A stretch of 49,364 nucleotides of DNA from Acetobacteraceae bacterium. GTDB lineage: Bacteria; Pseudomonadota; Alphaproteobacteria; Acetobacterales; Acetobacteraceae. Position 1 is the first letter of the stretch. Each line of letters opens with the position of its first letter. The notes under the pieces were generated by a model. It saw nothing but the letters and a program-made list of their open reading frames with translations. It searched no databases and had not been told where the DNA came from. The stretch is from the NCBI GenBank assembly GCA_019241425.1, contig JAFAXA010000202.1, positions 1 through 49,364 on the forward strand, in the 5' to 3' direction. Made by a program: the position numbers and the translations under genes. This document shows positions 1 to 49,364 of this stretch, one piece after another.

Positions 1-648
1 GGGCGCTCGCGGCATCCCGGGTAGGGGCGGCGATTTCGGCCAGCGCAGCCATCGGGGCTTCGGCCGGTGCGGCCGCGCCTCAAGCGCCGGCTGCGGATCG
101 CCGGAGGGGGTCGCGCGAGGCCGTCGCGGACGGGGAGGCAGAAGCAAGCAGTCCGGCAGCGCAATCCGCAGCATGTGGCAAAGCGGGCGCAGGATGCGGC
201 CGGCCTGTGGCGCCTCCGCCAGCAAGGCGAGGAAAGCCGGGTCCGCGAGCACCGTCTCGATCTGGGCGCGGCCGATCCGTGTGTTGAGTTCCGGCGCCAA
301 GGTCAGCAGCCAGCCAAACGCTTTCGGCGGTGGCGGCACTTTCACGATCTGCGCCGGTGTTTGCGCAGCGGTCCCGGTGGCCGGAAGGACGCACGGCCTT
401 CCCGCAACCGGAGTGCGGCGCGCGGCCGCAAACCGCCCGGCTTCGACGGCTGCGACGAGGGTGGAAAAGCGGGCGACCAGCCGCTTCAGCCGGTTCCAGG
501 TGGAACACGCGAGCGCCGCCACCGGCGGCACGTCCCGGCTCTTCGAGATGCTGAGGGAGAGGCCCCGCAGCACCAGCTCGACCGCGAAGGCGAAGCGTTC
601 GGTCAGGCTCTGGCCAGGGGCCGTGGAGGGGGTTGTCGCGACAGACAC
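1..648 (-). CDS. Conserved hypothetical protein, partial at left edge
   Basis: The minus strand is open from a GTG at 648-646 to the window edge, giving at least 216 residues without a stop, so the C-terminus is missing. The translation begins MSVATTPSTAPGQSLTERF. It continues with helical segments (LVLRGLSLSIS, LKRLVARFSTLVAAVE), then KAFGWLLTLAPEL, IETVLADPAFLALLAEAPQAGRILRPLCHML, and a Pro/Arg-rich tail. This layout matches a hypothetical family I associate with Acetobacteraceae genomes; the resemblance is from memory and no function is known to me. I see no signal peptide or catalytic motif. An in-frame ATG at 708-706 would add 20 residues; no Shine-Dalgarno sequence clearly decides between the two. 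Plus-strand ORFs over this stretch are low-complexity shadows. Confidence 0.65.
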   Translation of the reverse strand, partial: MSVATTPSTAPGQSLTERFAFAVELVLRGLSLSISKSRDVPPVAALACSTWNRLKRLVARFSTLVAAVEAGRFAAARRTPVAGRPCVLPATGTAAQTPAQIVKVPPPPKAFGWLLTLAPELNTRIGRAQIETVLADPAFLALLAEAPQAGRILRPLCHMLRIALPDCLLLPPRPRRPRATPSGDPQPALEARPHRPKPRWLRWPKSPPLPGMPRAP

Positions 649-754
649 ACTAACAACCAACCACAACGCTCTCCGCTTGGCTAGAACAATCCTCCAATCG
701 CCCGTCATGCGTCACGGAGCGGGTGCACGGGACGACTTTGCCGAACCAAGCTGC

Positions 755-1050
755 TCAAAGATCGAGGTCGTCCACCAATTCGCGACTGATCCTCTGAGTA
801 ATCCTGGAAATCTGGATGATGACGTTCCGGTATTCGGAATCGCGGGCAAAATCCGTCTGCGCCTTTTCGTAGGCCGCCGGATCGGCGTACTGTACGACCA
901 CGAACCAGTCGCCCGCATTCGGGCCGGTTCGAAACCGACGAGTCGGTAGCCGATTCCGTATTTGACATAGAGGGCCTTCAAGGTCTTCACCAAGGGCATC
1001 ACCTCGTCGAGGGTGCCCCCACGGTAGTGAGAGATGGCTGATAGTGTCAT
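755..1050 (-). pseudogene. Frameshifted small ABM/NIPSNAP-like protein
   Basis: The reading from ATG 1050 is MTLSAISHYRGGTLDEVMPL and continues to GYRLVGFEPA, then loses sense. From about position 920 the sensible reading moves to another minus frame: NAGDWFVVVQYADPAAYEKA, then RDSEYRNVIIQISRITQRI and ELVDDLDL, with TGA at 757-755. One added base around 919-930 joins the halves into a protein of about 97 residues. Its pattern (small alpha+beta, conserved W and V-V-x-Y-A-D) resembles dimeric ABM, NIPSNAP or DUF1330-like proteins. The start lies 70 nt from the start of the divergent hydrolase, also frameshifted. It may be a real pseudogene or a sequencing error; the intact codon sense on both sides of a single site favours a recent event or an error. 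Confidence 0.7.
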
Positions 1051-1119
1051 CGAAACGACTCCAACGTAACTAGTGGGGCAACGACCCGAGCTGCGAGGTC
1101 AGAAACGAAAAGCGGTTTT

Positions 1120-2000
1120 TTGACGATCGGCTTGTTGCTGGCGGCACTCGCCGCGCCAAGCTCGGCCGAGGGGCAGCCTCCCTGGGACGGCATTCCACCG
1201 CTCACCATCTATCAGCTTGCATATTTGGTCCAACGGAACGCCAAGCAGATCACGCTCGGGGCACGCCTTCAGCTTCCGGCCGACGTTCACGGCAAGATGC
1301 CGGCCGTCATCATGATGCATGGCACCGGGGGCATTCGGTATAGCGGCGTGTACTACGCGGCCGCGCTGAATGCCGCCAGCATCGCTACCTTGGAGGTCGA
1401 CCAGTGGGGCGGCCGCGGGCTGCCGGCCGGTGCTGCCAGCCGTCCCGCTCACCTTACCGACAATCTCGGCGACATCGCGGGCGCTTACCACCTGCTCATT
1501 GCGCGTCCCGACATCGACGGGTCGCGCATCGGATTACTGGGTGAGTCGATGGGTGGCATCGAAACCCTGCTGACGATGACGCACGCCAACAGCGATTTTG
1601 CTGGGCGGTACTCGGGCCGGATCTGCACATGAAGGCAGCGGTCGCCCTGTATCCGGTTTGCTGGCTCTACAACCACGTCCCCGGCGCCGATTTCCATGAT
1701 CTCGTGGACGCGCCGATCCGGATCATGGTAGGCGACGCGGACGATTACGACGGCGGTGGCGACGCGTGCCGCACGATGATCGCCGAACTCTCGCCGCAGG
1801 ATCGCGATCATGTGTCGCTTCGGGTCTTTCCGGGAGCGACGCATATCTTCGACAGCTTCACAGCGTCCTATCAGTTCAACGATCCAGGGGCCAATCGGCG
1901 CCGGGGCGGCGTCATCCACGTTCGGCCCGATCCGGAAGCGCGCCAGCAAGCACGCGACGACCTCGTCGGCTTCTTTCGGGATGCGCTGGAAGCGAAGTGA
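1120..2000 (+). pseudogene. Frameshifted secreted alpha/beta hydrolase (dienelactone hydrolase type)
   Basis: Two overlapping frames make one protein. The first, 1120-1632, has a hydrophobic leader (TIGLLLAALAAPSSA), the oxyanion region VIMMHGTGG and the nucleophile elbow GLLGESMGG. It shifts near 1610-1622 into 1629-2000, which reads MKAAVALYPVCWLYN, then the acid region RIMVGDADDYD and the histidine region VFPGATHIFDS. One extra G in the ccgg run near 1619-1620 restores the expected RDLHMKAAVA junction, so the whole Ser-Asp-His triad would be present in a corrected 290-residue protein. The 5' end is also odd: the frame has no ATG, only TTG at 1120, and its upstream stop is at 1042, so the true leader may be damaged. 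The family cleaves esters or lactones; the substrate is unknown. Confidence 0.75.
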
Positions 2001-2313
2001 GGCAAATGCCCAGAGCACCGGCTCGCTCGCAAAGGCGGAGCGCGCGGTCAGGCTTTCTGGCAACGCGGCTGCCGGTCTCGCATTTATCGGTAGCGCGAGC
2101 CATCCACGCGAACTGGCCACCATCCTGCACGACATCCGGTTGGGTCAGCGCAAGGCCGCCCGCTCGGCGCCTGTCCGCGACCGGCGCATTCGTTTTCAAA
2201 CAGGCGGTGCGCGGAAAGCTGGTTGACAGTCGGGTGACAGGGATTTCTAAATTGCCGCCGCCGCGCGTAGCTCCAAGCTCAACAAGAACGCCGGTCCTTT
2301 CGGAGAAAACGTT
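2001..2313. other. Intergenic region without a supported gene
   Basis: Short ORFs in all frames here give Arg/Ala-rich translations without recognisable motifs. The only functional element I can support is the ribosome binding site CGGAG at 2301-2305, just before the ATG at 2314. No terminator-like hairpin with a T tract was seen after the hydrolase. Confidence 0.5.
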
Positions 2314-3420
2314 ATGACATGGAAACCGTCAAGCTGCGGTTGGGCGCTGCTGCTCGCGCTCTGCTGCACGGTCTGGGCAACACACGACGCCTCCGCCCAG
2401 GGTCAATCGTCGTCCGCACCGCCGCTGCAGGGGCCGCCTGCTCCGGAGCAGGTGCAGCCCTGGGGTCTTCCGCCGCCGCCACCCGGCATCGGCCCTGTTT
2501 CCCTGTTCGCCGACATCCACGACCAGCCGCAAGGGAAGTTCCTGGAAGGCGGCGCATTCGATAACGACGGAAACTTCTGGTTCGTGGCAATCGGCAGCGG
2601 CTGGGTTTCCTACCTGACGCCCGAAGCGAAGCTGGTCCCCGGCTTCAATTGCGACATACCGGGGGTGTCGCCGGCCTGCGAGCCGCAGGGCACGCGCTGG
2701 CACGACGGCAAGCTCTACGTGACCACCCGCCATCGCGGCATTCTCGTCTATGATCCGAAAACCAAAGACGTCAGCACGGTGGTCTCGACCTTTCGTAACC
2801 AGCTTTTCAAGGGCCCGAACGACCTCGATTTCGACGCCGAGGGCAATCTCTACTTCACCGATCCGTGGGGCACGGGCGCGGGTCCGGACCCCGCCGACCA
2901 GGCCGGAGCCGTGTATCAATACTCCAAGGAGGGCGTTCTCCGCCGGATCATTTCAACGGGAAGCTTTCCGAACGGCATCGCCGTCTCGCCCGATAACGGC
3001 ACGCTGGCGGTCGCCGACTACGCGGCCAATCGAATGCTCTATTACTCGTTCCTGCAGGGGCCGAACCCTGCCTGCACGCAATGCGCCAACGATCCGTCAC
3101 ACACCACGTTCTTTTTCGCCACCACGGGAAGCTATAATCCCGGCAATGGCGGTCCGGACGGCATTCACTACGACGTGCATGGCAATCTCTGGGCGGCATG
3201 CGGCATCGGTGGCGTGATCGAGTACGATCCGCGCGGCTTCATCATCGGTTACGTGCCGCTGCCGAACGGCGACCCGTCCGCCACGAACTTCGCGTTCGGC
3301 GGCGAGAACAACCAATATATCTACATGGAGGGCGCGGTCAGCGGTACGATATACAAGTTCAAGGCCCCTTATCCCGGTCTGATCGGCCCCGGCGGAACGA
3401 GGCTGGCCGCTCAGCATTAG
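2314..3420 (+). CDS. Secreted SMP-30/gluconolactonase-like beta-propeller protein
   Basis: This 368-residue protein starts at ATG 2314 with CGGAG eight bases upstream. Residues 1-28 form a signal peptide (hydrophobic WALLLALCCTVWA, cleavage near DASAQG), followed by a Pro-rich linker. Propeller blades carry typical SMP-30/LRE signatures: LEGGAFDNDGNFWFV, GPNDLDFDAEGNLYFTDPWG, FPNGIAVSPDNGTLAVADY, GGPDGIHYDVHGNLWAA. The conserved Glu, Asn and Asp of the metal site (E in LEGG, N in PND, N/D in PNGIAVSPD and PDGI) appear present. Family members hydrolyse sugar lactones or organophosphate-like esters; the exported location suggests a periplasmic lactonase. The substrate cannot be called from the sequence. 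The neighbours are unrelated, so it probably stands alone. Confidence 0.85.
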   Translation: MTWKPSSCGWALLLALCCTVWATHDASAQGQSSSAPPLQGPPAPEQVQPWGLPPPPPGIGPVSLFADIHDQPQGKFLEGGAFDNDGNFWFVAIGSGWVSYLTPEAKLVPGFNCDIPGVSPACEPQGTRWHDGKLYVTTRHRGILVYDPKTKDVSTVVSTFRNQLFKGPNDLDFDAEGNLYFTDPWGTGAGPDPADQAGAVYQYSKEGVLRRIISTGSFPNGIAVSPDNGTLAVADYAANRMLYYSFLQGPNPACTQCANDPSHTTFFFATTGSYNPGNGGPDGIHYDVHGNLWAACGIGGVIEYDPRGFIIGYVPLPNGDPSATNFAFGGENNQYIYMEGAVSGTIYKFKAPYPGLIGPGGTRLAAQH

Positions 3421-3427
3421 CGCTCGG

Positions 3428-3859
3428 TCAGAGTTGCAGGATATTCGCCCCGATCTCGGGATCGACGTCACGCTGTAGCGCGATGGGGATCACGGTCACG
3501 CTGATCTCCATCGAGCCGCGTCCGACGGTAAGCGCGAGCAGGTGCCCGCCGACGGTCCGGAAGCTGGCATCGCCGGCCGTGCCATGGGCATGGATCGCGG
3601 GTTGACCCTCCTTCCAGGCCAAGGTGCCGGTGAGATTCGTCACCTCCAGCTCGTGGAAAACCTTCGGGCGGTATTCCTTCCGATCGAAATCGTAGAAGCC
3701 GAACGTCACTTCGCCCGCGAAGCCGAAACCGAAGATCGTGGCCGAAGGCACGGATTGCTCGCGCATCAGCGTCGCCAATTCTGCGAACACATCGTCGCCC
3801 CGGCGCAGAACTATGAGAAACCCGGTCGGCGTCGGAATGTAACGCCTCGGCTCGGACAT
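3428..3859 (-). CDS. PPC domain (DUF296) protein
   Basis: The 143-residue protein starts at ATG 3859-3857, chosen because GAGGAGG lies just upstream; a longer reading to 3889 lacks such a site. The translation MSEPRRYIPTPTGFLIVLRRGDD, ATIFGFGFAGEVTFGFYD and AIHAHGTAGD matches the PPC/DUF296 fold, a trimeric domain known in plants fused to AT-hooks and in bacteria as stand-alone proteins. The usual conserved Gly-Ala-Gly and the H-x-H near the C-terminal third (IHAHGT) are visible. The bacterial function is not established; nucleotide or metal binding has been discussed. It lies downstream of the PIG-L gene on the same strand with a 56 nt gap, so co-transcription is possible but not shown. Confidence 0.8.
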   Translation of the reverse strand: MSEPRRYIPTPTGFLIVLRRGDDVFAELATLMREQSVPSATIFGFGFAGEVTFGFYDFDRKEYRPKVFHELEVTNLTGTLAWKEGQPAIHAHGTAGDASFRTVGGHLLALTVGRGSMEISVTVIPIALQRDVDPEIGANILQL

Positions 3860-3915
3860 ATGACCTCCTCCCTCTGAACCAATCCGCACACGCGGGGGCG
3901 TCGTTTCGCCTGAAC

Positions 3916-4659
3916 TCAGGCGTGCAGAAACACCTCATGCGCCGCGTCGAACAGGGCGCGAAAGGCGGGCGGCATGACGAAGCCCTCGGGGTCGTCCGCA
4001 ATCAGCCGCGTCGTCTGCGACGCGTGCGCGGCGATGGCGGCGCGTTTGCGCGGCAGCTCGGCGCGGATGTCGAGGCGATAGCCTGCGAGCGGCGCGTCCG
4101 GCAATTCGTGCCCGGGCGGCAGCGTCCAGCCCCAGACCGGATAGGACAAGTGCCGCGCGCCCGTCTGCTTCGCCGCCGCCGCGGCGAGAAGGTGAGCGGA
4201 AACATGGTCGCCATGCGGGTCGTGCTGCCAGGGCGCCAGGATCGCCCCGGCGCCGATCGCCCGCGCGAGCGCGGCGATGCGCTCCGCGGCCGACGCGAAC
4301 CGGTCGGGTTCGGCGTCCGGATGCGGCGAGACCGTGTCGCGAATGCCGAGAAATTGCAGGCGGTCCGCGCGCAATCCGAGCGCTGCCACCGCCGCCCGGG
4401 CCTCGTTCTCCCGCAACGCGCGGAGCCGCGGCGCCGGATAGGCGCGCGAGCGCGGATGGGAGCCGGTGCCGTCCGTCACCACCGCCACCGCCAGGTCGCG
4501 CCCGAGACAACACCCTCGGGCGATCAAACCGCCGCAGCCGAGGCTTTCGTCATCCGGATGCGGCGCGACGACGAGAACGGGACCGCCGCCGGTGATCGTG
4601 TCGTACGAAGCGACAGGCAGTGCCCGCATCCTGGCGTGGATGTCGGCGGCGCGGGTCAC
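3916..4659 (-). CDS. PIG-L/LmbE family N-deacetylase
   Basis: This 247-residue protein has the zinc motif APHPDDESLGCGG at residues 32-44 (H34, D37) and a second motif HDPHGDHVSAH at 146-156 that supplies the third ligand (H152) and catalytic residues. PIG-L enzymes remove acetyl groups from N-acetylglucosamine conjugates such as GlcNAc-PI, GlcNAc-inositol, bacillithiol precursors or lipid-linked sugars. No signal peptide is visible, so it is cytosolic. The start is GTG 4659-4657; the first ATG would be ten codons later, still ahead of the zinc motif. It follows the RND pump by 92 nt on the same strand. An acceptor cannot be named, although the inositol-related cluster 11 kb away makes an amino-sugar inositol substrate worth considering. 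Confidence 0.88.
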   Translation of the reverse strand: MTRAADIHARMRALPVASYDTITGGGPVLVVAPHPDDESLGCGGLIARGCCLGRDLAVAVVTDGTGSHPRSRAYPAPRLRALRENEARAAVAALGLRADRLQFLGIRDTVSPHPDAEPDRFASAAERIAALARAIGAGAILAPWQHDPHGDHVSAHLLAAAAAKQTGARHLSYPVWGWTLPPGHELPDAPLAGYRLDIRAELPRKRAAIAAHASQTTRLIADDPEGFVMPPAFRALFDAAHEVFLHA

Positions 4660-4751
4660 GCGGGTCCCGGCAATTCGCGCCCCATGCAGGGATGCGCGGT
4701 CGCGAGGTCGGCGGCGCAGCCGGTGCCCTCGGAGACGGCGTCCATCCTGGT

Positions 4752-7700
4752 TCAGTCGGCCGTGGCGCCGCCCATCTTGGACGCCAGCGCCGGCATCCGC
4801 GACCGTCGCGGTGCCAGCCGTTGCTGGAGCCGGTCGAGATACAGATAGATCACGGGCGTCGTGTACAAGGTGAGCACCTGGCTCAGCAGCAAGCCGCCGA
4901 CCATCGCGTAGCCGAGCGGCTTGCGGAACTCCGATCCCGCGCCGGACCCGAGCATCAGCGGCAGGCCGCTCAGCATCGCCGCCATCGTCGTCATGAGAAT
5001 CGGGCGGAAACGCAGCAGGCAGGCCTGCCGGATCGCGTTATGCGGCGTTTCGCCGTCGCGCCGCTCGGCCGAGATCGCGAAATCGACCATCATGATCCCG
5101 TTCTTCTTGACGATGCCGATCAGCAGGATGAGGCCGATCAGCGCAATCACCGACAGATCATAGCCGGCGGCGAGCAGGATCAGCAGCGCCCCCACGCCCG
5201 CCGAAGGCAAGGTCGAAAGGATGGTCAGCGGCAGGATGTAGCTCTCGTACAAAATGCCGAGGATGATGTAGACCGTCACCAGCGCGGCGGCGATCAGATA
5301 GGGCTGGCTCGCCAGCGACGTCTGGAACGCCTGCGCCGTTCCTTGGAACAACCCGACCAGCGTCGGCGGCATTCCCATCTGCGCCACCGCCTGCTGGATC
5401 GCGTCGGTCGCCTCGCCGAGCGCCGCGCCCGGTGCCAGATTGAACGACAGCGTCACCGCCGGAAATTGGCTCTGATGGTTGATCGAGAGCGGCTGCACGG
5501 GCGCCGTGTCGATATGCACGAAGGTCGAAAGCGGCACCGCCTGGCCGGACGCGGATTTGACGTAGAGCTTGTTGAGCGTCGCCACCGTCCCCTGCATATC
5601 CGGCGGCACTTCCAGAATGAGGTGGTACGAGTTGCTCTGGGTGAAATACTGCGTGACCTGCCGCTGCCCGAACGCGTCGTACAACGTGTCGTCGATCGCC
5701 TGCGGCTGGATGCCGAAACGCGCCGCCTGATCGCGGTCGATGGTGAGCGTCGCGGTGGTGCCCGACATCTGCTGATCCGTCGCCACGTCCCGCAGGAGCG
5801 GGATCTTCTTCATGGCATCGAGGACTTTCGGCGCCCATTGGTAGAGTTCGGCCAGGTCGGGATCTTGCAGCGTGTATTGATACTGGGTTTTCGCCAGCCG
5901 GGCGCCCACGTTGATGTCCTGCGCGGCTTGCAGATTAAGGCTTGCGCCTTCGACCGCCATCAGCTTCGGGCGGATACGGTTGATGAAGTCCTGCGCCGAA
6001 CCGCCGGTACGCTTCGCCCAGGGTTTCAACGCGATATACAGGCGGCCGTTATTGCCGGTCTGGCCGCCGATGCCCGCGCCGACCGTTGAGGAATAGCCGG
6101 CAACGTCCGGGTCGGCGCCGATCACGTCGTTCAGCTTCCGCTGCAAGCGCGACATTTCGGTGAACGAGACGTCCTGCGCGCCCTCCGTCACGCCGACGAC
6201 GACGCCGGTATCCTGCTGCGGAAAGAAGCCCTTCGGGATGTAGACGTAGAGAAACGCCGTGAGACCCAGCGTGGCGAGGAAAACGAGCAGGGTCACGAAC
6301 TGGAACCGGAGCGCGATGTCGAGCGTCCGCCGGTAGAAGCCAACCATGCCCTCGAACATCGCTTCGATCATGCGATACAGGCGGCCGTGCCGTCCTTCGT
6401 CATGCTTGAGGAAGCGCGAGCACATCATCGGCGTGAGCGTCAAGGAGACCACGGCCGACACGGCGACCGCGATCGTTACCGTGACCGCGAACTCCCGGAA
6501 CAGCCGGCCGACGATGCCGCCCATCAGCAGCAGCGGAATGAACACGGCGATCAGCGACAGGCTGATCGAGACGATTGTGAAGCCGATCTCGCCCGCGCCC
6601 TTCAGCGCCGCCTCCATCGGCGGCAATCCCTCCTCGATATGGCGGTAAATGTTCTCGAGCATCACGATCGCATCGTCGACCACGAAGCCGACCGCGATCG
6701 TGAGCGCCATCAGCGACAGATTATCGAGGCTGAAGCCGAGCAGGAACATCACCGCGAAGCTGCACACCAGGGCCACGGGGACGGTGATGCTCGGAATGAT
6801 CGTCGCCCAGAAACTGCGCAGGAACAGGAAGATCACCATCACCACGAGTGCAACCGAAAGCATCAGGGTGAACTGCACGTCGGCCACCGACGCCCGGATC
6901 GTCTGCGTCCGGTCCATCACGATCCGCACATGGACGGAAGGCGGGATCGCCGCTTCCAGCCGGGGCAGCGCCGCCTTGATGCGCTCCACGGTGTCGATCA
7001 CGTTTGCGCCGGGCTGCTTGAAGACGAGCAACTGGATGCCGCGATGGCCGCTCTGCCAGCCCGCGAGTTCGCGGTTCTCCGGCCCGTCGACCGCGTGGCC
7101 GATATCGCTCACCCGCACCGCGCCGCCGTTGCGGTAGGCGACAATGAGATTGTCGTATTCGGACGCCTTGGTGAGCTGGTCGTTGCTGTAGATCGCGAAG
7201 GAGCGTTTGGTGCCGTCGATCGACCCTTTGGGACTGTCGACCGTCGCGTTGGTGAGGGCGTAGCGCACATCCTCCAGCGTCAGCCCCATGGACGCGAGCT
7301 TGGCCGGATCGATCTGCACCCGCACGGCGCGCTTCTGCTCGCCGCCGATCAGCACCTGCGAAACGCCGAGCACCTGCGACAATTGCTGCGAAAGGATGTT
7401 GTCCGCGTAATCGTCGACGTCGATCAGCGGCAAATCGTCCGACTGAACGGACAGGATCAGGATCGGACTGTCGGCCGGATTGACCTTGCGGTACGTGGGC
7501 GGGCTCGGCAGGTTCTTCGGCAACTGGCCGCCCGCGGCGTTGATCGCGGCCTGGATGTCGCCGGCCGCGGCGTCGATGTTGCGTTCCAGATCGAACTGCA
7601 CGGTCACCTGGCTCTGTCCGAGCACGCTGATCGACGTCATCTGCGACACGCCCGAGATCTGCGCGAACTGGTATTCGAGCGGCTGGGCGACCGTGCTCGC

Positions 7701-7877
7701 CATGGTTTCCGGGCTCGCCCCCGGGAACTTGCCGGTGACGACGATGGTCGGGAAATCCACGCGCGGCAACGGCGCAACCGGCAGGAACGGATAGGCGGCG
7801 ATGCCCACCAGCAGAAACGCCGCCATCAGGAGCGAGGTGGCAACCGGCCGGTGGATGAAGGGCGTCGAAATGCTCAT
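4752..7877 (-). CDS. RND multidrug efflux permease (HAE1/MdtB-MuxB type)
   Basis: The 1041-residue inner-membrane permease starts MSISTPFIHRPVATSLLM, the standard HAE1 beginning, so I chose ATG 7877 over the longer reading. It has the expected 2 x 6 transmembrane layout with two large periplasmic loops. The proton-relay Asp pair lies in TM4 (AVGFVVDDAIVMLENI) and the TM10 Lys in LLIGIVKKNGIMMVDFA. The length is typical (1030-1050). It is proton-driven and works with the adaptor encoded 19 nt upstream; no outer-membrane channel gene is nearby, so a TolC-like protein must come from elsewhere. The long N-loop motif SGVSQMTSISVLGQSQVTVQF resembles MdtB/MdtC-type pumps. The substrate is unknown. 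Confidence 0.95.
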   Translation of the reverse strand: MSISTPFIHRPVATSLLMAAFLLVGIAAYPFLPVAPLPRVDFPTIVVTGKFPGASPETMASTVAQPLEYQFAQISGVSQMTSISVLGQSQVTVQFDLERNIDAAAGDIQAAINAAGGQLPKNLPSPPTYRKVNPADSPILILSVQSDDLPLIDVDDYADNILSQQLSQVLGVSQVLIGGEQKRAVRVQIDPAKLASMGLTLEDVRYALTNATVDSPKGSIDGTKRSFAIYSNDQLTKASEYDNLIVAYRNGGAVRVSDIGHAVDGPENRELAGWQSGHRGIQLLVFKQPGANVIDTVERIKAALPRLEAAIPPSVHVRIVMDRTQTIRASVADVQFTLMLSVALVVMVIFLFLRSFWATIIPSITVPVALVCSFAVMFLLGFSLDNLSLMALTIAVGFVVDDAIVMLENIYRHIEEGLPPMEAALKGAGEIGFTIVSISLSLIAVFIPLLLMGGIVGRLFREFAVTVTIAVAVSAVVSLTLTPMMCSRFLKHDEGRHGRLYRMIEAMFEGMVGFYRRTLDIALRFQFVTLLVFLATLGLTAFLYVYIPKGFFPQQDTGVVVGVTEGAQDVSFTEMSRLQRKLNDVIGADPDVAGYSSTVGAGIGGQTGNNGRLYIALKPWAKRTGGSAQDFINRIRPKLMAVEGASLNLQAAQDINVGARLAKTQYQYTLQDPDLAELYQWAPKVLDAMKKIPLLRDVATDQQMSGTTATLTIDRDQAARFGIQPQAIDDTLYDAFGQRQVTQYFTQSNSYHLILEVPPDMQGTVATLNKLYVKSASGQAVPLSTFVHIDTAPVQPLSINHQSQFPAVTLSFNLAPGAALGEATDAIQQAVAQMGMPPTLVGLFQGTAQAFQTSLASQPYLIAAALVTVYIILGILYESYILPLTILSTLPSAGVGALLILLAAGYDLSVIALIGLILLIGIVKKNGIMMVDFAISAERRDGETPHNAIRQACLLRFRPILMTTMAAMLSGLPLMLGSGAGSEFRKPLGYAMVGGLLLSQVLTLYTTPVIYLYLDRLQQRLAPRRSRMPALASKMGGATAD

Positions 7878-7896
7878 GCGCGATGCGTCCTGCCGA

Positions 7897-9078
7897 TCAT
7901 CCGCCGGACGCGCTCGCCGCGTCGGCCGTTCCCGCAGCCGCCGGCTGCGCATCCGTGTTGACGGCGACCTTCGTTCCCGTTTGCAGGCGCGACTGGCCGC
8001 TCACCACGACCATGTCGCCCGCCGACAGACCGCTCGCGATCGCCGCGACGCCATTGGTGCGCTGCGCCACCGTGACATTCTGCCGGGCAACGGTCTGGTC
8101 CGGCCTTACGACATAGACGAACAACGCGTCCGGGCCGTGCTGGATCGCGATCCCCGGCACGGTGACGGCGTCGTGCTTGGTGTCCACCAGCAAACGGGCT
8201 TCCACGAACTGGCCGGGCCACAGCCGGCCGGCGGTGTTCGGAAACGTCGCCTTCAGCCGGATGGTGCCAGTCGCCGGATCGATCGCGTTGTCCGGTGTCA
8301 GCAACTCGCCGGTGTCGAGCAGGTTGCGGTCGTCGGCGGATAGCGCCTGCACCGGCAATTTGCGGTTCGCCATGGCGTCCGAGATGCGACCGAGCTGGTT
8401 CTGCGGCAAGGTGAACACGACGGAGATCGGCTGCTGCTGCGTGATGGTCACGATCCCGCCCTGATCGCCCGCATGGACGAGATTGCCGGGATCGACGAGA
8501 CGCAAGCCGACCCGTCCATCGACCGGCGAGGTGATGTAGCAGAAACTGAGATTGAGCTGGGCGGCGTCGATCGCCGCCTGATCGCCCTGGATCGCGGCCT
8601 CGGTCTGGCTGACGGACGCTTTCTGCGTGTCCACCTGCTGGCGCGATGCGAACTGGCTTTGCGCCAGCGAGGAATAGCGTTTCAGATCGAGTTGGGCGTT
8701 GCTTTCCTGCGCTTCATCCTGCGCCTTCTTCGCCAGCGCCCCGCTCAGCACCGCCTGATAGGGGCGCGGATCGATCACCGCGATCAAATCGTTCTTGCGC
8801 ACGAACTGGCCTTCGGTCGGCACGAATTGCTGCAACGTTCCGTCCACTCTGGCGCGGATCAATACGGAATAGAACGCCTGCACGGTGCCGATCCCGTCGA
8901 GATACACCGGCACGTCCTGCCGCGTGGCCGTTGCAACCGTTACGGGAACGCCGGACTGATTGCCGTCGGCGGCACGCGCGGCAAGCGGAAGGGCGCATAC
9001 CATTGCCAACGCGAACGCCCTTACAACCGCGTGCAGGCGCCCTCCGATTCTTCGATACGCCGGTTGTCCGTTGTTCAT
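7897..9078 (-). CDS. RND efflux periplasmic adaptor subunit (MdtA-like membrane fusion protein)
   Basis: The 393-residue protein bridges the RND permease and an outer-membrane channel. Residues 1-37 contain a signal sequence (VVRAFALAMVCALPLAARA). Then come the lipoyl half-motif VTVATATRQDVPVYLDGIGTV, an alpha-hairpin around 110-170 (KKAQDEAQESNAQLDLKRY), the second lipoyl half (YITSPVDGRVGLRLVDPGN) and beta-barrel and membrane-proximal parts ending in ASGLSAGDMVVVSGQSRLQ. No lipobox Cys is visible, so it is probably not a lipoprotein. An upstream ATG at 9126 would add 16 residues before the signal peptide; the shorter start places the signal sequence better. It leads a two-gene operon with the permease. 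Confidence 0.92.
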   Translation of the reverse strand: MNNGQPAYRRIGGRLHAVVRAFALAMVCALPLAARAADGNQSGVPVTVATATRQDVPVYLDGIGTVQAFYSVLIRARVDGTLQQFVPTEGQFVRKNDLIAVIDPRPYQAVLSGALAKKAQDEAQESNAQLDLKRYSSLAQSQFASRQQVDTQKASVSQTEAAIQGDQAAIDAAQLNLSFCYITSPVDGRVGLRLVDPGNLVHAGDQGGIVTITQQQPISVVFTLPQNQLGRISDAMANRKLPVQALSADDRNLLDTGELLTPDNAIDPATGTIRLKATFPNTAGRLWPGQFVEARLLVDTKHDAVTVPGIAIQHGPDALFVYVVRPDQTVARQNVTVAQRTNGVAAIASGLSAGDMVVVSGQSRLQTGTKVAVNTDAQPAAAGTADAASASGG

Positions 9079-9194
9079 TGCCGAGGCCGCCTTGTTCTGC
9101 CGCCACGCACGGCGACACCCCACCATGATGCGCGCGGACTCTCAGTTTCTTCAACGCTGCATGAAGGAAACGTCATGCGCGGGCGAAGTCGGCG

Positions 9195-9917
9195 TCATCC
9201 GCCGATCCGCAACGGGCGCGCAGCCTTCGGATCACCGATCGGAATGACGCGGATGGCGCGCGCCGGACCGGCCGGGATGATGACGGCAACCCGGTTGGAC
9301 GGGGCCGCCGGCAGGCTCGCGGCCCAGGCGCGGCCGGGATCGGCCCAATGCGCGGCTTCGGCCCGCTGCCGCCTGCTTCCCTCCGGCCACACCGCCAGAA
9401 CCTGCCGCGCATAGGCCTCGGCAAGCTCGGGGGTGGTCGAATGATAAAAGGCGGCGGCCTGCGCCCAGGAATTGGTCTGGCCGAACAGGCGCGAAAGGAA
9501 ACGCGCCGCGTAGGCGACATTCGCTGCCGGATCGAACGCCTCGTCGAGCGATGCGAAGGCGCGCGGATGATGGAGAAGGTCCACCTGCATGCAGCCGACG
9601 TCGATCGCGCGCACGCCGCGCTCTTGCAAGGCCTGCACCGCCGCGATCGCTTCCGCCTTGGTGGCATAGAACGCGCCTTGACCCTCCGCATTGATCGTCC
9701 ACGGCCAGGGCTGCCAGTCGCCGCTGCGGTCGTCCCGCCGGCCGCTCTTGACGCGGCCGATCGCCGCCAGCAAGTGATCCGGGACTGAAACCAGCCGCTC
9801 GGTAGCGGCGATCGCGGCCCCGCATTGCCGTCCCGGAGTCGCGCTTTCCGCATACCCCCGCGCACAGGCGAGCGGCAGCAGCAGCAGCAGAAGCAGAAGC
9901 AACGGGCGGGCGCGCAT
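9195..9917 (-). CDS. SLT-domain lytic transglycosylase-like protein with catalytic Glu replaced by Lys
   Basis: The 240-residue protein starts at ATG 9917 with a strong signal sequence (residues 4-20, a run of Leu, then PLACA). The SLT fold is recognisable: HLLAAIGRVKSGRRD, PWPWTINAEGQG, IDVGCMQVDLLHHP, FDPAANVAYAARFLSRLF and WAQAAAFYHSTTPELAEAYA. Related proteins carry a catalytic glutamate in the xVESGR context; here residue 57 is lysine, codon AAG at 9749-9747, one transition from GAG. The remaining family residues look intact. It may be inactive, a binding protein, or a point mutation. A reading to 9974 adds 19 residues before the signal peptide and is unlikely. It sits upstream of the RND adaptor on the same strand; a functional link is not evident. 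Confidence 0.85.
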   Translation of the reverse strand: MRARPLLLLLLLLLPLACARGYAESATPGRQCGAAIAATERLVSVPDHLLAAIGRVKSGRRDDRSGDWQPWPWTINAEGQGAFYATKAEAIAAVQALQERGVRAIDVGCMQVDLLHHPRAFASLDEAFDPAANVAYAARFLSRLFGQTNSWAQAAAFYHSTTPELAEAYARQVLAVWPEGSRRQRAEAAHWADPGRAWAASLPAAPSNRVAVIIPAGPARAIRVIPIGDPKAARPLRIGG

Positions 9918-10039
9918 CGCCGTCTCTATGCCGGTGTCGCAGACCCGAGTCTCCGCCCGTTTCGCTTCGCTCACGATCTCGTGCGCGTCCCCGGGCGTAT
10001 TTGTCCTGCCTCCATACGAGAAATTAAGTTGTAACAGCG

Positions 10040-10141
10040 CGCGTTCGATCTTACCTTGTGCGTCGCAGCAAGCTTCGGCCTGCTGTTTCTTGGACGTTTC
10101 CTCCCTAAACTTGGCGGAGCCTCATGGCTCCGCCTTTTTTT
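10040..10141 (+). ncRNA. Candidate trans-acting sRNA with UCCUCCC hairpin loop
   Basis: Three successive hairpins lie in a gene-free plus-strand stretch. Hairpin 1 at 10066-10085 has a C(UUCG)G-closed loop and one mismatch. Hairpin 2 at 10096-10110 is GTTTCCTCCCTAAAC, a 4-bp stem presenting the anti-Shine-Dalgarno motif UCCUCCC. Hairpin 3 at 10113-10134 is an intrinsic terminator. Presentation of UCCUCCC in loops is the hallmark of the alphaproteobacterial 'cuckoo' sRNAs. The 5' end is uncertain: a weak -35-like TTGTCC at 10001-10006 and A/T-rich sequence at 10021-10035 suggest a start near 10035-10045. It converges on the amidohydrolase gene, whose stop codon begins at the last T of the terminator tract. 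Confidence 0.45.
10113..10141 (+). terminator. Rho-independent terminator
   Basis: A perfect 9-bp stem, GGCGGAGCC (10113-10121) with GGCTCCGCC (10126-10134), closes a TCAT loop and is followed by seven T on the plus strand. In the minus direction the T tract is missing, so it serves plus-strand transcription. Because no plus-strand protein gene ends here, it supports a small RNA transcript. Confidence 0.88.
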
Positions 10142-11052
10142 CATGGCCGTCCCAGTAAGTCCGGCGCGTCGTGGGCCAAAGCGTGCACCAACCGCCCGAC
10201 ATCCTCCTGCACCCGCCGGAAACCCGGTCGCGGCTCCAGAGTCGCCTCGACCATATAGAGGCTGCGGTTGATCTCGACCTGCAATGCCTGAACACCCTCC
10301 GGCGGCCGCCCGTAATGGCGCGTGATGTAGCCGCCGGCATACGGTTCGTTGCGCCGCACCGAATAGCCGAGCGCCCGCAGCGTCCGCTCGAACCAGGCGG
10401 TGATCGCGGGTGCGCAGGTCGTGCCATACGCATCGCCCAGCACGACATCCGCGTGCGACGTATGCTCGGCGATGCTGTGCGATCCCTGACGGCGCCCGTC
10501 GCCGCTGCTTGCCGGCATGGAATGGCAGTCGACCAGCAGGCACGCCCCGAACGCCTGCCTGGTTTCGAGAACCAGCGCCGCCAGCGCGTCGTGGAACGGC
10601 TGCCAGAAGCTCCGCACCCGCCGTTCCGCTTCGGCGAAGGGCAGCTTGGCGCGGTAGATCGGCTCGCCCGAGGCGACGATCCGGGCGATCATGCCAAGGC
10701 CCGCGCCGACGCGGGCACTGCCGGTATTGACCCAGGCCGGCAGCCGCTCCTGGAACATCGCCGGGTCTAATTCCCAGCGCTCGCGGTTGGCGTCGCAAAA
10801 GGCGCGCGGAAAGGTCGCCGCCAGCAGCGGCGCGCCGGCTTCCGGCGCGGCTTCGAACAGTTCCTCGACGAAGCTGTCCTCGCTCCGCCGCAAGGCCAGC
10901 GGCTCCAGCCGTGACAGCGCCAGGAAGTCCGGAGCATAGAACCGGCCGGAATGCGCCGAGGTAAACACGAGCGGCGCGGTTTGCCGCGCCGGGCGGCTGA
11001 TGACGAAGGGCGGCGCGCCGGCGGCGGCGGCGTCGGAAACCGGCAGATCCAT
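10141..11052 (-). CDS. N-formylglutamate amidohydrolase family protein
   Basis: The 303-residue protein shows the family pattern: LVFTSAHSGRFYAPDF (metal-binding H/S region), RRSEDSFVEELFEAAPEAG, ATFPRAFCDANRERWELD, LLVDCHSMP (metal-binding His) and VEINRSLYMVE near the C-terminus. The family removes formate from N-formyl-glutamate at the end of one histidine degradation route, but many homologues outside hut operons act on other N-formyl or N-acyl substrates. No hut genes flank it here, so the exact substrate is open. It is cytosolic with no signal peptide. The stop codon at 10143-10141 touches the T tract of the convergent terminator. Confidence 0.9.
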   Translation of the reverse strand: MDLPVSDAAAAGAPPFVISRPARQTAPLVFTSAHSGRFYAPDFLALSRLEPLALRRSEDSFVEELFEAAPEAGAPLLAATFPRAFCDANRERWELDPAMFQERLPAWVNTGSARVGAGLGMIARIVASGEPIYRAKLPFAEAERRVRSFWQPFHDALAALVLETRQAFGACLLVDCHSMPASSGDGRRQGSHSIAEHTSHADVVLGDAYGTTCAPAITAWFERTLRALGYSVRRNEPYAGGYITRHYGRPPEGVQALQVEINRSLYMVEATLEPRPGFRRVQEDVGRLVHALAHDAPDLLGRP

Positions 11053-11176
11053 GGCGGTTCATTGAAGCGGCAAGGGCGGCGATTGTCACTTCCCGCCCGG
11101 GGCGGGCGCGGCGCGGCGCGCGGGCTTGCGCGGGGCTGGGCCTGTCTGTAAGCACACGGCCCACCCGCAGGGGCGT

Positions 11177-11251
11177 GGGCGCGTAGCTCAGCGGGAGAGC
11201 ACCACCTTGACACGGTGGGGGTCACAGGTTCGATCCCTGTCGCGCCCACCA
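11177..11251 (+). tRNA. tRNA-Val(GAC)
   Basis: The acceptor stem GGGCGCG (11177-11183) pairs with CGCGCCC (11241-11247), followed by discriminator A and an encoded CCA (11249-11251). The D arm contains AGCTCAGCGGGAGAGC. The anticodon stem CCACC/GGTGG (11202-11206, 11214-11218) encloses loop TTGACAC with anticodon GAC at 11209-11211. The T arm contains GGTTCGATCC. The cloverleaf is complete and closely resembles alphaproteobacterial tRNA-Val(GAC). Confidence 0.97.
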
Positions 11252-11342
11252 CCAGGCACAAGCACGGCGCGATCCGCGCCGGCTTGCAGTGCGCCATCAA
11301 CAATATGTGTTCGCAACGAAGCCCCGCGCGGCGCGTAGTTCC

Positions 11343-11371
11343 TTGTCCGGGTATTTATTTCCAAATAGCAT
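11343..11371 (+). promoter_or_regulatory. Candidate sigma70-type promoter before the secreted beta-rich protein
   Basis: TTGTCC at 11343-11348 and TAGCAT at 11366-11371 are separated by 17 nt, each matching four of six consensus positions. The region around it is clearly more A/T-rich than the surrounding DNA, as expected for a promoter. The gene start at 11418 lies 47 nt downstream. Confidence 0.35.
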
Positions 11372-11417
11372 CAATATCGGATTTGCAACGGCCACGTATT
11401 CAAAAGGAAATTACGCC

Positions 11418-12113
11418 ATGTCAGTCAAGATCTGGAACGGCTCCAACGGCGATTACGCGGATCCCACGCGCTGGAACGGTTCGGCGCCGCCGCAATCGGG
11501 GGACACGGCGGAAATTCCCGCGGGTTCGGTTTCCGTCACCCACGGCCTCTCGATCGGCTCGCAAACACCGTCCGGCTCGGGCGTGCCTGGCAGCCTCAAC
11601 ATCGCCATGGGCGGCCACGCGCAGTTTCACTTGAAAAGTGCGGCGATCGAGTTCGCCGGAAGCACGTTCGGGGTCAGCGGCCCCGCGACCACGGCGTTCG
11701 TCAATGACGGCACCTTCTCCGATTTCGGCGGAAGCGCCGACTTTGCGGCGCCCGTTACCGGCTCCGGAACCTTCGACTTCGAGCGCGGCAAGTTCCTCGC
11801 CTCGCACGGCGTGTTCGAGAACAGCGTCGGTTCGGGAACAAGCGTCATCGTCGGTGCCAGCAGCACCGTCGCACTCGCCGATCCGGCGCATGTCGCCGCC
11901 GCGATCAGCCTGCGGCCCTTCGCTCAGTTGGTGCTCGAAAACACGCACGCCACGTCCTCGACCTACGCAGGCGGCACGCTTCATCTGTCGGACGGCGGCA
12001 AGCAGGTCGCGGCGCTGAATATCAGCGCGCCGGCCGGTTACAATGTTGCGATGTCGCAAGCGGGCGCCAACCTCGTCATCACCTCCGTGCTTGGCCCGAG
12101 CGCCCTCGCATAG
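11418..12113 (+). CDS. Gly/Ser-rich beta-strand protein, autotransporter-passenger-like
   Basis: This 231-residue protein starts at ATG 11418, with AAGGAAA at 11404-11410. It begins MSVKIWNGSNGDYADPTRWN, followed by GDTAEIPAGSVSVTHGLSIGS and many short G/S/T-rich beta segments (GSLNIAMGGHAQFHL, TTAFVNDGTFSDFGGSADF, VTGSGTFDFERGKF). This is typical of parallel beta-helix or autotransporter passenger repeats. There is no N-terminal signal peptide, no C-terminal beta-barrel and no RTX nonapeptide. The starting W-N-G-S-x-G-D-Y-x-x-x-x-x-W-N element is one I have seen at the beginning of large secreted alphaproteobacterial proteins, so this may be a stand-alone or truncated version, perhaps exported by a type I system. 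It follows tRNA-Val and has its own A/T-rich promoter region. Function unknown. Confidence 0.7.
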   Translation: MSVKIWNGSNGDYADPTRWNGSAPPQSGDTAEIPAGSVSVTHGLSIGSQTPSGSGVPGSLNIAMGGHAQFHLKSAAIEFAGSTFGVSGPATTAFVNDGTFSDFGGSADFAAPVTGSGTFDFERGKFLASHGVFENSVGSGTSVIVGASSTVALADPAHVAAAISLRPFAQLVLENTHATSSTYAGGTLHLSDGGKQVAALNISAPAGYNVAMSQAGANLVITSVLGPSALA

Positions 12114-12194
12114 TCCGTGTCACAATCGATGCCGGTGCCGGTTCTCAGCCACGCCTGAACCCGCACCTCCAACACACGTAGCGAAAAGCCGGTT

Positions 12195-12247
12195 CGCATC
12201 GGCTCCGGCTTCCGTGCTGCGTCGCGCGGAAGGGCGGAGCCGATGCG
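12195..12247. repeat. Large inverted repeat between convergent genes, terminator-like
   Basis: CGCATCGGCTCCG (12195-12207) is the exact reverse complement of 12235-12247. The stem continues inside through CTTCC (12209-12213) and GGAAG (12228-12232) after a small internal loop, giving about 18 bp with a 14-nt loop. It lies between the stop codons of two convergent genes. There is no long T tract; on the minus strand a CTTTTC lies 8 nt past the stem. A bidirectional transcription barrier is the likely role. Confidence 0.5.
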
Positions 12248-12256
12248 GTCCCCCGT

Positions 12257-14056
12257 TCAGTAGATCGCCGGCTCCGGCACCGGCGCGCCGAAATCGGTGC
12301 GCAGAAAATCGAAGTCGCAGCCCTCATTCGCCTGCTGGATGTGCTTGGTGAACACCCAGCCATAGCCGCGCTCGAAGCGAACCGGCGGATGCTGCCACTC
12401 GGCGCGGCGGCGCGCGAGTTCCTCATCCGAGACCTCCATGCGGATGCTGCGCGCCTCCACGTCGATCGATACCATGTCGCCGGTGCGCAGCAGCGCAAGC
12501 GGGCCGCCGACATAGCTTTCCGGCGCGATATGCAGCACGCAGGCGCCATAGCTGGTGCCGCTCATGCGCGCATCGGACAGGCGCAGCATGTCGCGATGGC
12601 CCTCCTTCAGCAGCTTGGTCGGCATCGGCAGCATGCCCCATTCCGGCATGCCGGGACCGCCCTGCGGACCCGCGTTGCGCAGCACCATCACGTGATCGGC
12701 GGTGACGTCCCAGTTCTCGTCGGCCACCGCCTTCTTCATCGACGGATAATCGTCGAACACCACCGCCGGTCCGGAATGTTTCATGAAGCGCTGATCCATC
12801 GCCGCCGGTTTGATGACGCAGCCATCGGGAGCGATGTTGCCCTTCAGAACCGCGAGCGAGCCCTCGCCATAGATCGGGTTCGAGACCGGCCGGATCACGT
12901 CGGCGTTGAACACCCGGGCGCCCTCGATGTTCTCGCGCACCGTCCTGCCGCTCACCGTCAGGCAGTCGAGATGCAGGTGATCGCTTATCTCGTTCATCAG
13001 CGCGCGGATGCCGCCCGCGTAGAAGAAATCCTCCATCAAATAGGTGGTGCCGGACGGACGGACGTTGCCGATCACCGGCACACGACGGCTGAACCGCTCG
13101 AAATCATCGAGCCCGATCTCCTGCCCGGCGCGCCGCGCCTGCGCGATCAAATGGATGATCGCATTGGTGGAGCAGCCCATCGCCATGGCGACGGCGATGC
13201 CGTTCTCGAACGCATCGTGCGTCTGGATCTTCTGCGGCGTCAGATCCTCCCACACCATCTCGACGATGCGTCGGCCGGATTCCGAGCACAGCCGGATATG
13301 ACCCGCATCGGCGGCCGGGATCGACGAGCCACCCGGCAGCACCATGCCGATCGCTTCCGCAATCGCCGTCATGGTGCTCGCCGTGCCCATGGTCATGCAG
13401 GTCCCGTAGGAACGGGCGATGCCGCCTTCCACGCCGAGCCAGTCCTGGTCGGTGATCTTGCCAGCGCGCAATTCGTCCCAGTATTTCCAGCTATCGGACC
13501 CAGAGCCGAGAACCCTGCCCTGCCAGTTGCCGCGCAGCATCGGCCCCGCGGGGATATAGATCGCCGGAATGTTCATGCTGGTGGCGCCGAGCAGCAGCCC
13601 GGGCGTCGTCTTGTCGCAGCCGCCCATCAGCACCGCGCCATCCACCGGATGCGAACGGAGCAGCTCCTCCGTCTCCATCCCGAGCATGTTGCGGTACATC
13701 ATCGTGGTCGGCTTGACATAGCTTTCCGACACCGACAGCGCCGGCAGCTCGACCGGAAAGCCGCCCGCCATCAGGATGCCGCGCTTCACGTCGTCGACGC
13801 GCGTCTTGAAATGCACATGGCATGGTTGCAGGTCGGACCAGGTGTTGATGATCGCGATCACCGGCTTGCCGGTCCACTCCTCCGGCGCGTAGCCCATCTG
13901 CATGGCGCGGGAGCGATGGCCGAAGGAGCGCAGATCCGCCGGCCCGAACCAGCGCGCCGACCGCAACTCGCTAGCCTGCTTGCGTATCGTCTGCGGCTGA
14001 TCCGGGATCGGGCCCGGCTCCAGATGGGAAGGCGGGAGATCAGGGTTATCTGCCAT
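12257..14056 (-). CDS. IlvD/Edd-family dehydratase, probable sugar-acid dehydratase
   Basis: The 599-residue protein starts at ATG 14056-14054 with GGGAGGA nine bases upstream. Family hallmarks are IAIINTWSDLQPCHVHF (first Fe-S Cys), DGAVLMGGCDKTTPGLLLGA (second Cys), GTCMTMGTASTMT (third Cys) and the C-terminal catalytic Ser region LSDARMSGTSYGACVLH. IlvD/Edd enzymes dehydrate 2,3-dihydroxy acids: dihydroxyisovalerate, 6-phosphogluconate, or aldonates such as arabinonate and xylonate. The starting RSARWFGPADLRSFGHRSRAM and the W-S-D-L-x-P-C-H context resemble aldonate dehydratases more than housekeeping IlvD. No sugar transporter or aldolase gene is adjacent, so the substrate remains open. 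It is divergent from the protease gene across 213 nt that hold a palindromic operator-like site. Confidence 0.88.
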   Translation of the reverse strand: MADNPDLPPSHLEPGPIPDQPQTIRKQASELRSARWFGPADLRSFGHRSRAMQMGYAPEEWTGKPVIAIINTWSDLQPCHVHFKTRVDDVKRGILMAGGFPVELPALSVSESYVKPTTMMYRNMLGMETEELLRSHPVDGAVLMGGCDKTTPGLLLGATSMNIPAIYIPAGPMLRGNWQGRVLGSGSDSWKYWDELRAGKITDQDWLGVEGGIARSYGTCMTMGTASTMTAIAEAIGMVLPGGSSIPAADAGHIRLCSESGRRIVEMVWEDLTPQKIQTHDAFENGIAVAMAMGCSTNAIIHLIAQARRAGQEIGLDDFERFSRRVPVIGNVRPSGTTYLMEDFFYAGGIRALMNEISDHLHLDCLTVSGRTVRENIEGARVFNADVIRPVSNPIYGEGSLAVLKGNIAPDGCVIKPAAMDQRFMKHSGPAVVFDDYPSMKKAVADENWDVTADHVMVLRNAGPQGGPGMPEWGMLPMPTKLLKEGHRDMLRLSDARMSGTSYGACVLHIAPESYVGGPLALLRTGDMVSIDVEARSIRMEVSDEELARRRAEWQHPPVRFERGYGWVFTKHIQQANEGCDFDFLRTDFGAPVPEPAIY

Positions 14057-14199
14057 GCATCATTCCTCCCGGGCGGGCGCATCGCCGTGGCGACTGGCGC
14101 GATTGAGCATCCGGCAGCGCGGCCGGCACTCGGTGCCCGGCTGGCCTGTCCGTCGCTTCATTAAGGACGCGGACCGCGCACGCCGTCCAGACACCGCCG

Positions 14200-14215
14200 C
14201 ATCACGTCCGTGATG
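14200..14215. promoter_or_regulatory. Operator-like perfect palindrome
   Basis: CATCACG-TC-CGTGATG is a perfect 7-2-7 inverted repeat in the 213-nt divergent region between the IlvD/Edd dehydratase (start 14056) and the protease (start 14270). Size and symmetry suit a dimeric regulator, for instance of the GntR or LacI type often found with sugar-acid genes. The regulator gene itself is not in the flanking DNA. Confidence 0.4.
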
Positions 14216-14269
14216 TCCGGCGACGGCGACCGGATCGACCCTCGCACTCCGCTCGGCTAGGACCAGCGG

Positions 14270-15202
14270 ATGCATCGCCTGCTGCTTGCCTCCGCCGCCG
14301 TCCTCGGGATCACCCTGGCATCCGAGGCGAGGGCAGGCTGCGCCGTCACGCCGCTCGCCTCCCTGCCGATCGCCGACACCGCGCATTTCCTCACTTTATC
14401 GGGGGCGATCGACGGGCAGGCCGTGTCCTTGCTGATGGACACCGGGGCCGACACCGCGCTGATCACGCCTGAAGCGGCGGGGAGGCTGAACCTCGCCGCC
14501 GACCCGGCGCGCGTGACCCAGATCATCGGCACCGGCGGACCGGCGGGCATCAGCCCGCACGTCCTGATCGGCCGGCTCGCGCTCGGCGCGCTGGCGGTTG
14601 AGCATCTGTCGGCGCCGCTTGGCGCCCTGCCGGCGGTGCCACGGGTGCTGCCGCCCGTCGCCGGCCTGCTCGGCGCCGATCTGCTGTCCCGCTTCGACCT
14701 CGATCTCGACCTGCCGGGGCGCCGCATGACCCTCTACGCCGTGGCGGAGGCGGGGAGCGGCGGCGTACCTTGCGCCACGGCCGTGCTGCCGCCCTGGACG
14801 GGGCCGTTCGATACCGTCGCGCTGCGTCGCTTGGGCGACCGGCTGATCGCCCCCGTCCGGATCGACGGCGAGCCCGCCTCCGCGCTGATCGACACCGGCG
14901 CGCGCTCCATCCTGGTTTCGACGCAGGCCGCGAGCCGACTCGGGGTCGGCCCGGACCAACTCGCGACCGATGCCGGCGGCATCACCGGCGGCGTCGACCT
15001 GCGCGACGTTTCGTTCCATTGGCACCGTTTCGCGACGCTCCAGATTGGAACCGAAACGATCCGCAACCCGGTGCTGACCGTGTCCGCGTTCTCCGAACAG
15101 GCGGACATGCTATTGGGGGCTCCGTTTTTCGCGACCCGGCGGGTGTGGCTGTCCTATGCGACCGGCCGGATGTTCATCCAGCGGGCGGCGGCGGCGCGAT
15201 GA
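14270..15202 (+). CDS. Secreted two-domain retropepsin-like aspartic protease
   Basis: The 310-residue protein has a signal peptide (residues 1-22, cleavage after SEARA). Two retropepsin-like halves follow in tandem. The first has VSLLMDTGADTALIT with D57-T-G, and GLLGADLLSRFDLDLDLPG. The second has ASALIDTGARSILVST with D208-T-G, and MLLGAPFFATRRVWLSYATGR. Each half therefore has the Asp-Thr-Gly active loop and the hydrophobic-hydrophobic-Gly motif, so the chain could form a single-polypeptide active site as in pepsins rather than needing homodimerisation. It should act in the periplasm. Bacterial relatives (SpoIIGA-, PerP- or APRc-like) process membrane or surface proteins. The substrate is unknown. 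Confidence 0.85.
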   Translation: MHRLLLASAAVLGITLASEARAGCAVTPLASLPIADTAHFLTLSGAIDGQAVSLLMDTGADTALITPEAAGRLNLAADPARVTQIIGTGGPAGISPHVLIGRLALGALAVEHLSAPLGALPAVPRVLPPVAGLLGADLLSRFDLDLDLPGRRMTLYAVAEAGSGGVPCATAVLPPWTGPFDTVALRRLGDRLIAPVRIDGEPASALIDTGARSILVSTQAASRLGVGPDQLATDAGGITGGVDLRDVSFHWHRFATLQIGTETIRNPVLTVSAFSEQADMLLGAPFFATRRVWLSYATGRMFIQRAAAAR

Positions 15203-15220
15203 GGTGCAGGGCTGGACAGG

Positions 15221-15245
15221 GCAACCCGAACGGGTGAAGAACGTT
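15221..15245 (+). promoter_or_regulatory. Candidate EcfG-type promoter before ino1 (one mismatch)
   Basis: GCAAC (15221-15225), 16 nt, CGTT (15242-15245) matches the alphaproteobacterial general-stress consensus GGAAC-N16/17-CGTT at eight of nine bases. Transcription would begin near 15252, just before the GGAGAGG ribosome site, giving a very short leader. Alone it is weak; it gains interest because the facing glycan operon has the exact consensus. Confidence 0.3.
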
Positions 15246-15268
15246 GCTCGGCTTTCGGAGAGGCGCGG

Positions 15269-16356
<1,088 letters not shown>

Positions 16357-16357
<1 letters not shown>

Positions 16358-16965
16358 TGCCGGCAGGCGGCACCACCTTTCATCTGATCCGGCACGGCGA
16401 TTACGGCATGATCGGGCGTGCGCTCGCCGGGCGCGCGCCGGGCCACGCGCTGAATGAGAATGGCCGCGAGCAGGCCGAACGGATCGCCGCCATCCTGTGC
16501 GCCCGGCCGATCACGGCGATCGTTGCCGGGCCGCTCGAGCGTACGCGCGAAACGGCGGCACCGCTCGCAGCGCGGCTCCGCCTCGATGTGCAGGTTGATC
16601 CGGGGTGGGACGAAGTCGATTTCGGCGCCTGGACCGGCAAACCGTTTTCCGTTCTGCACGCCTTGCCCGAATGGCACGAGTACAACCGTTTTCGCGGCGC
16701 GTTCCCCATTCCGGGCGGCGAAACCGTGATCGCGGTTCAGGCGCGTGCCCTCGCCGCGATCCGCAGGCTCATCGACGCGCATGGGGAAGCCGAAGTCGCC
16801 GTATTCAGCCATGGCGATACGATCAAGACGGTGCTCGCGCATTATCTCGGGATGCCGCTCGACCTGCTGACGCGACTGGCAATCGACCCCGCATCGCGGA
16901 GCGAGCTGGTGATCTACGACGCCGACGCGCAGGCCCGAACGATCAACCTTCCGGCCGGCTTTTGA
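16357..16965 (+). CDS. Histidine phosphatase family protein, possible inositol monophosphate phosphatase
   Basis: The 202-residue protein has the phosphohistidine motif LIRHGDYGM at residues 10-18 (R12, H13), the second Arg region GPLERTRETA, Glu in WDEVDFGAWTG and the second His in VAVFSHGDTIKTVL. This is the broad phosphoglycerate-mutase-like superfamily, which removes phosphate from many small molecules. It starts with a GTG that overlaps the ino1 stop codon, so the two are translationally coupled. The simplest inference is that it dephosphorylates inositol 3-phosphate or a later cluster intermediate, replacing the usual SuhB-type inositol monophosphatase. That role is inferred from context only. 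Confidence 0.85.
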
Positions 16966-17093
16966 CATCCGTCTGCGTCTGGCGCTTGCTCGGGTCATCG
17001 GCGGAGTGAGGTAGTTCACGCCGAAACGGACCGGTTTCCCTCCTTTGCAACGATCTCCGGTTGGCCGGCGCCCAGGCCTTCAAGTGCCGTTTC

Positions 17094-18044
17094 TCATGTT
17101 TTTAAGCGAGGCGAGCAATTCGTGCTTGTCCATTGCCCGCCCGGGGCCGATCCGGCCAGGCTGGCCGCGAGCCGTTGCAGCGGAAGCGACCAGTCGCCTT
17201 CCACGTCTTGGCGATAGAGCTGCACCGACGGATACCAGGGCGTATCATCCCGCCCCGCCATCCAACGCCAATCGGCGTCCCGCCGCAGCAGCAGCCGGAC
17301 CGGCTTGCCAAGCGTGCCGGCGAGATGCGCCACCATCGTGTCGACCGTAACGACCATCTCCGTCCCGGCAATCAGGCCGGCGGTCCTCAGCAGGTCGGTG
17401 CTGCTATCCCCCGGATTGAGAAAGCGGGGATCGCGCGCGTCCCGCGCTGCCGCCCCGCGTTGCAGGCTGACCAGCGCCCGGCCCGGTGGCATCGCGGCCA
17501 GCATCGGGGGGAGCGGCAGCGACCGGGCCCGGTCCCAATCGCCCGCCTCCCAGCACAGTCCGATCGCGCCCGTTCCGGCGTCCAGCGGCGCGACCGCCGG
17601 CAAAGCGAGGGGTGGTGGCAGCCGGTCCGGCTGGGGGCGGCAGATTTCCAGCAATTCCATGATCTCGACATCGCAGCCGGGCGACGGCGCCGGGGTCGGG
17701 CGAGTGACGTCGAACGGGATCAGCCGAACCCCGTCCAGGGCCGCGAGCAGGGGGAGCAGCGGCGCCGGCGCCTCCAGCGCGACCGACGCCGCGCGGCGCG
17801 CAATCGCCGGAACGAAGCGGGCGAATTGCAGCGTGTCGCCGAGGCCATGGTAGCAGCGGATCAGCACGTCGGCGCCGTCCAGCGGCCGGCCGTCCCAGAC
17901 CCAGCGCTGGTGATACGGCAGCAGCGGGTCGTCGCGGAAACGCGGGTCGCGGCCGGCGAGCACGCGGTCGCTGATCGCGTAGGCGGCGGCGAAGTCGCGG
18001 CGCCGCATCGCCGCCATCCATTCTGCCGCGGCATCAGCCGCCAT
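17094..18044 (-). CDS. GT9-like (heptosyltransferase-type) glycosyltransferase
   Basis: The 316-residue protein is the last gene of the eight-gene minus-strand operon and overlaps the preceding methyltransferase by 11 nt. After a short helical N-terminus comes the GT9-like motif VLIRCYHGLGDTLQFARFVPAIARRA, then AIGLCWEAGDWDRARSLPL and the nucleotide-sugar region GLIAGTEMVVTVDTMVAHLAGTLGKPVRLLL. This closely follows the C-terminal half of TPR-GT9 proteins common in Acetobacteraceae, with most of the TPR part absent. It should be a cytosolic GT-B enzyme. Donor and acceptor are unknown. The stop lies 128 nt from the end of the convergent ino1-phosphatase pair. Confidence 0.8.
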   Translation of the reverse strand: MAADAAAEWMAAMRRRDFAAAYAISDRVLAGRDPRFRDDPLLPYHQRWVWDGRPLDGADVLIRCYHGLGDTLQFARFVPAIARRAASVALEAPAPLLPLLAALDGVRLIPFDVTRPTPAPSPGCDVEIMELLEICRPQPDRLPPPLALPAVAPLDAGTGAIGLCWEAGDWDRARSLPLPPMLAAMPPGRALVSLQRGAAARDARDPRFLNPGDSSTDLLRTAGLIAGTEMVVTVDTMVAHLAGTLGKPVRLLLRRDADWRWMAGRDDTPWYPSVQLYRQDVEGDWSLPLQRLAASLAGSAPGGQWTSTNCSPRLKT

Positions 18045-18900
18045 CGCGCGGGTCCGGTTTCCGCCACAGGAAAGCCCGCCCGTCCCACAGCGCGAACGGG
18101 GTTGCGCCCGCGACCGCGAGGGTCAGGCGGTGGGCGGCGGCCCAGGCACGGGCGTCCGCCAGATCTTCGGCGGGGCCGCGATAGGACAGGTTCAGGATGG
18201 TGATCGCGCCGCCGGGCCGCACGATGCGGGCGAAATCGGCCATGTGCCGCTGGGCGCAGTCCCGTCCGGCCCCGAACAGGTACGGAAAACTGTCGACGGC
18301 GAGGATAAGGGCGAAGCGCGCATCCGGCTGGTCGGCGAGGTCGGCGCCGGCGGTTGTCGCAAAGCGCAGGTTGGGCAGGGCGGCGCGGCGGCGCGCGGTC
18401 CCGATCATCGCGGGCGAAAGATCGAGGCCGAGCACCGACCGGACGTGCGGCGCCACCGCCGCCGCAATGCGGCCGATCCCGCAGCCGAAATCGAGCATGT
18501 CGGTGTCGGGGCGGAGCACGCCCAACCCGTCGAGCCAACAGACGATCTCGCCCGTCGCTTGCCGGAGAAGATCGCCGTCGCCGAGCGAATAGGCGGCGAC
18601 GCTCGCTTCGGGAGAGGCGGCGACGGCGCGATCGAACGCCGTTCTGACCGCCGCAATGGCCGCCGCCGGATCGGCATCGGCCACGCCGTGATGCAGGCCG
18701 GACCCGTCGAGCAGCGCTTTCAGCCGGCGCAGGCCGTCGCCGCGCGCGCCCGCGATCCGCGCGAGTGCGGCGTTGCCCGCGCTCAGGATGTGCGCCGCGA
18801 GCGTCTCCGGGTCGTGGCCGTTCAGGATCAGCCGGGCGAGCGCGACCTCGGCGGATACGCGGCCCGCCGCGTGCAGGCGGATCGGATCGTCCGCCCCCAT
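18034..18900 (-). CDS. Class I SAM-dependent methyltransferase
   Basis: The 288-residue protein has a helical domain of about 130 residues followed by a Rossmann methyltransferase domain. Motif I is DMLDFGCGIGRIAAAVAPH (134-152), the acidic loop is VLGLDLSPAMIGTARRRA, then FALILAVDSFPYLF and the post-motif region FARIVRPGGAITILNLSYRG. It matches the general Methyltransf_11/25 pattern; the substrate is not predictable, but within this operon a sugar or cyclitol hydroxyl is likely. The start overlaps the acyltransferase stop by one base (ATGA), and the end overlaps the GT9-like gene by 11 nt, indicating coupled translation. Confidence 0.85.
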   Translation of the reverse strand: MGADDPIRLHAAGRVSAEVALARLILNGHDPETLAAHILSAGNAALARIAGARGDGLRRLKALLDGSGLHHGVADADPAAAIAAVRTAFDRAVAASPEASVAAYSLGDGDLLRQATGEIVCWLDGLGVLRPDTDMLDFGCGIGRIAAAVAPHVRSVLGLDLSPAMIGTARRRAALPNLRFATTAGADLADQPDARFALILAVDSFPYLFGAGRDCAQRHMADFARIVRPGGAITILNLSYRGPAEDLADARAWAAAHRLTLAVAGATPFALWDGRAFLWRKPDPRDGG

Positions 18901-19919
18901 CAGCCTCGGCCCGCCGGCAGCAGCCGCACCGTCATGCTCGGCTGGTCGAGGGCGCCCCAGGCATATTTGTACGCCTCGCCCCCGCGCAGGAAGTGGAACT
19001 CACGGCGACCCTCCCGGATCGCATCCTCGATCGCGGCGGCGAACATCAGGGTTCCGGGGCTTTCGTACGCGAAGGCCGGATCGAAGCCGCCGAGATAGGC
19101 AAACACCCGGCCGGCGCCCGCCAGCAGCAGATAGAACACCGCGGCGAGCTTGCCGCCGATGCGCAGCGCTTGCATCCGCAACATCTCCGCCGCCAGCAAG
19201 CGGGGGGTCGCGTCGCGGTGAAAGGCGTGCACCAGCGGATCGGTGAGCACGCCCGCGCTTCCTCTGCCCTGCCATCGCAAGCCGTGCAGCCGCACCAGTT
19301 CCGGCAACATGGCGCCGAGCGTGTCGGGCGTCGCGGTTTCGATCGCCGATCCGCCCCCTCGCTCCGCCCGATGCCGGGCCATGCTGATCTTCCGGCGCAT
19401 GGAGGCCGGGACCACCGAACGCAAATCCCGGGCGCCGGACGGGAGCGCGAGCACCGGACAGGTTTCCCCGTCCTCCCGCCACACGCTCCAGCCGGGCGGC
19501 GCCCGCACGTCCCGGAGCGCGCTGCCGGGCGGCAGGTCGATCAGATCGCAACGCGCAAGCGCGCCCGGAGGATCCACGGCGAGCGCGGCCGCGAGCAGCC
19601 GGTCGGCGGCACCGTCCGGCGCGTCGGGGGCGAGGAGGGCGTCGCAATAGTCGGACAGCCCGGCGCCGAGCGGTAGCAGCTTGCCCCCGCCGGGCTCGTC
19701 CAGCCGATAGAGCGGCAGCGCGCCGAGCATCCGCTCTCCGCCCCGCAACACCGCGACGCGCGGGCGGCCGGTGCCGAAGGCGCGCCACCATGGCAGCAGC
19801 CATTCCGGCGACTGAAACGGCGACGCTTCCGGCACGCCCCGCCACAGTTCGGACCAGCACGGTTGCAGGGCGGCGAGGTCGCGATCGTTCGTAACCACAT
19901 TGCAGCCGACGTCGCTCAT
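18900..19919 (-). CDS. GNAT-fold acyltransferase, CelD/FemAB-like (BioF2-like)
   Basis: The 339-residue protein follows the CelD/BcsL pattern: an N-terminal half with WSELWRGVPEASPFQSPEWL and a C-terminal GNAT half with ASMRRKISMARHRAE, LHGLRWQGRG, LRIGGKLAAVFYLLLAGAGRVFAYLGGFDPAFAYESPGTL and FHFLRGGEAYKYAWG. Such double-GNAT proteins transfer acyl or aminoacyl groups in exopolysaccharide and cellulose clusters. No signal peptide is present. It overlaps the upstream GT4 gene by 4 nt and the downstream methyltransferase by 1 nt. The likely job is N- or O-acylation of the glycan made by the operon. Confidence 0.8.
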   Translation of the reverse strand: MSDVGCNVVTNDRDLAALQPCWSELWRGVPEASPFQSPEWLLPWWRAFGTGRPRVAVLRGGERMLGALPLYRLDEPGGGKLLPLGAGLSDYCDALLAPDAPDGAADRLLAAALAVDPPGALARCDLIDLPPGSALRDVRAPPGWSVWREDGETCPVLALPSGARDLRSVVPASMRRKISMARHRAERGGGSAIETATPDTLGAMLPELVRLHGLRWQGRGSAGVLTDPLVHAFHRDATPRLLAAEMLRMQALRIGGKLAAVFYLLLAGAGRVFAYLGGFDPAFAYESPGTLMFAAAIEDAIREGRREFHFLRGGEAYKYAWGALDQPSMTVRLLPAGRG

Positions 19920-20965
19920 GCGGCGGCGAGCCGGCGATACAGCGCAAGGTAGCGGCGGGTCATCGTCGCGCGGTCAAACCGGGCGCGTGCCGTCGCCCGG
20001 CAGGTCTCCGGGTCGATCGTTCCGGCGCGCCGCACGGCGTCCGCCATCGCGTCCGGGCCGTCGACGACGAAGCCCGTGCGCCCGTGCTCCACCGTCTCGG
20101 GCAGCGCGCCGGCGGCAAACGCGATCGCGGGCGTCCCGGCGGCGGCCGCTTCCATCGCCACCAGCGAACTCGTCTCCGCCGCCAGGCTCGGGATCAGCAC
20201 GCACCGGGCCGCCGCCAGCAAGCGCCGCTTGCGCGCGTGGCCGACCGGGCCGAGGAAACGCCGCCGGGCATCGAGCAGCGGACGCACGCGGGTCGCGAAA
20301 TAGTCCTGATGCGCGGGGTAGGGAAATACGGCGCCGCCGATCAGTAACGGCAGCCCCGCCGCGTGGGCGATCTCCAGCGCGATATGCTGGCCCTTCTCCG
20401 GGCAGATGCGGCCGAGGGTGAGCAGGAAGGAACGCCGCGCATGGCGGGCCGCCGCCAGATCCTCGACCGGCACGCCGTTCGGGATCGGCGGCAAAAGGCC
20501 GGGACCGGCCGGCGCGGTGCGATGCTGCGCTTCCGAAACGCAATGCAGAAAGAACCGCTCCCGCCCGGGCCGCAGCGCCTCCGGCGGATACCACGCGACC
20601 GGCAGGTGCAGCGTCGCCAGCGCAGGCGGACCATGCGGCGGCAGATAGGCGCCGAAATCGACCCCGTGCAGATGCACGAGGTCGACCCGCTTCCGTTCCA
20701 GCACGCGCCCGATCGCTTCCCGCATCCGCTGATGAACGGCCGCCCGCGCCGCGTCGTCGAGCCTCACCCCGGCCGGCGGCGTTTCGATGGCGATGTGCGT
20801 CCCGCGAATGGAGGAACCGCCGCACGCAACGACCAGCGAGCGGTGGCCGGCGTCGGCCAGCGCGCCGTCGAGCGCGCTCACCACCTGCTCGGCGCCGCCC
20901 ACCGCATCCGGCCCCACCGTCGCGAACGGAAACGCAACAAGGAGGACGGTGAGCCGGTCTTGCAC
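19916..20965 (-). CDS. Glycosyltransferase family 4 protein
   Basis: The 349-residue GT-B enzyme starts at GTG 20965-20963. The N-terminal acceptor domain has FPFATVGPDAVGGAEQVVSALD and VDLVHLHGVDFGAYLP. The C-terminal donor domain has FLLTLGRICPEKGQHIALEIA, the Glu-rich donor region IPSLAAETSSLVAMEAAAAGTPAIAFAAGALPE, then TGFVVDGPDAMADAV. GT4 enzymes are retaining and include MshA, which uses inositol 3-phosphate as acceptor, and many exopolysaccharide enzymes; which applies here cannot be told. It is separated by 11 nt from the upstream hydrolase-like gene and overlaps the acyltransferase by 4 nt. Confidence 0.92.
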   Translation of the reverse strand: MQDRLTVLLVAFPFATVGPDAVGGAEQVVSALDGALADAGHRSLVVACGGSSIRGTHIAIETPPAGVRLDDAARAAVHQRMREAIGRVLERKRVDLVHLHGVDFGAYLPPHGPPALATLHLPVAWYPPEALRPGRERFFLHCVSEAQHRTAPAGPGLLPPIPNGVPVEDLAAARHARRSFLLTLGRICPEKGQHIALEIAHAAGLPLLIGGAVFPYPAHQDYFATRVRPLLDARRRFLGPVGHARKRRLLAAARCVLIPSLAAETSSLVAMEAAAAGTPAIAFAAGALPETVEHGRTGFVVDGPDAMADAVRRAGTIDPETCRATARARFDRATMTRRYLALYRRLAAA

Positions 20966-20976
20966 CTCGCCGGCGT

Positions 20977-21882
20977 TCAGATCGCGGTCGCCGGTCCCGG
21001 CGCGTACCGGCGGATCATGCGCGCGCAGAACTCGGCGAAAATTTCCGGCTCCCGCGGCGGCGCGGTGTAGTGCGCCCAGGTGCCCTGATCCTCCGGCGTG
21101 AAGCAGAAGGTGACGGTGACCCGGAACGCCTCCAGGGCGCGCATCTGGCGATCAAACCACCGTTCCGCGTCCGGGCGGTAGAAATCGGCCCAGCTCAGGC
21201 CGGTGCGCAGATAGGTGACGCCGAGATCGCGCATCCGCTTCACGGCGTCGTCCAGCCGGTGATCCTCGTAGTGGAACCATTGGCAAAGGCCGATGCCGGG
21301 CGTGAATTCCGGGAAGATGCGCGCGGCGCGCTTCGGTGCGCCGCCTTCGTCGAATAGTCCCATATGGAAATGCCGGTAATAGGACGAGCCTTCCGCCTCC
21401 TTGTGCCGCGTCGTCGCGGGCCAGGCGGCGGGCAGATCGTAGAGACTGTACCAGTGGATGCGCGGCACGCGCCCGGTCAGCAATTCGGCGCTGCGCCGCA
21501 GGCCCCATTCCTGCACCTCCTCGGCGCCGAAACTGGACACCCCGACCTCCGACACCCAGACCGGCAGATCGGTCGTGCGCTCGATTGTCGCGATCTTCGC
21601 CGGCCACTCGTCGATCATCCAGTGATTCCAGTCGAGCGGAAAGCCGTGCACGGCAACCGCGTCGACCGCGTCGAGGCCGCCCTGCGACGCGAGCAGCCGC
21701 ACGAAATCGGGGTCGATCGGCGACATGCCCCCGAGCACGCGCGGCAATCCCGGCGCTTCGGCGGCGATCGCCTCGCCGGCCAGCCGCGTCATGCGCGAAA
21801 ATACCGCCCAGCCCGGATCGTTCTCGAAATCCCAATGCGACTTGTTGTTCGGCTCGTTCCAGATCATCGCCGCCTCGATCAT
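20977..21882 (-). CDS. Clan GH-A glycoside-hydrolase-like protein, apparently circularly permuted
   Basis: The 301-residue protein starts MIEAAMIWNEPNNKSHW at ATG 21882. WNEP with E10 is the acid/base motif normally found at strand 4 of GH-A TIM barrels (GH39, GH5), some 130-160 residues into the chain. Strands 5-8 follow in order: LPRVLGGMSPID, DAVAVHGFPLDW, LPVWVSEVGVSSFG (nucleophile E112) and RIHWYSLYDLP. The C-terminal 105 residues then look like strands 1-3: IGLCQWFHYEDHRLDDAV, LGVTYLRTGLSWADFY, FRVTVTFCFTPEDQG, ending in FAEFCARMIRRYAP, which normally leads into WNEP. Both catalytic Glu are kept. Similar proteins are labelled beta-xylosidase. It overlaps the upstream methyltransferase by 4 nt. 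No signal peptide, so it acts in the cytosol. Confidence 0.8.
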   Translation of the reverse strand: MIEAAMIWNEPNNKSHWDFENDPGWAVFSRMTRLAGEAIAAEAPGLPRVLGGMSPIDPDFVRLLASQGGLDAVDAVAVHGFPLDWNHWMIDEWPAKIATIERTTDLPVWVSEVGVSSFGAEEVQEWGLRRSAELLTGRVPRIHWYSLYDLPAAWPATTRHKEAEGSSYYRHFHMGLFDEGGAPKRAARIFPEFTPGIGLCQWFHYEDHRLDDAVKRMRDLGVTYLRTGLSWADFYRPDAERWFDRQMRALEAFRVTVTFCFTPEDQGTWAHYTAPPREPEIFAEFCARMIRRYAPGPATAI

Positions 21883-22664
21883 CGGGCGGCGTCTCCGGCG
21901 GGGCCGCGCGCCGGATAGACGGCGCCGCGCTCGCCGAACCCGGCGGCCGCCCGTTCCGTGCGCCGGCAAACGAACACCTCCTCCTCCGGCTGCGCTTCGA
22001 TGCTGAATCCGGCGCTCCGCAGCATGGCGGCCGAACAGGCGGTGTTCGGCACCCACCAATTCGTCGGATCATGCGCGTAGTTCTGTTCGACGAAATGCAG
22101 CTTCGGATAGCCGGGCTCGTCGAACACCGCGGTTTCGGAAAACTCATAGTCGGGCTTGAGCCCCAGCACGGCCTGGCTGCCGCGCTGCATCGACTGGAAG
22201 ACAAGGCGATCGCCGGCGACATGCTCGTAAATCAGGTCGAGCGCGAGCAATGGATGCCGAAGGTGGTACAAAACGCCGATGAACAGCACGAGATCGAAGC
22301 GTTCGCCGAGCGCCGCCACGTCGTAGACGGAGAGCTTGCGGTATTCGATCTCGATCCCCTCGATCTCGGCGGCGAAGCGCGCCTGCGCCAGATAGTCGTC
22401 ATCGAAATCGATGCCGACCACCCGCGCCGCCCCGCGCCGTTTCAATTGCATCGAGTGGAACCCGGCATTGCAGCCGATATCGAGAACCGTGAGGCCGGTG
22501 AGATCGGCCGGAATGTGGTCGGCGAACCGCACCCATTTGATCCGGGGATAGTCGCCGAGGAAATGATCGGGGGCGGTGCGAACCCCCCGCAAATCCATGT
22601 TGTGAAACCAGGGGCCGAGTGCCCGTACCCGCTCGCGAATGGCCTGCTCCGTCCAGCCCGTCAT
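21879..22664 (-). CDS. CmoB-like SAM methyltransferase (TIGR04290-type)
   Basis: The 261-residue protein has an N-terminal segment WFHNMDLRGVRTAPDHFLGDYP that resembles the CmoB/DUF1698 family. Motif I follows in VLDIGCNAGFHSMQLKRRG (60-78), then VVGIDFDDDYLAQARFAAE, FDLVLFIGVLYHLRHPLLAL and NTACSAAMLRSAGFSIEAQPE. I recall a methyltransferase family (TIGR04290, Rta_06860 type) defined in glycan-type clusters beside such hydrolase-like genes; this assignment is from memory. The substrate is more likely a carbohydrate than tRNA given the operon. It starts 16 nt after the nucleotidyltransferase and overlaps the hydrolase-like gene by 4 nt. Confidence 0.85.
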   Translation of the reverse strand: MTGWTEQAIRERVRALGPWFHNMDLRGVRTAPDHFLGDYPRIKWVRFADHIPADLTGLTVLDIGCNAGFHSMQLKRRGAARVVGIDFDDDYLAQARFAAEIEGIEIEYRKLSVYDVAALGERFDLVLFIGVLYHLRHPLLALDLIYEHVAGDRLVFQSMQRGSQAVLGLKPDYEFSETAVFDEPGYPKLHFVEQNYAHDPTNWWVPNTACSAAMLRSAGFSIEAQPEEEVFVCRRTERAAAGFGERGAVYPARGPAGDAAR

Positions 22665-22680
22665 TCGCGCACCGTCCCGG

Positions 22681-23424
22681 TCATAATCGCTGCTCTCCCT
22701 CGGCCGCGCCCAGCAGGCCGATCGCTTCCCGATAGCCGTTCAGCGTGCCCACGTCGACGTAGCTTGTGCCGCCCCGGACGGCATAAACCGCGCCGCCGTT
22801 TTCGATAAAGGCGTTCACCAGCGTGCCGACATACTGATCCTGCCGGTCGCGTCTCAACCACAAAGTGTGCAGCGCAAGCAAAGTGTGCGCAGGTAGTTTG
22901 AAGGCGCCCCAAATCCAGGACGACCGTCGTTCGGGGGATTTGACGTCGATCCGCTGCACGCGCCCCTCTTCGCCGGTGATGACGGCGTCGAACAACTCGG
23001 GCCGTTCCACCGGGAACAGCAGAAACGACAGCCGGTCGTCCGGCAGGGCCGCCAACGCATCCTCCGGAAACCAGATCGTGTCCGGCAGGCCGACCAGCAC
23101 CGGCTCATCGGGCCGCAGCAGCGGCAGAGCGCGGAAAATCGCGTCGCACAGCCCCTGCGCCTGGTTCTGCACCACATAGGCGAGATGGGCGCCCGCGACG
23201 GCGCCACCGTAATAATGCAGAATGTCGGCCTTGCCGGGCGAAATGACGAAGCAGATGCGGTCGGCGCCGCCGCGCACCATGCGCTCCACCAAATATTCGC
23301 TCACCGCCCGCGGGCGCTCGATGCCGGTCGGGTCGCGCCGGCTGCCGACCGGCAGCAACTCCTTGGAGAAGGCGAGCGGCTGAATGCGCGTGCCGTTGCC
23401 GGCCGCCGGTATGATCCCCCACAT
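22681..23424 (-). CDS. Sugar-1-phosphate nucleotidyltransferase
   Basis: The 247-residue protein starts MWGIIPAAGNGTRIQPLAFS; I chose ATG 23424 because the nucleotide loop G-x-G-T-R must sit at the N-terminus. The signature AAGNGTRIQPLAFSKELLPV contains R13 and K21. Further elements are YVVQNQAQGLCDAIFRA, VLVGLPDTIW (metal-binding Asp), WIWGAFKLPAH and SYVDVGTLNGYREA. This is the RmlA/GlmU-type NTP_transferase fold that makes NDP-sugars from sugar 1-phosphates. Nucleotide and sugar are not predictable. It probably supplies the activated donor for the three glycosyltransferases of the operon. It starts 5 nt after the CgeB-like gene ends. Confidence 0.9.
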   Translation of the reverse strand: MWGIIPAAGNGTRIQPLAFSKELLPVGSRRDPTGIERPRAVSEYLVERMVRGGADRICFVISPGKADILHYYGGAVAGAHLAYVVQNQAQGLCDAIFRALPLLRPDEPVLVGLPDTIWFPEDALAALPDDRLSFLLFPVERPELFDAVITGEEGRVQRIDVKSPERRSSWIWGAFKLPAHTLLALHTLWLRRDRQDQYVGTLVNAFIENGGAVYAVRGGTSYVDVGTLNGYREAIGLLGAAEGEQRL

Positions 23425-23429
23425 GCCGC

Positions 23430-24518
23430 TCAAGCCGCCGGCGCCGTGCCGGCCGCGGCCCATTCGAAGGCGGCGATCATCTCGCGGGCGCGCTGGGTCG
23501 CCGTGTGTTCAGCCAGCACCCGCGCCCGCGCCCGGGCGGCGATCGCGTCGCGCTCGGCGTCGGACAGCGCCATCGCCGCCAGCGTGTCCTCCGTGCGCGA
23601 GGCGATCATGATTTCGCGTCCCGGCTCGAAGAACGCATCGAGGCCCTCCCACGGATCGCTGATGATGGGCGCGCCACAGGCGGCGGCCTCGAACAGCCGG
23701 CCGGACGGGCACCAGCCCATGCGCGCCATCGCGTCACGCGTGACGTTCAGCGTCCATCGCGAGGAGCTGTAGAACACCGGATGCGCGGCGGCCGGCACGT
23801 GCCGGACGAACCAGATGTTCTCCGTCCAGGGAAAATCGGGCGGGTATTGCGCGCCGCCAAGGACAAACCGTTGATGGGGCAGCCGCCGGGCCGCGTCGAC
23901 GAACAGGCGCTCCAGCCCCGCCTGGCGATCGGCCGCATAGGTGCCGAGATAGGACAGCGCCGCGCCGTAATGCGTGTCGGGCGTCGCCGGGTAATGCTGC
24001 GCCGGATCGACCGAGCCGTACAACGGAACCGCCCGCCGGGCGCCGAGCCGGTCCCGCAACGCATCCAACGCCTTGCCGCCCGTGTAGCTCAGGACGAGAT
24101 CGAACGGCGCAAGCCCGTCCGCGCCGATATAGCTGAGCTGCTCTCCGGCCGCGACCCGCGCCAGGGTGATCGGCGTATCGAGGTCGTAGAAGCAGCGCAG
24201 CTTCACGCGGCTATCCAGCAACAGGCGGGTCGCCGCAATGCCATCCGGACAGTACGAGGTCACCAGCCCGACATCCGCTTCCCGCAATGAGTCCCGCGCG
24301 TGCCCGAGGGCATCGGCGAACTCGCGATAAAGGATAAGCGTGCCGCCGTCCGGCAAAGCGTGCAGGTCGCGATGCCCGGCGTAGTACGACGTGTCGCGCT
24401 CATAAAAAACGACGCTGTGGCCATCGAGAAGCAGCGCCGCAATCAGCGCCCGCCACAGCGCGCCATGGCCGTTGCCCCAGGTGGAGCTGACGGACAGGCC
24501 GAAGATCACCACCCGCAT
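23430..24518 (-). CDS. CgeB-like glycosyltransferase, first gene of the glycan operon
   Basis: The 362-residue protein starts MRVVIFGLSVSSTWGNGHGALWRAL at ATG 24518; the longer reading to 24578 adds an Arg-rich stretch and would cross the candidate promoter. The N-terminal GT-B domain has GHSVVFYERDTSYYAGHRDL. The C-terminal domain has the CgeB signature RMGWCPSGRLFEAAACGAPIISDPWEGLDAFFEPGREI. The CgeB family was named from a Bacillus spore-coat maturation protein and belongs to the GT4-like fold. It heads the operon of eight genes running to 17094. An exact EcfG-type promoter consensus lies 50-74 nt upstream. Confidence 0.88.
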   Translation of the reverse strand: MRVVIFGLSVSSTWGNGHGALWRALIAALLLDGHSVVFYERDTSYYAGHRDLHALPDGGTLILYREFADALGHARDSLREADVGLVTSYCPDGIAATRLLLDSRVKLRCFYDLDTPITLARVAAGEQLSYIGADGLAPFDLVLSYTGGKALDALRDRLGARRAVPLYGSVDPAQHYPATPDTHYGAALSYLGTYAADRQAGLERLFVDAARRLPHQRFVLGGAQYPPDFPWTENIWFVRHVPAAAHPVFYSSSRWTLNVTRDAMARMGWCPSGRLFEAAACGAPIISDPWEGLDAFFEPGREIMIASRTEDTLAAMALSDAERDAIAARARARVLAEHTATQRAREMIAAFEWAAAGTAPAA

Positions 24519-24567
24519 AGGAAGCCCAAGCCGAGGCGTTCTCGCATCCGTGCTCCGTGGTCTCGTG

Positions 24568-24592
24568 AACGACCGCAAGGTAGCGCGGTTCC
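24568..24592 (-). promoter_or_regulatory. Candidate EcfG general-stress promoter of the glycan operon (exact consensus)
   Basis: On the minus strand GGAAC (24592-24588) and CGTT (24571-24568) are separated by exactly 16 nt, matching the alphaproteobacterial EcfG/SigT consensus GGAAC-N16/17-CGTT at all nine bases. It faces the first gene of the operon, with a predicted leader of about 40 nt. A nine-base match at a fixed spacing is expected by chance about once in 4^9 (262,144) positions in random sequence. Confidence 0.5.
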
Positions 24593-24711
24593 CGCCGGGA
24601 AACGCGACAGTCCTCTGCGCGGCGCGAATTTAAGAACCGGCTGGTTTCACCTCCCGGCTCCGCGCCGCAGCAATGCCCGGCAAATTTGGGCAGTCCCGGC
24701 GGACGCATCCT

Positions 24712-24736
24712 GGGACGGCTCGCCGCGTTCAACGTT
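24712..24736 (+). promoter_or_regulatory. Candidate EcfG-type promoter before the small secreted protein (one mismatch)
   Basis: GGGAC (24712-24716), 16 nt, CGTT (24733-24736) differs from GGAAC-N16-CGTT at one base. Transcription would start near 24743, just before GGAAGGAG and the ATG at 24762. It is divergent from the exact-consensus site of the glycan operon, so both sides of this intergenic region could respond to the same sigma factor. Confidence 0.35.
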
Positions 24737-24761
24737 TGTGCAATCGGAAGGAGTTCGACCC

Positions 24762-25031
24762 ATGAAGTCTGTTATCACGCTCGCCTGCGCCGGCCTGCTC
24801 GCCGGCGGCTTGGCCGCCAGCCCCGCGCACGCGGCGGGCTGCCTGTCCGGAGGCGCGGTCGGCGGACTCGCAGGGCACGCGGTCGGCCATGGCGTCGCGG
24901 GCGCAGCGGCCGGATGCGCGATCGGGCATCACGAAGGCAAGAAGCAGGCCAAGCAACAGGAGGCGACCCCCGCCTCGTCCTCCAACACAGCCGCCCCGGC
25001 CAACAACCAGGCCCCGACCCAGAACCAGTAG
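24762..25031 (+). CDS. Small secreted glycine-zipper-like protein
   Basis: The 89-residue protein starts at ATG 24762 with GGAAGGAG 8 nt upstream. Residues 1-24 are a signal peptide (MKSVITLACAGLLAGGLAAS, cleavage after AHA). Then comes a Gly/Ala-rich segment with small-residue spacing, GGAVGGLAGHAVGHGVAGAAAG, typical of glycine-zipper proteins that insert in or associate with the envelope. A Lys/Gln/Asn-rich tail ends in NQAPTQNQ. Two Cys flank the zipper. Similar small proteins in alphaproteobacteria are often stress-induced, which fits the EcfG-like promoter and the divergent glycan operon. Function unknown. Confidence 0.8.
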   Translation: MKSVITLACAGLLAGGLAASPAHAAGCLSGGAVGGLAGHAVGHGVAGAAAGCAIGHHEGKKQAKQQEATPASSSNTAAPANNQAPTQNQ

Positions 25032-25106
25032 GCGGCCGGCCCCGGCCTGGACGCCACGTGCGCCGCCGCCCATATCCACACGGTGTTCACGGGAGGACCG
25101 TCGGAA

Positions 25107-25676
25107 ATGAGCGGCGCGCAGCTTCAAGCAGGCGAGGAAGTCGCCGTTCTCGGCGGCGGTTGCTTCTGGTGCCTGGAGGCGGTGTTCAAGGAGTTGCGCG
25201 GGGTGCGCCGGGTGATGTCGGGCTACGCCGGCGGCCACGTCGCAGATCCGAGCTACAAGCAGGTTTGCGGCGGCCGCACCGGCCACGCCGAGGTGGTGCA
25301 GGTGACATTCAGGCCCGACGAACTGTCCTACGCCGACCTGCTCCGGGTGTTCTTCACCATCCATGACCCGACGACCCGCGACCGCCAGGGCAACGATGTG
25401 GGGCCGCAATACCGCTCGATCGTCCTCACCACCTCGGACGAGCAGCGGCAGACGGCCGAGGCCGTCAAGCAGGAGCTGACGGCTGAGGAGGTCTGGCCCG
25501 CGCCCATCGTCTCGGAAATCGTTCCTTTGCAGGTGTTCTACCCGGCCGAGCCGGAGCACCACGATTACTTTGCGCGCAACCCGTACGCGGGCTACTGTCA
25601 GGTTGTGGTGGCACCGAAGGTGCGCAAATTTCGCAAAAGTTTCGCGGACCGGCTGAAGGCGGGCGTCTCCGCCTGA
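25107..25676 (+). CDS. msrA: Peptide-methionine (S)-S-oxide reductase
   Basis: The 189-residue enzyme reduces methionine-S-sulfoxide in oxidised proteins using thioredoxin. The start is ATG 25107, preceded by GGGAGGA at 25091-25097. The catalytic motif GGGCFWCLEAVF gives C19 as sulfoxide-attacking Cys and C22 nearby. Other MsrA signatures are VMSGYAGGHVADPSYKQVCGGRTGHAEVV, FFTIHDPTTRDRQGNDVGPQYRS and EHHDYFARNP. A resolving Cys may be the one in GYCQVV. No signal peptide, so it is cytosolic. It lies 75 nt after the small secreted protein and before the pentose-phosphate operon; NADPH from zwf would feed the thioredoxin system it depends on. Confidence 0.97.
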   Translation: MSGAQLQAGEEVAVLGGGCFWCLEAVFKELRGVRRVMSGYAGGHVADPSYKQVCGGRTGHAEVVQVTFRPDELSYADLLRVFFTIHDPTTRDRQGNDVGPQYRSIVLTTSDEQRQTAEAVKQELTAEEVWPAPIVSEIVPLQVFYPAEPEHHDYFARNPYAGYCQVVVAPKVRKFRKSFADRLKAGVSA

Positions 25677-25865
25677 CCGGCCCCGGCCGATAACGCGATT
25701 GACCGCGATCCGGAGTAAGGATCAAGTTCGGCCGGCGACGTCGCCGCGCTACGCGGGCCGCGAACGGCAGGATGCCCGGCCGGTCCCGGCTCGCGTCGGC
25801 GTTCCGCCGGCCCGCCGCCCAGCGGTTCGCGTCCGCAGAGCCGTCTCACGTTGAGGAACACAAGA

Positions 25866-27938
25866 ATGGCCGGTGATATCGACCAACTCTGCATCAATAC
25901 GATCCGCACCCTGTCCATGGATGCGGTGCAGAAGGCCAATTCCGGCCATCCGGGCACGCCGATGGGCCTGGCACCCGTCGCCTATACGCTGTGGAACGAG
26001 CGGCTCCGCTTCGATCCGTCCGACCCGATCTGGCCGAACCGGGATCGCTTCGTCCTCTCGGTCGGCCATGCGTCCATGCTGCTCTACAGCCTGCTGCATC
26101 TGACCAAGACCACGTCGGTCGACTCTCGTTACGAACGTAGCGACAAGATGACCGTCACGCTCGACGACATCAAAAAGTTTCGCCAGATCGACAGCGCCTG
26201 TCCGGGCCATCCGGAATACCATCTGACCTCCGGCGTCGAGTGCACCACGGGTCCGCTCGGGCAAGGCGTCGCCAACAGCGTCGGCATGGCGATCGCCGAG
26301 CGCTGGATCGCGAGTTATTTCAACCGGCCGGACTTCCCCCTCATCGACTACAACGTCTACGCCCTCTGCGGCGATGGCGACATGATGGAAGGCATCTCCA
26401 GCGAGGCGGCATCGCTCGCCGGGCATCTACGGCTGTCGACTCTGTGCTGGATCTATGACAGCAACCGAATCAGCATCGAGGGCTCGACCGAGCTTGCGTT
26501 CAGCGAGGACGTGGGCGCGCGGTTCCTGGCCTACGGGTGGAACGTCGTGCGCGTGCGGGACGCCAACGACACCCAGGGTTTCAGGATGGCGCTCGATTCG
26601 TTTGCGCGCGAAACCGGGCGTCCGACCTTCATCCTCGTCGAAAGCCATATCGGCTACGGCGCGCCGCACAAGCAGGATACGCGCGAGGCCCATGGCGAGC
26701 CGCTGGGCGAAGAGGAGGTCCGCGGCGCCAAGAAGTTCTACGGCTGGCCGGAGGATGCGAAATTCCTGATTCCGGACGGCGTGTACGAGCATTTCGCGGC
26801 GGGCGTCGGCGCCCGCGGCAAGAAGCTGCATGAGGAATGGGCCGCGCTGTTCGACAAGTATAGCACGGCCCACCCGGATCTCGCCCGCGCTTTCGAGCAG
26901 ATGGAGCGCCGCGAATTGCCGGATGGCTGGGAAGAAGCGCTCACCGAATATCCGGCCGACCCCAAGGGCATCGCCACCCGCGATTCGTCGGGCAAGGTGC
27001 TCAACGCGCTGTGCAAGAAAGTGCCGTGGCTGCTCGGCGGCGCGGCCGATCTGTCGCCCTCCACCAAGACCAACCTGAAAGACGACGGATCGTTCGAAGC
27101 CAGCAACTACGCCGGACGCAACTTCCATTTCGGCGTGCGCGAGCACGGCATGGGCGGCGTCGTGAACGGCATGGCGCTGTCCAAACTGCGCGCCTTCGGT
27201 TCAGGGTTCCTGATCTTTTCGGACTATATGCGCGGCTCGATCCGCCTGTCCTCCATCATGGAACTGCCCGTCATCTGGGTGTTTACGCATGATTCGATCG
27301 GCGTCGGCGAGGACGGACCGACCCACCAGCCGATCGAGCAACTGGCGAGCCTGCGTGGCATTCCCGGCATGCACACGATCCGGCCTTGCGACGCCAACGA
27401 GGTCGTCGAGGCGTACCGGCTGGCGTTTACCGCGCACCACAATCCGGTTTGCCTGGCGTTGAGCCGGCAGGCACTCCCCACCTTGGATCGCAGCAAATAC
27501 GGCTCCGCACGCGGTCTTGCGCGCGGCGCGTACGTGCTTGCCGATCCGCCGGACGGCAAGCCGGACGTGATCCTGATCGCGACAGGCAGCGAGGTATCGC
27601 TCTGCATCGGCGCGCATGAGGCGCTGGCCAAGGAGGGCATCCGCGCGCGCGTGGTCAGCATGCCGTGCTGGGACATCTACGAGCAGCAGGACGAGGCGTA
27701 TCGCAGCTCGGTGCTGCCGCCCGACATCAACGCGCGCGTCGCGGTCGAGCAGGCGGCGACGCTCGGCTGGGATCGCTACGCCGGACGCGACGGCGCGATC
27801 ATCGCCATGCACACATTCGGCGCCTCCGCTCCCCTGAAAGCGTTGCTGGAAAAGTTCGGCTTCACGCCCGAGGGCGTGATGAAGGCGGCGCGGGATCAGG
27901 TCGCGCGCCACAAGCAGACCAAAGCGGCCGCGGACTAG
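25866..27938 (+). CDS. tkt: Transketolase
   Basis: The 690-residue thiamine-diphosphate enzyme moves two-carbon units between pentose and triose/hexose phosphates. It starts MAGDIDQLCINTIRTLSMD at ATG 25866 with GAGGA 8 nt upstream. N-terminal domain: ANSGHPGTPMGLAP, the ThDP motif CGDGDMMEGISSEAASLAGH, then YDSNRISIEGSTELAF. Pyrimidine domain: GGAADLSPSTKTNL, FGVREHGMGGVVNGMAL and THDSIGVGEDGPTHQPIEQLASLRGIP. The C-terminal domain ends around RHKQTKAAAD. The asparagine of the ThDP motif sits in DSN rather than the commoner DDN. It heads a seven-gene operon. A weak TTGACC at 25699-25704 upstream is the only promoter-like element I noticed. Confidence 0.97.
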   Translation: MAGDIDQLCINTIRTLSMDAVQKANSGHPGTPMGLAPVAYTLWNERLRFDPSDPIWPNRDRFVLSVGHASMLLYSLLHLTKTTSVDSRYERSDKMTVTLDDIKKFRQIDSACPGHPEYHLTSGVECTTGPLGQGVANSVGMAIAERWIASYFNRPDFPLIDYNVYALCGDGDMMEGISSEAASLAGHLRLSTLCWIYDSNRISIEGSTELAFSEDVGARFLAYGWNVVRVRDANDTQGFRMALDSFARETGRPTFILVESHIGYGAPHKQDTREAHGEPLGEEEVRGAKKFYGWPEDAKFLIPDGVYEHFAAGVGARGKKLHEEWAALFDKYSTAHPDLARAFEQMERRELPDGWEEALTEYPADPKGIATRDSSGKVLNALCKKVPWLLGGAADLSPSTKTNLKDDGSFEASNYAGRNFHFGVREHGMGGVVNGMALSKLRAFGSGFLIFSDYMRGSIRLSSIMELPVIWVFTHDSIGVGEDGPTHQPIEQLASLRGIPGMHTIRPCDANEVVEAYRLAFTAHHNPVCLALSRQALPTLDRSKYGSARGLARGAYVLADPPDGKPDVILIATGSEVSLCIGAHEALAKEGIRARVVSMPCWDIYEQQDEAYRSSVLPPDINARVAVEQAATLGWDRYAGRDGAIIAMHTFGASAPLKALLEKFGFTPEGVMKAARDQVARHKQTKAAAD

Positions 27939-27968
27939 CGCGGCGGACCCGACCGAGGAGAGAATGCA

Positions 27969-29099
27969 ATGAACCCGCTGAAGCAGTTGGAGCAATGCGG
28001 CCAGTCGCCGTGGCTCGATTTCGTGCGCCGCAGCCTGATCCGCAAAGGTGAGCTGAAGACACTGATCGATCGCGATGGCCTCAAGGGCGTCACCTCCAAT
28101 CCGTCGATCTTCGAGAAAGCGATCGGCGGCTCCGACGAATATCTGGACGACCTGAACCGGTTCCAAAGGCAGGGCCAGCACACGCCGGGCGAGCTTTATG
28201 AGCATCTGGCGATCAACGACATCCAAGCCGGCGCCGACGTGCTGCGCACGGTGTATGACGCGACCGAAGGCCGCGACGGCTATATCAGCCTCGAGGTTTC
28301 GCCGGATCTCGCCAACGACACCAAGCAGACGGTCGACGAGGCGCGCCGGCTGTGGCGCATCGTCGGGCGGGACAATCTAATGGTGAAGGTGCCGGGCACC
28401 GAGGCCGGTGCGCCGGCAATCCGCACCTTGATCGGCGAAGGGCTGAACATCAACGTGACGTTGCTGTTCGGCATCGAGGCTTATGAGAAGGTCGTCGAGG
28501 CCTATATCGCGGGGCTTGAGGAGCTGGCGAAATCCGGCGGCGATCTGTCGCGCAGCGCGAGCGTCGCGAGTTTCTTCGTCAGCCGCATCGATTCGCTGCT
28601 CGACAAGAAGATCGACGCGGCGGTCGCCAAGGGCGCCGACAAGTCGAAGCTCGATCCGCTGCGCAACAAGATCGCCATCGCCAACGCGAAGCTGGCCTAT
28701 GAGCGCTACGAAGGGCTGTTCTCCGGCGCGCGCTGGGAAGCCTTGGCCGCCAAGGGCGCGCGCACGCAGCGCTTGCTGTGGGCGTCGACGAGCACGAAAA
28801 ACCCGTCGCTGCCGGACACGCTCTATGTGGAAACGCTGATCGGGCGCGATACCGTCAACACGATGCCGCCGGCGACGATGGATGCGTTCCGCGACCACGG
28901 CAAGATCGTGCCGGACGCCGTGCAAAGCAATCTCGACGAAGCGCATGAGCAGATCGCCACGCTGGAGAAGAACGGGGTGTCGCTCGACGAGATCACGACC
29001 GAACTGGTCATCGACGGCGTCAAGCAATTCTCCGATGCGTTCGAGAAGCTGATGGGCGCTGTCAGCAAGCGCCGCGAAGACGCCAAGCCCGCCGCCTGA
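27969..29099 (+). CDS. tal: Transaldolase (long, mycobacterial/cyanobacterial type)
   Basis: The 376-residue enzyme transfers a dihydroxyacetone unit between sedoheptulose 7-phosphate and glyceraldehyde 3-phosphate. It starts 30 nt after tkt with GAGGAGAG upstream. Signatures are GVTSNPSIFEKAIGGSDEY near residues 40-58, YISLEVSPDLANDT, the Schiff-base lysine in NLMVKVPGTEAG, and TLLFGIEAYEKV. The C-terminal part holds LLWASTSTKNP and LPDTLYVETLIG. In some acetic acid bacteria tal is fused to phosphoglucose isomerase in a chain of about 950 residues; here there is no pgi part and the next gene is zwf. Confidence 0.96.
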   Translation: MNPLKQLEQCGQSPWLDFVRRSLIRKGELKTLIDRDGLKGVTSNPSIFEKAIGGSDEYLDDLNRFQRQGQHTPGELYEHLAINDIQAGADVLRTVYDATEGRDGYISLEVSPDLANDTKQTVDEARRLWRIVGRDNLMVKVPGTEAGAPAIRTLIGEGLNINVTLLFGIEAYEKVVEAYIAGLEELAKSGGDLSRSASVASFFVSRIDSLLDKKIDAAVAKGADKSKLDPLRNKIAIANAKLAYERYEGLFSGARWEALAAKGARTQRLLWASTSTKNPSLPDTLYVETLIGRDTVNTMPPATMDAFRDHGKIVPDAVQSNLDEAHEQIATLEKNGVSLDEITTELVIDGVKQFSDAFEKLMGAVSKRREDAKPAA

Positions 29100-29113
29100 C
29101 CCGGGAGACGATC

Positions 29114-30721
29114 ATGCCGGACGTTCCGCCGCCGGCCGGCCCGGCCGGCAAGGTTGTTTCCGCGTCGCCGCGCCGCGAGGCGAAGCCGCCGCCCGCTTGC
29201 ACCATGGTGATCTTCGGTGCGGGCGGCGATCTGACGAAGCGGCTGCTCTTCCCGGCCATCTACAATCTCGGCGTCACCAACCTGCTGCCCGAGAAGTTCG
29301 CGATCATCGGCGTCGACATCGCCGATCGCAGCGTCGATGACTGGCGCAAATCGTTGCGCGACATGCTGCAAAGCTTCGTCGGCAACGCGGCCAGCGAAGA
29401 TCGCCTGACGACGGTCGACGAGGCGGTCTGGAGCAAGCTGTCGAACGCGATGAGCTACGTGCAGGGCGACCTGACGGATGACGGTTTGTATCAAAAGTTA
29501 CAGGCGCATCTGCAAGAGGTGCGAAAGACGCAGGACACCGGAGGCAACGTCCTTTTCTATCTGGCGATCGCCGACCGGTTCTTCGCGCCCGTCATCCAGC
29601 ATCTCGGCAAATCCGGGTTGAGCGCTGAGAAGGAGGAAAAGGCGCCCTGCTGGCGGCGGGTGGTGATCGAAAAGCCGTTCGGCCATGACCTCGCTTCGGC
29701 GAAAGAGCTGAACAAGCAGGTCCTCGACGTGCTGCAGGAAAAGCAGGTGTTCCGCATCGACCATTTCCTCGGCAAGGAAACCGTGCAGAACATCATGGCC
29801 TTCCGCTTCGGCAACGGCCTGTTCGAGCCGATCTGGAATCGCGAACGGATCGACCACGTGCAGATCACCGTCGCCGAGACGGTCGGCGTCGAGGGACGCG
29901 GCCGGTTCTACGAGCACACGGGCGCGATGCGGGACATGGTGCCCAACCATGTCTTTCAGCTCGTCGCCATGACGGCGATGGAGCCGCCGGTCAGCTTCGA
30001 CGCCGACAGCGTGCGCACCAAGAAGGCCGACGTCTTCGCCTCCATGAAGTCGCTGACGCCGGACGAGGCCGTGCGCGGGCAGTATGGCGAGGGCAGCGTG
30101 CTCGGCAAGCAGGCGGCGGCCTACCGCGCCGAGCCGGATGTCGCCGCGGATTCCGCGGTCGAGACCTATGTCGCGGTGCAGCTCCACATCGACAATTGGC
30201 GATGGGCCGGCGTGCCGTTCTATATCCGCACCGGCAAGCACATGGCGGCGCGCACGTCGGAAATCGCCATCCGGTTCAAGCAGGCGCCGTACGCCCCGTT
30301 CGAGGACACGCCCGTCAGCGGGCTGCGGCCGAACTGGCTCGTGATCCAGATCCAGCCGGATGAGGGGATCAGCCTGCAATTCGAGGTGAAGCGGCCCGGC
30401 CCGGTGGTCGATCTCGTGCCGGTGCGCATGGATTTCCGCTACCGCGACTGGTTCCCGCCGGAGCCGAATGTCGGCTACGAAACGCTCGTTTATGACGTGA
30501 TGATCGGCGACGCCACGCTGTTCAATCGCGGCGACATGGTCGATGCGACATGGCGTGTCGTGCAGCCGGTGCTGGACGCCTGGGCCAGCGAACAGCCGAA
30601 GGACTTTCCGAACTACGCGTCCGGCTCGGACGGACCGAAAGCGGCGGATGATCTGATCGGCAAATACGGCGACCGGCACTGGCGGCCGGTGAAGCTGCCG
30701 GAGCCGGCAAAAAAGCCATGA
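29114..30721 (+). CDS. zwf: Glucose-6-phosphate 1-dehydrogenase
   Basis: The 535-residue enzyme oxidises glucose 6-phosphate to 6-phosphoglucono-lactone, producing NADPH. The start ATG 29114 lies 12 nt after tal. The N-terminal 30 residues are a Pro/Ala-rich extension ahead of the Rossmann motif VIFGAGGDLTKRLLFPAIYNL. The active-site signature is FRIDHFLGKETVQNIMAFRF, followed by PIWNRERIDHVQITVAETVGVEGRG. Late regions IRTGKHM and IQIQPDEGISLQFEVKRPG complete the fold. The last bases overlap the next ATG (ATGA, 30718-30721). Confidence 0.97.
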   Translation: MPDVPPPAGPAGKVVSASPRREAKPPPACTMVIFGAGGDLTKRLLFPAIYNLGVTNLLPEKFAIIGVDIADRSVDDWRKSLRDMLQSFVGNAASEDRLTTVDEAVWSKLSNAMSYVQGDLTDDGLYQKLQAHLQEVRKTQDTGGNVLFYLAIADRFFAPVIQHLGKSGLSAEKEEKAPCWRRVVIEKPFGHDLASAKELNKQVLDVLQEKQVFRIDHFLGKETVQNIMAFRFGNGLFEPIWNRERIDHVQITVAETVGVEGRGRFYEHTGAMRDMVPNHVFQLVAMTAMEPPVSFDADSVRTKKADVFASMKSLTPDEAVRGQYGEGSVLGKQAAAYRAEPDVAADSAVETYVAVQLHIDNWRWAGVPFYIRTGKHMAARTSEIAIRFKQAPYAPFEDTPVSGLRPNWLVIQIQPDEGISLQFEVKRPGPVVDLVPVRMDFRYRDWFPPEPNVGYETLVYDVMIGDATLFNRGDMVDATWRVVQPVLDAWASEQPKDFPNYASGSDGPKAADDLIGKYGDRHWRPVKLPEPAKKP

Positions 30722-31536
30722 GCGCACGGCCCGACATCAAGCTGTTGCTCGCGGATGTGGACGGCACGCTGGTGACGCAGGACAAGCTCATCACCGAAGG
30801 AGCCAGCAAGGCCGCGGAAGCATTGCGCAAAGCGGGCATCGGCTTCGCCGTGACCAGCGGCCGCCCCCCGCGCGGCATGGCGATGCTGATCGAGCCGCTG
30901 CACATCACGACGATGATCGCCGGCTTCAACGGCGGCGTGTACACCGACGACGATTTGAAGGTGCTGGAGACGAAAACGCTGCCGCCGGATGCCGCGCGCG
31001 AGGCGTTGCAGATCCTGCTCGACGGCAAGCTCGACGCCTGGCTCTACACCGGCGAGGACTGGTTCATCCACAAGGGAGACGCGCCGCACGTCGCCCGCGA
31101 GGCTTGGACCGTCAAGTTCGACGCCAAGATCGTGCCGGAATTTAGCGACGAATTGCTGGATAACGTGGTGAAGCTGGTCGGCGTGTCCGATGACCACGCG
31201 CTCGTGGAGAAAGTCGAGAAAACCGCGCAAGAGAAGCTTGGCCAGCACGCTTCGGCGGCCCGCTCGCAGCCCTATTATCTCGACATCACGCATCCGGACG
31301 CGAACAAGGGCGCGGTGGTCGGGCGGCTGTCGCAAATGCTGTCGATTCCGCCCGAAAACATCGCAACCATCGGCGACGGCGCCAACGACGTGCTGATGTT
31401 CAAGAAAAGCGGGTTCAGCATCGCGATGGGCAATGCGAGCGACGCGGTCAAGCAGGGGGCGAGCGCGGTCACCGACTCGAACGAGCAGGAAGGCTTCGCC
31501 AAGGCCGTTCACCGCTACATTCTGGGGGAGGGCTGA
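30718..31536 (+). CDS. Cof-type HAD-IIB family phosphatase
   Basis: The 272-residue protein has HAD motif I LLADVDGTLVTQD (nucleophile and general acid Asp), motif II FAVTSGRPPRGM, the cap domain around 85-195, and motifs III/IV IATIGDGANDVLMFKKSGFSIAMGNAS. The Cof/HAD-IIB group dephosphorylates sugar phosphates and other small molecules. It overlaps zwf by 4 nt and abuts pgl (TGAATG), so it belongs to the operon. Possible roles are removal of toxic by-products such as 4-phosphoerythronate or mis-phosphorylated sugars, or release of free sugars from pentose phosphates. None is proven by the sequence. Confidence 0.92.
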   Translation: MSARPDIKLLLADVDGTLVTQDKLITEGASKAAEALRKAGIGFAVTSGRPPRGMAMLIEPLHITTMIAGFNGGVYTDDDLKVLETKTLPPDAAREALQILLDGKLDAWLYTGEDWFIHKGDAPHVAREAWTVKFDAKIVPEFSDELLDNVVKLVGVSDDHALVEKVEKTAQEKLGQHASAARSQPYYLDITHPDANKGAVVGRLSQMLSIPPENIATIGDGANDVLMFKKSGFSIAMGNASDAVKQGASAVTDSNEQEGFAKAVHRYILGEG

Positions 31537-32268
31537 ATGGCGCCCGCAATCGGCACGGTGCGTGTGTTCGAGAACGGCGCGGCGCTGGCGGACGGCCTCG
31601 CCGCGTTCCTTTGCGAACAGGCCGAGCGTGCGTCGGCGCCGTTCGTCGTTTCGGCCGCCGGCGGATCGACGCCGAAGCCCGCCTATCACCGGCTCGCCGA
31701 AGCGCCATACAAGGAGCGGATGCCCTGGGATCGGGTGCATTGGATCCTGGGCGACGAGCGTTTCGTGGTGCCGACCGACCCGGCCAGCAATTTCGGCATG
31801 ATCTGCGACGAGATGCTGGCCCATGTCCCGGCGCCGAAGGGCAACATCCATCCGGTGCCGACCGAGGGCGTGACGCTCGACGAGGCGGCGGCGCAATACG
31901 AGGCGGAGTTGAAGCGGCTCTACGGCGCCGATCAGTTCGATCCGGCCCGGCCGCTCATCGATGTCTGCCTGCTCGGCCTCGGTGACGATGGCCACACGGC
32001 GTCGCTGATTCCGGGGCAGCCGGTGCTGGAGGAGCGGAGCAAATGGGTGGCCTCGGTCGGCCACGGCCGGCCGGAGCAGCGCGTCACGCTCACCTATCCG
32101 GCGCTGGAAAGCAGCCGCCTCGTCGTCTTTCTGGTCTCCGGCGAAGGCAAGCGCGCCATCCTCGATCAGGTGCTGTCGGGCGGCAGCGACGTGCCGGCCG
32201 CGCGGTTGAAGCCGGTCGGCGAGGTGATCTGGTTTGCGGACCGCGCCGCCGCCGGTCGCTGGGCGTGA
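31537..32268 (+). CDS. pgl: 6-phosphogluconolactonase
   Basis: The 243-residue protein belongs to the NagB/RpiA/DevB-fold lactonases that hydrolyse 6-phosphoglucono-lactone after Zwf. Characteristic segments are FVVSAAGGSTPKPAYHRLAE, WDRVHWILGDERFVVPTDPASNFGMI, VCLLGLGDDGHTASLIPGQP and RVTLTYPALESSRLVVFLVSG. It begins immediately after the HAD stop codon and its own stop overlaps the rpiA start (GTGA at 32265-32268), so translation of the three is probably coupled. Confidence 0.96.
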   Translation: MAPAIGTVRVFENGAALADGLAAFLCEQAERASAPFVVSAAGGSTPKPAYHRLAEAPYKERMPWDRVHWILGDERFVVPTDPASNFGMICDEMLAHVPAPKGNIHPVPTEGVTLDEAAAQYEAELKRLYGADQFDPARPLIDVCLLGLGDDGHTASLIPGQPVLEERSKWVASVGHGRPEQRVTLTYPALESSRLVVFLVSGEGKRAILDQVLSGGSDVPAARLKPVGEVIWFADRAAAGRWA

Positions 32269-32981
32269 CGCTCGGCACGCCGGGCGATACGGAAGCCGAC
32301 GCCGCCAAGCGCGCGTCGGCAACGGCGGCGGTGGCGCTGGTCGAGAACGGGATGCGGCTCGGCCTCGGCTCCGGCACCACGATGAAATTCGCAGTCGAAG
32401 CACTCGGCCGCCGCGTCCGCGCCGAAGGCTTGCAGGTGCGCTGCGTCGCAACCTCCGTGCGGACGGAGGACTGGGCGCGCGCCGACGGCGTGACGGTGAC
32501 CGATTTCGCCTCCGTCGAGCGCCTGGATCTGGCGATCGACGGCGCCGACGAGGTCGAAACCGGCTCGCTGCGGCTCATCAAGGGTCTCGGCGGCGCCTTA
32601 CTCCGGGAAAAGATCGTGGCCGAGGCGGCTTCGCGGTTCGTCGTCATCGTCGATCCGAGCAAGATCGTCGGGCAGCTCGGCGAACGGGCGCCGGTGCCGG
32701 TCGAAGTGTTGCAGTTCGGGCACGAAATGACGGAGCGGCGCCTCGCCGCGATCGCCGGCCGCCCGGTGCTCCGCCTCCTGGACGGGTCGCCTTACGTCAC
32801 CGATAACGGCAACCTGATCTATGATTGCCATACCGGCGTCATCGCCGACCCGGTAGAGCTGGGACATCGCCTCGGCGCCATCGCGGGCGTCGTCGGGCAT
32901 GGCCTGTTCCTGTCCGGCGTCGAGCGGGTGCTGATCGGAGAAAAAGGGGGCGCCGTGCGCGAGATGCAGCGCGCGGGATAA
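32265..32981 (+). CDS. rpiA: Ribose-5-phosphate isomerase A
   Basis: The 238-residue enzyme interconverts ribose 5-phosphate and ribulose 5-phosphate. I chose GTG 32265, which overlaps the pgl stop as GTGA. Upstream reading into pgl is a shadow, and the N-terminus TLGTPGDTEADAAKRASATAAV fits the family length. Motifs are MRLGLGSGTTMKFAVEAL (phosphate loop), LDLAIDGADEVETG (catalytic Asp), IKGLGGALLREKIVAEAA (catalytic Glu/Lys) and GNLIYDC near the C-terminal third. RpiA links the oxidative branch to Tkt and Tal encoded upstream in the same operon. Confidence 0.95.
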   Translation: MTLGTPGDTEADAAKRASATAAVALVENGMRLGLGSGTTMKFAVEALGRRVRAEGLQVRCVATSVRTEDWARADGVTVTDFASVERLDLAIDGADEVETGSLRLIKGLGGALLREKIVAEAASRFVVIVDPSKIVGQLGERAPVPVEVLQFGHEMTERRLAAIAGRPVLRLLDGSPYVTDNGNLIYDCHTGVIADPVELGHRLGAIAGVVGHGLFLSGVERVLIGEKGGAVREMQRAG

Positions 32982-32988
32982 GCGGGAG

Positions 32989-33570
32989 ATGGCGATCGTG
33001 GACGAAACAGCGAGCGGAACGGCCGCCGGGAGCGCGGCACCCTTTCCGCCCACCGTTGTCGTGGTCATGGGCGTTTCCGGTAGCGGCAAGACCACGGTCG
33101 CCGCCGGGGTGGCCGCGAAGCTGGGCTGTCCGTATCAGGAAGGCGACGACCTGCACCCGCAGGCGAATGTCGACAAGATGCATAGCGGCATTCCGCTCAC
33201 CGACGACGACCGTTGGCCGTGGCTCGATCGGATCGCAGCCGTGATCGACGGTTGGCGTGAAGAGGGCCAGTCCGGCGTGCTGAGCTGTTCGGCGCTGAAG
33301 CGCGCCTATCGCGACGTTATCATCGGCAACCGCCCGGATGTCGCGCTCGTCTACCTGCACGGCCCGAAGGAGCTGATCTTCCGGCGCATGGCGGCGCGGC
33401 ATGAGCATTTCATGCCGACCGGTCTCCTCGACAGCCAGTTCGCGACATTGGAGGAGCCGACCGAGGATGAGCATCCGATCAGCGTTCCGATCGGCGGCGG
33501 GCCGATCGAGTTGGTGGACATGGTGATCGCGGCGTTGCGCCTCCGCGCCGGGCAACTCGCCAGCGGCTGA
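32989..33570 (+). CDS. gntK: Gluconokinase
   Basis: The 193-residue kinase phosphorylates gluconate to 6-phosphogluconate. It starts at ATG 32989, 7 nt after rpiA, with GGGAG just before. The P-loop MGVSGSGKTTVAAGVA lies after a 26-residue extension. GntK signatures are EGDDLHPQANVDKMHSGIPLTDDDRWPWL, SCSALKRAYRDVI, and HFMPTGLLDSQFATLEEPTEDE. Acetic-acid-bacterial relatives oxidise glucose to gluconate in the periplasm; this enzyme would return imported gluconate to the pentose-phosphate or Entner-Doudoroff route. It appears to be the last gene of the operon; the next gene is convergent. Confidence 0.95.
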   Translation: MAIVDETASGTAAGSAAPFPPTVVVVMGVSGSGKTTVAAGVAAKLGCPYQEGDDLHPQANVDKMHSGIPLTDDDRWPWLDRIAAVIDGWREEGQSGVLSCSALKRAYRDVIIGNRPDVALVYLHGPKELIFRRMAARHEHFMPTGLLDSQFATLEEPTEDEHPISVPIGGGPIELVDMVIAALRLRAGQLASG

Positions 33571-33581
33571 CGGCCGGCCCC

Positions 33582-34043
33582 TTACGGAGCGCGCGAGGAC
33601 TGCAAGCGGATATAGGGTGGCGTGCCGCCCGCCGCCGGTTCACGCTCTGGCTCGGCTCGTGCGGCGCTCGCGCCGCCCTCCTGGTGCTGGCGGATCTTCT
33701 GTTCCGTCACCTCGTTGACGTGGTTCGCGAAGATCATCGCCGAATGAAACATCGCGGCGTCGGCCGCGCAGCGGCGCCATGCGCCGAGCATCCAGTCCTG
33801 TTGCGCGTGCAACAACGTGTTCAGATCGCGCGCCTCCCGCGCTTGCGCCAGCAGCGTTTGCGCGGCCAGCGCCGCCTCCCGCCGCCGGTTGATCCATTCG
33901 GAAACGCCGGCGTCGAGACCAACGAGCAGGTCGGCATAGTATCCAAGCAGCATCTCCGGCCCGTCGCTCGGCATCCACGCAGCAAATCCGTGCAGCAACG
34001 TTTTCTGCTGCTCCGTCAGGCTGAACCAGTTCTCGGACGCCAT
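33582..34043 (-). CDS. Phasin-like helical protein
   Basis: The 153-residue protein starts at ATG 34043, preceded by AGGAGA. It is nearly all amphipathic helix: LLVGLDAGVSEWINRRREAAL, LLAQAREARDLNTLLHAQQDWMLGAWRRCAADAAMFHSAM, IFANHVNEVTEQKIRQHQ. The pattern A-R-D-L-x-x-L-L-x-x-Q-x-x-W with a following long helix is that of phasins, the small proteins coating polyhydroxyalkanoate granules. A Glu/Pro/Ala-rich tail follows. No PHA synthase gene is nearby, so the assignment rests on sequence pattern alone. It is convergent with gntK (11 nt gap), and 106 nt separate it from the DedA gene. Confidence 0.65.
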   Translation of the reverse strand: MASENWFSLTEQQKTLLHGFAAWMPSDGPEMLLGYYADLLVGLDAGVSEWINRRREAALAAQTLLAQAREARDLNTLLHAQQDWMLGAWRRCAADAAMFHSAMIFANHVNEVTEQKIRQHQEGGASAARAEPEREPAAGGTPPYIRLQSSRAP

Positions 34044-34149
34044 TGCCGTTTCTCCTGTCCCGACTTCGTTGCGGCGGAACGCTGGGGCGGTGCTCGCCTC
34101 TTTACGCCACAAACGATAAACCATTCTTCCCCGCGCCAAAAGCCGAGCG

Positions 34150-34821
34150 TCACGGCCGCTGCTTCTCGCCGGACGGCCTGCGCCGGAAGGAGAACCACCT
34201 CTCGACGTTGGCGGAAGCGGCGAGCCGGTGCAACGCGAACAGCGCCCCGGCGGCTCCCAGAACAATCAGCCCGAGCAGCGCGGCATCCCGCCAGTCGCCC
34301 TCGCGCAGCCGCTCGATCGATAAGCCGGCGAACTGCGCCGGCAGCACATGCGCCGGCGCCCAAACCAGCGCGGAGGCGATATTCGCGAGCAAAAACCGGC
34401 CTTTCGGCATGCCGGCCATGCCGGCCACCAGCGGCACCGTCGAGCGCAGAACCGGGATGAAGCGGCACAACGCGACGCTCATCGCCCCGTAGCGCGCGAA
34501 GAAACGATGGGCGGTCGCCAGCAATTCCGGCCGCGACCGGAACGGCCACATCCCTGCGAGCCGATCCCGATAGCGGTAGCCGACCCAGAACGAGATGCCG
34601 TCGCCGATCACCGCGCCGAGCACGGACACAATGAGAATCGGCGTAATCGGCAGGCCCGCCATGGCGACCGCGCCCGCGACCGCCATCAGGATGTAGGTGC
34701 CCGGGATCAGCATCCCGAGAATGGCGACCGCCTCGATGACCGCCGCCGCGAACGCGACGGTGGTCGCGATCCAAGGGTCGCCGCCGATCAGATCGACGAC
34801 CTGGCCGAACCAGGATCCCAT
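34150..34821 (-). CDS. DedA family (SNARE-associated/VTT) membrane protein
   Basis: The 223-residue inner-membrane protein has the DedA arrangement: helices around VAFAAAVIEAVAILGMLIPGTYILM, then ITPILIVSVLGAVIGDGISFWVGYRYRDR with the conserved acidic residue and Gly-Asp. The re-entrant motif follows in FFARYGAMSVALCRFIPVLRSTVPLVAGMAGMPKGRFLLANIASALVWA, and a last helix in ALLGLIVLGAAGALFALH. DedA proteins support membrane homeostasis, polymyxin tolerance and undecaprenyl- or aminophospholipid flipping. It follows glcB by 9 nt on the same strand and is probably co-transcribed; a functional link with malate synthase is not obvious. Confidence 0.92.
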   Translation of the reverse strand: MGSWFGQVVDLIGGDPWIATTVAFAAAVIEAVAILGMLIPGTYILMAVAGAVAMAGLPITPILIVSVLGAVIGDGISFWVGYRYRDRLAGMWPFRSRPELLATAHRFFARYGAMSVALCRFIPVLRSTVPLVAGMAGMPKGRFLLANIASALVWAPAHVLPAQFAGLSIERLREGDWRDAALLGLIVLGAAGALFALHRLAASANVERWFSFRRRPSGEKQRP

Positions 34822-34830
34822 CGGCTCCGC

Positions 34831-36999
34831 TCAGGCGGCCGCCTTCGCCTCCCGCCGGCGTGCGCTCAGGATGAACTCGGTGTAGCCGTTCGGCTGCTCC
34901 CGGCCCTTGAACACAAGGTCGCAGGCCGCCTTGAAGGCCGGCCCGTCGAAGCCGGGCGCCATCGGCCGGTAGAGCGGATCGCCGGCGTTCTGCCGGTCGA
35001 CCACCTGCGCCATGCGCTTCAGCGTCGCCATCGCCTGCTCGTCGGAAACGATCCCGTGCCGCAGCCAGCTCGCGATGTGCTGGCTCGAAATGCGCAACGT
35101 CGCGCGATCCTCCATCAGCCCGACATCGTGGACGTCCGGCACCTTGGAGCAACCGACGCCCTGATCGATCCAGCGCACGACATAGCCGAGAATGCCCTGG
35201 CAATTGTTGTCCAGCTCCTCCTGCACCTCGTCAGGCTGCCAGTTCGGGCGATCGGCGATCGGCGGCGTGAGCAATTGCTCGAGCAGGGCCGGGTGAGTCT
35301 GCGCGGCCAATTCGGCCTGCCGCGCATGCACATCGGTTTCGTGGTAATGCAGCGCGTGCAGGGTGGCGGCGGTGGGGGAGGGAACCCAGGCGGTATTCGC
35401 GCCAGCGCGGGGATGGCCGCCCTTCTGTGCCAGCATGTCGGCCATCCGGTCCGGCGCCGCCCACATGCCCTTGCCGATCTGGGCCTTGCCGCGCAGTCCG
35501 CAGGCGAGGCCGATCGCGACGTTGCGATCCTCATACGCCTTGATCCACGGCGTATGCTTGATCTGCTCCTTGCGGATCACCGGACCCGCTTCCATCGAGG
35601 TATGGATCTCGTCGCCGGTGCGGTCCAGAAATCCGGTGTTGATAAAAACGACGCGGTCCTTCACCGCCGCGATGCACGCCTTGAGATTGGCCGAGGTGCG
35701 CCGCTCCTCGTCCATGATGCCGATCTTCAGCGTGTGCGGCGCGAGCCCGAGGATCGCTTCCACGCGGTCGAACAACTCGTTGGCGAACGCAACTTCCTCC
35801 GGCCCGTGCATCTTCGGCTTGACGATGTAGATGGAACCGGCGCGGCTGTTCTTCTCGGGCCGCTCGCTTTGCAGATCGTGCAAAGCGATCAGCGCCGTCA
35901 CCGCGCAATCGAGCATGCCTTCGGGAACCTCGTTCCCCTCCGCGTCGCGCACGGCGTCCGTGTACATGTGGTGTCCGACATTGCGCACCAGCATGAGGCT
36001 GCGGCCTGGCAAGGTGAACGTCTCGCCGGACGGACCGTTATAGGTCCGGTCCGGATTGAGGGTGCGGGTGACGGTCTTGCCGCCTTTCTCGAAGCGGTCC
36101 TGAAGATCGCCCTTCATCAAACCAAGCCAGTTGCGGTAGGCGCCGACCTTGTCGCCGGCATCCACGGTCGCCACCGAATCCTCGCAATCCTCGATGGTGG
36201 TCAGCGCCGCCTCGAGCACCACGTCGGAAATCCCGGCCGGGTCATCCGCGCCGATCGGGTGGTTGCGGTTGACATGAATCTCGATATGCAGCCCGTTATG
36301 CTTCAGCAGCACGACGGTCGGCGCGGCGGCATCGCCCTGATAGCCGGCGAACTGACCGGGGTCCCGCAACCCGGTGCGGCTTCCCGCCTTCAGCGCGACC
36401 GCGAGTTTGCCGCCTTCCACGGCGAAGCCGGCGGCATCGGCGTGGCTTCCCTCCGCCAAGGGCACGGCGCCGTCCAGGATCTCCCGCGCTCGGGCAACGA
36501 CCTTGGCCGCGCGTCCTTTATCCAAGCCGCCGCCCGCCGCCGAGGCCGGATCGCGCGGCAGCGCGTCCGTGCCGTACAGCGCGTCGTGCAGGCTGCCCCA
36601 GCGCGCATTGGCGGCGTTCAGCGCGTAACGGGCGTTGGTCACGGGAACCACGAGCTGCGGCCCGGGCACCGACGCAATTTCCGGGTCCACATTCGCGGTG
36701 GCGACCGTCACCTCGTCCGGCTCCGGCTGCAAATAGCCGATCTCACGCAGGAACCCGAGATAGGCCGGCTCGTGGATCGGCTTTCCGCGATGCTGGTCGT
36801 GCCACGCATCGATCTTCGCCTGCAGCGCGTCACGCTTCGCGAGCAACGCCTTGTTGCGCGGCGCGAGATCGCCGACCAGGGACGAGAAGCCGTTCCAGAA
36901 TGCGTCGGTCGTCATCCCGAGCCCCGGCAGCGCCTCGTTGCCGATGAAATCGTGCAGCTCACCCGCGATGGTCAGGTTCGATTGCTTCACCGTGCTCAT
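34831..36999 (-). CDS. glcB: Malate synthase G
   Basis: The 722-residue enzyme condenses glyoxylate with acetyl-CoA to malate. It starts [21 protein letters not shown] at ATG 36999, preceded by GGAGAG; the length is typical for isoform G. Key regions are [53 protein letters not shown] (active-site Arg), [39 protein letters not shown] (metal-binding Glu), and the C-terminal [28 protein letters not shown] with catalytic Asp. No isocitrate lyase gene is in the window, so it may serve glycolate/glyoxylate use, an ICL elsewhere, or the ethylmalonyl-CoA route. Confidence 0.97.
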
Positions 37000-37147
37000 T
37001 GTCCGCTTCTCTCCGGGCTGGGGGCGAAGGCTTGCAGCCATGCCGTCGGTTGATGTTCGGGGGCCGCGCCGCCGCGTCCCGGTCGGCCCTGCTTGCCAAC
37101 GGACGAAGCGAATGGCGCGGCACAGGTTTTCCCGTCGGGGCGACTGT

Positions 37148-37164
37148 CACGGCACGTTGCCGTG
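37148..37164. repeat. Short perfect hairpin upstream of glcB
   Basis: CACGGCA-CGT-TGCCGTG is a perfect 7-bp inverted repeat in the 205-nt stretch between the M20 peptidase stop and the glcB start. No T tract follows on either strand. It could be an operator for glcB or a weak terminator for the peptidase gene. The rest of the gap shows no supported gene. Confidence 0.35.
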
Positions 37165-37204
37165 AGCCATACGGGCGAATGGCGAACGCGCTGCATGGCG
37201 GCGC

Positions 37205-38635
37205 TCAGGCGGCGGCTTGCAGCGGCCGCCGGGGCAGGCCCGCGAACTTGGCGAGCAGCCGGGCATGCGACCGCGCGCCTCGGCGAAAGCACGTCAACTC
37301 GAACTTTTCGTTGGGGCCGTGCATCTGATCGTCGGCAAGGCCGAAGCCCATCAGAACCGTATCGACGTCGAGGATGCGGCGGAACGAGGAGACCACCGGG
37401 ATCGAGCCGCCGCTGCCCATCAGCAGGGCAGGGCGGCCATACTCCTCGGCCAGCGCGGTGCGCGCGGCCGCGACATACGGGCTGTCCGCGCGCACGGCGA
37501 TCGCTGGCGTGGCGCTGAACACCTCCCAGCTCAGCCGCGCGTCCGGCGGCAGGCGCGCCTCCACGAAGCGGCGAGCGGCCGCGGCGATGCGATCCGGATT
37601 CTGGTCGGGCACCAGCCGCAACGACAGTTTCGCCGAAGCCTCGGACGGGATGACGGTTTTGGCGCCCGCCTCGGTATAGCCGCCCCAGATGCCGTTGATG
37701 TCGGCGGTCGGGCGGCTCCACAGGCGTTGCAAGGCCGGACGTTCCCTTTCCCCGGCGGGCGAGGAAAGCCCGACCGCGCCGAGAAATGCCCCCTCATCGA
37801 ACGAAAGCCGGTCCCAGTCGGCGGCCTGATCGGCCGAAAGCTCGCACACGTCGTCGTAAAAGCCCGGAATGCGGATGCGCCCGGTTTCGTCGTGCAGATC
37901 GCCGAGCGCACGCGTCAGGGCGTTGATCGGGTTCAGCGCCGCGCCGCCATAGATCCCCGAATGGAGATCGCGCGCCGGTCCGCGAACGGTCATTTGCACA
38001 TAGATCATGCCACGCAAGCCGGTGGTGATTGCGGGCGTATCGATGTCCCACATACCGGTGTCGCTCACCAGCGCCACGTCGGCGTTCAGTGCTCCGCCCG
38101 CTTCGGCGAGCCACGGTTCGAAATTGACACTGCCGACCTCCTCTTCTCCTTCCATCAGCACCGTGACCCGGGCAGGGATGCCGCCGCCGGTCTCGTGCCA
38201 GGCCCGCAGCGCCTCGACAAACATCATCACCTGGCCTTTGTCGTCCACGGCGCCGCGCGCCACCACGCGCTCGCCACGCGGGCCTCCCGCAAGCGCCGGC
38301 TCGAAAGGCGGGCTGGTCCAGAGATCGAGCGGCTCGGCCGGCTGCACGTCGTAATGGCCATAGAACAGCACGTGCGGCCCGGCATAGCCGTCCGGTCCCG
38401 GATGCCGGGCGAGCACCAAAGGCTGTCCCTTCGTCGGCACGATCTCCGCCGCGAAGCCGAGCCCTGCCAACTGGTCGCGAAACCAGGCAGCGGCGCGGAG
38501 GCAATCGCCGGCATGAGCCGGCTGCGCGCTGACGCTCGGGATGCGCAGAACGTCGAACAAGCGGGCCTGCGCCTGCGGCAGGTTGTCGTCGATCGCCCGC
38601 AGCACCGCGCCGATCCGGTTCGTTGCCCCGTCCAT
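37205..38635 (-). CDS. M20 family metallopeptidase (dipeptidase)
   Basis: The 476-residue cytosolic metallohydrolase shows all M20 dizinc positions: LFYGHYDVQPAEPLDLWTSPPFEP (His, Asp), VVARGAVDDKGQVMMFVEA (bridging Asp), LMEGEEEVGSVNFEPWL (catalytic and metal Glu), LVSDTGMWD (Asp) and the final His in DDQMHGPNEKFEL. The lid domain contains HSGIYGGAALNPINAL. This CNDP/PepV-like subgroup acts on dipeptides. It starts 7 nt after the TetR regulator stop, so the two are probably transcribed together. A TetR-peptidase pairing may respond to a small peptide or an N-acyl amino acid. Confidence 0.93.
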   Translation of the reverse strand: MDGATNRIGAVLRAIDDNLPQAQARLFDVLRIPSVSAQPAHAGDCLRAAAWFRDQLAGLGFAAEIVPTKGQPLVLARHPGPDGYAGPHVLFYGHYDVQPAEPLDLWTSPPFEPALAGGPRGERVVARGAVDDKGQVMMFVEALRAWHETGGGIPARVTVLMEGEEEVGSVNFEPWLAEAGGALNADVALVSDTGMWDIDTPAITTGLRGMIYVQMTVRGPARDLHSGIYGGAALNPINALTRALGDLHDETGRIRIPGFYDDVCELSADQAADWDRLSFDEGAFLGAVGLSSPAGERERPALQRLWSRPTADINGIWGGYTEAGAKTVIPSEASAKLSLRLVPDQNPDRIAAAARRFVEARLPPDARLSWEVFSATPAIAVRADSPYVAAARTALAEEYGRPALLMGSGGSIPVVSSFRRILDVDTVLMGFGLADDQMHGPNEKFELTCFRRGARSHARLLAKFAGLPRRPLQAAA

Positions 38636-38642
38636 GCGAATG

Positions 38643-39299
38643 CTAGGCGCGATACGTGCCGAGGAACATGTCGACGGAGGTATTCACGACCCGGTCCAGT
38701 TCGTCCGGATCGAGGGCGTCGAGCATGTTGAGCCGCCGTCGCATGACGATGCGGGTCTGGCACAGGGCAAAGAATTGCTCGGCCGCGAACTCCGGATCGG
38801 GCACGGCCAGATTGCCCTTTCTGGTCTCCTTGTCGAGCCAATCGGCCATGCTGCGGACGGCGCGCGCGGGGCCGGCGTTGAAGAACAGCCGGGCAAGCTC
38901 GGGAAACTTGAAGGCCTCGGAGATGACGACGCGGTAGATCGTCAGGGACGGCGCCGAGAGCATGAGCTGGATCATCCGTCGGCCGATATCGCGGAGCGCG
39001 TCGGCCGGGTTGTCGTGACCGTCGATGACGCCGAACAGGGCGCTGATTTTGTGGTCGCAGACCTCGTTCACGTAAGCCGAAAACAGGGCCGCTTTGCTGT
39101 CGAAGTAGTTGTACAGCGTGCCCTTCGAGACGCCGGCGACCTGGGCGATGCGGGACATGCTGGCGCCCTCATAGCCGTCGGACGCGAATACCTCGACCGC
39201 ACCGGCCATGATCTGCGCCCGCTTTTCCGGCAGCAGGACGGGAAAGATGTCCGCCGTCTGCAGGCTGCCGCGATGCTCGTCCGACCCGCGGTTCGCCAT
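38643..39299 (-). CDS. TetR/AcrR family transcriptional regulator
   Basis: The 218-residue protein starts MANRGSDEHRGSLQTADIFP at ATG 39299. The N-terminal HTH domain reads KRAQIMAGAVEVFASDGYEGASMSRIAQVAGVSKGTLYNYFDSKAALFSAYV, the classic TetR DNA-binding region. The C-terminal ligand and dimer domain (about 75-218) includes RDIGRRMIQLML, VVISEAFKFPELARLFFNAGP and a TetR_C-like pattern close to AcrR C-terminal families. It is divergent from the photolyase gene across 153 nt and precedes the M20 peptidase by 7 nt. The operator is probably in the divergent region, but I see no convincing palindrome there. Confidence 0.93.
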   Translation of the reverse strand: MANRGSDEHRGSLQTADIFPVLLPEKRAQIMAGAVEVFASDGYEGASMSRIAQVAGVSKGTLYNYFDSKAALFSAYVNEVCDHKISALFGVIDGHDNPADALRDIGRRMIQLMLSAPSLTIYRVVISEAFKFPELARLFFNAGPARAVRSMADWLDKETRKGNLAVPDPEFAAEQFFALCQTRIVMRRRLNMLDALDPDELDRVVNTSVDMFLGTYRA

Positions 39300-39452
39300 C
39301 CGCCGTCTACCGATGTCCCTCTGAGTGCGTCCGACCTGAATGCACCCGGCGCGGGGCCAGGGCAACCCCTGCTCGGGGCGGGACTGCCGCGCAGGGTGAC
39401 AGGCTGCCGGTTGCGCACATATCGCAATCGCAAGGGCGAAGGAAGACGGGGA

Positions 39453-40901
39453 ATGGCCAACGCGGCGCGGCCGGTCGTGCTCTGGTTTCGGGGCGATCTC
39501 CGTCTGCGGGATCAGGGCGCCGTGGCGGCGGCGGTCGCCACTGGGCAGCCGGTCGTCCCGCTCTACGTGCTCGACGACGAGACGCCGGGGCGCTGGCGTT
39601 TGGGCGGAGCGAGCCGGTGGTGGCTGGACGGCAGCCTTCGATCGCTCGCGGCGGATCTCGCGGGCGCCGGCAGCCAACTGGTTCTGCGCCGGGGCGAGAC
39701 GGTGGCCGCCCTCTCTGGCCTCGTGCACGAGACCGGTGCGACGGCGGTGTTCGCAGGCGTTGCGGTCGAGCCGTGGGCGCGCGCCCTGTCCGAGCGGCTC
39801 GAAACGGCGATGCGCCAGTCGGGCGTCGCGGTTCACTGGCACCGCACGGTCAGCCTGTTCGATGCAGACGCAATCCGAACCCAGTCGAACGGGCCGTATT
39901 CGGTGTATTCGCCGTTCGCGCGCGCCTGCTTCGCACGCCAACCGCCGCGGCCGCCGAGCGACGCGCCCGCACGCATTCTGGCCGGACCCGATTGCTCGTC
40001 GGACGATCTGAACTCTTGGAAGCTGACACCGACAAGCCCGGATTGGGCCGGCGGGTTGCGGGAAAGCTGGATGCCCGGCGAGGGCGGCGCCCGCGTGCAA
40101 CTGCGGCGCTTCGTCGCCGATGCGCTGGGACAATACGATGGCACTCGCAACGTTCCATCCGTCGAAGGCACGTCGCGCCTGTCGCCGCATCTGCATTTCG
40201 GCGAGATCTCGGCGGGCGAGGTCTGGCACGCCGCGCGTGGGGCCGCCGCCGATACCGGCAAGCCGCTCGAAACGTTTCTGAAAGAGGTGTTGTGGCGGGA
40301 GTTTTCCATGCACCTGCTCTGGCACCATCCCCGCCTGCCGGAAGAACCGTTGCGCCGCGAGTTCGGGTCGATGCCGTTCCGGCAGGACCGGGCCGCATTG
40401 GCGGCCTGGCGGCGCGGGCGCACGGGAATCCCGATGGTGGACGCCGGTATGCGGCAGCTCTGGCAAACCGGCTGGATGCACAACCGGGTCCGGCTGGTGG
40501 TGGCAAGCTTTCTCGTGAAACATCTGCTCATTAGTTGGCAGGAAGGCGAGAGCTGGTTCTGGGACACGCTCGTTGACGCCGATCTCGCGAGCAACAGCGC
40601 CAACTGGCAATGGATCGCCGGATGCGGTGCCGACGCCGCCCCCTATTTCCGCGTCTTCAATCCGGCCTTGCAGGGCGCGAAGTTCGATCCGAGCGGCGAT
40701 TATGTGCGGCGTTTCGTCCCGGAACTGACGCGGCTCGGCAAGCAGTACATTCATACGCCCTGGGACGCGCCGGAGACGGTGCTGGCTGAGGCCGGTGTGC
40801 GCGTCGGGGAAACCTATCCACGCCCGATCGTGGGGCTCGAAGCGGGGCGGAACCGGGCGTTGGCGGCCTATCGGTCACTCGACCGTGTGGGCGCGGGCTG
40901 A
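39453..40901 (+). CDS. phrB: Deoxyribodipyrimidine photolyase, class I (CPD type)
   Basis: The 482-residue flavoprotein repairs UV-induced cyclobutane pyrimidine dimers with blue light. The start is ATG 39453, after GGAAG; longer readings enter the divergent region. The N-terminal antenna domain begins VVLWFRGDLRLRDQGAV. The FAD domain has GTSRLSPHLHFGEISAGEVWHAA, FLKEVLWREFSMHLLWHHP, GMRQLWQTGWMHNRVRLVVASFLVKHLLISW and the class I signature DTLVDADLASNSANWQWIAGCGADAAPYFRVFNP. These contain the FAD-binding Asn/Asp and electron-transfer Trp residues. A second, Fe-S-type photolyase is encoded 0.8 kb downstream on the other strand. Confidence 0.96.
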   Translation: MANAARPVVLWFRGDLRLRDQGAVAAAVATGQPVVPLYVLDDETPGRWRLGGASRWWLDGSLRSLAADLAGAGSQLVLRRGETVAALSGLVHETGATAVFAGVAVEPWARALSERLETAMRQSGVAVHWHRTVSLFDADAIRTQSNGPYSVYSPFARACFARQPPRPPSDAPARILAGPDCSSDDLNSWKLTPTSPDWAGGLRESWMPGEGGARVQLRRFVADALGQYDGTRNVPSVEGTSRLSPHLHFGEISAGEVWHAARGAAADTGKPLETFLKEVLWREFSMHLLWHHPRLPEEPLRREFGSMPFRQDRAALAAWRRGRTGIPMVDAGMRQLWQTGWMHNRVRLVVASFLVKHLLISWQEGESWFWDTLVDADLASNSANWQWIAGCGADAAPYFRVFNPALQGAKFDPSGDYVRRFVPELTRLGKQYIHTPWDAPETVLAEAGVRVGETYPRPIVGLEAGRNRALAAYRSLDRVGAG

Positions 40902-40960
40902 GGCCGCGTGACCGTGTCATCGAATGGAAACCGTTCGCCGGCAACCGGCCTTATGGTCAT

Positions 40961-41674
40961 ATGGACATGCAGAGCGCGAACGGTGCAGCGGCTCTGACCG
41001 TGCCGCCCAACACGCCGCTCCGCATCGTCGGCGACGTTCACGGCGACGCGACTGCCTTCGCGTACGCCGCCGCGACCGATCGTTTCGTTGTGCAACTCGG
41101 CGATCTGGTCGATTGCGGACCCGACAGCGCCGAAGCGCTGCGGATCATGTTCCGGATGATCGACGAAGGACGCGGACTGTTTCTGCTCGGCAACCACGAT
41201 CTGAAGCTCGCGCGGGTACTGGCCGGGCAGGCGGTCCGGCTCACCGGCGAGCTGGCGGACACGATAGAACAGCTCGACCAGGCGCTGAAACAGCGGCTGC
41301 TGGCCGAGGTGCTACGCGCGCCGCGCTGGCTGCGCAGCGGTTCGCATTTTTTCGTTCATGCCGGGTTTCACACGGCGATGCTGGAGGAAACCGCGCCCGC
41401 CGCTGATCTCGGACGCCCGGCGGGTGCGGTGTCCCGCGCCCTGTTCGGCGAACCGACCGGGCGGATCCAGCCGGACGGCTTCCCCGAGCGGAGCCTGCGC
41501 TGGGTGGATCGCATTCCGGCCGGTATCACCGTCTATTGCGGCCACGACCGGCGAAGTTTCGACGGTCGTCCCTATGTACGCCACGGCCGGGGCGGCGGCA
41601 CGGCCGTTTTCCTCGACACGGGCGCGGGCAAGGGCGGTCATCTGTCCTGGATCGACCTGCCGCCCTCCGCCTGA
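40961..41674 (+). CDS. PrpE-like metallophosphoesterase
   Basis: The 237-residue calcineurin-like phosphoesterase starts at ATG 40961. Metal motifs are RIVGDVHGDATAFAYA (GDVHG), VVQLGDLVDCGPDSAEAL (GDLVD), GLFLLGNHDLKLAR (GNHD), FFVHAGFH and ITVYCGHDRRS. Its arrangement and size match bis(5'-nucleosyl)-tetraphosphatase PrpE or serine/threonine phosphatase-like proteins of the PPP group. It is 59 nt downstream of the photolyase on the same strand and could share its transcript. Np4N molecules accumulate in stress, so a role in the same UV/oxidative response is possible but unproven. Confidence 0.88.
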   Translation: MDMQSANGAAALTVPPNTPLRIVGDVHGDATAFAYAAATDRFVVQLGDLVDCGPDSAEALRIMFRMIDEGRGLFLLGNHDLKLARVLAGQAVRLTGELADTIEQLDQALKQRLLAEVLRAPRWLRSGSHFFVHAGFHTAMLEETAPAADLGRPAGAVSRALFGEPTGRIQPDGFPERSLRWVDRIPAGITVYCGHDRRSFDGRPYVRHGRGGGTAVFLDTGAGKGGHLSWIDLPPSA

Positions 41675-41681
41675 TCTTCGC

Positions 41682-43286
41682 TCACGGCCGGGCGCCCGTA
41701 TCGAGGGACGCGAGGAACGCGGCCGCCTGCTCGCGGATCGCCGCGCGTTTCTCCGGGTCCATGCGCTCCCAGCCGCGCAACGGCATCGCCATGCGCGGAT
41801 TGGCGGCGAACCGGTCGGCGTGCCGGGCGATGAAGTCCCAATACAGGAAATTGAACGGACACGCGCGCTCGCCCGTGGTTTTCGTCACGTCATAAGCGCA
41901 GTGGCCGCAATAGTCGCTCATACGATTGATGTAGGCGCCGGAAGCGGCGTACGGCTTGGAGCCGACGATGCCGCCATCGGCGAATTGCGACATGCCGCGC
42001 GTGTTGGGCATTTCTACCCACTCATAAGCGTCCGCGTAGACGATCAGGTACCAAAGATCCGTCTCGTCCGGATGCACCCCGGCCAGCAGCGCGAAATTGC
42101 CGGTCACCATCAGCCGCTGGATGTGATGGGCGTGCGCGTACTCCCGCGTCTGCCCGACGACCTGACGCAGGCATTCCATCTTGGTGTCGGCCGACCAATA
42201 GAGCCACGGTAGCTGCCGCCTCGCGCCGAGTGCGTTGAGCTTGGCGTAGCCGGGCATATGCATCCAATAGATACCGCGCATGAACTCGCGCCAGCCGATG
42301 ATCTGGCGAATATAGCCTTCGGCGGCATTGAGCGGCACGGCGCCGCGCCGGAACGCCGCCTCCACGTCTCGGCAAATGGGAAGCGGTTGCAGCAGCCCGA
42401 GATTGAGCGAGGTCGAGACCAGGCTGTGGAACAGATGCGGCGCATCGCGCCTCATCGCATCCTGCCAATCGCCGAAGAACGGCAACCTGTTGGCGATGAA
42501 ATCGTCGAGCGCCATCTTTGCATCCCGCGCCGTCACAGGATAGCCGAAACCATCGACGCGGCCGAAATGCGACCGGAAGCGATCCGCGACCATGCCCATC
42601 ACCTCGCCGGTGATCTCGTCCGGCGCGAAATGCAGCAGTGGCGGCGGCTCGACCGTGGCGGGCAAGCGCTTGCGGTTCTCGGTGTCGTAGTTCCAGCGCC
42701 CGCCTTCCGGCTGATCGCCGTTCATCAGCAGGCCCGTTTGCCGCCGCATTTCGCGATAGAAGAATTCCATGCGCAGCGTGCGCTTGCCCTGCGCCCACGC
42801 CCGAAATGATTGCACGCGGCAGATAAAGCGCGTGTCGTCGCGAATCTCGACCTCGATTCCGGATGCCTTCTGCCAGCCGCGCATGTCGTCGAGCACCCGC
42901 CATTCGCCGGGTTCCGTTGCGACCACGCGCTCCGGATTGAAGCGCGCGATCGCCCGCAGCACTTCGCCGCGCAGCGTGCCGGTGTTGCCCCGGTCGAGCA
43001 GCCGCGTATAGGCGACGCGAATGCCACGCGAGGCGAGAGCGCGCGCGAAATGCCGCATACCGGACAGCACGAGCACGATTTTCTTTGGATGGTGCATGAC
43101 ATAGGTGCACTCATCCATCACTTCGGCGAGAAGAACGGTGTCGCGCGCCGGGTCGAGGCCTTCCAGCGCCGACAGGTTGCGTGAGAGCTGGTCCCCGAGC
43201 ACGACCCGCAGCGTGCCGCCGCCGGGCTCTGATGCAGCCGCCGACGCAGCCAAGGAAATCCGTCGGTCCCGCTGGTCGGATGGCAT
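41682..43286 (-). CDS. Iron-sulfur bacterial cryptochrome/(6-4) photolyase (FeS-BCP family)
   Basis: The 534-residue flavoprotein starts MPSDQRDRRI at ATG 43286 (a TTG three codons earlier is possible). The N-terminal domain has LRVVLGDQLSRNLSALEGLDPARD. The four cluster cysteines are C372 (MECLRQ), C460 and C463 (DYCGHCAYDVTKTTGERA) and C476 (RACPFNFLYWDFI). Their spacing equals that of Agrobacterium PhrB (C350, C438, C441, C454) with a constant offset of 22. Other signatures are IGWREFMRGIYWMHMPGYA and LMVTGNFALLAGVHPDE. It lacks a conventional class I C-terminus. Members repair (6-4) lesions or act in light signalling. It is convergent with the phosphoesterase (7 nt gap). Confidence 0.94.
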   Translation of the reverse strand: MPSDQRDRRISLAASAAASEPGGGTLRVVLGDQLSRNLSALEGLDPARDTVLLAEVMDECTYVMHHPKKIVLVLSGMRHFARALASRGIRVAYTRLLDRGNTGTLRGEVLRAIARFNPERVVATEPGEWRVLDDMRGWQKASGIEVEIRDDTRFICRVQSFRAWAQGKRTLRMEFFYREMRRQTGLLMNGDQPEGGRWNYDTENRKRLPATVEPPPLLHFAPDEITGEVMGMVADRFRSHFGRVDGFGYPVTARDAKMALDDFIANRLPFFGDWQDAMRRDAPHLFHSLVSTSLNLGLLQPLPICRDVEAAFRRGAVPLNAAEGYIRQIIGWREFMRGIYWMHMPGYAKLNALGARRQLPWLYWSADTKMECLRQVVGQTREYAHAHHIQRLMVTGNFALLAGVHPDETDLWYLIVYADAYEWVEMPNTRGMSQFADGGIVGSKPYAASGAYINRMSDYCGHCAYDVTKTTGERACPFNFLYWDFIARHADRFAANPRMAMPLRGWERMDPEKRAAIREQAAAFLASLDTGARP

Positions 43287-43373
43287 CACGAACAATCATG
43301 GGCATGGAGGCGGGCAGGACAAGGCTTCGGCCGCATGGCAGAATGCGCCGGGAAAGGGGTTTGTTGCCGGCCC

Positions 43374-43904
43374 ATGCTTCAGTTGCTGCTGCTCCGCCAC
43401 GCCAAATCGTCCTGGGACGACGCCGAGCTTTCGGATCACGCCCGGCCGCTCAACGCGCGCGGCGAGCGGGCCGCGGCGACGATGGGCCGGGCGATGCGGG
43501 AGGCAGGTCTCAACCCCGATGTCGTGCTGGTCAGCACCGCCCGACGGGCGCAGCAAACCTTGGAAGCGCTCGAGCCCTGGGACGAAACGCCGCGCATCGA
43601 CTCGGACGATGCGCTCTATCTTGCGTCCCCGATGCAATTGCTGGCCGCACTTCGGAAGCTGCCCAAAACCGCGCGGAGTGTGCTCCTGATCGGCCACAAT
43701 CCCGGGCTTCAGGAGTTCGCGCTGATGCTGCACGGGGAAGGCGGCGACAGGCCCGCCGGCAGCCCGATCGCGCGCCTGTCGGCCGCCTACCCGACCGCCG
43801 CGCTGGCGGAATTCGCCGTCCCCGGTGCCTGGGGGGAACTGGAGGCGGGCGGCGCCCAGCTCCTGCGGTTTCTCCTGCCGCGCGACGTGGCGCGGGGGAG
43901 ATAA
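43374..43904 (+). CDS. SixA-like histidine phosphatase
   Basis: The 176-residue protein starts MLQLLLLRHAKSSWDDAELSD at ATG 43374. The catalytic motif LLLRHAKSSW (RHx) begins at residue 5. The second Arg is in VSTARRAQQTLEAL and the second His in VLLIGHNPGLQEFALML. It matches the SixA group of short histidine phosphatases, known in E. coli to dephosphorylate the ArcB HPt domain and the nitrogen-related phosphotransferase protein. No HPt or PTS gene is nearby. It is divergent from the Fe-S photolyase (87 nt) and precedes gltA by 153 nt on the same strand. Confidence 0.9.
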   Translation: MLQLLLLRHAKSSWDDAELSDHARPLNARGERAAATMGRAMREAGLNPDVVLVSTARRAQQTLEALEPWDETPRIDSDDALYLASPMQLLAALRKLPKTARSVLLIGHNPGLQEFALMLHGEGGDRPAGSPIARLSAAYPTAALAEFAVPGAWGELEAGGAQLLRFLLPRDVARGR

Positions 43905-44057
43905 GGCGCCGGCCGCTGCCGCCTCGGAACCGGCCGGTTCGCCCGTTGCGCGCTGCAGCAATGAGCCATATGTGTTGCTTTGATTGAGCCCGCCCGTGCG
44001 CGCGAGCGGCACGGATCAGGCGATTACGACATTTCGCATCCGCATGAAGGAGCATCC

Positions 44058-45365
44058 ATGAGCGCCTCCGGCAAAGACAGCGTCACGATCGCGGTGAATG
44101 GGTCCAACCGGTCGCTGACCGCGCCTGTGCTGCATGGAACACTCGGGCCGTCGGTCGTCGACATCCGCAAGCTCTACGCCGATCTCGGCATGTTCACCTA
44201 CGACCCGGGCTACGGTGGTACTGCGGCGGTCGAGAGCAAGATCACCTATATCGACGGCGACGAGGGCGTGCTGCTGTATCGCGGCTATCCGATCGAGCAG
44301 CTCGCCGAGAAATCGACCTTCCTCGAAACCGCCTATCTGTTGCTGAACGGCGAGTTGCCGAATGCGTCCGAGCGCGAGGCGTTCGAGAATGGCGTCATCC
44401 GGCACACCATGCTGCATGAACAGATTCGTCAATTCTTCAATGGGTTTCGTCGGGACGCGCATCCGATGGCGGTGATGTGCGGCGTGGTCGGCGCGTTGTC
44501 CGCCTTTTACCACGACAGCCTCGACATCAACGATCCCGACAGCCGCCGCATCAGCGCCTTCCGTTTGATCGCCAAGGTGCCGACGATCGCCGCGTGGACG
44601 CATAAATACAATGTCGGGCAGCCCTTCATGTATCCGCGCAACGACCTCGGCTACGCGGAAAACTTCCTCTACATGTTCCACGCGGTTCCGGCCGAGCCGT
44701 ACACCGTCAATCCGATCCTGGCGCGTGCGATGGATCTGATCCTGATCCTGCACGCGGATCACGAGCAGAACGCCTCTACCAGCACCGTGCGCCTGGCGGG
44801 CTCCACCGGGGCCAACCCGTTCGCCTGCATCGCCGCCGGCATTGCAAGCCTTTGGGGACCGGCGCATGGCGGCGCCAACGAAGCGGTGCTGAAGATGCTT
44901 TCCGAAATCGGCAGCGTCAGCAACATCCCGGATTTCATCCGCAAGGTGAAAGACAAGAACAGCAACGTGCGGCTGATGGGGTTCGGCCATCGCGTGTACA
45001 AAAACTACGATCCGCGCGCCAAGATTATGCAAAAGACGTGTCACGAAGTTCTGAGCGAACTCGGCATCAAGGACGATCCGTTGCTTGAGTTGGCGATGGA
45101 ACTGGAAAAGATCGCGCTGAACGATCCCTATTTCGTTGAACGCAAGCTCTACCCGAATGTGGATTTCTATTCGGGCATCATCCTGAAGGCGATGGGCTTC
45201 TCGACCAGCATGTTCACCGCGCTGTTCGCGGTGGCGCGCACGATCGGCTGGATCAGCCAATGGGAAGAGATGAGCCGCGATCCCGAGCAGCGGATCGGGC
45301 GTCCGCGCCAGCTCTATACCGGCTCACAGCGCCGGGATTTCGTTCCTGTGGCGGAGCGAAGCTAG
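44058..45365 (+). CDS. gltA: Citrate synthase, type II
   Basis: The 435-residue enzyme condenses oxaloacetate and acetyl-CoA. The start is ATG 44058 with AAGGAG 6 nt upstream. Signatures are [41 protein letters not shown], the active-site His regions [53 protein letters not shown], and [17 protein letters not shown]. Catalytic Asp and Arg lie in [35 protein letters not shown]. The length and N-terminal domain fit the hexameric, Gram-negative type II group. It is probably a single-gene transcript. Confidence 0.97.
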
Positions 45366-45682
45366 GCTCACGAAGGCGCGAGGCGCTGTTTCGCCCTGCG
45401 AAATACGGGCTCCGCCCCGTCGGCAGCAGCCGTTTACACTTTGTTCCGGCGGAACCGTCGCCTGCACCGCGTTGACCTTGCGCCTTTCGTGGCCGGCCCC
45501 GGCGCGGCCCTCGTTCCCAACGAAATAGCTGCGGCTTTCTAGAACGCTCCAAGAACATGCGGCGGATTGGTGCGATTGTCGGCCCCAACCTACAGTTGTA
45601 CCTTCCCGATCGCAGCCTCCGCCGGATATGCATACAGCCGTAGGTTGTTTTGCTTGGTTGCTCATGCACCCGGAGGGATTTG
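45366..45682. other. Intergenic region after gltA; no supported gene
   Basis: Two weak hairpins follow the gltA stop. The clearer is ACGGG (45405-45409) with CCCGT (45416-45420), without a T tract. Further along, AACCTAC (45587-45593) and GTAGGTT (45640-45646) form an inverted repeat 46 nt apart, which might be an operator pair for the downstream hypothetical gene. A minus-strand ORF of 113 codons here (45324-45665) has no recognisable motif and I do not call it. The ribosome site CGGAGGGA at 45671-45678 belongs to the next gene. Confidence 0.4.
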
Positions 45683-46327
45683 ATGGATCAGTATCAGTAT
45701 AGGTCGCTCGACTCGATGGTTCGCGCCCGGCTTCGGAAATGGCCGCAACGGCCGCCGGGATTGCGCGTCGGAGCGATGGACGCGTGGTTGAAATGCCGTC
45801 CCTCCGATCAGGAGCGGACCACGGTTCATCCTTATCTGAAACTACCTGGCACCAATCGCCTGCGCACGCTGCCGGATGGGCTGTGGCTGAATTTCAGCGG
45901 CACGAAGGCCGAGCCATTTGTTGATATCTTCGCGATCGAGGCATGTGGTACGATCACCAACCTTCTCGACAAGCGCTCGCGCTTCGCGCCGAGCACGCAA
46001 TCATTGCTTGCCGTTTGCCCGGTGCCCTGGCTGCTGGCGCCGGTCGGGCCGGAGGACCGGACGCCGCGCTGGGAGGCGACCGGCGTCCTGCGGGCGCCGC
46101 CGATCTTCGATTTCGTTCTCCCGGTCCGCGACATCCGCGTCGTGTACGGACTGAAGAAGCGACACTATCAAGGCTTTCTGCAAAGCCAAGTGTTTCATGC
46201 CCACGAGTATTTCGTGCCGATGGATGCGCTCACGGCGGAGGACGGCGACAAGGACCCGCTGCTGCAAGCGTTCGTCGCCCGGGCTTGCGCGGCCTGGAAC
46301 TTTCTAAGCTTGGCGTACGCGCCTTAG
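45683..46327 (+). CDS. Conserved hypothetical protein
   Basis: The 214-residue protein starts MDQYQYRSLDSMVRARLRKW at ATG 45683, chosen for the strong CGGAGGGA 5-12 nt upstream. The central region is the most conserved-looking: FVDIFAIEACGTITNLLDKRSRFAPSTQSLLAVCPVPWLLAPV, followed by FDFVLPVRDIRVVYGLKKRHYQGFL and HAHEYFVPMDAL. I recall uncharacterised proteins with the same x-D-x-x-x-x-E-x-C-G-x-x-x-N-x-x-D-K-R-S-R block, but no function. The acidic-then-KRSR pattern faintly resembles nuclease folds; that is speculation. No membrane segment or signal peptide. Its stop overlaps the stop of the convergent phosphodiesterase gene by three bases (TTAG). Confidence 0.75.
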   Translation: MDQYQYRSLDSMVRARLRKWPQRPPGLRVGAMDAWLKCRPSDQERTTVHPYLKLPGTNRLRTLPDGLWLNFSGTKAEPFVDIFAIEACGTITNLLDKRSRFAPSTQSLLAVCPVPWLLAPVGPEDRTPRWEATGVLRAPPIFDFVLPVRDIRVVYGLKKRHYQGFLQSQVFHAHEYFVPMDALTAEDGDKDPLLQAFVARACAAWNFLSLAYAP

Positions 46328-47190
46328 CGGAAGGGCGGCCCGAGACCGGCCAGCACATCGCGGGCCAGGTCCGGGCGATCCGTCACCAGTGCATCGACGC
46401 CCCAGCCGGCCAGCCGCCGCATGTCGGCCGGGGCGTTGACCGTCCAGGGAGCGACCAGCAGGCCGAGGCGGTGCGCTTTCGACACCAAAGCTTCCGTGAG
46501 ATCGCGATGGTCCGGTCCCCAGACCGGGCCGCCTTCCGCCGCCACTTCTTGCGGGATGGAGCCCGCCGAGCCGCCCCGGATTCCGCGCCAAAGCTCGGCA
46601 TCGGTCACCGACGCGCTGGTGAGCCAGCCGACGCGGATATCCGGCCGCACCGCCCGGACATAGCGCGGCCCGCGCCAGTCGAAGCTTTCGATGAGAACGC
46701 GGCCGGCAGCCCCCGCGCGTTCGATGTCGCCGATGACCGCCTCCGCCATCGCCTCGGGCCGCGCGGTCCAGTCCGGCCGGTCGGCGAAAGTTTTCAATTC
46801 GATCGAGATCCTGGCCCCGGGAAAGGCGTGCAGAACCTCGGAAAGGGTAGGAATGCGGGCGCCGTCGCACGGCGCCTGCCCGGGGAACAGCGCGTGATAC
46901 GGCGAGGCCGGGTCGATCCGTCCGACGTCGTAGGCGGCGAGGTCGGCCACCGCCAGTTCTTGGATCAGCTTGCCCGGCGCCGCGAGCCAGCGCCCGTCCG
47001 GTCCACGGGTGATGTCCGGGGAGAGGCGCGGATCGTGCGTGACAACGACGACGCCGTCCGCTGTCATGCCGACATCGAGTTCCAGCGCGTCGACGCCGAT
47101 CGCGAGGGCACGGGCGAAACCTTGCAGCGTATTCTCAGGGAACAGTCCCCGCGCCCCGCGGTGGCCGTGGATTTCGACGGGACGGGTCAT
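46324..47190 (-). CDS. Glycerophosphodiester phosphodiesterase
   Basis: The 288-residue enzyme starts MTRPVEIHGHRGARGLFPENT at ATG 47190. The GDPD motif IHGHRGARGLFPENTLQGFARALAIGVDALELDVGMTADGVVVVTHDP gives the catalytic His pair and metal-binding Glu and Asp. Then come ARISIELKTF (metal Glu), RVLIESFDW and LVAPWTVNAPADMRRLAGWGVDALVTDRPDL. It hydrolyses glycerophosphodiesters to glycerol 3-phosphate and an alcohol. No signal peptide, so probably cytosolic. Its start codon (47190-47188) overlaps the divergent start of the TPR gene (47189-47191), so there is no intergenic space between the two coding regions. Confidence 0.94.
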   Translation of the reverse strand: MTRPVEIHGHRGARGLFPENTLQGFARALAIGVDALELDVGMTADGVVVVTHDPRLSPDITRGPDGRWLAAPGKLIQELAVADLAAYDVGRIDPASPYHALFPGQAPCDGARIPTLSEVLHAFPGARISIELKTFADRPDWTARPEAMAEAVIGDIERAGAAGRVLIESFDWRGPRYVRAVRPDIRVGWLTSASVTDAELWRGIRGGSAGSIPQEVAAEGGPVWGPDHRDLTEALVSKAHRLGLLVAPWTVNAPADMRRLAGWGVDALVTDRPDLARDVLAGLGPPFR

Positions 47191-47755
47191 GCGGAAATCT
47201 CGCTTTGAAATTGCAGCGGCCCTGCTGCTGGTCGGGCTATCACAGGCGCAGGCGCAGAACGCCCGCGCCGACCGGCAGGCGATGATCGCGACGCTGCTCG
47301 ACGCGCTCAAGTCGGCTCCGAGCGAGGAGGCAGCCGGGCCGATCGAACTGCGCATCACCCATCTCTGGGTGGAAGGGGCGTCACCCTCCGCGCGGCTGCT
47401 GATCGGGCGGGGCGTCCGCGATCTCGGCGCCGGGGCTTACGACGACGCGGTGGAGGATTTTTCGGACGCGATCGCGTTGGACCCCGGCCTGGCGGAGGCG
47501 TGGCACCAGCGCGCGGTCGCCCGCTGGCGGGGGGGCGACACGCAGGGCGCCATTCGCGACATCGAGGAGGCGCTGAAGCGCGAGCCGAGGCAATTCGCGG
47601 CCCTGCAAACGCTTGCCGACATTTCGGAAGCTCGCAAGGACTGGCGTGGCGCCTACGCGGCCTGGCAGAAGCTGCTGGAAATCGATCCGAAAACGCCGGG
47701 CGGGGCGGAACGGCTCAAGGATCTGCGCCGCCGCGCACTCGGCGACCAGACGTAG
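47189..47755 (+). CDS. Secreted TPR-repeat protein
   Basis: The 188-residue protein starts MRKSRFEIAAALLLVGLSQAQAQN at ATG 47189, a signal peptide with cleavage near AQAQN. Two to three tetratricopeptide repeats follow: ARLLIGRGVRDLGAGAYDDAVEDFSDAIALDPGLAEAWHQRAVARWRGGDTQGAIRDIEEALKREPRQFAALQTLADISEARKDWRGAYAAWQKLLEIDPKTP. It is probably a periplasmic scaffold. Its ATG is interlocked with the GDPD start on the opposite strand (the four bases CATG at 47188-47191), so promoter and ribosome-binding signals of each gene must lie inside the other's coding sequence. Confidence 0.88.
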   Translation: MRKSRFEIAAALLLVGLSQAQAQNARADRQAMIATLLDALKSAPSEEAAGPIELRITHLWVEGASPSARLLIGRGVRDLGAGAYDDAVEDFSDAIALDPGLAEAWHQRAVARWRGGDTQGAIRDIEEALKREPRQFAALQTLADISEARKDWRGAYAAWQKLLEIDPKTPGGAERLKDLRRRALGDQT

Positions 47756-47780
47756 CGCTGGAAATACGTGGAACGCCCTC

Positions 47781-48293
47781 TCAGGGCGCGACCGCGTACC
47801 AGAACGGGGCCGGGTAGCCGTCGCGGTCGACGTCCATCACCTGCCGCACGATGGCCGGCGTCGTTCCGTCGCAACGCCAAAGAAACACCGTCGGCCGGCT
47901 GAACGCGACATGCGGCACCACATCGGCGTCCGGCTGCTGGCGACAGAACCGTTCGGCGCCATCCGGCGGTGCGCGGTCCACGTCCGCCTTCTGGTCGCAC
48001 GGAATGTTCGCGCCGTACATGCACGCCATCACCTGGCCGCCGGAGCATCGCCATGCCGCCCGGCGAAAAAACGCGAGCGAAGCGCTGGGCGGCGCGTTGA
48101 CGGCCTGCATCAACGACCGGGCGATCCAATCGGGCACGGCCGGCCCTCCGTAGCGTGCATCCGGACGGTCGATTGTGCCGACCGCCCGGCAATAGGCGGC
48201 CGGATCGTCGAAGGCCGGGCCTGCCGCCCGCGCCCCGTGCGCAACGATCACGGCGCAGATTACCGAAAGGGCGAGTGCCAGCCGCCGCGTCAC
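47781..48293 (-). CDS. Secreted hypothetical protein
   Basis: The 170-residue protein starts at GTG 48293, which overlaps the stop codon of the OmpA-type gene (GTGA), indicating translational coupling. Residues 2-24 form a signal peptide (RRLALALSVICAVIVAHGARA). The mature part contains DDPAAYCRAVGTIDRPD, five Cys likely to form disulfides, and ends in DVDRDGYPAPFWYAVAP. I know periplasmic alphaproteobacterial proteins with this Y-C-x-x-V-x-T-x-D-x-P-D start but no function for them. Coupling to an OmpA-domain gene suggests an envelope role. Confidence 0.8.
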   Translation of the reverse strand: MTRRLALALSVICAVIVAHGARAAGPAFDDPAAYCRAVGTIDRPDARYGGPAVPDWIARSLMQAVNAPPSASLAFFRRAAWRCSGGQVMACMYGANIPCDQKADVDRAPPDGAERFCRQQPDADVVPHVAFSRPTVFLWRCDGTTPAIVRQVMDVDRDGYPAPFWYAVAP

Positions 48294-49364
48294 CGGTCGG
48301 TCAGCCGCAATTCGATCCGGCGGTTGCGCGCATAGGCTTGTTGCGTGTTGGCGGGATCGAGCGGCTGGAAATCGGCGAACCCGGTCGCGGCGAGATGATC
48401 GGCGGGCACACCGTTGTCGATCAGCAGCTTGACCACCGCGATCGCTCGCGCCGACGACAGCTCCCAATTGGAAGCAAACTGGCCGTGATTGACGGGCTGC
48501 CGGTCGGCGTGCCCGTCCACCCGCAGCACCCAATTGACCCCGGGCGGTATCTCCGCCGCGATCTCCTTAATGGTGCCGGCAATGGCGCGGATCTGGTCCT
48601 CGCCCGCTTGCGTGATTTCGGCGTTGCCGACCGGAAACAGCACCTCGCTTTGAAACACGAAGCGATCGCCGACGATCTGCACCCCGGACCGGTTGGCCAG
48701 CACGGAACGCAGCTTGCCGAAGAAATCGCTGCGGTACTGCTGCAATTCCTCGACCTTGGCGGCGAGCGCCGCGTTCAGCCGCTGCCCGAGATTGCCGATC
48801 TGCGCGTCCTTCTGATGCGATTCGTTCTGCGCCAGATCCAAGGCGCTGGAGAGGCGCGCAAGCTGCCCCTTCAGATCGTCAATCTGCCGGGTCAGCAGCG
48901 CGACCTGGGCGCGCGCGCTGTCGCCGAGTTGCGTTTCCTCCTTGAGCTGATGCTCGGTCGCGGCCCGGCGCTGCTGCTCGTTTTCCGCCAGCGCGTCCTT
49001 CTCCTCGATCTGCTTCGTCAGCTCGTCCCGCAACGCCTCCAGCGCGCGGGCCTGGTCGGCAAGCCGCGCCAGATCGGAGATGCGCGCCTCGATCGTTGCC
49101 GCGCCGACCGGCACGGCCTTGTCGATCGCCGCCATTTCCTTCTGCATGGCGGCGAGCTGGCGCTTCGCTTCGGCAAGCTGCAACGCGGTGTCGGAGGCCG
49201 CGGCGTTCGCGCGATCCGCGCCCTGCGTCACTTCGGCGAGCTTCGCGGCGAGAGTCTTGGCCTGGTTCGCCGCCGCTTCCGCTTGCAGGCTGGAATCGGC
49301 GAGCCGCGCGGCCAGCTTGTCGCGGTCGGCCTTGATCGTGTCGCGTTCGGCCGCGTCACGGCTG
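48290..49364 (-). CDS. OmpA-family peptidoglycan-binding protein, partial at right edge
   Basis: The minus frame is open from the window edge to TGA at 48292-48290; at least 357 residues are visible and the N-terminus is missing. The visible N-terminal 200 residues are a long coiled coil (KLAARLADSSLQAEAAANQAK, AEAKRQLAAMQKEMAAIDKA, EALRDELTKQIEEKDALAENE). The C-terminal OmpA/MotB domain reads DRFVFQSEVLFPVGNAEITQAGEDQIRAIAGTI, WVLRVDGHADRQPVNHGQFASNWELSSARAIAVVKLLIDNGV and ARNRRIELRLTDR, with the peptidoglycan-contacting Asp and Arg. Related alphaproteobacterial proteins have an N-terminal transmembrane helix, so it probably spans from inner membrane to cell wall. Confidence 0.9.
   Translation of the reverse strand, partial: SRDAAERDTIKADRDKLAARLADSSLQAEAAANQAKTLAAKLAEVTQGADRANAAASDTALQLAEAKRQLAAMQKEMAAIDKAVPVGAATIEARISDLARLADQARALEALRDELTKQIEEKDALAENEQQRRAATEHQLKEETQLGDSARAQVALLTRQIDDLKGQLARLSSALDLAQNESHQKDAQIGNLGQRLNAALAAKVEELQQYRSDFFGKLRSVLANRSGVQIVGDRFVFQSEVLFPVGNAEITQAGEDQIRAIAGTIKEIAAEIPPGVNWVLRVDGHADRQPVNHGQFASNWELSSARAIAVVKLLIDNGVPADHLAATGFADFQPLDPANTQQAYARNRRIELRLTDR

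Follow-up and report, generated by a model that had tools for sequence, protein, structure and literature searches.

The MmgR sRNAs, which also go by the names αr8 and SisA, are a well-defined family. PhaR, a regulator of interest here, senses the carbon-storage polymer PHB. In S. meliloti, mmgR is repressed by PhaR (AniA), whose motif includes YGCRNYGCR and which bound the mmgR site CAATTGTGCACCGCAGCATTA in EMSA (PMC12542648). According to a 2020 review, S. meliloti MmgR had at that time no described direct mRNA target (PMC7143759). In a 2025 Caulobacter study, the hallmarks of αr8 were a Rho-independent terminator and a single-stranded 5'-UUUCCUCCCU-3' located 3' of a weak hairpin, the canonical neighbour gene encoded N-formylglutamate amidohydrolase (FGase), and SisA repressed through the αr8 10-mer with Hfq (PMC12559287).

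Here we analyzed a 49,364-nt stretch of an Acetobacteraceae contig (JAFAXA010000202.1, hereafter the window), in which a noncoding unit on the plus strand, with an anti-Shine-Dalgarno core and a terminator ending in U7, occupies positions 10040-10141. The original prediction had taken this unit for a cuckoo-type sRNA. The features of the locus were as follows.

9195-9974, minus strand: SLT-domain (lytic transglycosylase-like) gene (PF01464, E = 2.7e-5), divergent from the sRNA.
10029-10057, plus strand: presumed promoter from alignment with relatives, with -35-like TTGTAA (10029-10034), a 17-nt spacer and -10-like TACCTT (10052-10057).
10059-10067, plus strand: PhaR-box-like site TGCGTCGCA, matching the S. 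meliloti PhaR motif YGCRNYGCR.
10065-10141, plus strand: predicted mature sRNA of ~77 nt, its 5' end placed from the promoter position and its 3' end from the terminator.
10065-10086, plus strand: 5' hairpin GCAGCAAGC-UUCG-GCCUGCUGU, in both MFE and centroid folds.
10113-10141, plus strand: Rho-independent terminator from a terminator scan, with a 9-bp stem (10113-10134), a 4-nt loop and T7 (10135-10141).
10141-11052, minus strand: FGase gene (PF05013, E = 3.3e-72), convergent with the sRNA.

The Rfam covariance model RF00519 (suhB/mmgR) matched positions 10078-10149 of the plus strand over its full length at 48.6 bits, against a curated cutoff of 41 bits. The anti-Shine-Dalgarno seed at 10097-10106 (plus strand) was UUUCCUCCCU, identical to the αr8 10-mer (PMC12559287); a Rho-independent terminator lay directly 3' of it, and the PF05013 gene adjoined the sRNA, providing the FGase linkage of αr8. 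The window locus is a new, FGase-linked member of the known MmgR/αr8/SisA family, and a real sRNA gene whose expression is predicted. With a recognizable family identity and the usual gene next to it, the locus is largely ordinary, and the value of the window RNA itself lies chiefly in its correct annotation. Rfam matches to SorX, SorY and ncS025 were far below cutoff, and SorX had no match above cutoff across the genome. Elsewhere in the window, a tRNA-Val gene (anticodon GAC, 11177-11251) lay upstream of the FGase gene in divergent orientation, and an RND efflux pump pair (AcrB-family transporter and HlyD-type adaptor) occupied 4752-9126 on the minus strand.

Folding of positions 10030-10150 gave z = -2.77 relative to dinucleotide shuffles, with 1 of 200 shuffles as good. 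The UUCG-capped hairpin of the original prediction was present in the predicted folds, and relatives carried a hairpin at the equivalent position whose stem sequences differed (mean z -1.67, 52 of 78 below -1). The small hairpin of the family model, GCCC-UUCUU-GGGC, was degenerate in the window (GUUU-CUU-GGAC), where the stronger hairpin was that at 10065-10086. UCCUCCC was found at 10099-10105, within TTTCCTCCCT (10097-10106), and this core was mostly unpaired in the predicted ensemble; in the 77-nt form, three of its bases reached 51-69% pairing. The earlier view of the locus, as that of an sRNA whose anti-Shine-Dalgarno motif lies exposed, is upheld, and the functional idea behind it is reasonable. 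The strong terminator with seven T was likewise confirmed; eight of its nine base pairs were GC, and the scan returned 2 sites where 0.3 were expected. As had been noted, it serves no plus-strand protein gene, since the genes on either side lie on the minus strand. Its last T is also the final base of the FGase stop codon. On the FGase strand (minus, 10112-10141) no T run followed the shared stem, so that FGase mRNA may run on as an antisense transcript to the sRNA.

The source genome contained a second copy above the Rfam cutoff (contig C310, positions 5562-5635, 47.5 bits, slightly below the window copy), contradicting the earlier description of a single-copy locus and possible orphan. This copy was situated between a proline racemase-family gene and a DCC1-like gene, and had the same core as the window copy and a UUCG-type hairpin whose stem sequence differed (GUGGUGCUUCGGCAUCAC). 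Matches to RF00519 on three further contigs (C140, C95 and C276, at most 18.9 bits) were treated as noise. Across related genomes, 32 of 40 had RF00519 matches, often two to four per genome. The closest relatives of the window FGase were mostly from Acetobacteraceae or Rhodospirillales genomes, which marks the source as Acetobacteraceae-like, and in 44 of 78 of these loci with enough flanking sequence the core was 30-450 nt from the FGase gene, always in convergent orientation. Counting against the linkage, the other 34 FGase loci had no core within 450 nt, though in several it lay further off. The core was invariant in 61 aligned copies, partly through selection, because copies were picked by near match to CGTTTCCTCCC; the unselected flank TAAACTTGG was nearly invariant too. 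The terminator stem covaried strongly over the same 61 copies (62 double-change cells compared to 13.3 in shuffles, with 0 of 500 shuffles as good), and its pairing was 95.4%, compared to 37-67% when the stem was slid. The prospect, raised in the original prediction, that the hairpin sequence would be unconserved in relatives failed to materialize.

One related locus (L085) had two αr8 copies ~1 kb apart (cores at 3892 and 2848, minus strand), which flank the FGase gene on both sides, each have PhaR-like boxes and may stem from a local duplication. Two contigs in records titled Nostoc sp. CHAB 5836 (L094) and Terriglobia bacterium (L084) encoded FGases 57-58% identical to that of the window, the former beside a complete αr8 locus; both are probably mis-binned or co-cultured Acetobacteraceae DNA.

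Relatives had CTTGC and TATCTT- or TAGATT-like boxes at positions equivalent to the presumed promoter; the window promoter was a weak match that a sigma-70 consensus scan did not detect. On this alignment the transcript probably begins near 10065 and measures ~77 nt, rather than the ~100 nt from 10040 envisaged before, with the stretch upstream serving as promoter and operator. The window promoter stretch CTTGTGCGTCGCAGCAAG held the PhaR-like motif at 10059-10067, a site that resembles CAATTGTGCACCGCAGCATTA of S. meliloti mmgR and whose equivalent position was kept in many relatives. Of 78 copies, 73 had a PhaR-like motif in the 125 nt preceding the core, compared to 15-53% in four other stretches of the same loci, a fairer range that replaced a mononucleotide-shuffle expectation of 3.5 of 82, which was too low. 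Matches clustered near -92 relative to the core, upstream of the -35-like CTTGC, and near -44, where the transcript presumably starts. The window copy had the proximal box only, without the distal box and CTTGC element of most relatives, and the C310 copy had the distal box only.

Genes for PhaR, PhaC (two clear ones), phasins and Hfq were present in the source genome, and the PhaR-like motif also preceded the probable start codons of two phasin-like genes, of which one scored below the Pfam cutoff. In a set of 40 genomes, 29 had both phaR and the sRNA and 6 had neither, with 3 encoding the sRNA only and 2 phaR only, a co-occurrence with Fisher p = 5e-4 (ignoring phylogeny and genome size). 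Three nearly complete genomes of the same family (G008, G013 and G022, 2.7-3.5 Mb) had neither the αr8 sRNA nor phaR. The only same-family genome with the sRNA and no detected phaR was G009 (94% complete); its sRNA promoter (L029) was without the PhaR motif and had a better -35 (TTGACT), a single case. A search of the literature on αr8 together with PhaR in Acetobacteraceae, its scope excluding the primary papers on MmgR phylogeny and promoters, found nothing relevant, and the PhaR-box architecture of αr8 promoters across this family may be new. This operator pattern, if functional, would carry over to a large family of mostly non-symbiotic bacteria a link between PhaR and MmgR known from one rhizobium, and it supplies concrete operator sites and candidate targets.

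The sequence GGGAGGAAA occurred 23 times in the source genome, two of these being the antisense of the sRNA copies, and was found at the ribosome-binding sites of four recognizable genes, encoding phosphoglucomutase, an SDR oxidoreductase and two periplasmic substrate-binding proteins, with predicted seed duplexes between -18.6 and -22.0 kcal/mol. A PhaC gene carried GGGGAGGAAGGAATG (predicted duplex -20.3 kcal/mol). Phasins were rejected as direct targets, having no clearly strong pairing at their likely starts, for which the start codons are uncertain. Any strong Shine-Dalgarno sequence resembles the complement of the seed, which weighs against such pairings as targets. Among family members, substrate-binding proteins made up 26 of 68 ORFs behind GGGAGGAAA-N2-9-ATG, 11 of them TctC, a sum that counts one Peripla_BP_4 and presumes no overlap among the tallied families. 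This enrichment was significant against pooled controls (4 of 34, p = 0.006) but not when the control came from the same genome (4 of 21, p = 0.12), making it only suggestive, and TctC-rich genomes may drive it.

Membership of the cuckoo/CcsR group would account for UCCUCCC as an anti-Shine-Dalgarno motif. The motif had been placed in a hairpin loop at 10096-10110; the motif itself is there, but the loop hairpin is not borne out, the 15-mer alone folding at 0 kcal/mol and the hairpin having a probability of 0.02 in the 77-nt RNA. CCUCCUCCC is absent, the sequence being UUUCCUCCCU, and RF00519 was matched above cutoff. The adjacent genes encode the SLT-domain protein and the FGase, the latter rightly recognized earlier as an amidohydrolase, and neither is a DUF1127 gene; nor is there a tandem array, the other strong copy being on another contig. 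We rejected the assignment on motif context and neighbours, and consider it highly improbable. Very little credence can be given either to a mere terminator or 3'-UTR element of another transcript, such as that of the convergent FGase gene, with no sRNA involved: the hairpin does abut the FGase stop codon, but the T run belongs to the plus strand, the minus-strand stem is followed by AAGTTTAGGG with no T run, and conservation of the core and promoter-region motifs reaches beyond the terminator. It is also unlikely that the window holds an αr8 copy by descent, now silent or decaying, whose place the C310 copy has taken. The window promoter departs from those of relatives, without the CTGCAYTGCAAAA and CTTGC elements, and the C310 copy retains the distal PhaR-like box; yet hairpin, core, proximal box and terminator are intact in the window copy, and its Rfam score is the slightly higher of the two.

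We consider it likely, with good confidence, that the window holds an FGase-linked MmgR/αr8/SisA-type sRNA gene whose product is a PhaR-controlled, Hfq-assisted trans-acting repressor at ribosome-binding sites, notwithstanding the missing distal box and CTTGC element. Its expression, 5' end, binding by PhaR, dependence on Hfq and targets are predicted, with Hfq-assisted repression and PhaR control proposed by analogy with SisA (PMC12559287) and S. meliloti mmgR (PMC12542648). The promoter at ~10029-10057 would yield an RNA of ~77 nt, and PhaR probably represses it through the box at 10059-10067. The largely single-stranded UUUCCUCCCU seed, assisted by Hfq, would pair with GGGAGGAAA-type ribosome-binding sites and block translation of transport and carbon-metabolism mRNAs, so that sRNA levels would track PHB/carbon status. 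More speculatively, and with considerable doubt, the αr8 sRNA of Acetobacteraceae might generally be controlled by paired PhaR operators and, depending on PHB status, restrain uptake systems (TctC and ABC substrate-binding proteins), perhaps along with PHB synthesis itself, as an RNA arm of the PhaR regulon retained or lost with PhaR.

Compared to described systems, the window RNA shares with S. meliloti MmgR (αr8, RF00519) the 77-nt size class, the UUUCCUCCCU core, the terminator and a PhaR-like promoter site (PMC7143759, PMC12542648). It differs from the MmgR model in its degenerate small hairpin and a separate hairpin further upstream, and S. meliloti has one copy whereas the source genome has two. 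Cuckoo RNAs and CcsR (CIN1 locus) are also alphaproteobacterial sRNAs with an anti-Shine-Dalgarno motif, but carry CCUCCUCCC in hairpin loops (PMC3927594) and are found in clustered copies linked to DUF1127 (PMC10253847). Caulobacter crescentus SisA-D resemble the window RNA in their identical 10-mer, in FGase linkage (sisA) and in occurring as several copies (PMC12559287); the SisA-D copies have no common promoter motif, whereas those of Acetobacteraceae mostly have PhaR-like boxes in common.

Follow-up and report, generated by a model that had tools for sequence, protein, structure and literature searches.

The region between a glycan operon and the gene of a small secreted protein in this Acetobacteraceae contig raises the question of whether the two are transcribed from back-to-back promoters for one sigma factor, and hence whether an envelope protein and a glycan pathway would answer to the same stress. 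A preliminary description of the DNA had proposed as much, naming the general-stress sigma factor EcfG. We examined the sites in the window (the whole stretch of 49,364 nt that was analysed), in the rest of the genome and upstream of homologous genes in other genera of the family. The reading that we favour, with reasonable confidence, is that a general-stress sigma factor would start transcription in both directions from this intergenic region and would also drive a third site in front of an inositol-3-phosphate synthase gene.

Divergent sites and the genes they face

The intergenic region and its flanking genes comprise the following features, those of the operon being identified by gene call and family:

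17097-18017, minus strand: GT9-like gene
18037-18900, minus strand: methyltransferase
18903-19919, minus strand: acetyltransferase
19919-20965, minus strand: GT4
20980-21882, minus strand: hydrolase-like protein
21882-22664, minus strand: TIGR04290 methyltransferase
22684-23463, minus strand: nucleotidyltransferase
23433-24518, minus strand: glycosyltransferase (GT), first gene of the operon
24568-24592, minus strand: candidate EcfG-type promoter of the glycan operon (-35 GGAAC at 24588-24592, N16, -10 CGTT at 24568-24571)
24712-24736, plus strand: candidate EcfG-type promoter of P0001 (-35 GGGAC, one mismatch, at 24712-24716, N16, -10 CGTT at 24733-24736)
24762-25031, plus strand: P0001, a small protein of 89 aa with a signal-like N-terminus and a glycine-rich GxxxG stretch; no family assigned in Pfam or NCBIfam
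25083-25676, plus strand: msrA, methionine sulfoxide reductase (PF01625, 206.7 bits)

The minus-strand site, GGAACCGCGCTACCTTGCGGTCGTT (24592..24568), is an exact GGAAC-N16-CGTT facing the eight-gene operon (17097..24518), as had been claimed. GGAAC is the -35 box of EcfG (ECF15) promoters, and the site stands 49 nt from ATG 24518 of the first operon gene, within the approximately 100 nt usual for such promoters. No other exact GGAAC-N15..18-CGTT occurs in the window, for which chance predicts 1.6, and a weight matrix built from the sites of P0001 homologues in other genomes places the minus site first among 98,680 window positions. This site is very probably an EcfG-type promoter.

The plus-strand site was likewise present as described, GGGAC-N16-CGTT with one mismatch, and 25 nt separate its CGTT from the start of P0001 (ATG 24762). 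At both sites the -10 CGTT stands at N16, within the N16-N17 spacing of EcfG (ECF15) promoters. The claim that both match the EcfG consensus is borne out exactly by the minus site, but the plus site departs from it in the -35 box, where GGGAC breaks the AAC triplet of the EcfG (ECF15) box. The same matrix, from which the present genome was excluded, gives the plus site rank 37 of the 98,680 positions. Boxes that deviate from AAC are also found in P0001 promoters of relatives (GGAGC in L055 and L188, GGATC in L197), and the plus site is probably an EcfG-type promoter.

A crude scan of 24480..25120 gave no sigma-70-like promoter, and 24300..25300 had no Rfam match. The msrA gene begins 51 nt after P0001 on the same strand and is possibly co-transcribed with it; the adjacency was not found in 20 msrA loci of relatives. 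The named genomes nearest to this msrA indicate a place for the organism in Acetobacteraceae. A conserved P0001-msrA pair was considered and rejected, as two weak matches among these loci (L096, L130) had no P0001-like open frame on reading.

This kind of element is already known. In Sphingopyxis granuli TFA, the motif of the EcfG1/EcfG2 regulon is GGAAC-N16-CGTT, the second commonest -35 box is GCAAC, AAC is kept in 76 of 79 promoters with one AAC mismatch in 3/79, and the targets include csbD, catalases, egtB/egtD and envelope genes (PMC7083833). The present genome shares this motif and has sites at similar target classes: exact N16 sites precede CsbD, Mn-catalase and DUF3072 genes, and an exact N17 site precedes an EgtB-like gene, so read from its FGE-sulfatase and DinB_2 domains. 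Exact sites also stand before genes that are not obviously stress-related (an amino-acid kinase gene, a LysR fragment). Unlike the S. granuli promoters, which were studied by RNA-seq and in vitro transcription, the present sites are known from sequence alone, and unlike the nearly invariant AAC of that species, the plus site has GAC. In Sphingomonas melonis Fr1, the EcfG regulon motif is GGAAC-N17-20-GTT within 100 nt of starts, and EcfG-dependent genes there encode a small secreted protein as well as topoisomerase IB; several glycosyltransferase genes in a row, #3505-3509, also depend on EcfG (PMC6599016). Motif type and target classes are shared with the present sites, the likeness of #3505-3509 being one of gene class; the #3505 promoter is treated in that study as a putative indirect target. 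Use of the element for the present cluster in Acetobacteraceae was not found in the literature searched, nor was a paper there on EcfG, PhyR and Acetobacteraceae together.

Motif background and upstream regions in other genera

The background frequency of the motif, which the preliminary description had left to a scan of the whole genome, is 24 exact matches to GGAAC-N16-CGTT (G000, 3.58 Mb, 350 contigs), against 50 for the reversed pattern, 20 for N17 and 36 for N20. The exact motif is thus not enriched over these controls and a match by itself proves little, which is why genome-wide counting was dropped as proof. Equally good matches inside coding regions, which the preliminary description had accepted as evidence against its proposal, are present: with gene calls from a purpose-made gene finder trained on 49 long ORFs, 17 of the 24 exact matches lie inside predicted genes, so that the motif alone is insufficient. 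Position is slightly more telling. Five of the intergenic matches are followed by a gene start at 28-49 nt; two further matches (L007, L012) lie 43 and 9 nt before a start and overlap a gene call on the opposite strand. For the N20 control, of which 30/36 matches were classified, two were intergenic and had a start no more than 300 nt away (24 and 205 nt).

Of 299 family genomes, 114 have a homologue of P0001, and 88 loci gave 86 distinct upstream regions in which matches with at most one mismatch were counted over 100 nt, spacer by spacer from N8 to N26. On the forward strand N16 was found in 22 of the 86 regions, N17 in five and every other spacer in 0-3, while on the reverse strand N16 was found in four and other spacers in 0-4. 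With the present genome's own region removed, N16 remains in 21 of 85 regions; shuffled sequences gave a mean of 1.07, and none of 300 shuffles reached 21. These N16 sites extend over 15 of 44 genera, our own included, and 19 of the 23 P0001-homologue sites listed stand 25-35 nt before the start, a range into which the 25 nt of the plus site fits.

Orthologues of GT (E below 1e-100) were present in 32 of 396 family genomes, and 30 of these 32 matches had loci, which were examined. A first pass over GT homologues, which took in paralogues and operon-internal genes, revealed no pattern; later counts used closer orthologues and the first genes of operons. In the 250 nt before the first gene, with at most one mismatch, N16 was found in 9 of 30 loci, N15 in five (three exact), N17 in four and other spacers in 0-3. 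Within 120 nt, N16 was present in 7 of 26 loci against a shuffle mean of 0.34, and 0/300 shuffles reached 7, this test omitting the own locus and L317, L320 and L326, which are without upstream sequence. Exact N17 sites lie 43 and 53 nt before GT in L310 and L312, and no site is present at six GT loci of genus g4. The P0001 and GT counts derive from related sequences rather than independent samples, and against a stricter control, made of 139 regions upstream of other genes in these loci and itself peaking at N16 (12), the excess has p 0.001 for P0001 and p 0.015 for GT. Three of the 12 N16 control regions resemble target genes with another start, which makes this control somewhat too strict.

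No other locus was found in which P0001 is paired with the GT operon; other neighbours flank the GT orthologues. The gene preceding GT in L321, L322, L324 and L328 resembles topoisomerase IB (confirmed by Pfam for L321). In genus g17 (L336 10247-10412, L347 11157-11322) GT is divergent from a different small gene and both carry GGAAC-N16-GGTT, which makes a back-to-back pair there with a different partner. The proposed tie between envelope protein and glycan pathway is supported, in that the footprints in other genera back each site for its own family; the lack of this pairing elsewhere and the off-consensus plus -35 box limit that support. We infer that one sigma factor, and with it one stress response, is likely to be shared by both sites. 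As a separate observation, three genomes of genus g18 (L026/L038, L305, L307) keep an exact GGAAC-N15-CGTT, its spacer one base short, before the GT operon.

General-stress regulators and competing explanations

A PhyR/EcfG system was sought in the genome, since its absence would have spoken against the proposal, and a general-stress locus was found (L010 6395-10404, contig C329). In this locus phyR is divergent from two tandem ECF sigma genes, which sit between phyR and a nepR-like gene; a HisKA_2 kinase gene follows, and glgE adjoins phyR. PhyR exceeds its cut-off (NF006623, 277.6 bits against 240) and has the sigma-like (PF22029) and receiver (PF00072) domains. The NepR-like protein scores below its cut-off (PF18557, 23.8 bits against 25.7), with position and size right, and the kinase matches PF07568 (85.6 bits) and, below the cut-off of 750, the PhyK model (195.9 bits). 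No EcfG-specific model was above cut-off for the two ECF sigma factors, the identity of which thus rests on context. The nepR-like gene has GGACC-N16-CGTT 21 nt upstream; no site was found upstream of the genome's own phyR, and canonical phyR and nepR loci of relatives bear EcfG-type sites.

PhyR was also sought in 66 genomes with P0001 loci, out of the 114 with a P0001 homologue. Of the genomes with PhyR, 19 of 53 had an N16 site in the P0001 promoter, and of those lacking it 2 of 14 (Fisher p 0.11), and with N17 added in 21 of 53 and 3 of 14 (p 0.17); the 14 genomes without PhyR had no NepR match either. N16 or N17 sites stand before P0001 homologues in L227 (G074), L203 (G222) and L234 (G122), where PhyR and NepR were not detected, and in L227 a second, adjoining gene also has an exact N16 site. 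Matches to NepR in the family are of two kinds, full-length ones and short ones that span about model positions 6-29; in G018 a strong match and a weak one occur together.

Under control by the general-stress system, stress would cause the HisKA_2-type kinase to phosphorylate PhyR, phosphorylated PhyR would draw NepR off the EcfG-type sigma factor, and RNA polymerase with the freed sigma factor would transcribe the glycan operon from the minus site, P0001 from the plus site and the inositol-3-phosphate synthase gene from its own. The analysis shows the sites themselves, the regulator genes and the spacer-specific conservation of sites upstream of both families in other genera. One of the two ECF sigma factors would be the acting one, and transcription from the sites, its induction by stress and a joint physiological role are predicted from these elements.

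Alternatively, one or both matches may have arisen by chance in a GC-rich genome, with other promoters transcribing the genes, as would fit the 24 exact matches against 50 for the reversed pattern, the 17 of 24 that are intragenic and the six g4 GT loci without a site. Chance would, however, have to account for the N16-specific peaks before homologues of other genera and for the top rank of the minus site by an independent matrix, and we regard it as quite improbable. The sites could instead be promoters read, outside PhyR/NepR control, by a different ECF sigma factor whose -35 box is similar; sites before P0001 homologues in three genomes without detectable PhyR/NepR (G074, G122, G222) and the non-significant co-occurrence of motif and PhyR point in this direction. 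We consider this unlikely because the motif precedes known classes of general-stress genes here and phyR/nepR genes of relatives, and a GGACC form of it lies before the genome's own nepR-like gene. A last reading keeps the minus site as the one working promoter; the plus site would have decayed and P0001 would have left the regulon in this genome. The GGGAC box and the rank of 37 would agree with such decay, but boxes off AAC recur in the P0001 family (L055, L188, L197) and a distance of 25 nt agrees with it, which leaves this reading rather doubtful.

An inositol-3-phosphate synthase gene and the wider cluster

The third site and its genes lie on the far side of the glycan operon:

15221-15245, plus strand: third EcfG-type site (GCAAC-N16-CGTT), 23 nt upstream of the TTG at which the inositol-3-phosphate synthase gene starts
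15269-16357, plus strand: inositol-3-phosphate synthase, INO1 (PF01658; TIGR03450 532.7 bits, below the cut-off of 638)
16357-16965, plus strand: histidine-phosphatase superfamily gene adjoining INO1 (PF00300, 154.6 bits)

The preliminary description had seen no comparable pair before other genes of the window, and a second back-to-back pair was indeed not found, but the single site before INO1, which ranks third in the window by the P0001-homologue matrix, is to be added. INO1 has an N16 site of its own in four of six other loci as well, which indicates that the minus/plus pair belongs to a larger pattern.

The operon order GT, nucleotidyltransferase, TIGR04290 methyltransferase, hydrolase-like protein, GT4, acetyltransferase and methyltransferase is kept, across genera, in most of 20 longer stretches. 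Several of these stretches have a GT9-like gene and an inositol-phosphate synthase/phosphatase pair nearby, and a PIG-L deacetylase occurs in several (confirmed by Pfam in one, recognised by eye in the others). We put forward, as a tentative possibility of rather low probability, that the GT operon and the INO1 unit together make up a single conserved cluster of Acetobacteraceae. It would produce a stress glycan or metabolite containing inositol and would be turned on as a whole by an EcfG-type sigma factor through several separate promoters. The cluster would then comprise the synthase, the phosphatase, several glycosyltransferases, the nucleotidyltransferase, methyltransferases, the hydrolase-like protein, the acetyltransferase and often the PIG-L deacetylase, and its product, if so, would be uncharacterised. 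A mycothiol-like pathway is not claimed for it, because no cysteine ligase was found among the window genes scanned.

For the family, our reading predicts a general stress regulon in Acetobacteraceae, the outputs of which would include the conserved glycan cluster and a widespread family of small secreted proteins. With these as outputs, remodelling of the envelope under stress could be tested in culturable family members. The hydrolase-like protein (20980-21882) matches no Pfam family above cut-off and has a weak likeness to the glycosyl hydrolase core and PslG; across genera it is 69-83% identical, exceeding its operon neighbours in most loci.
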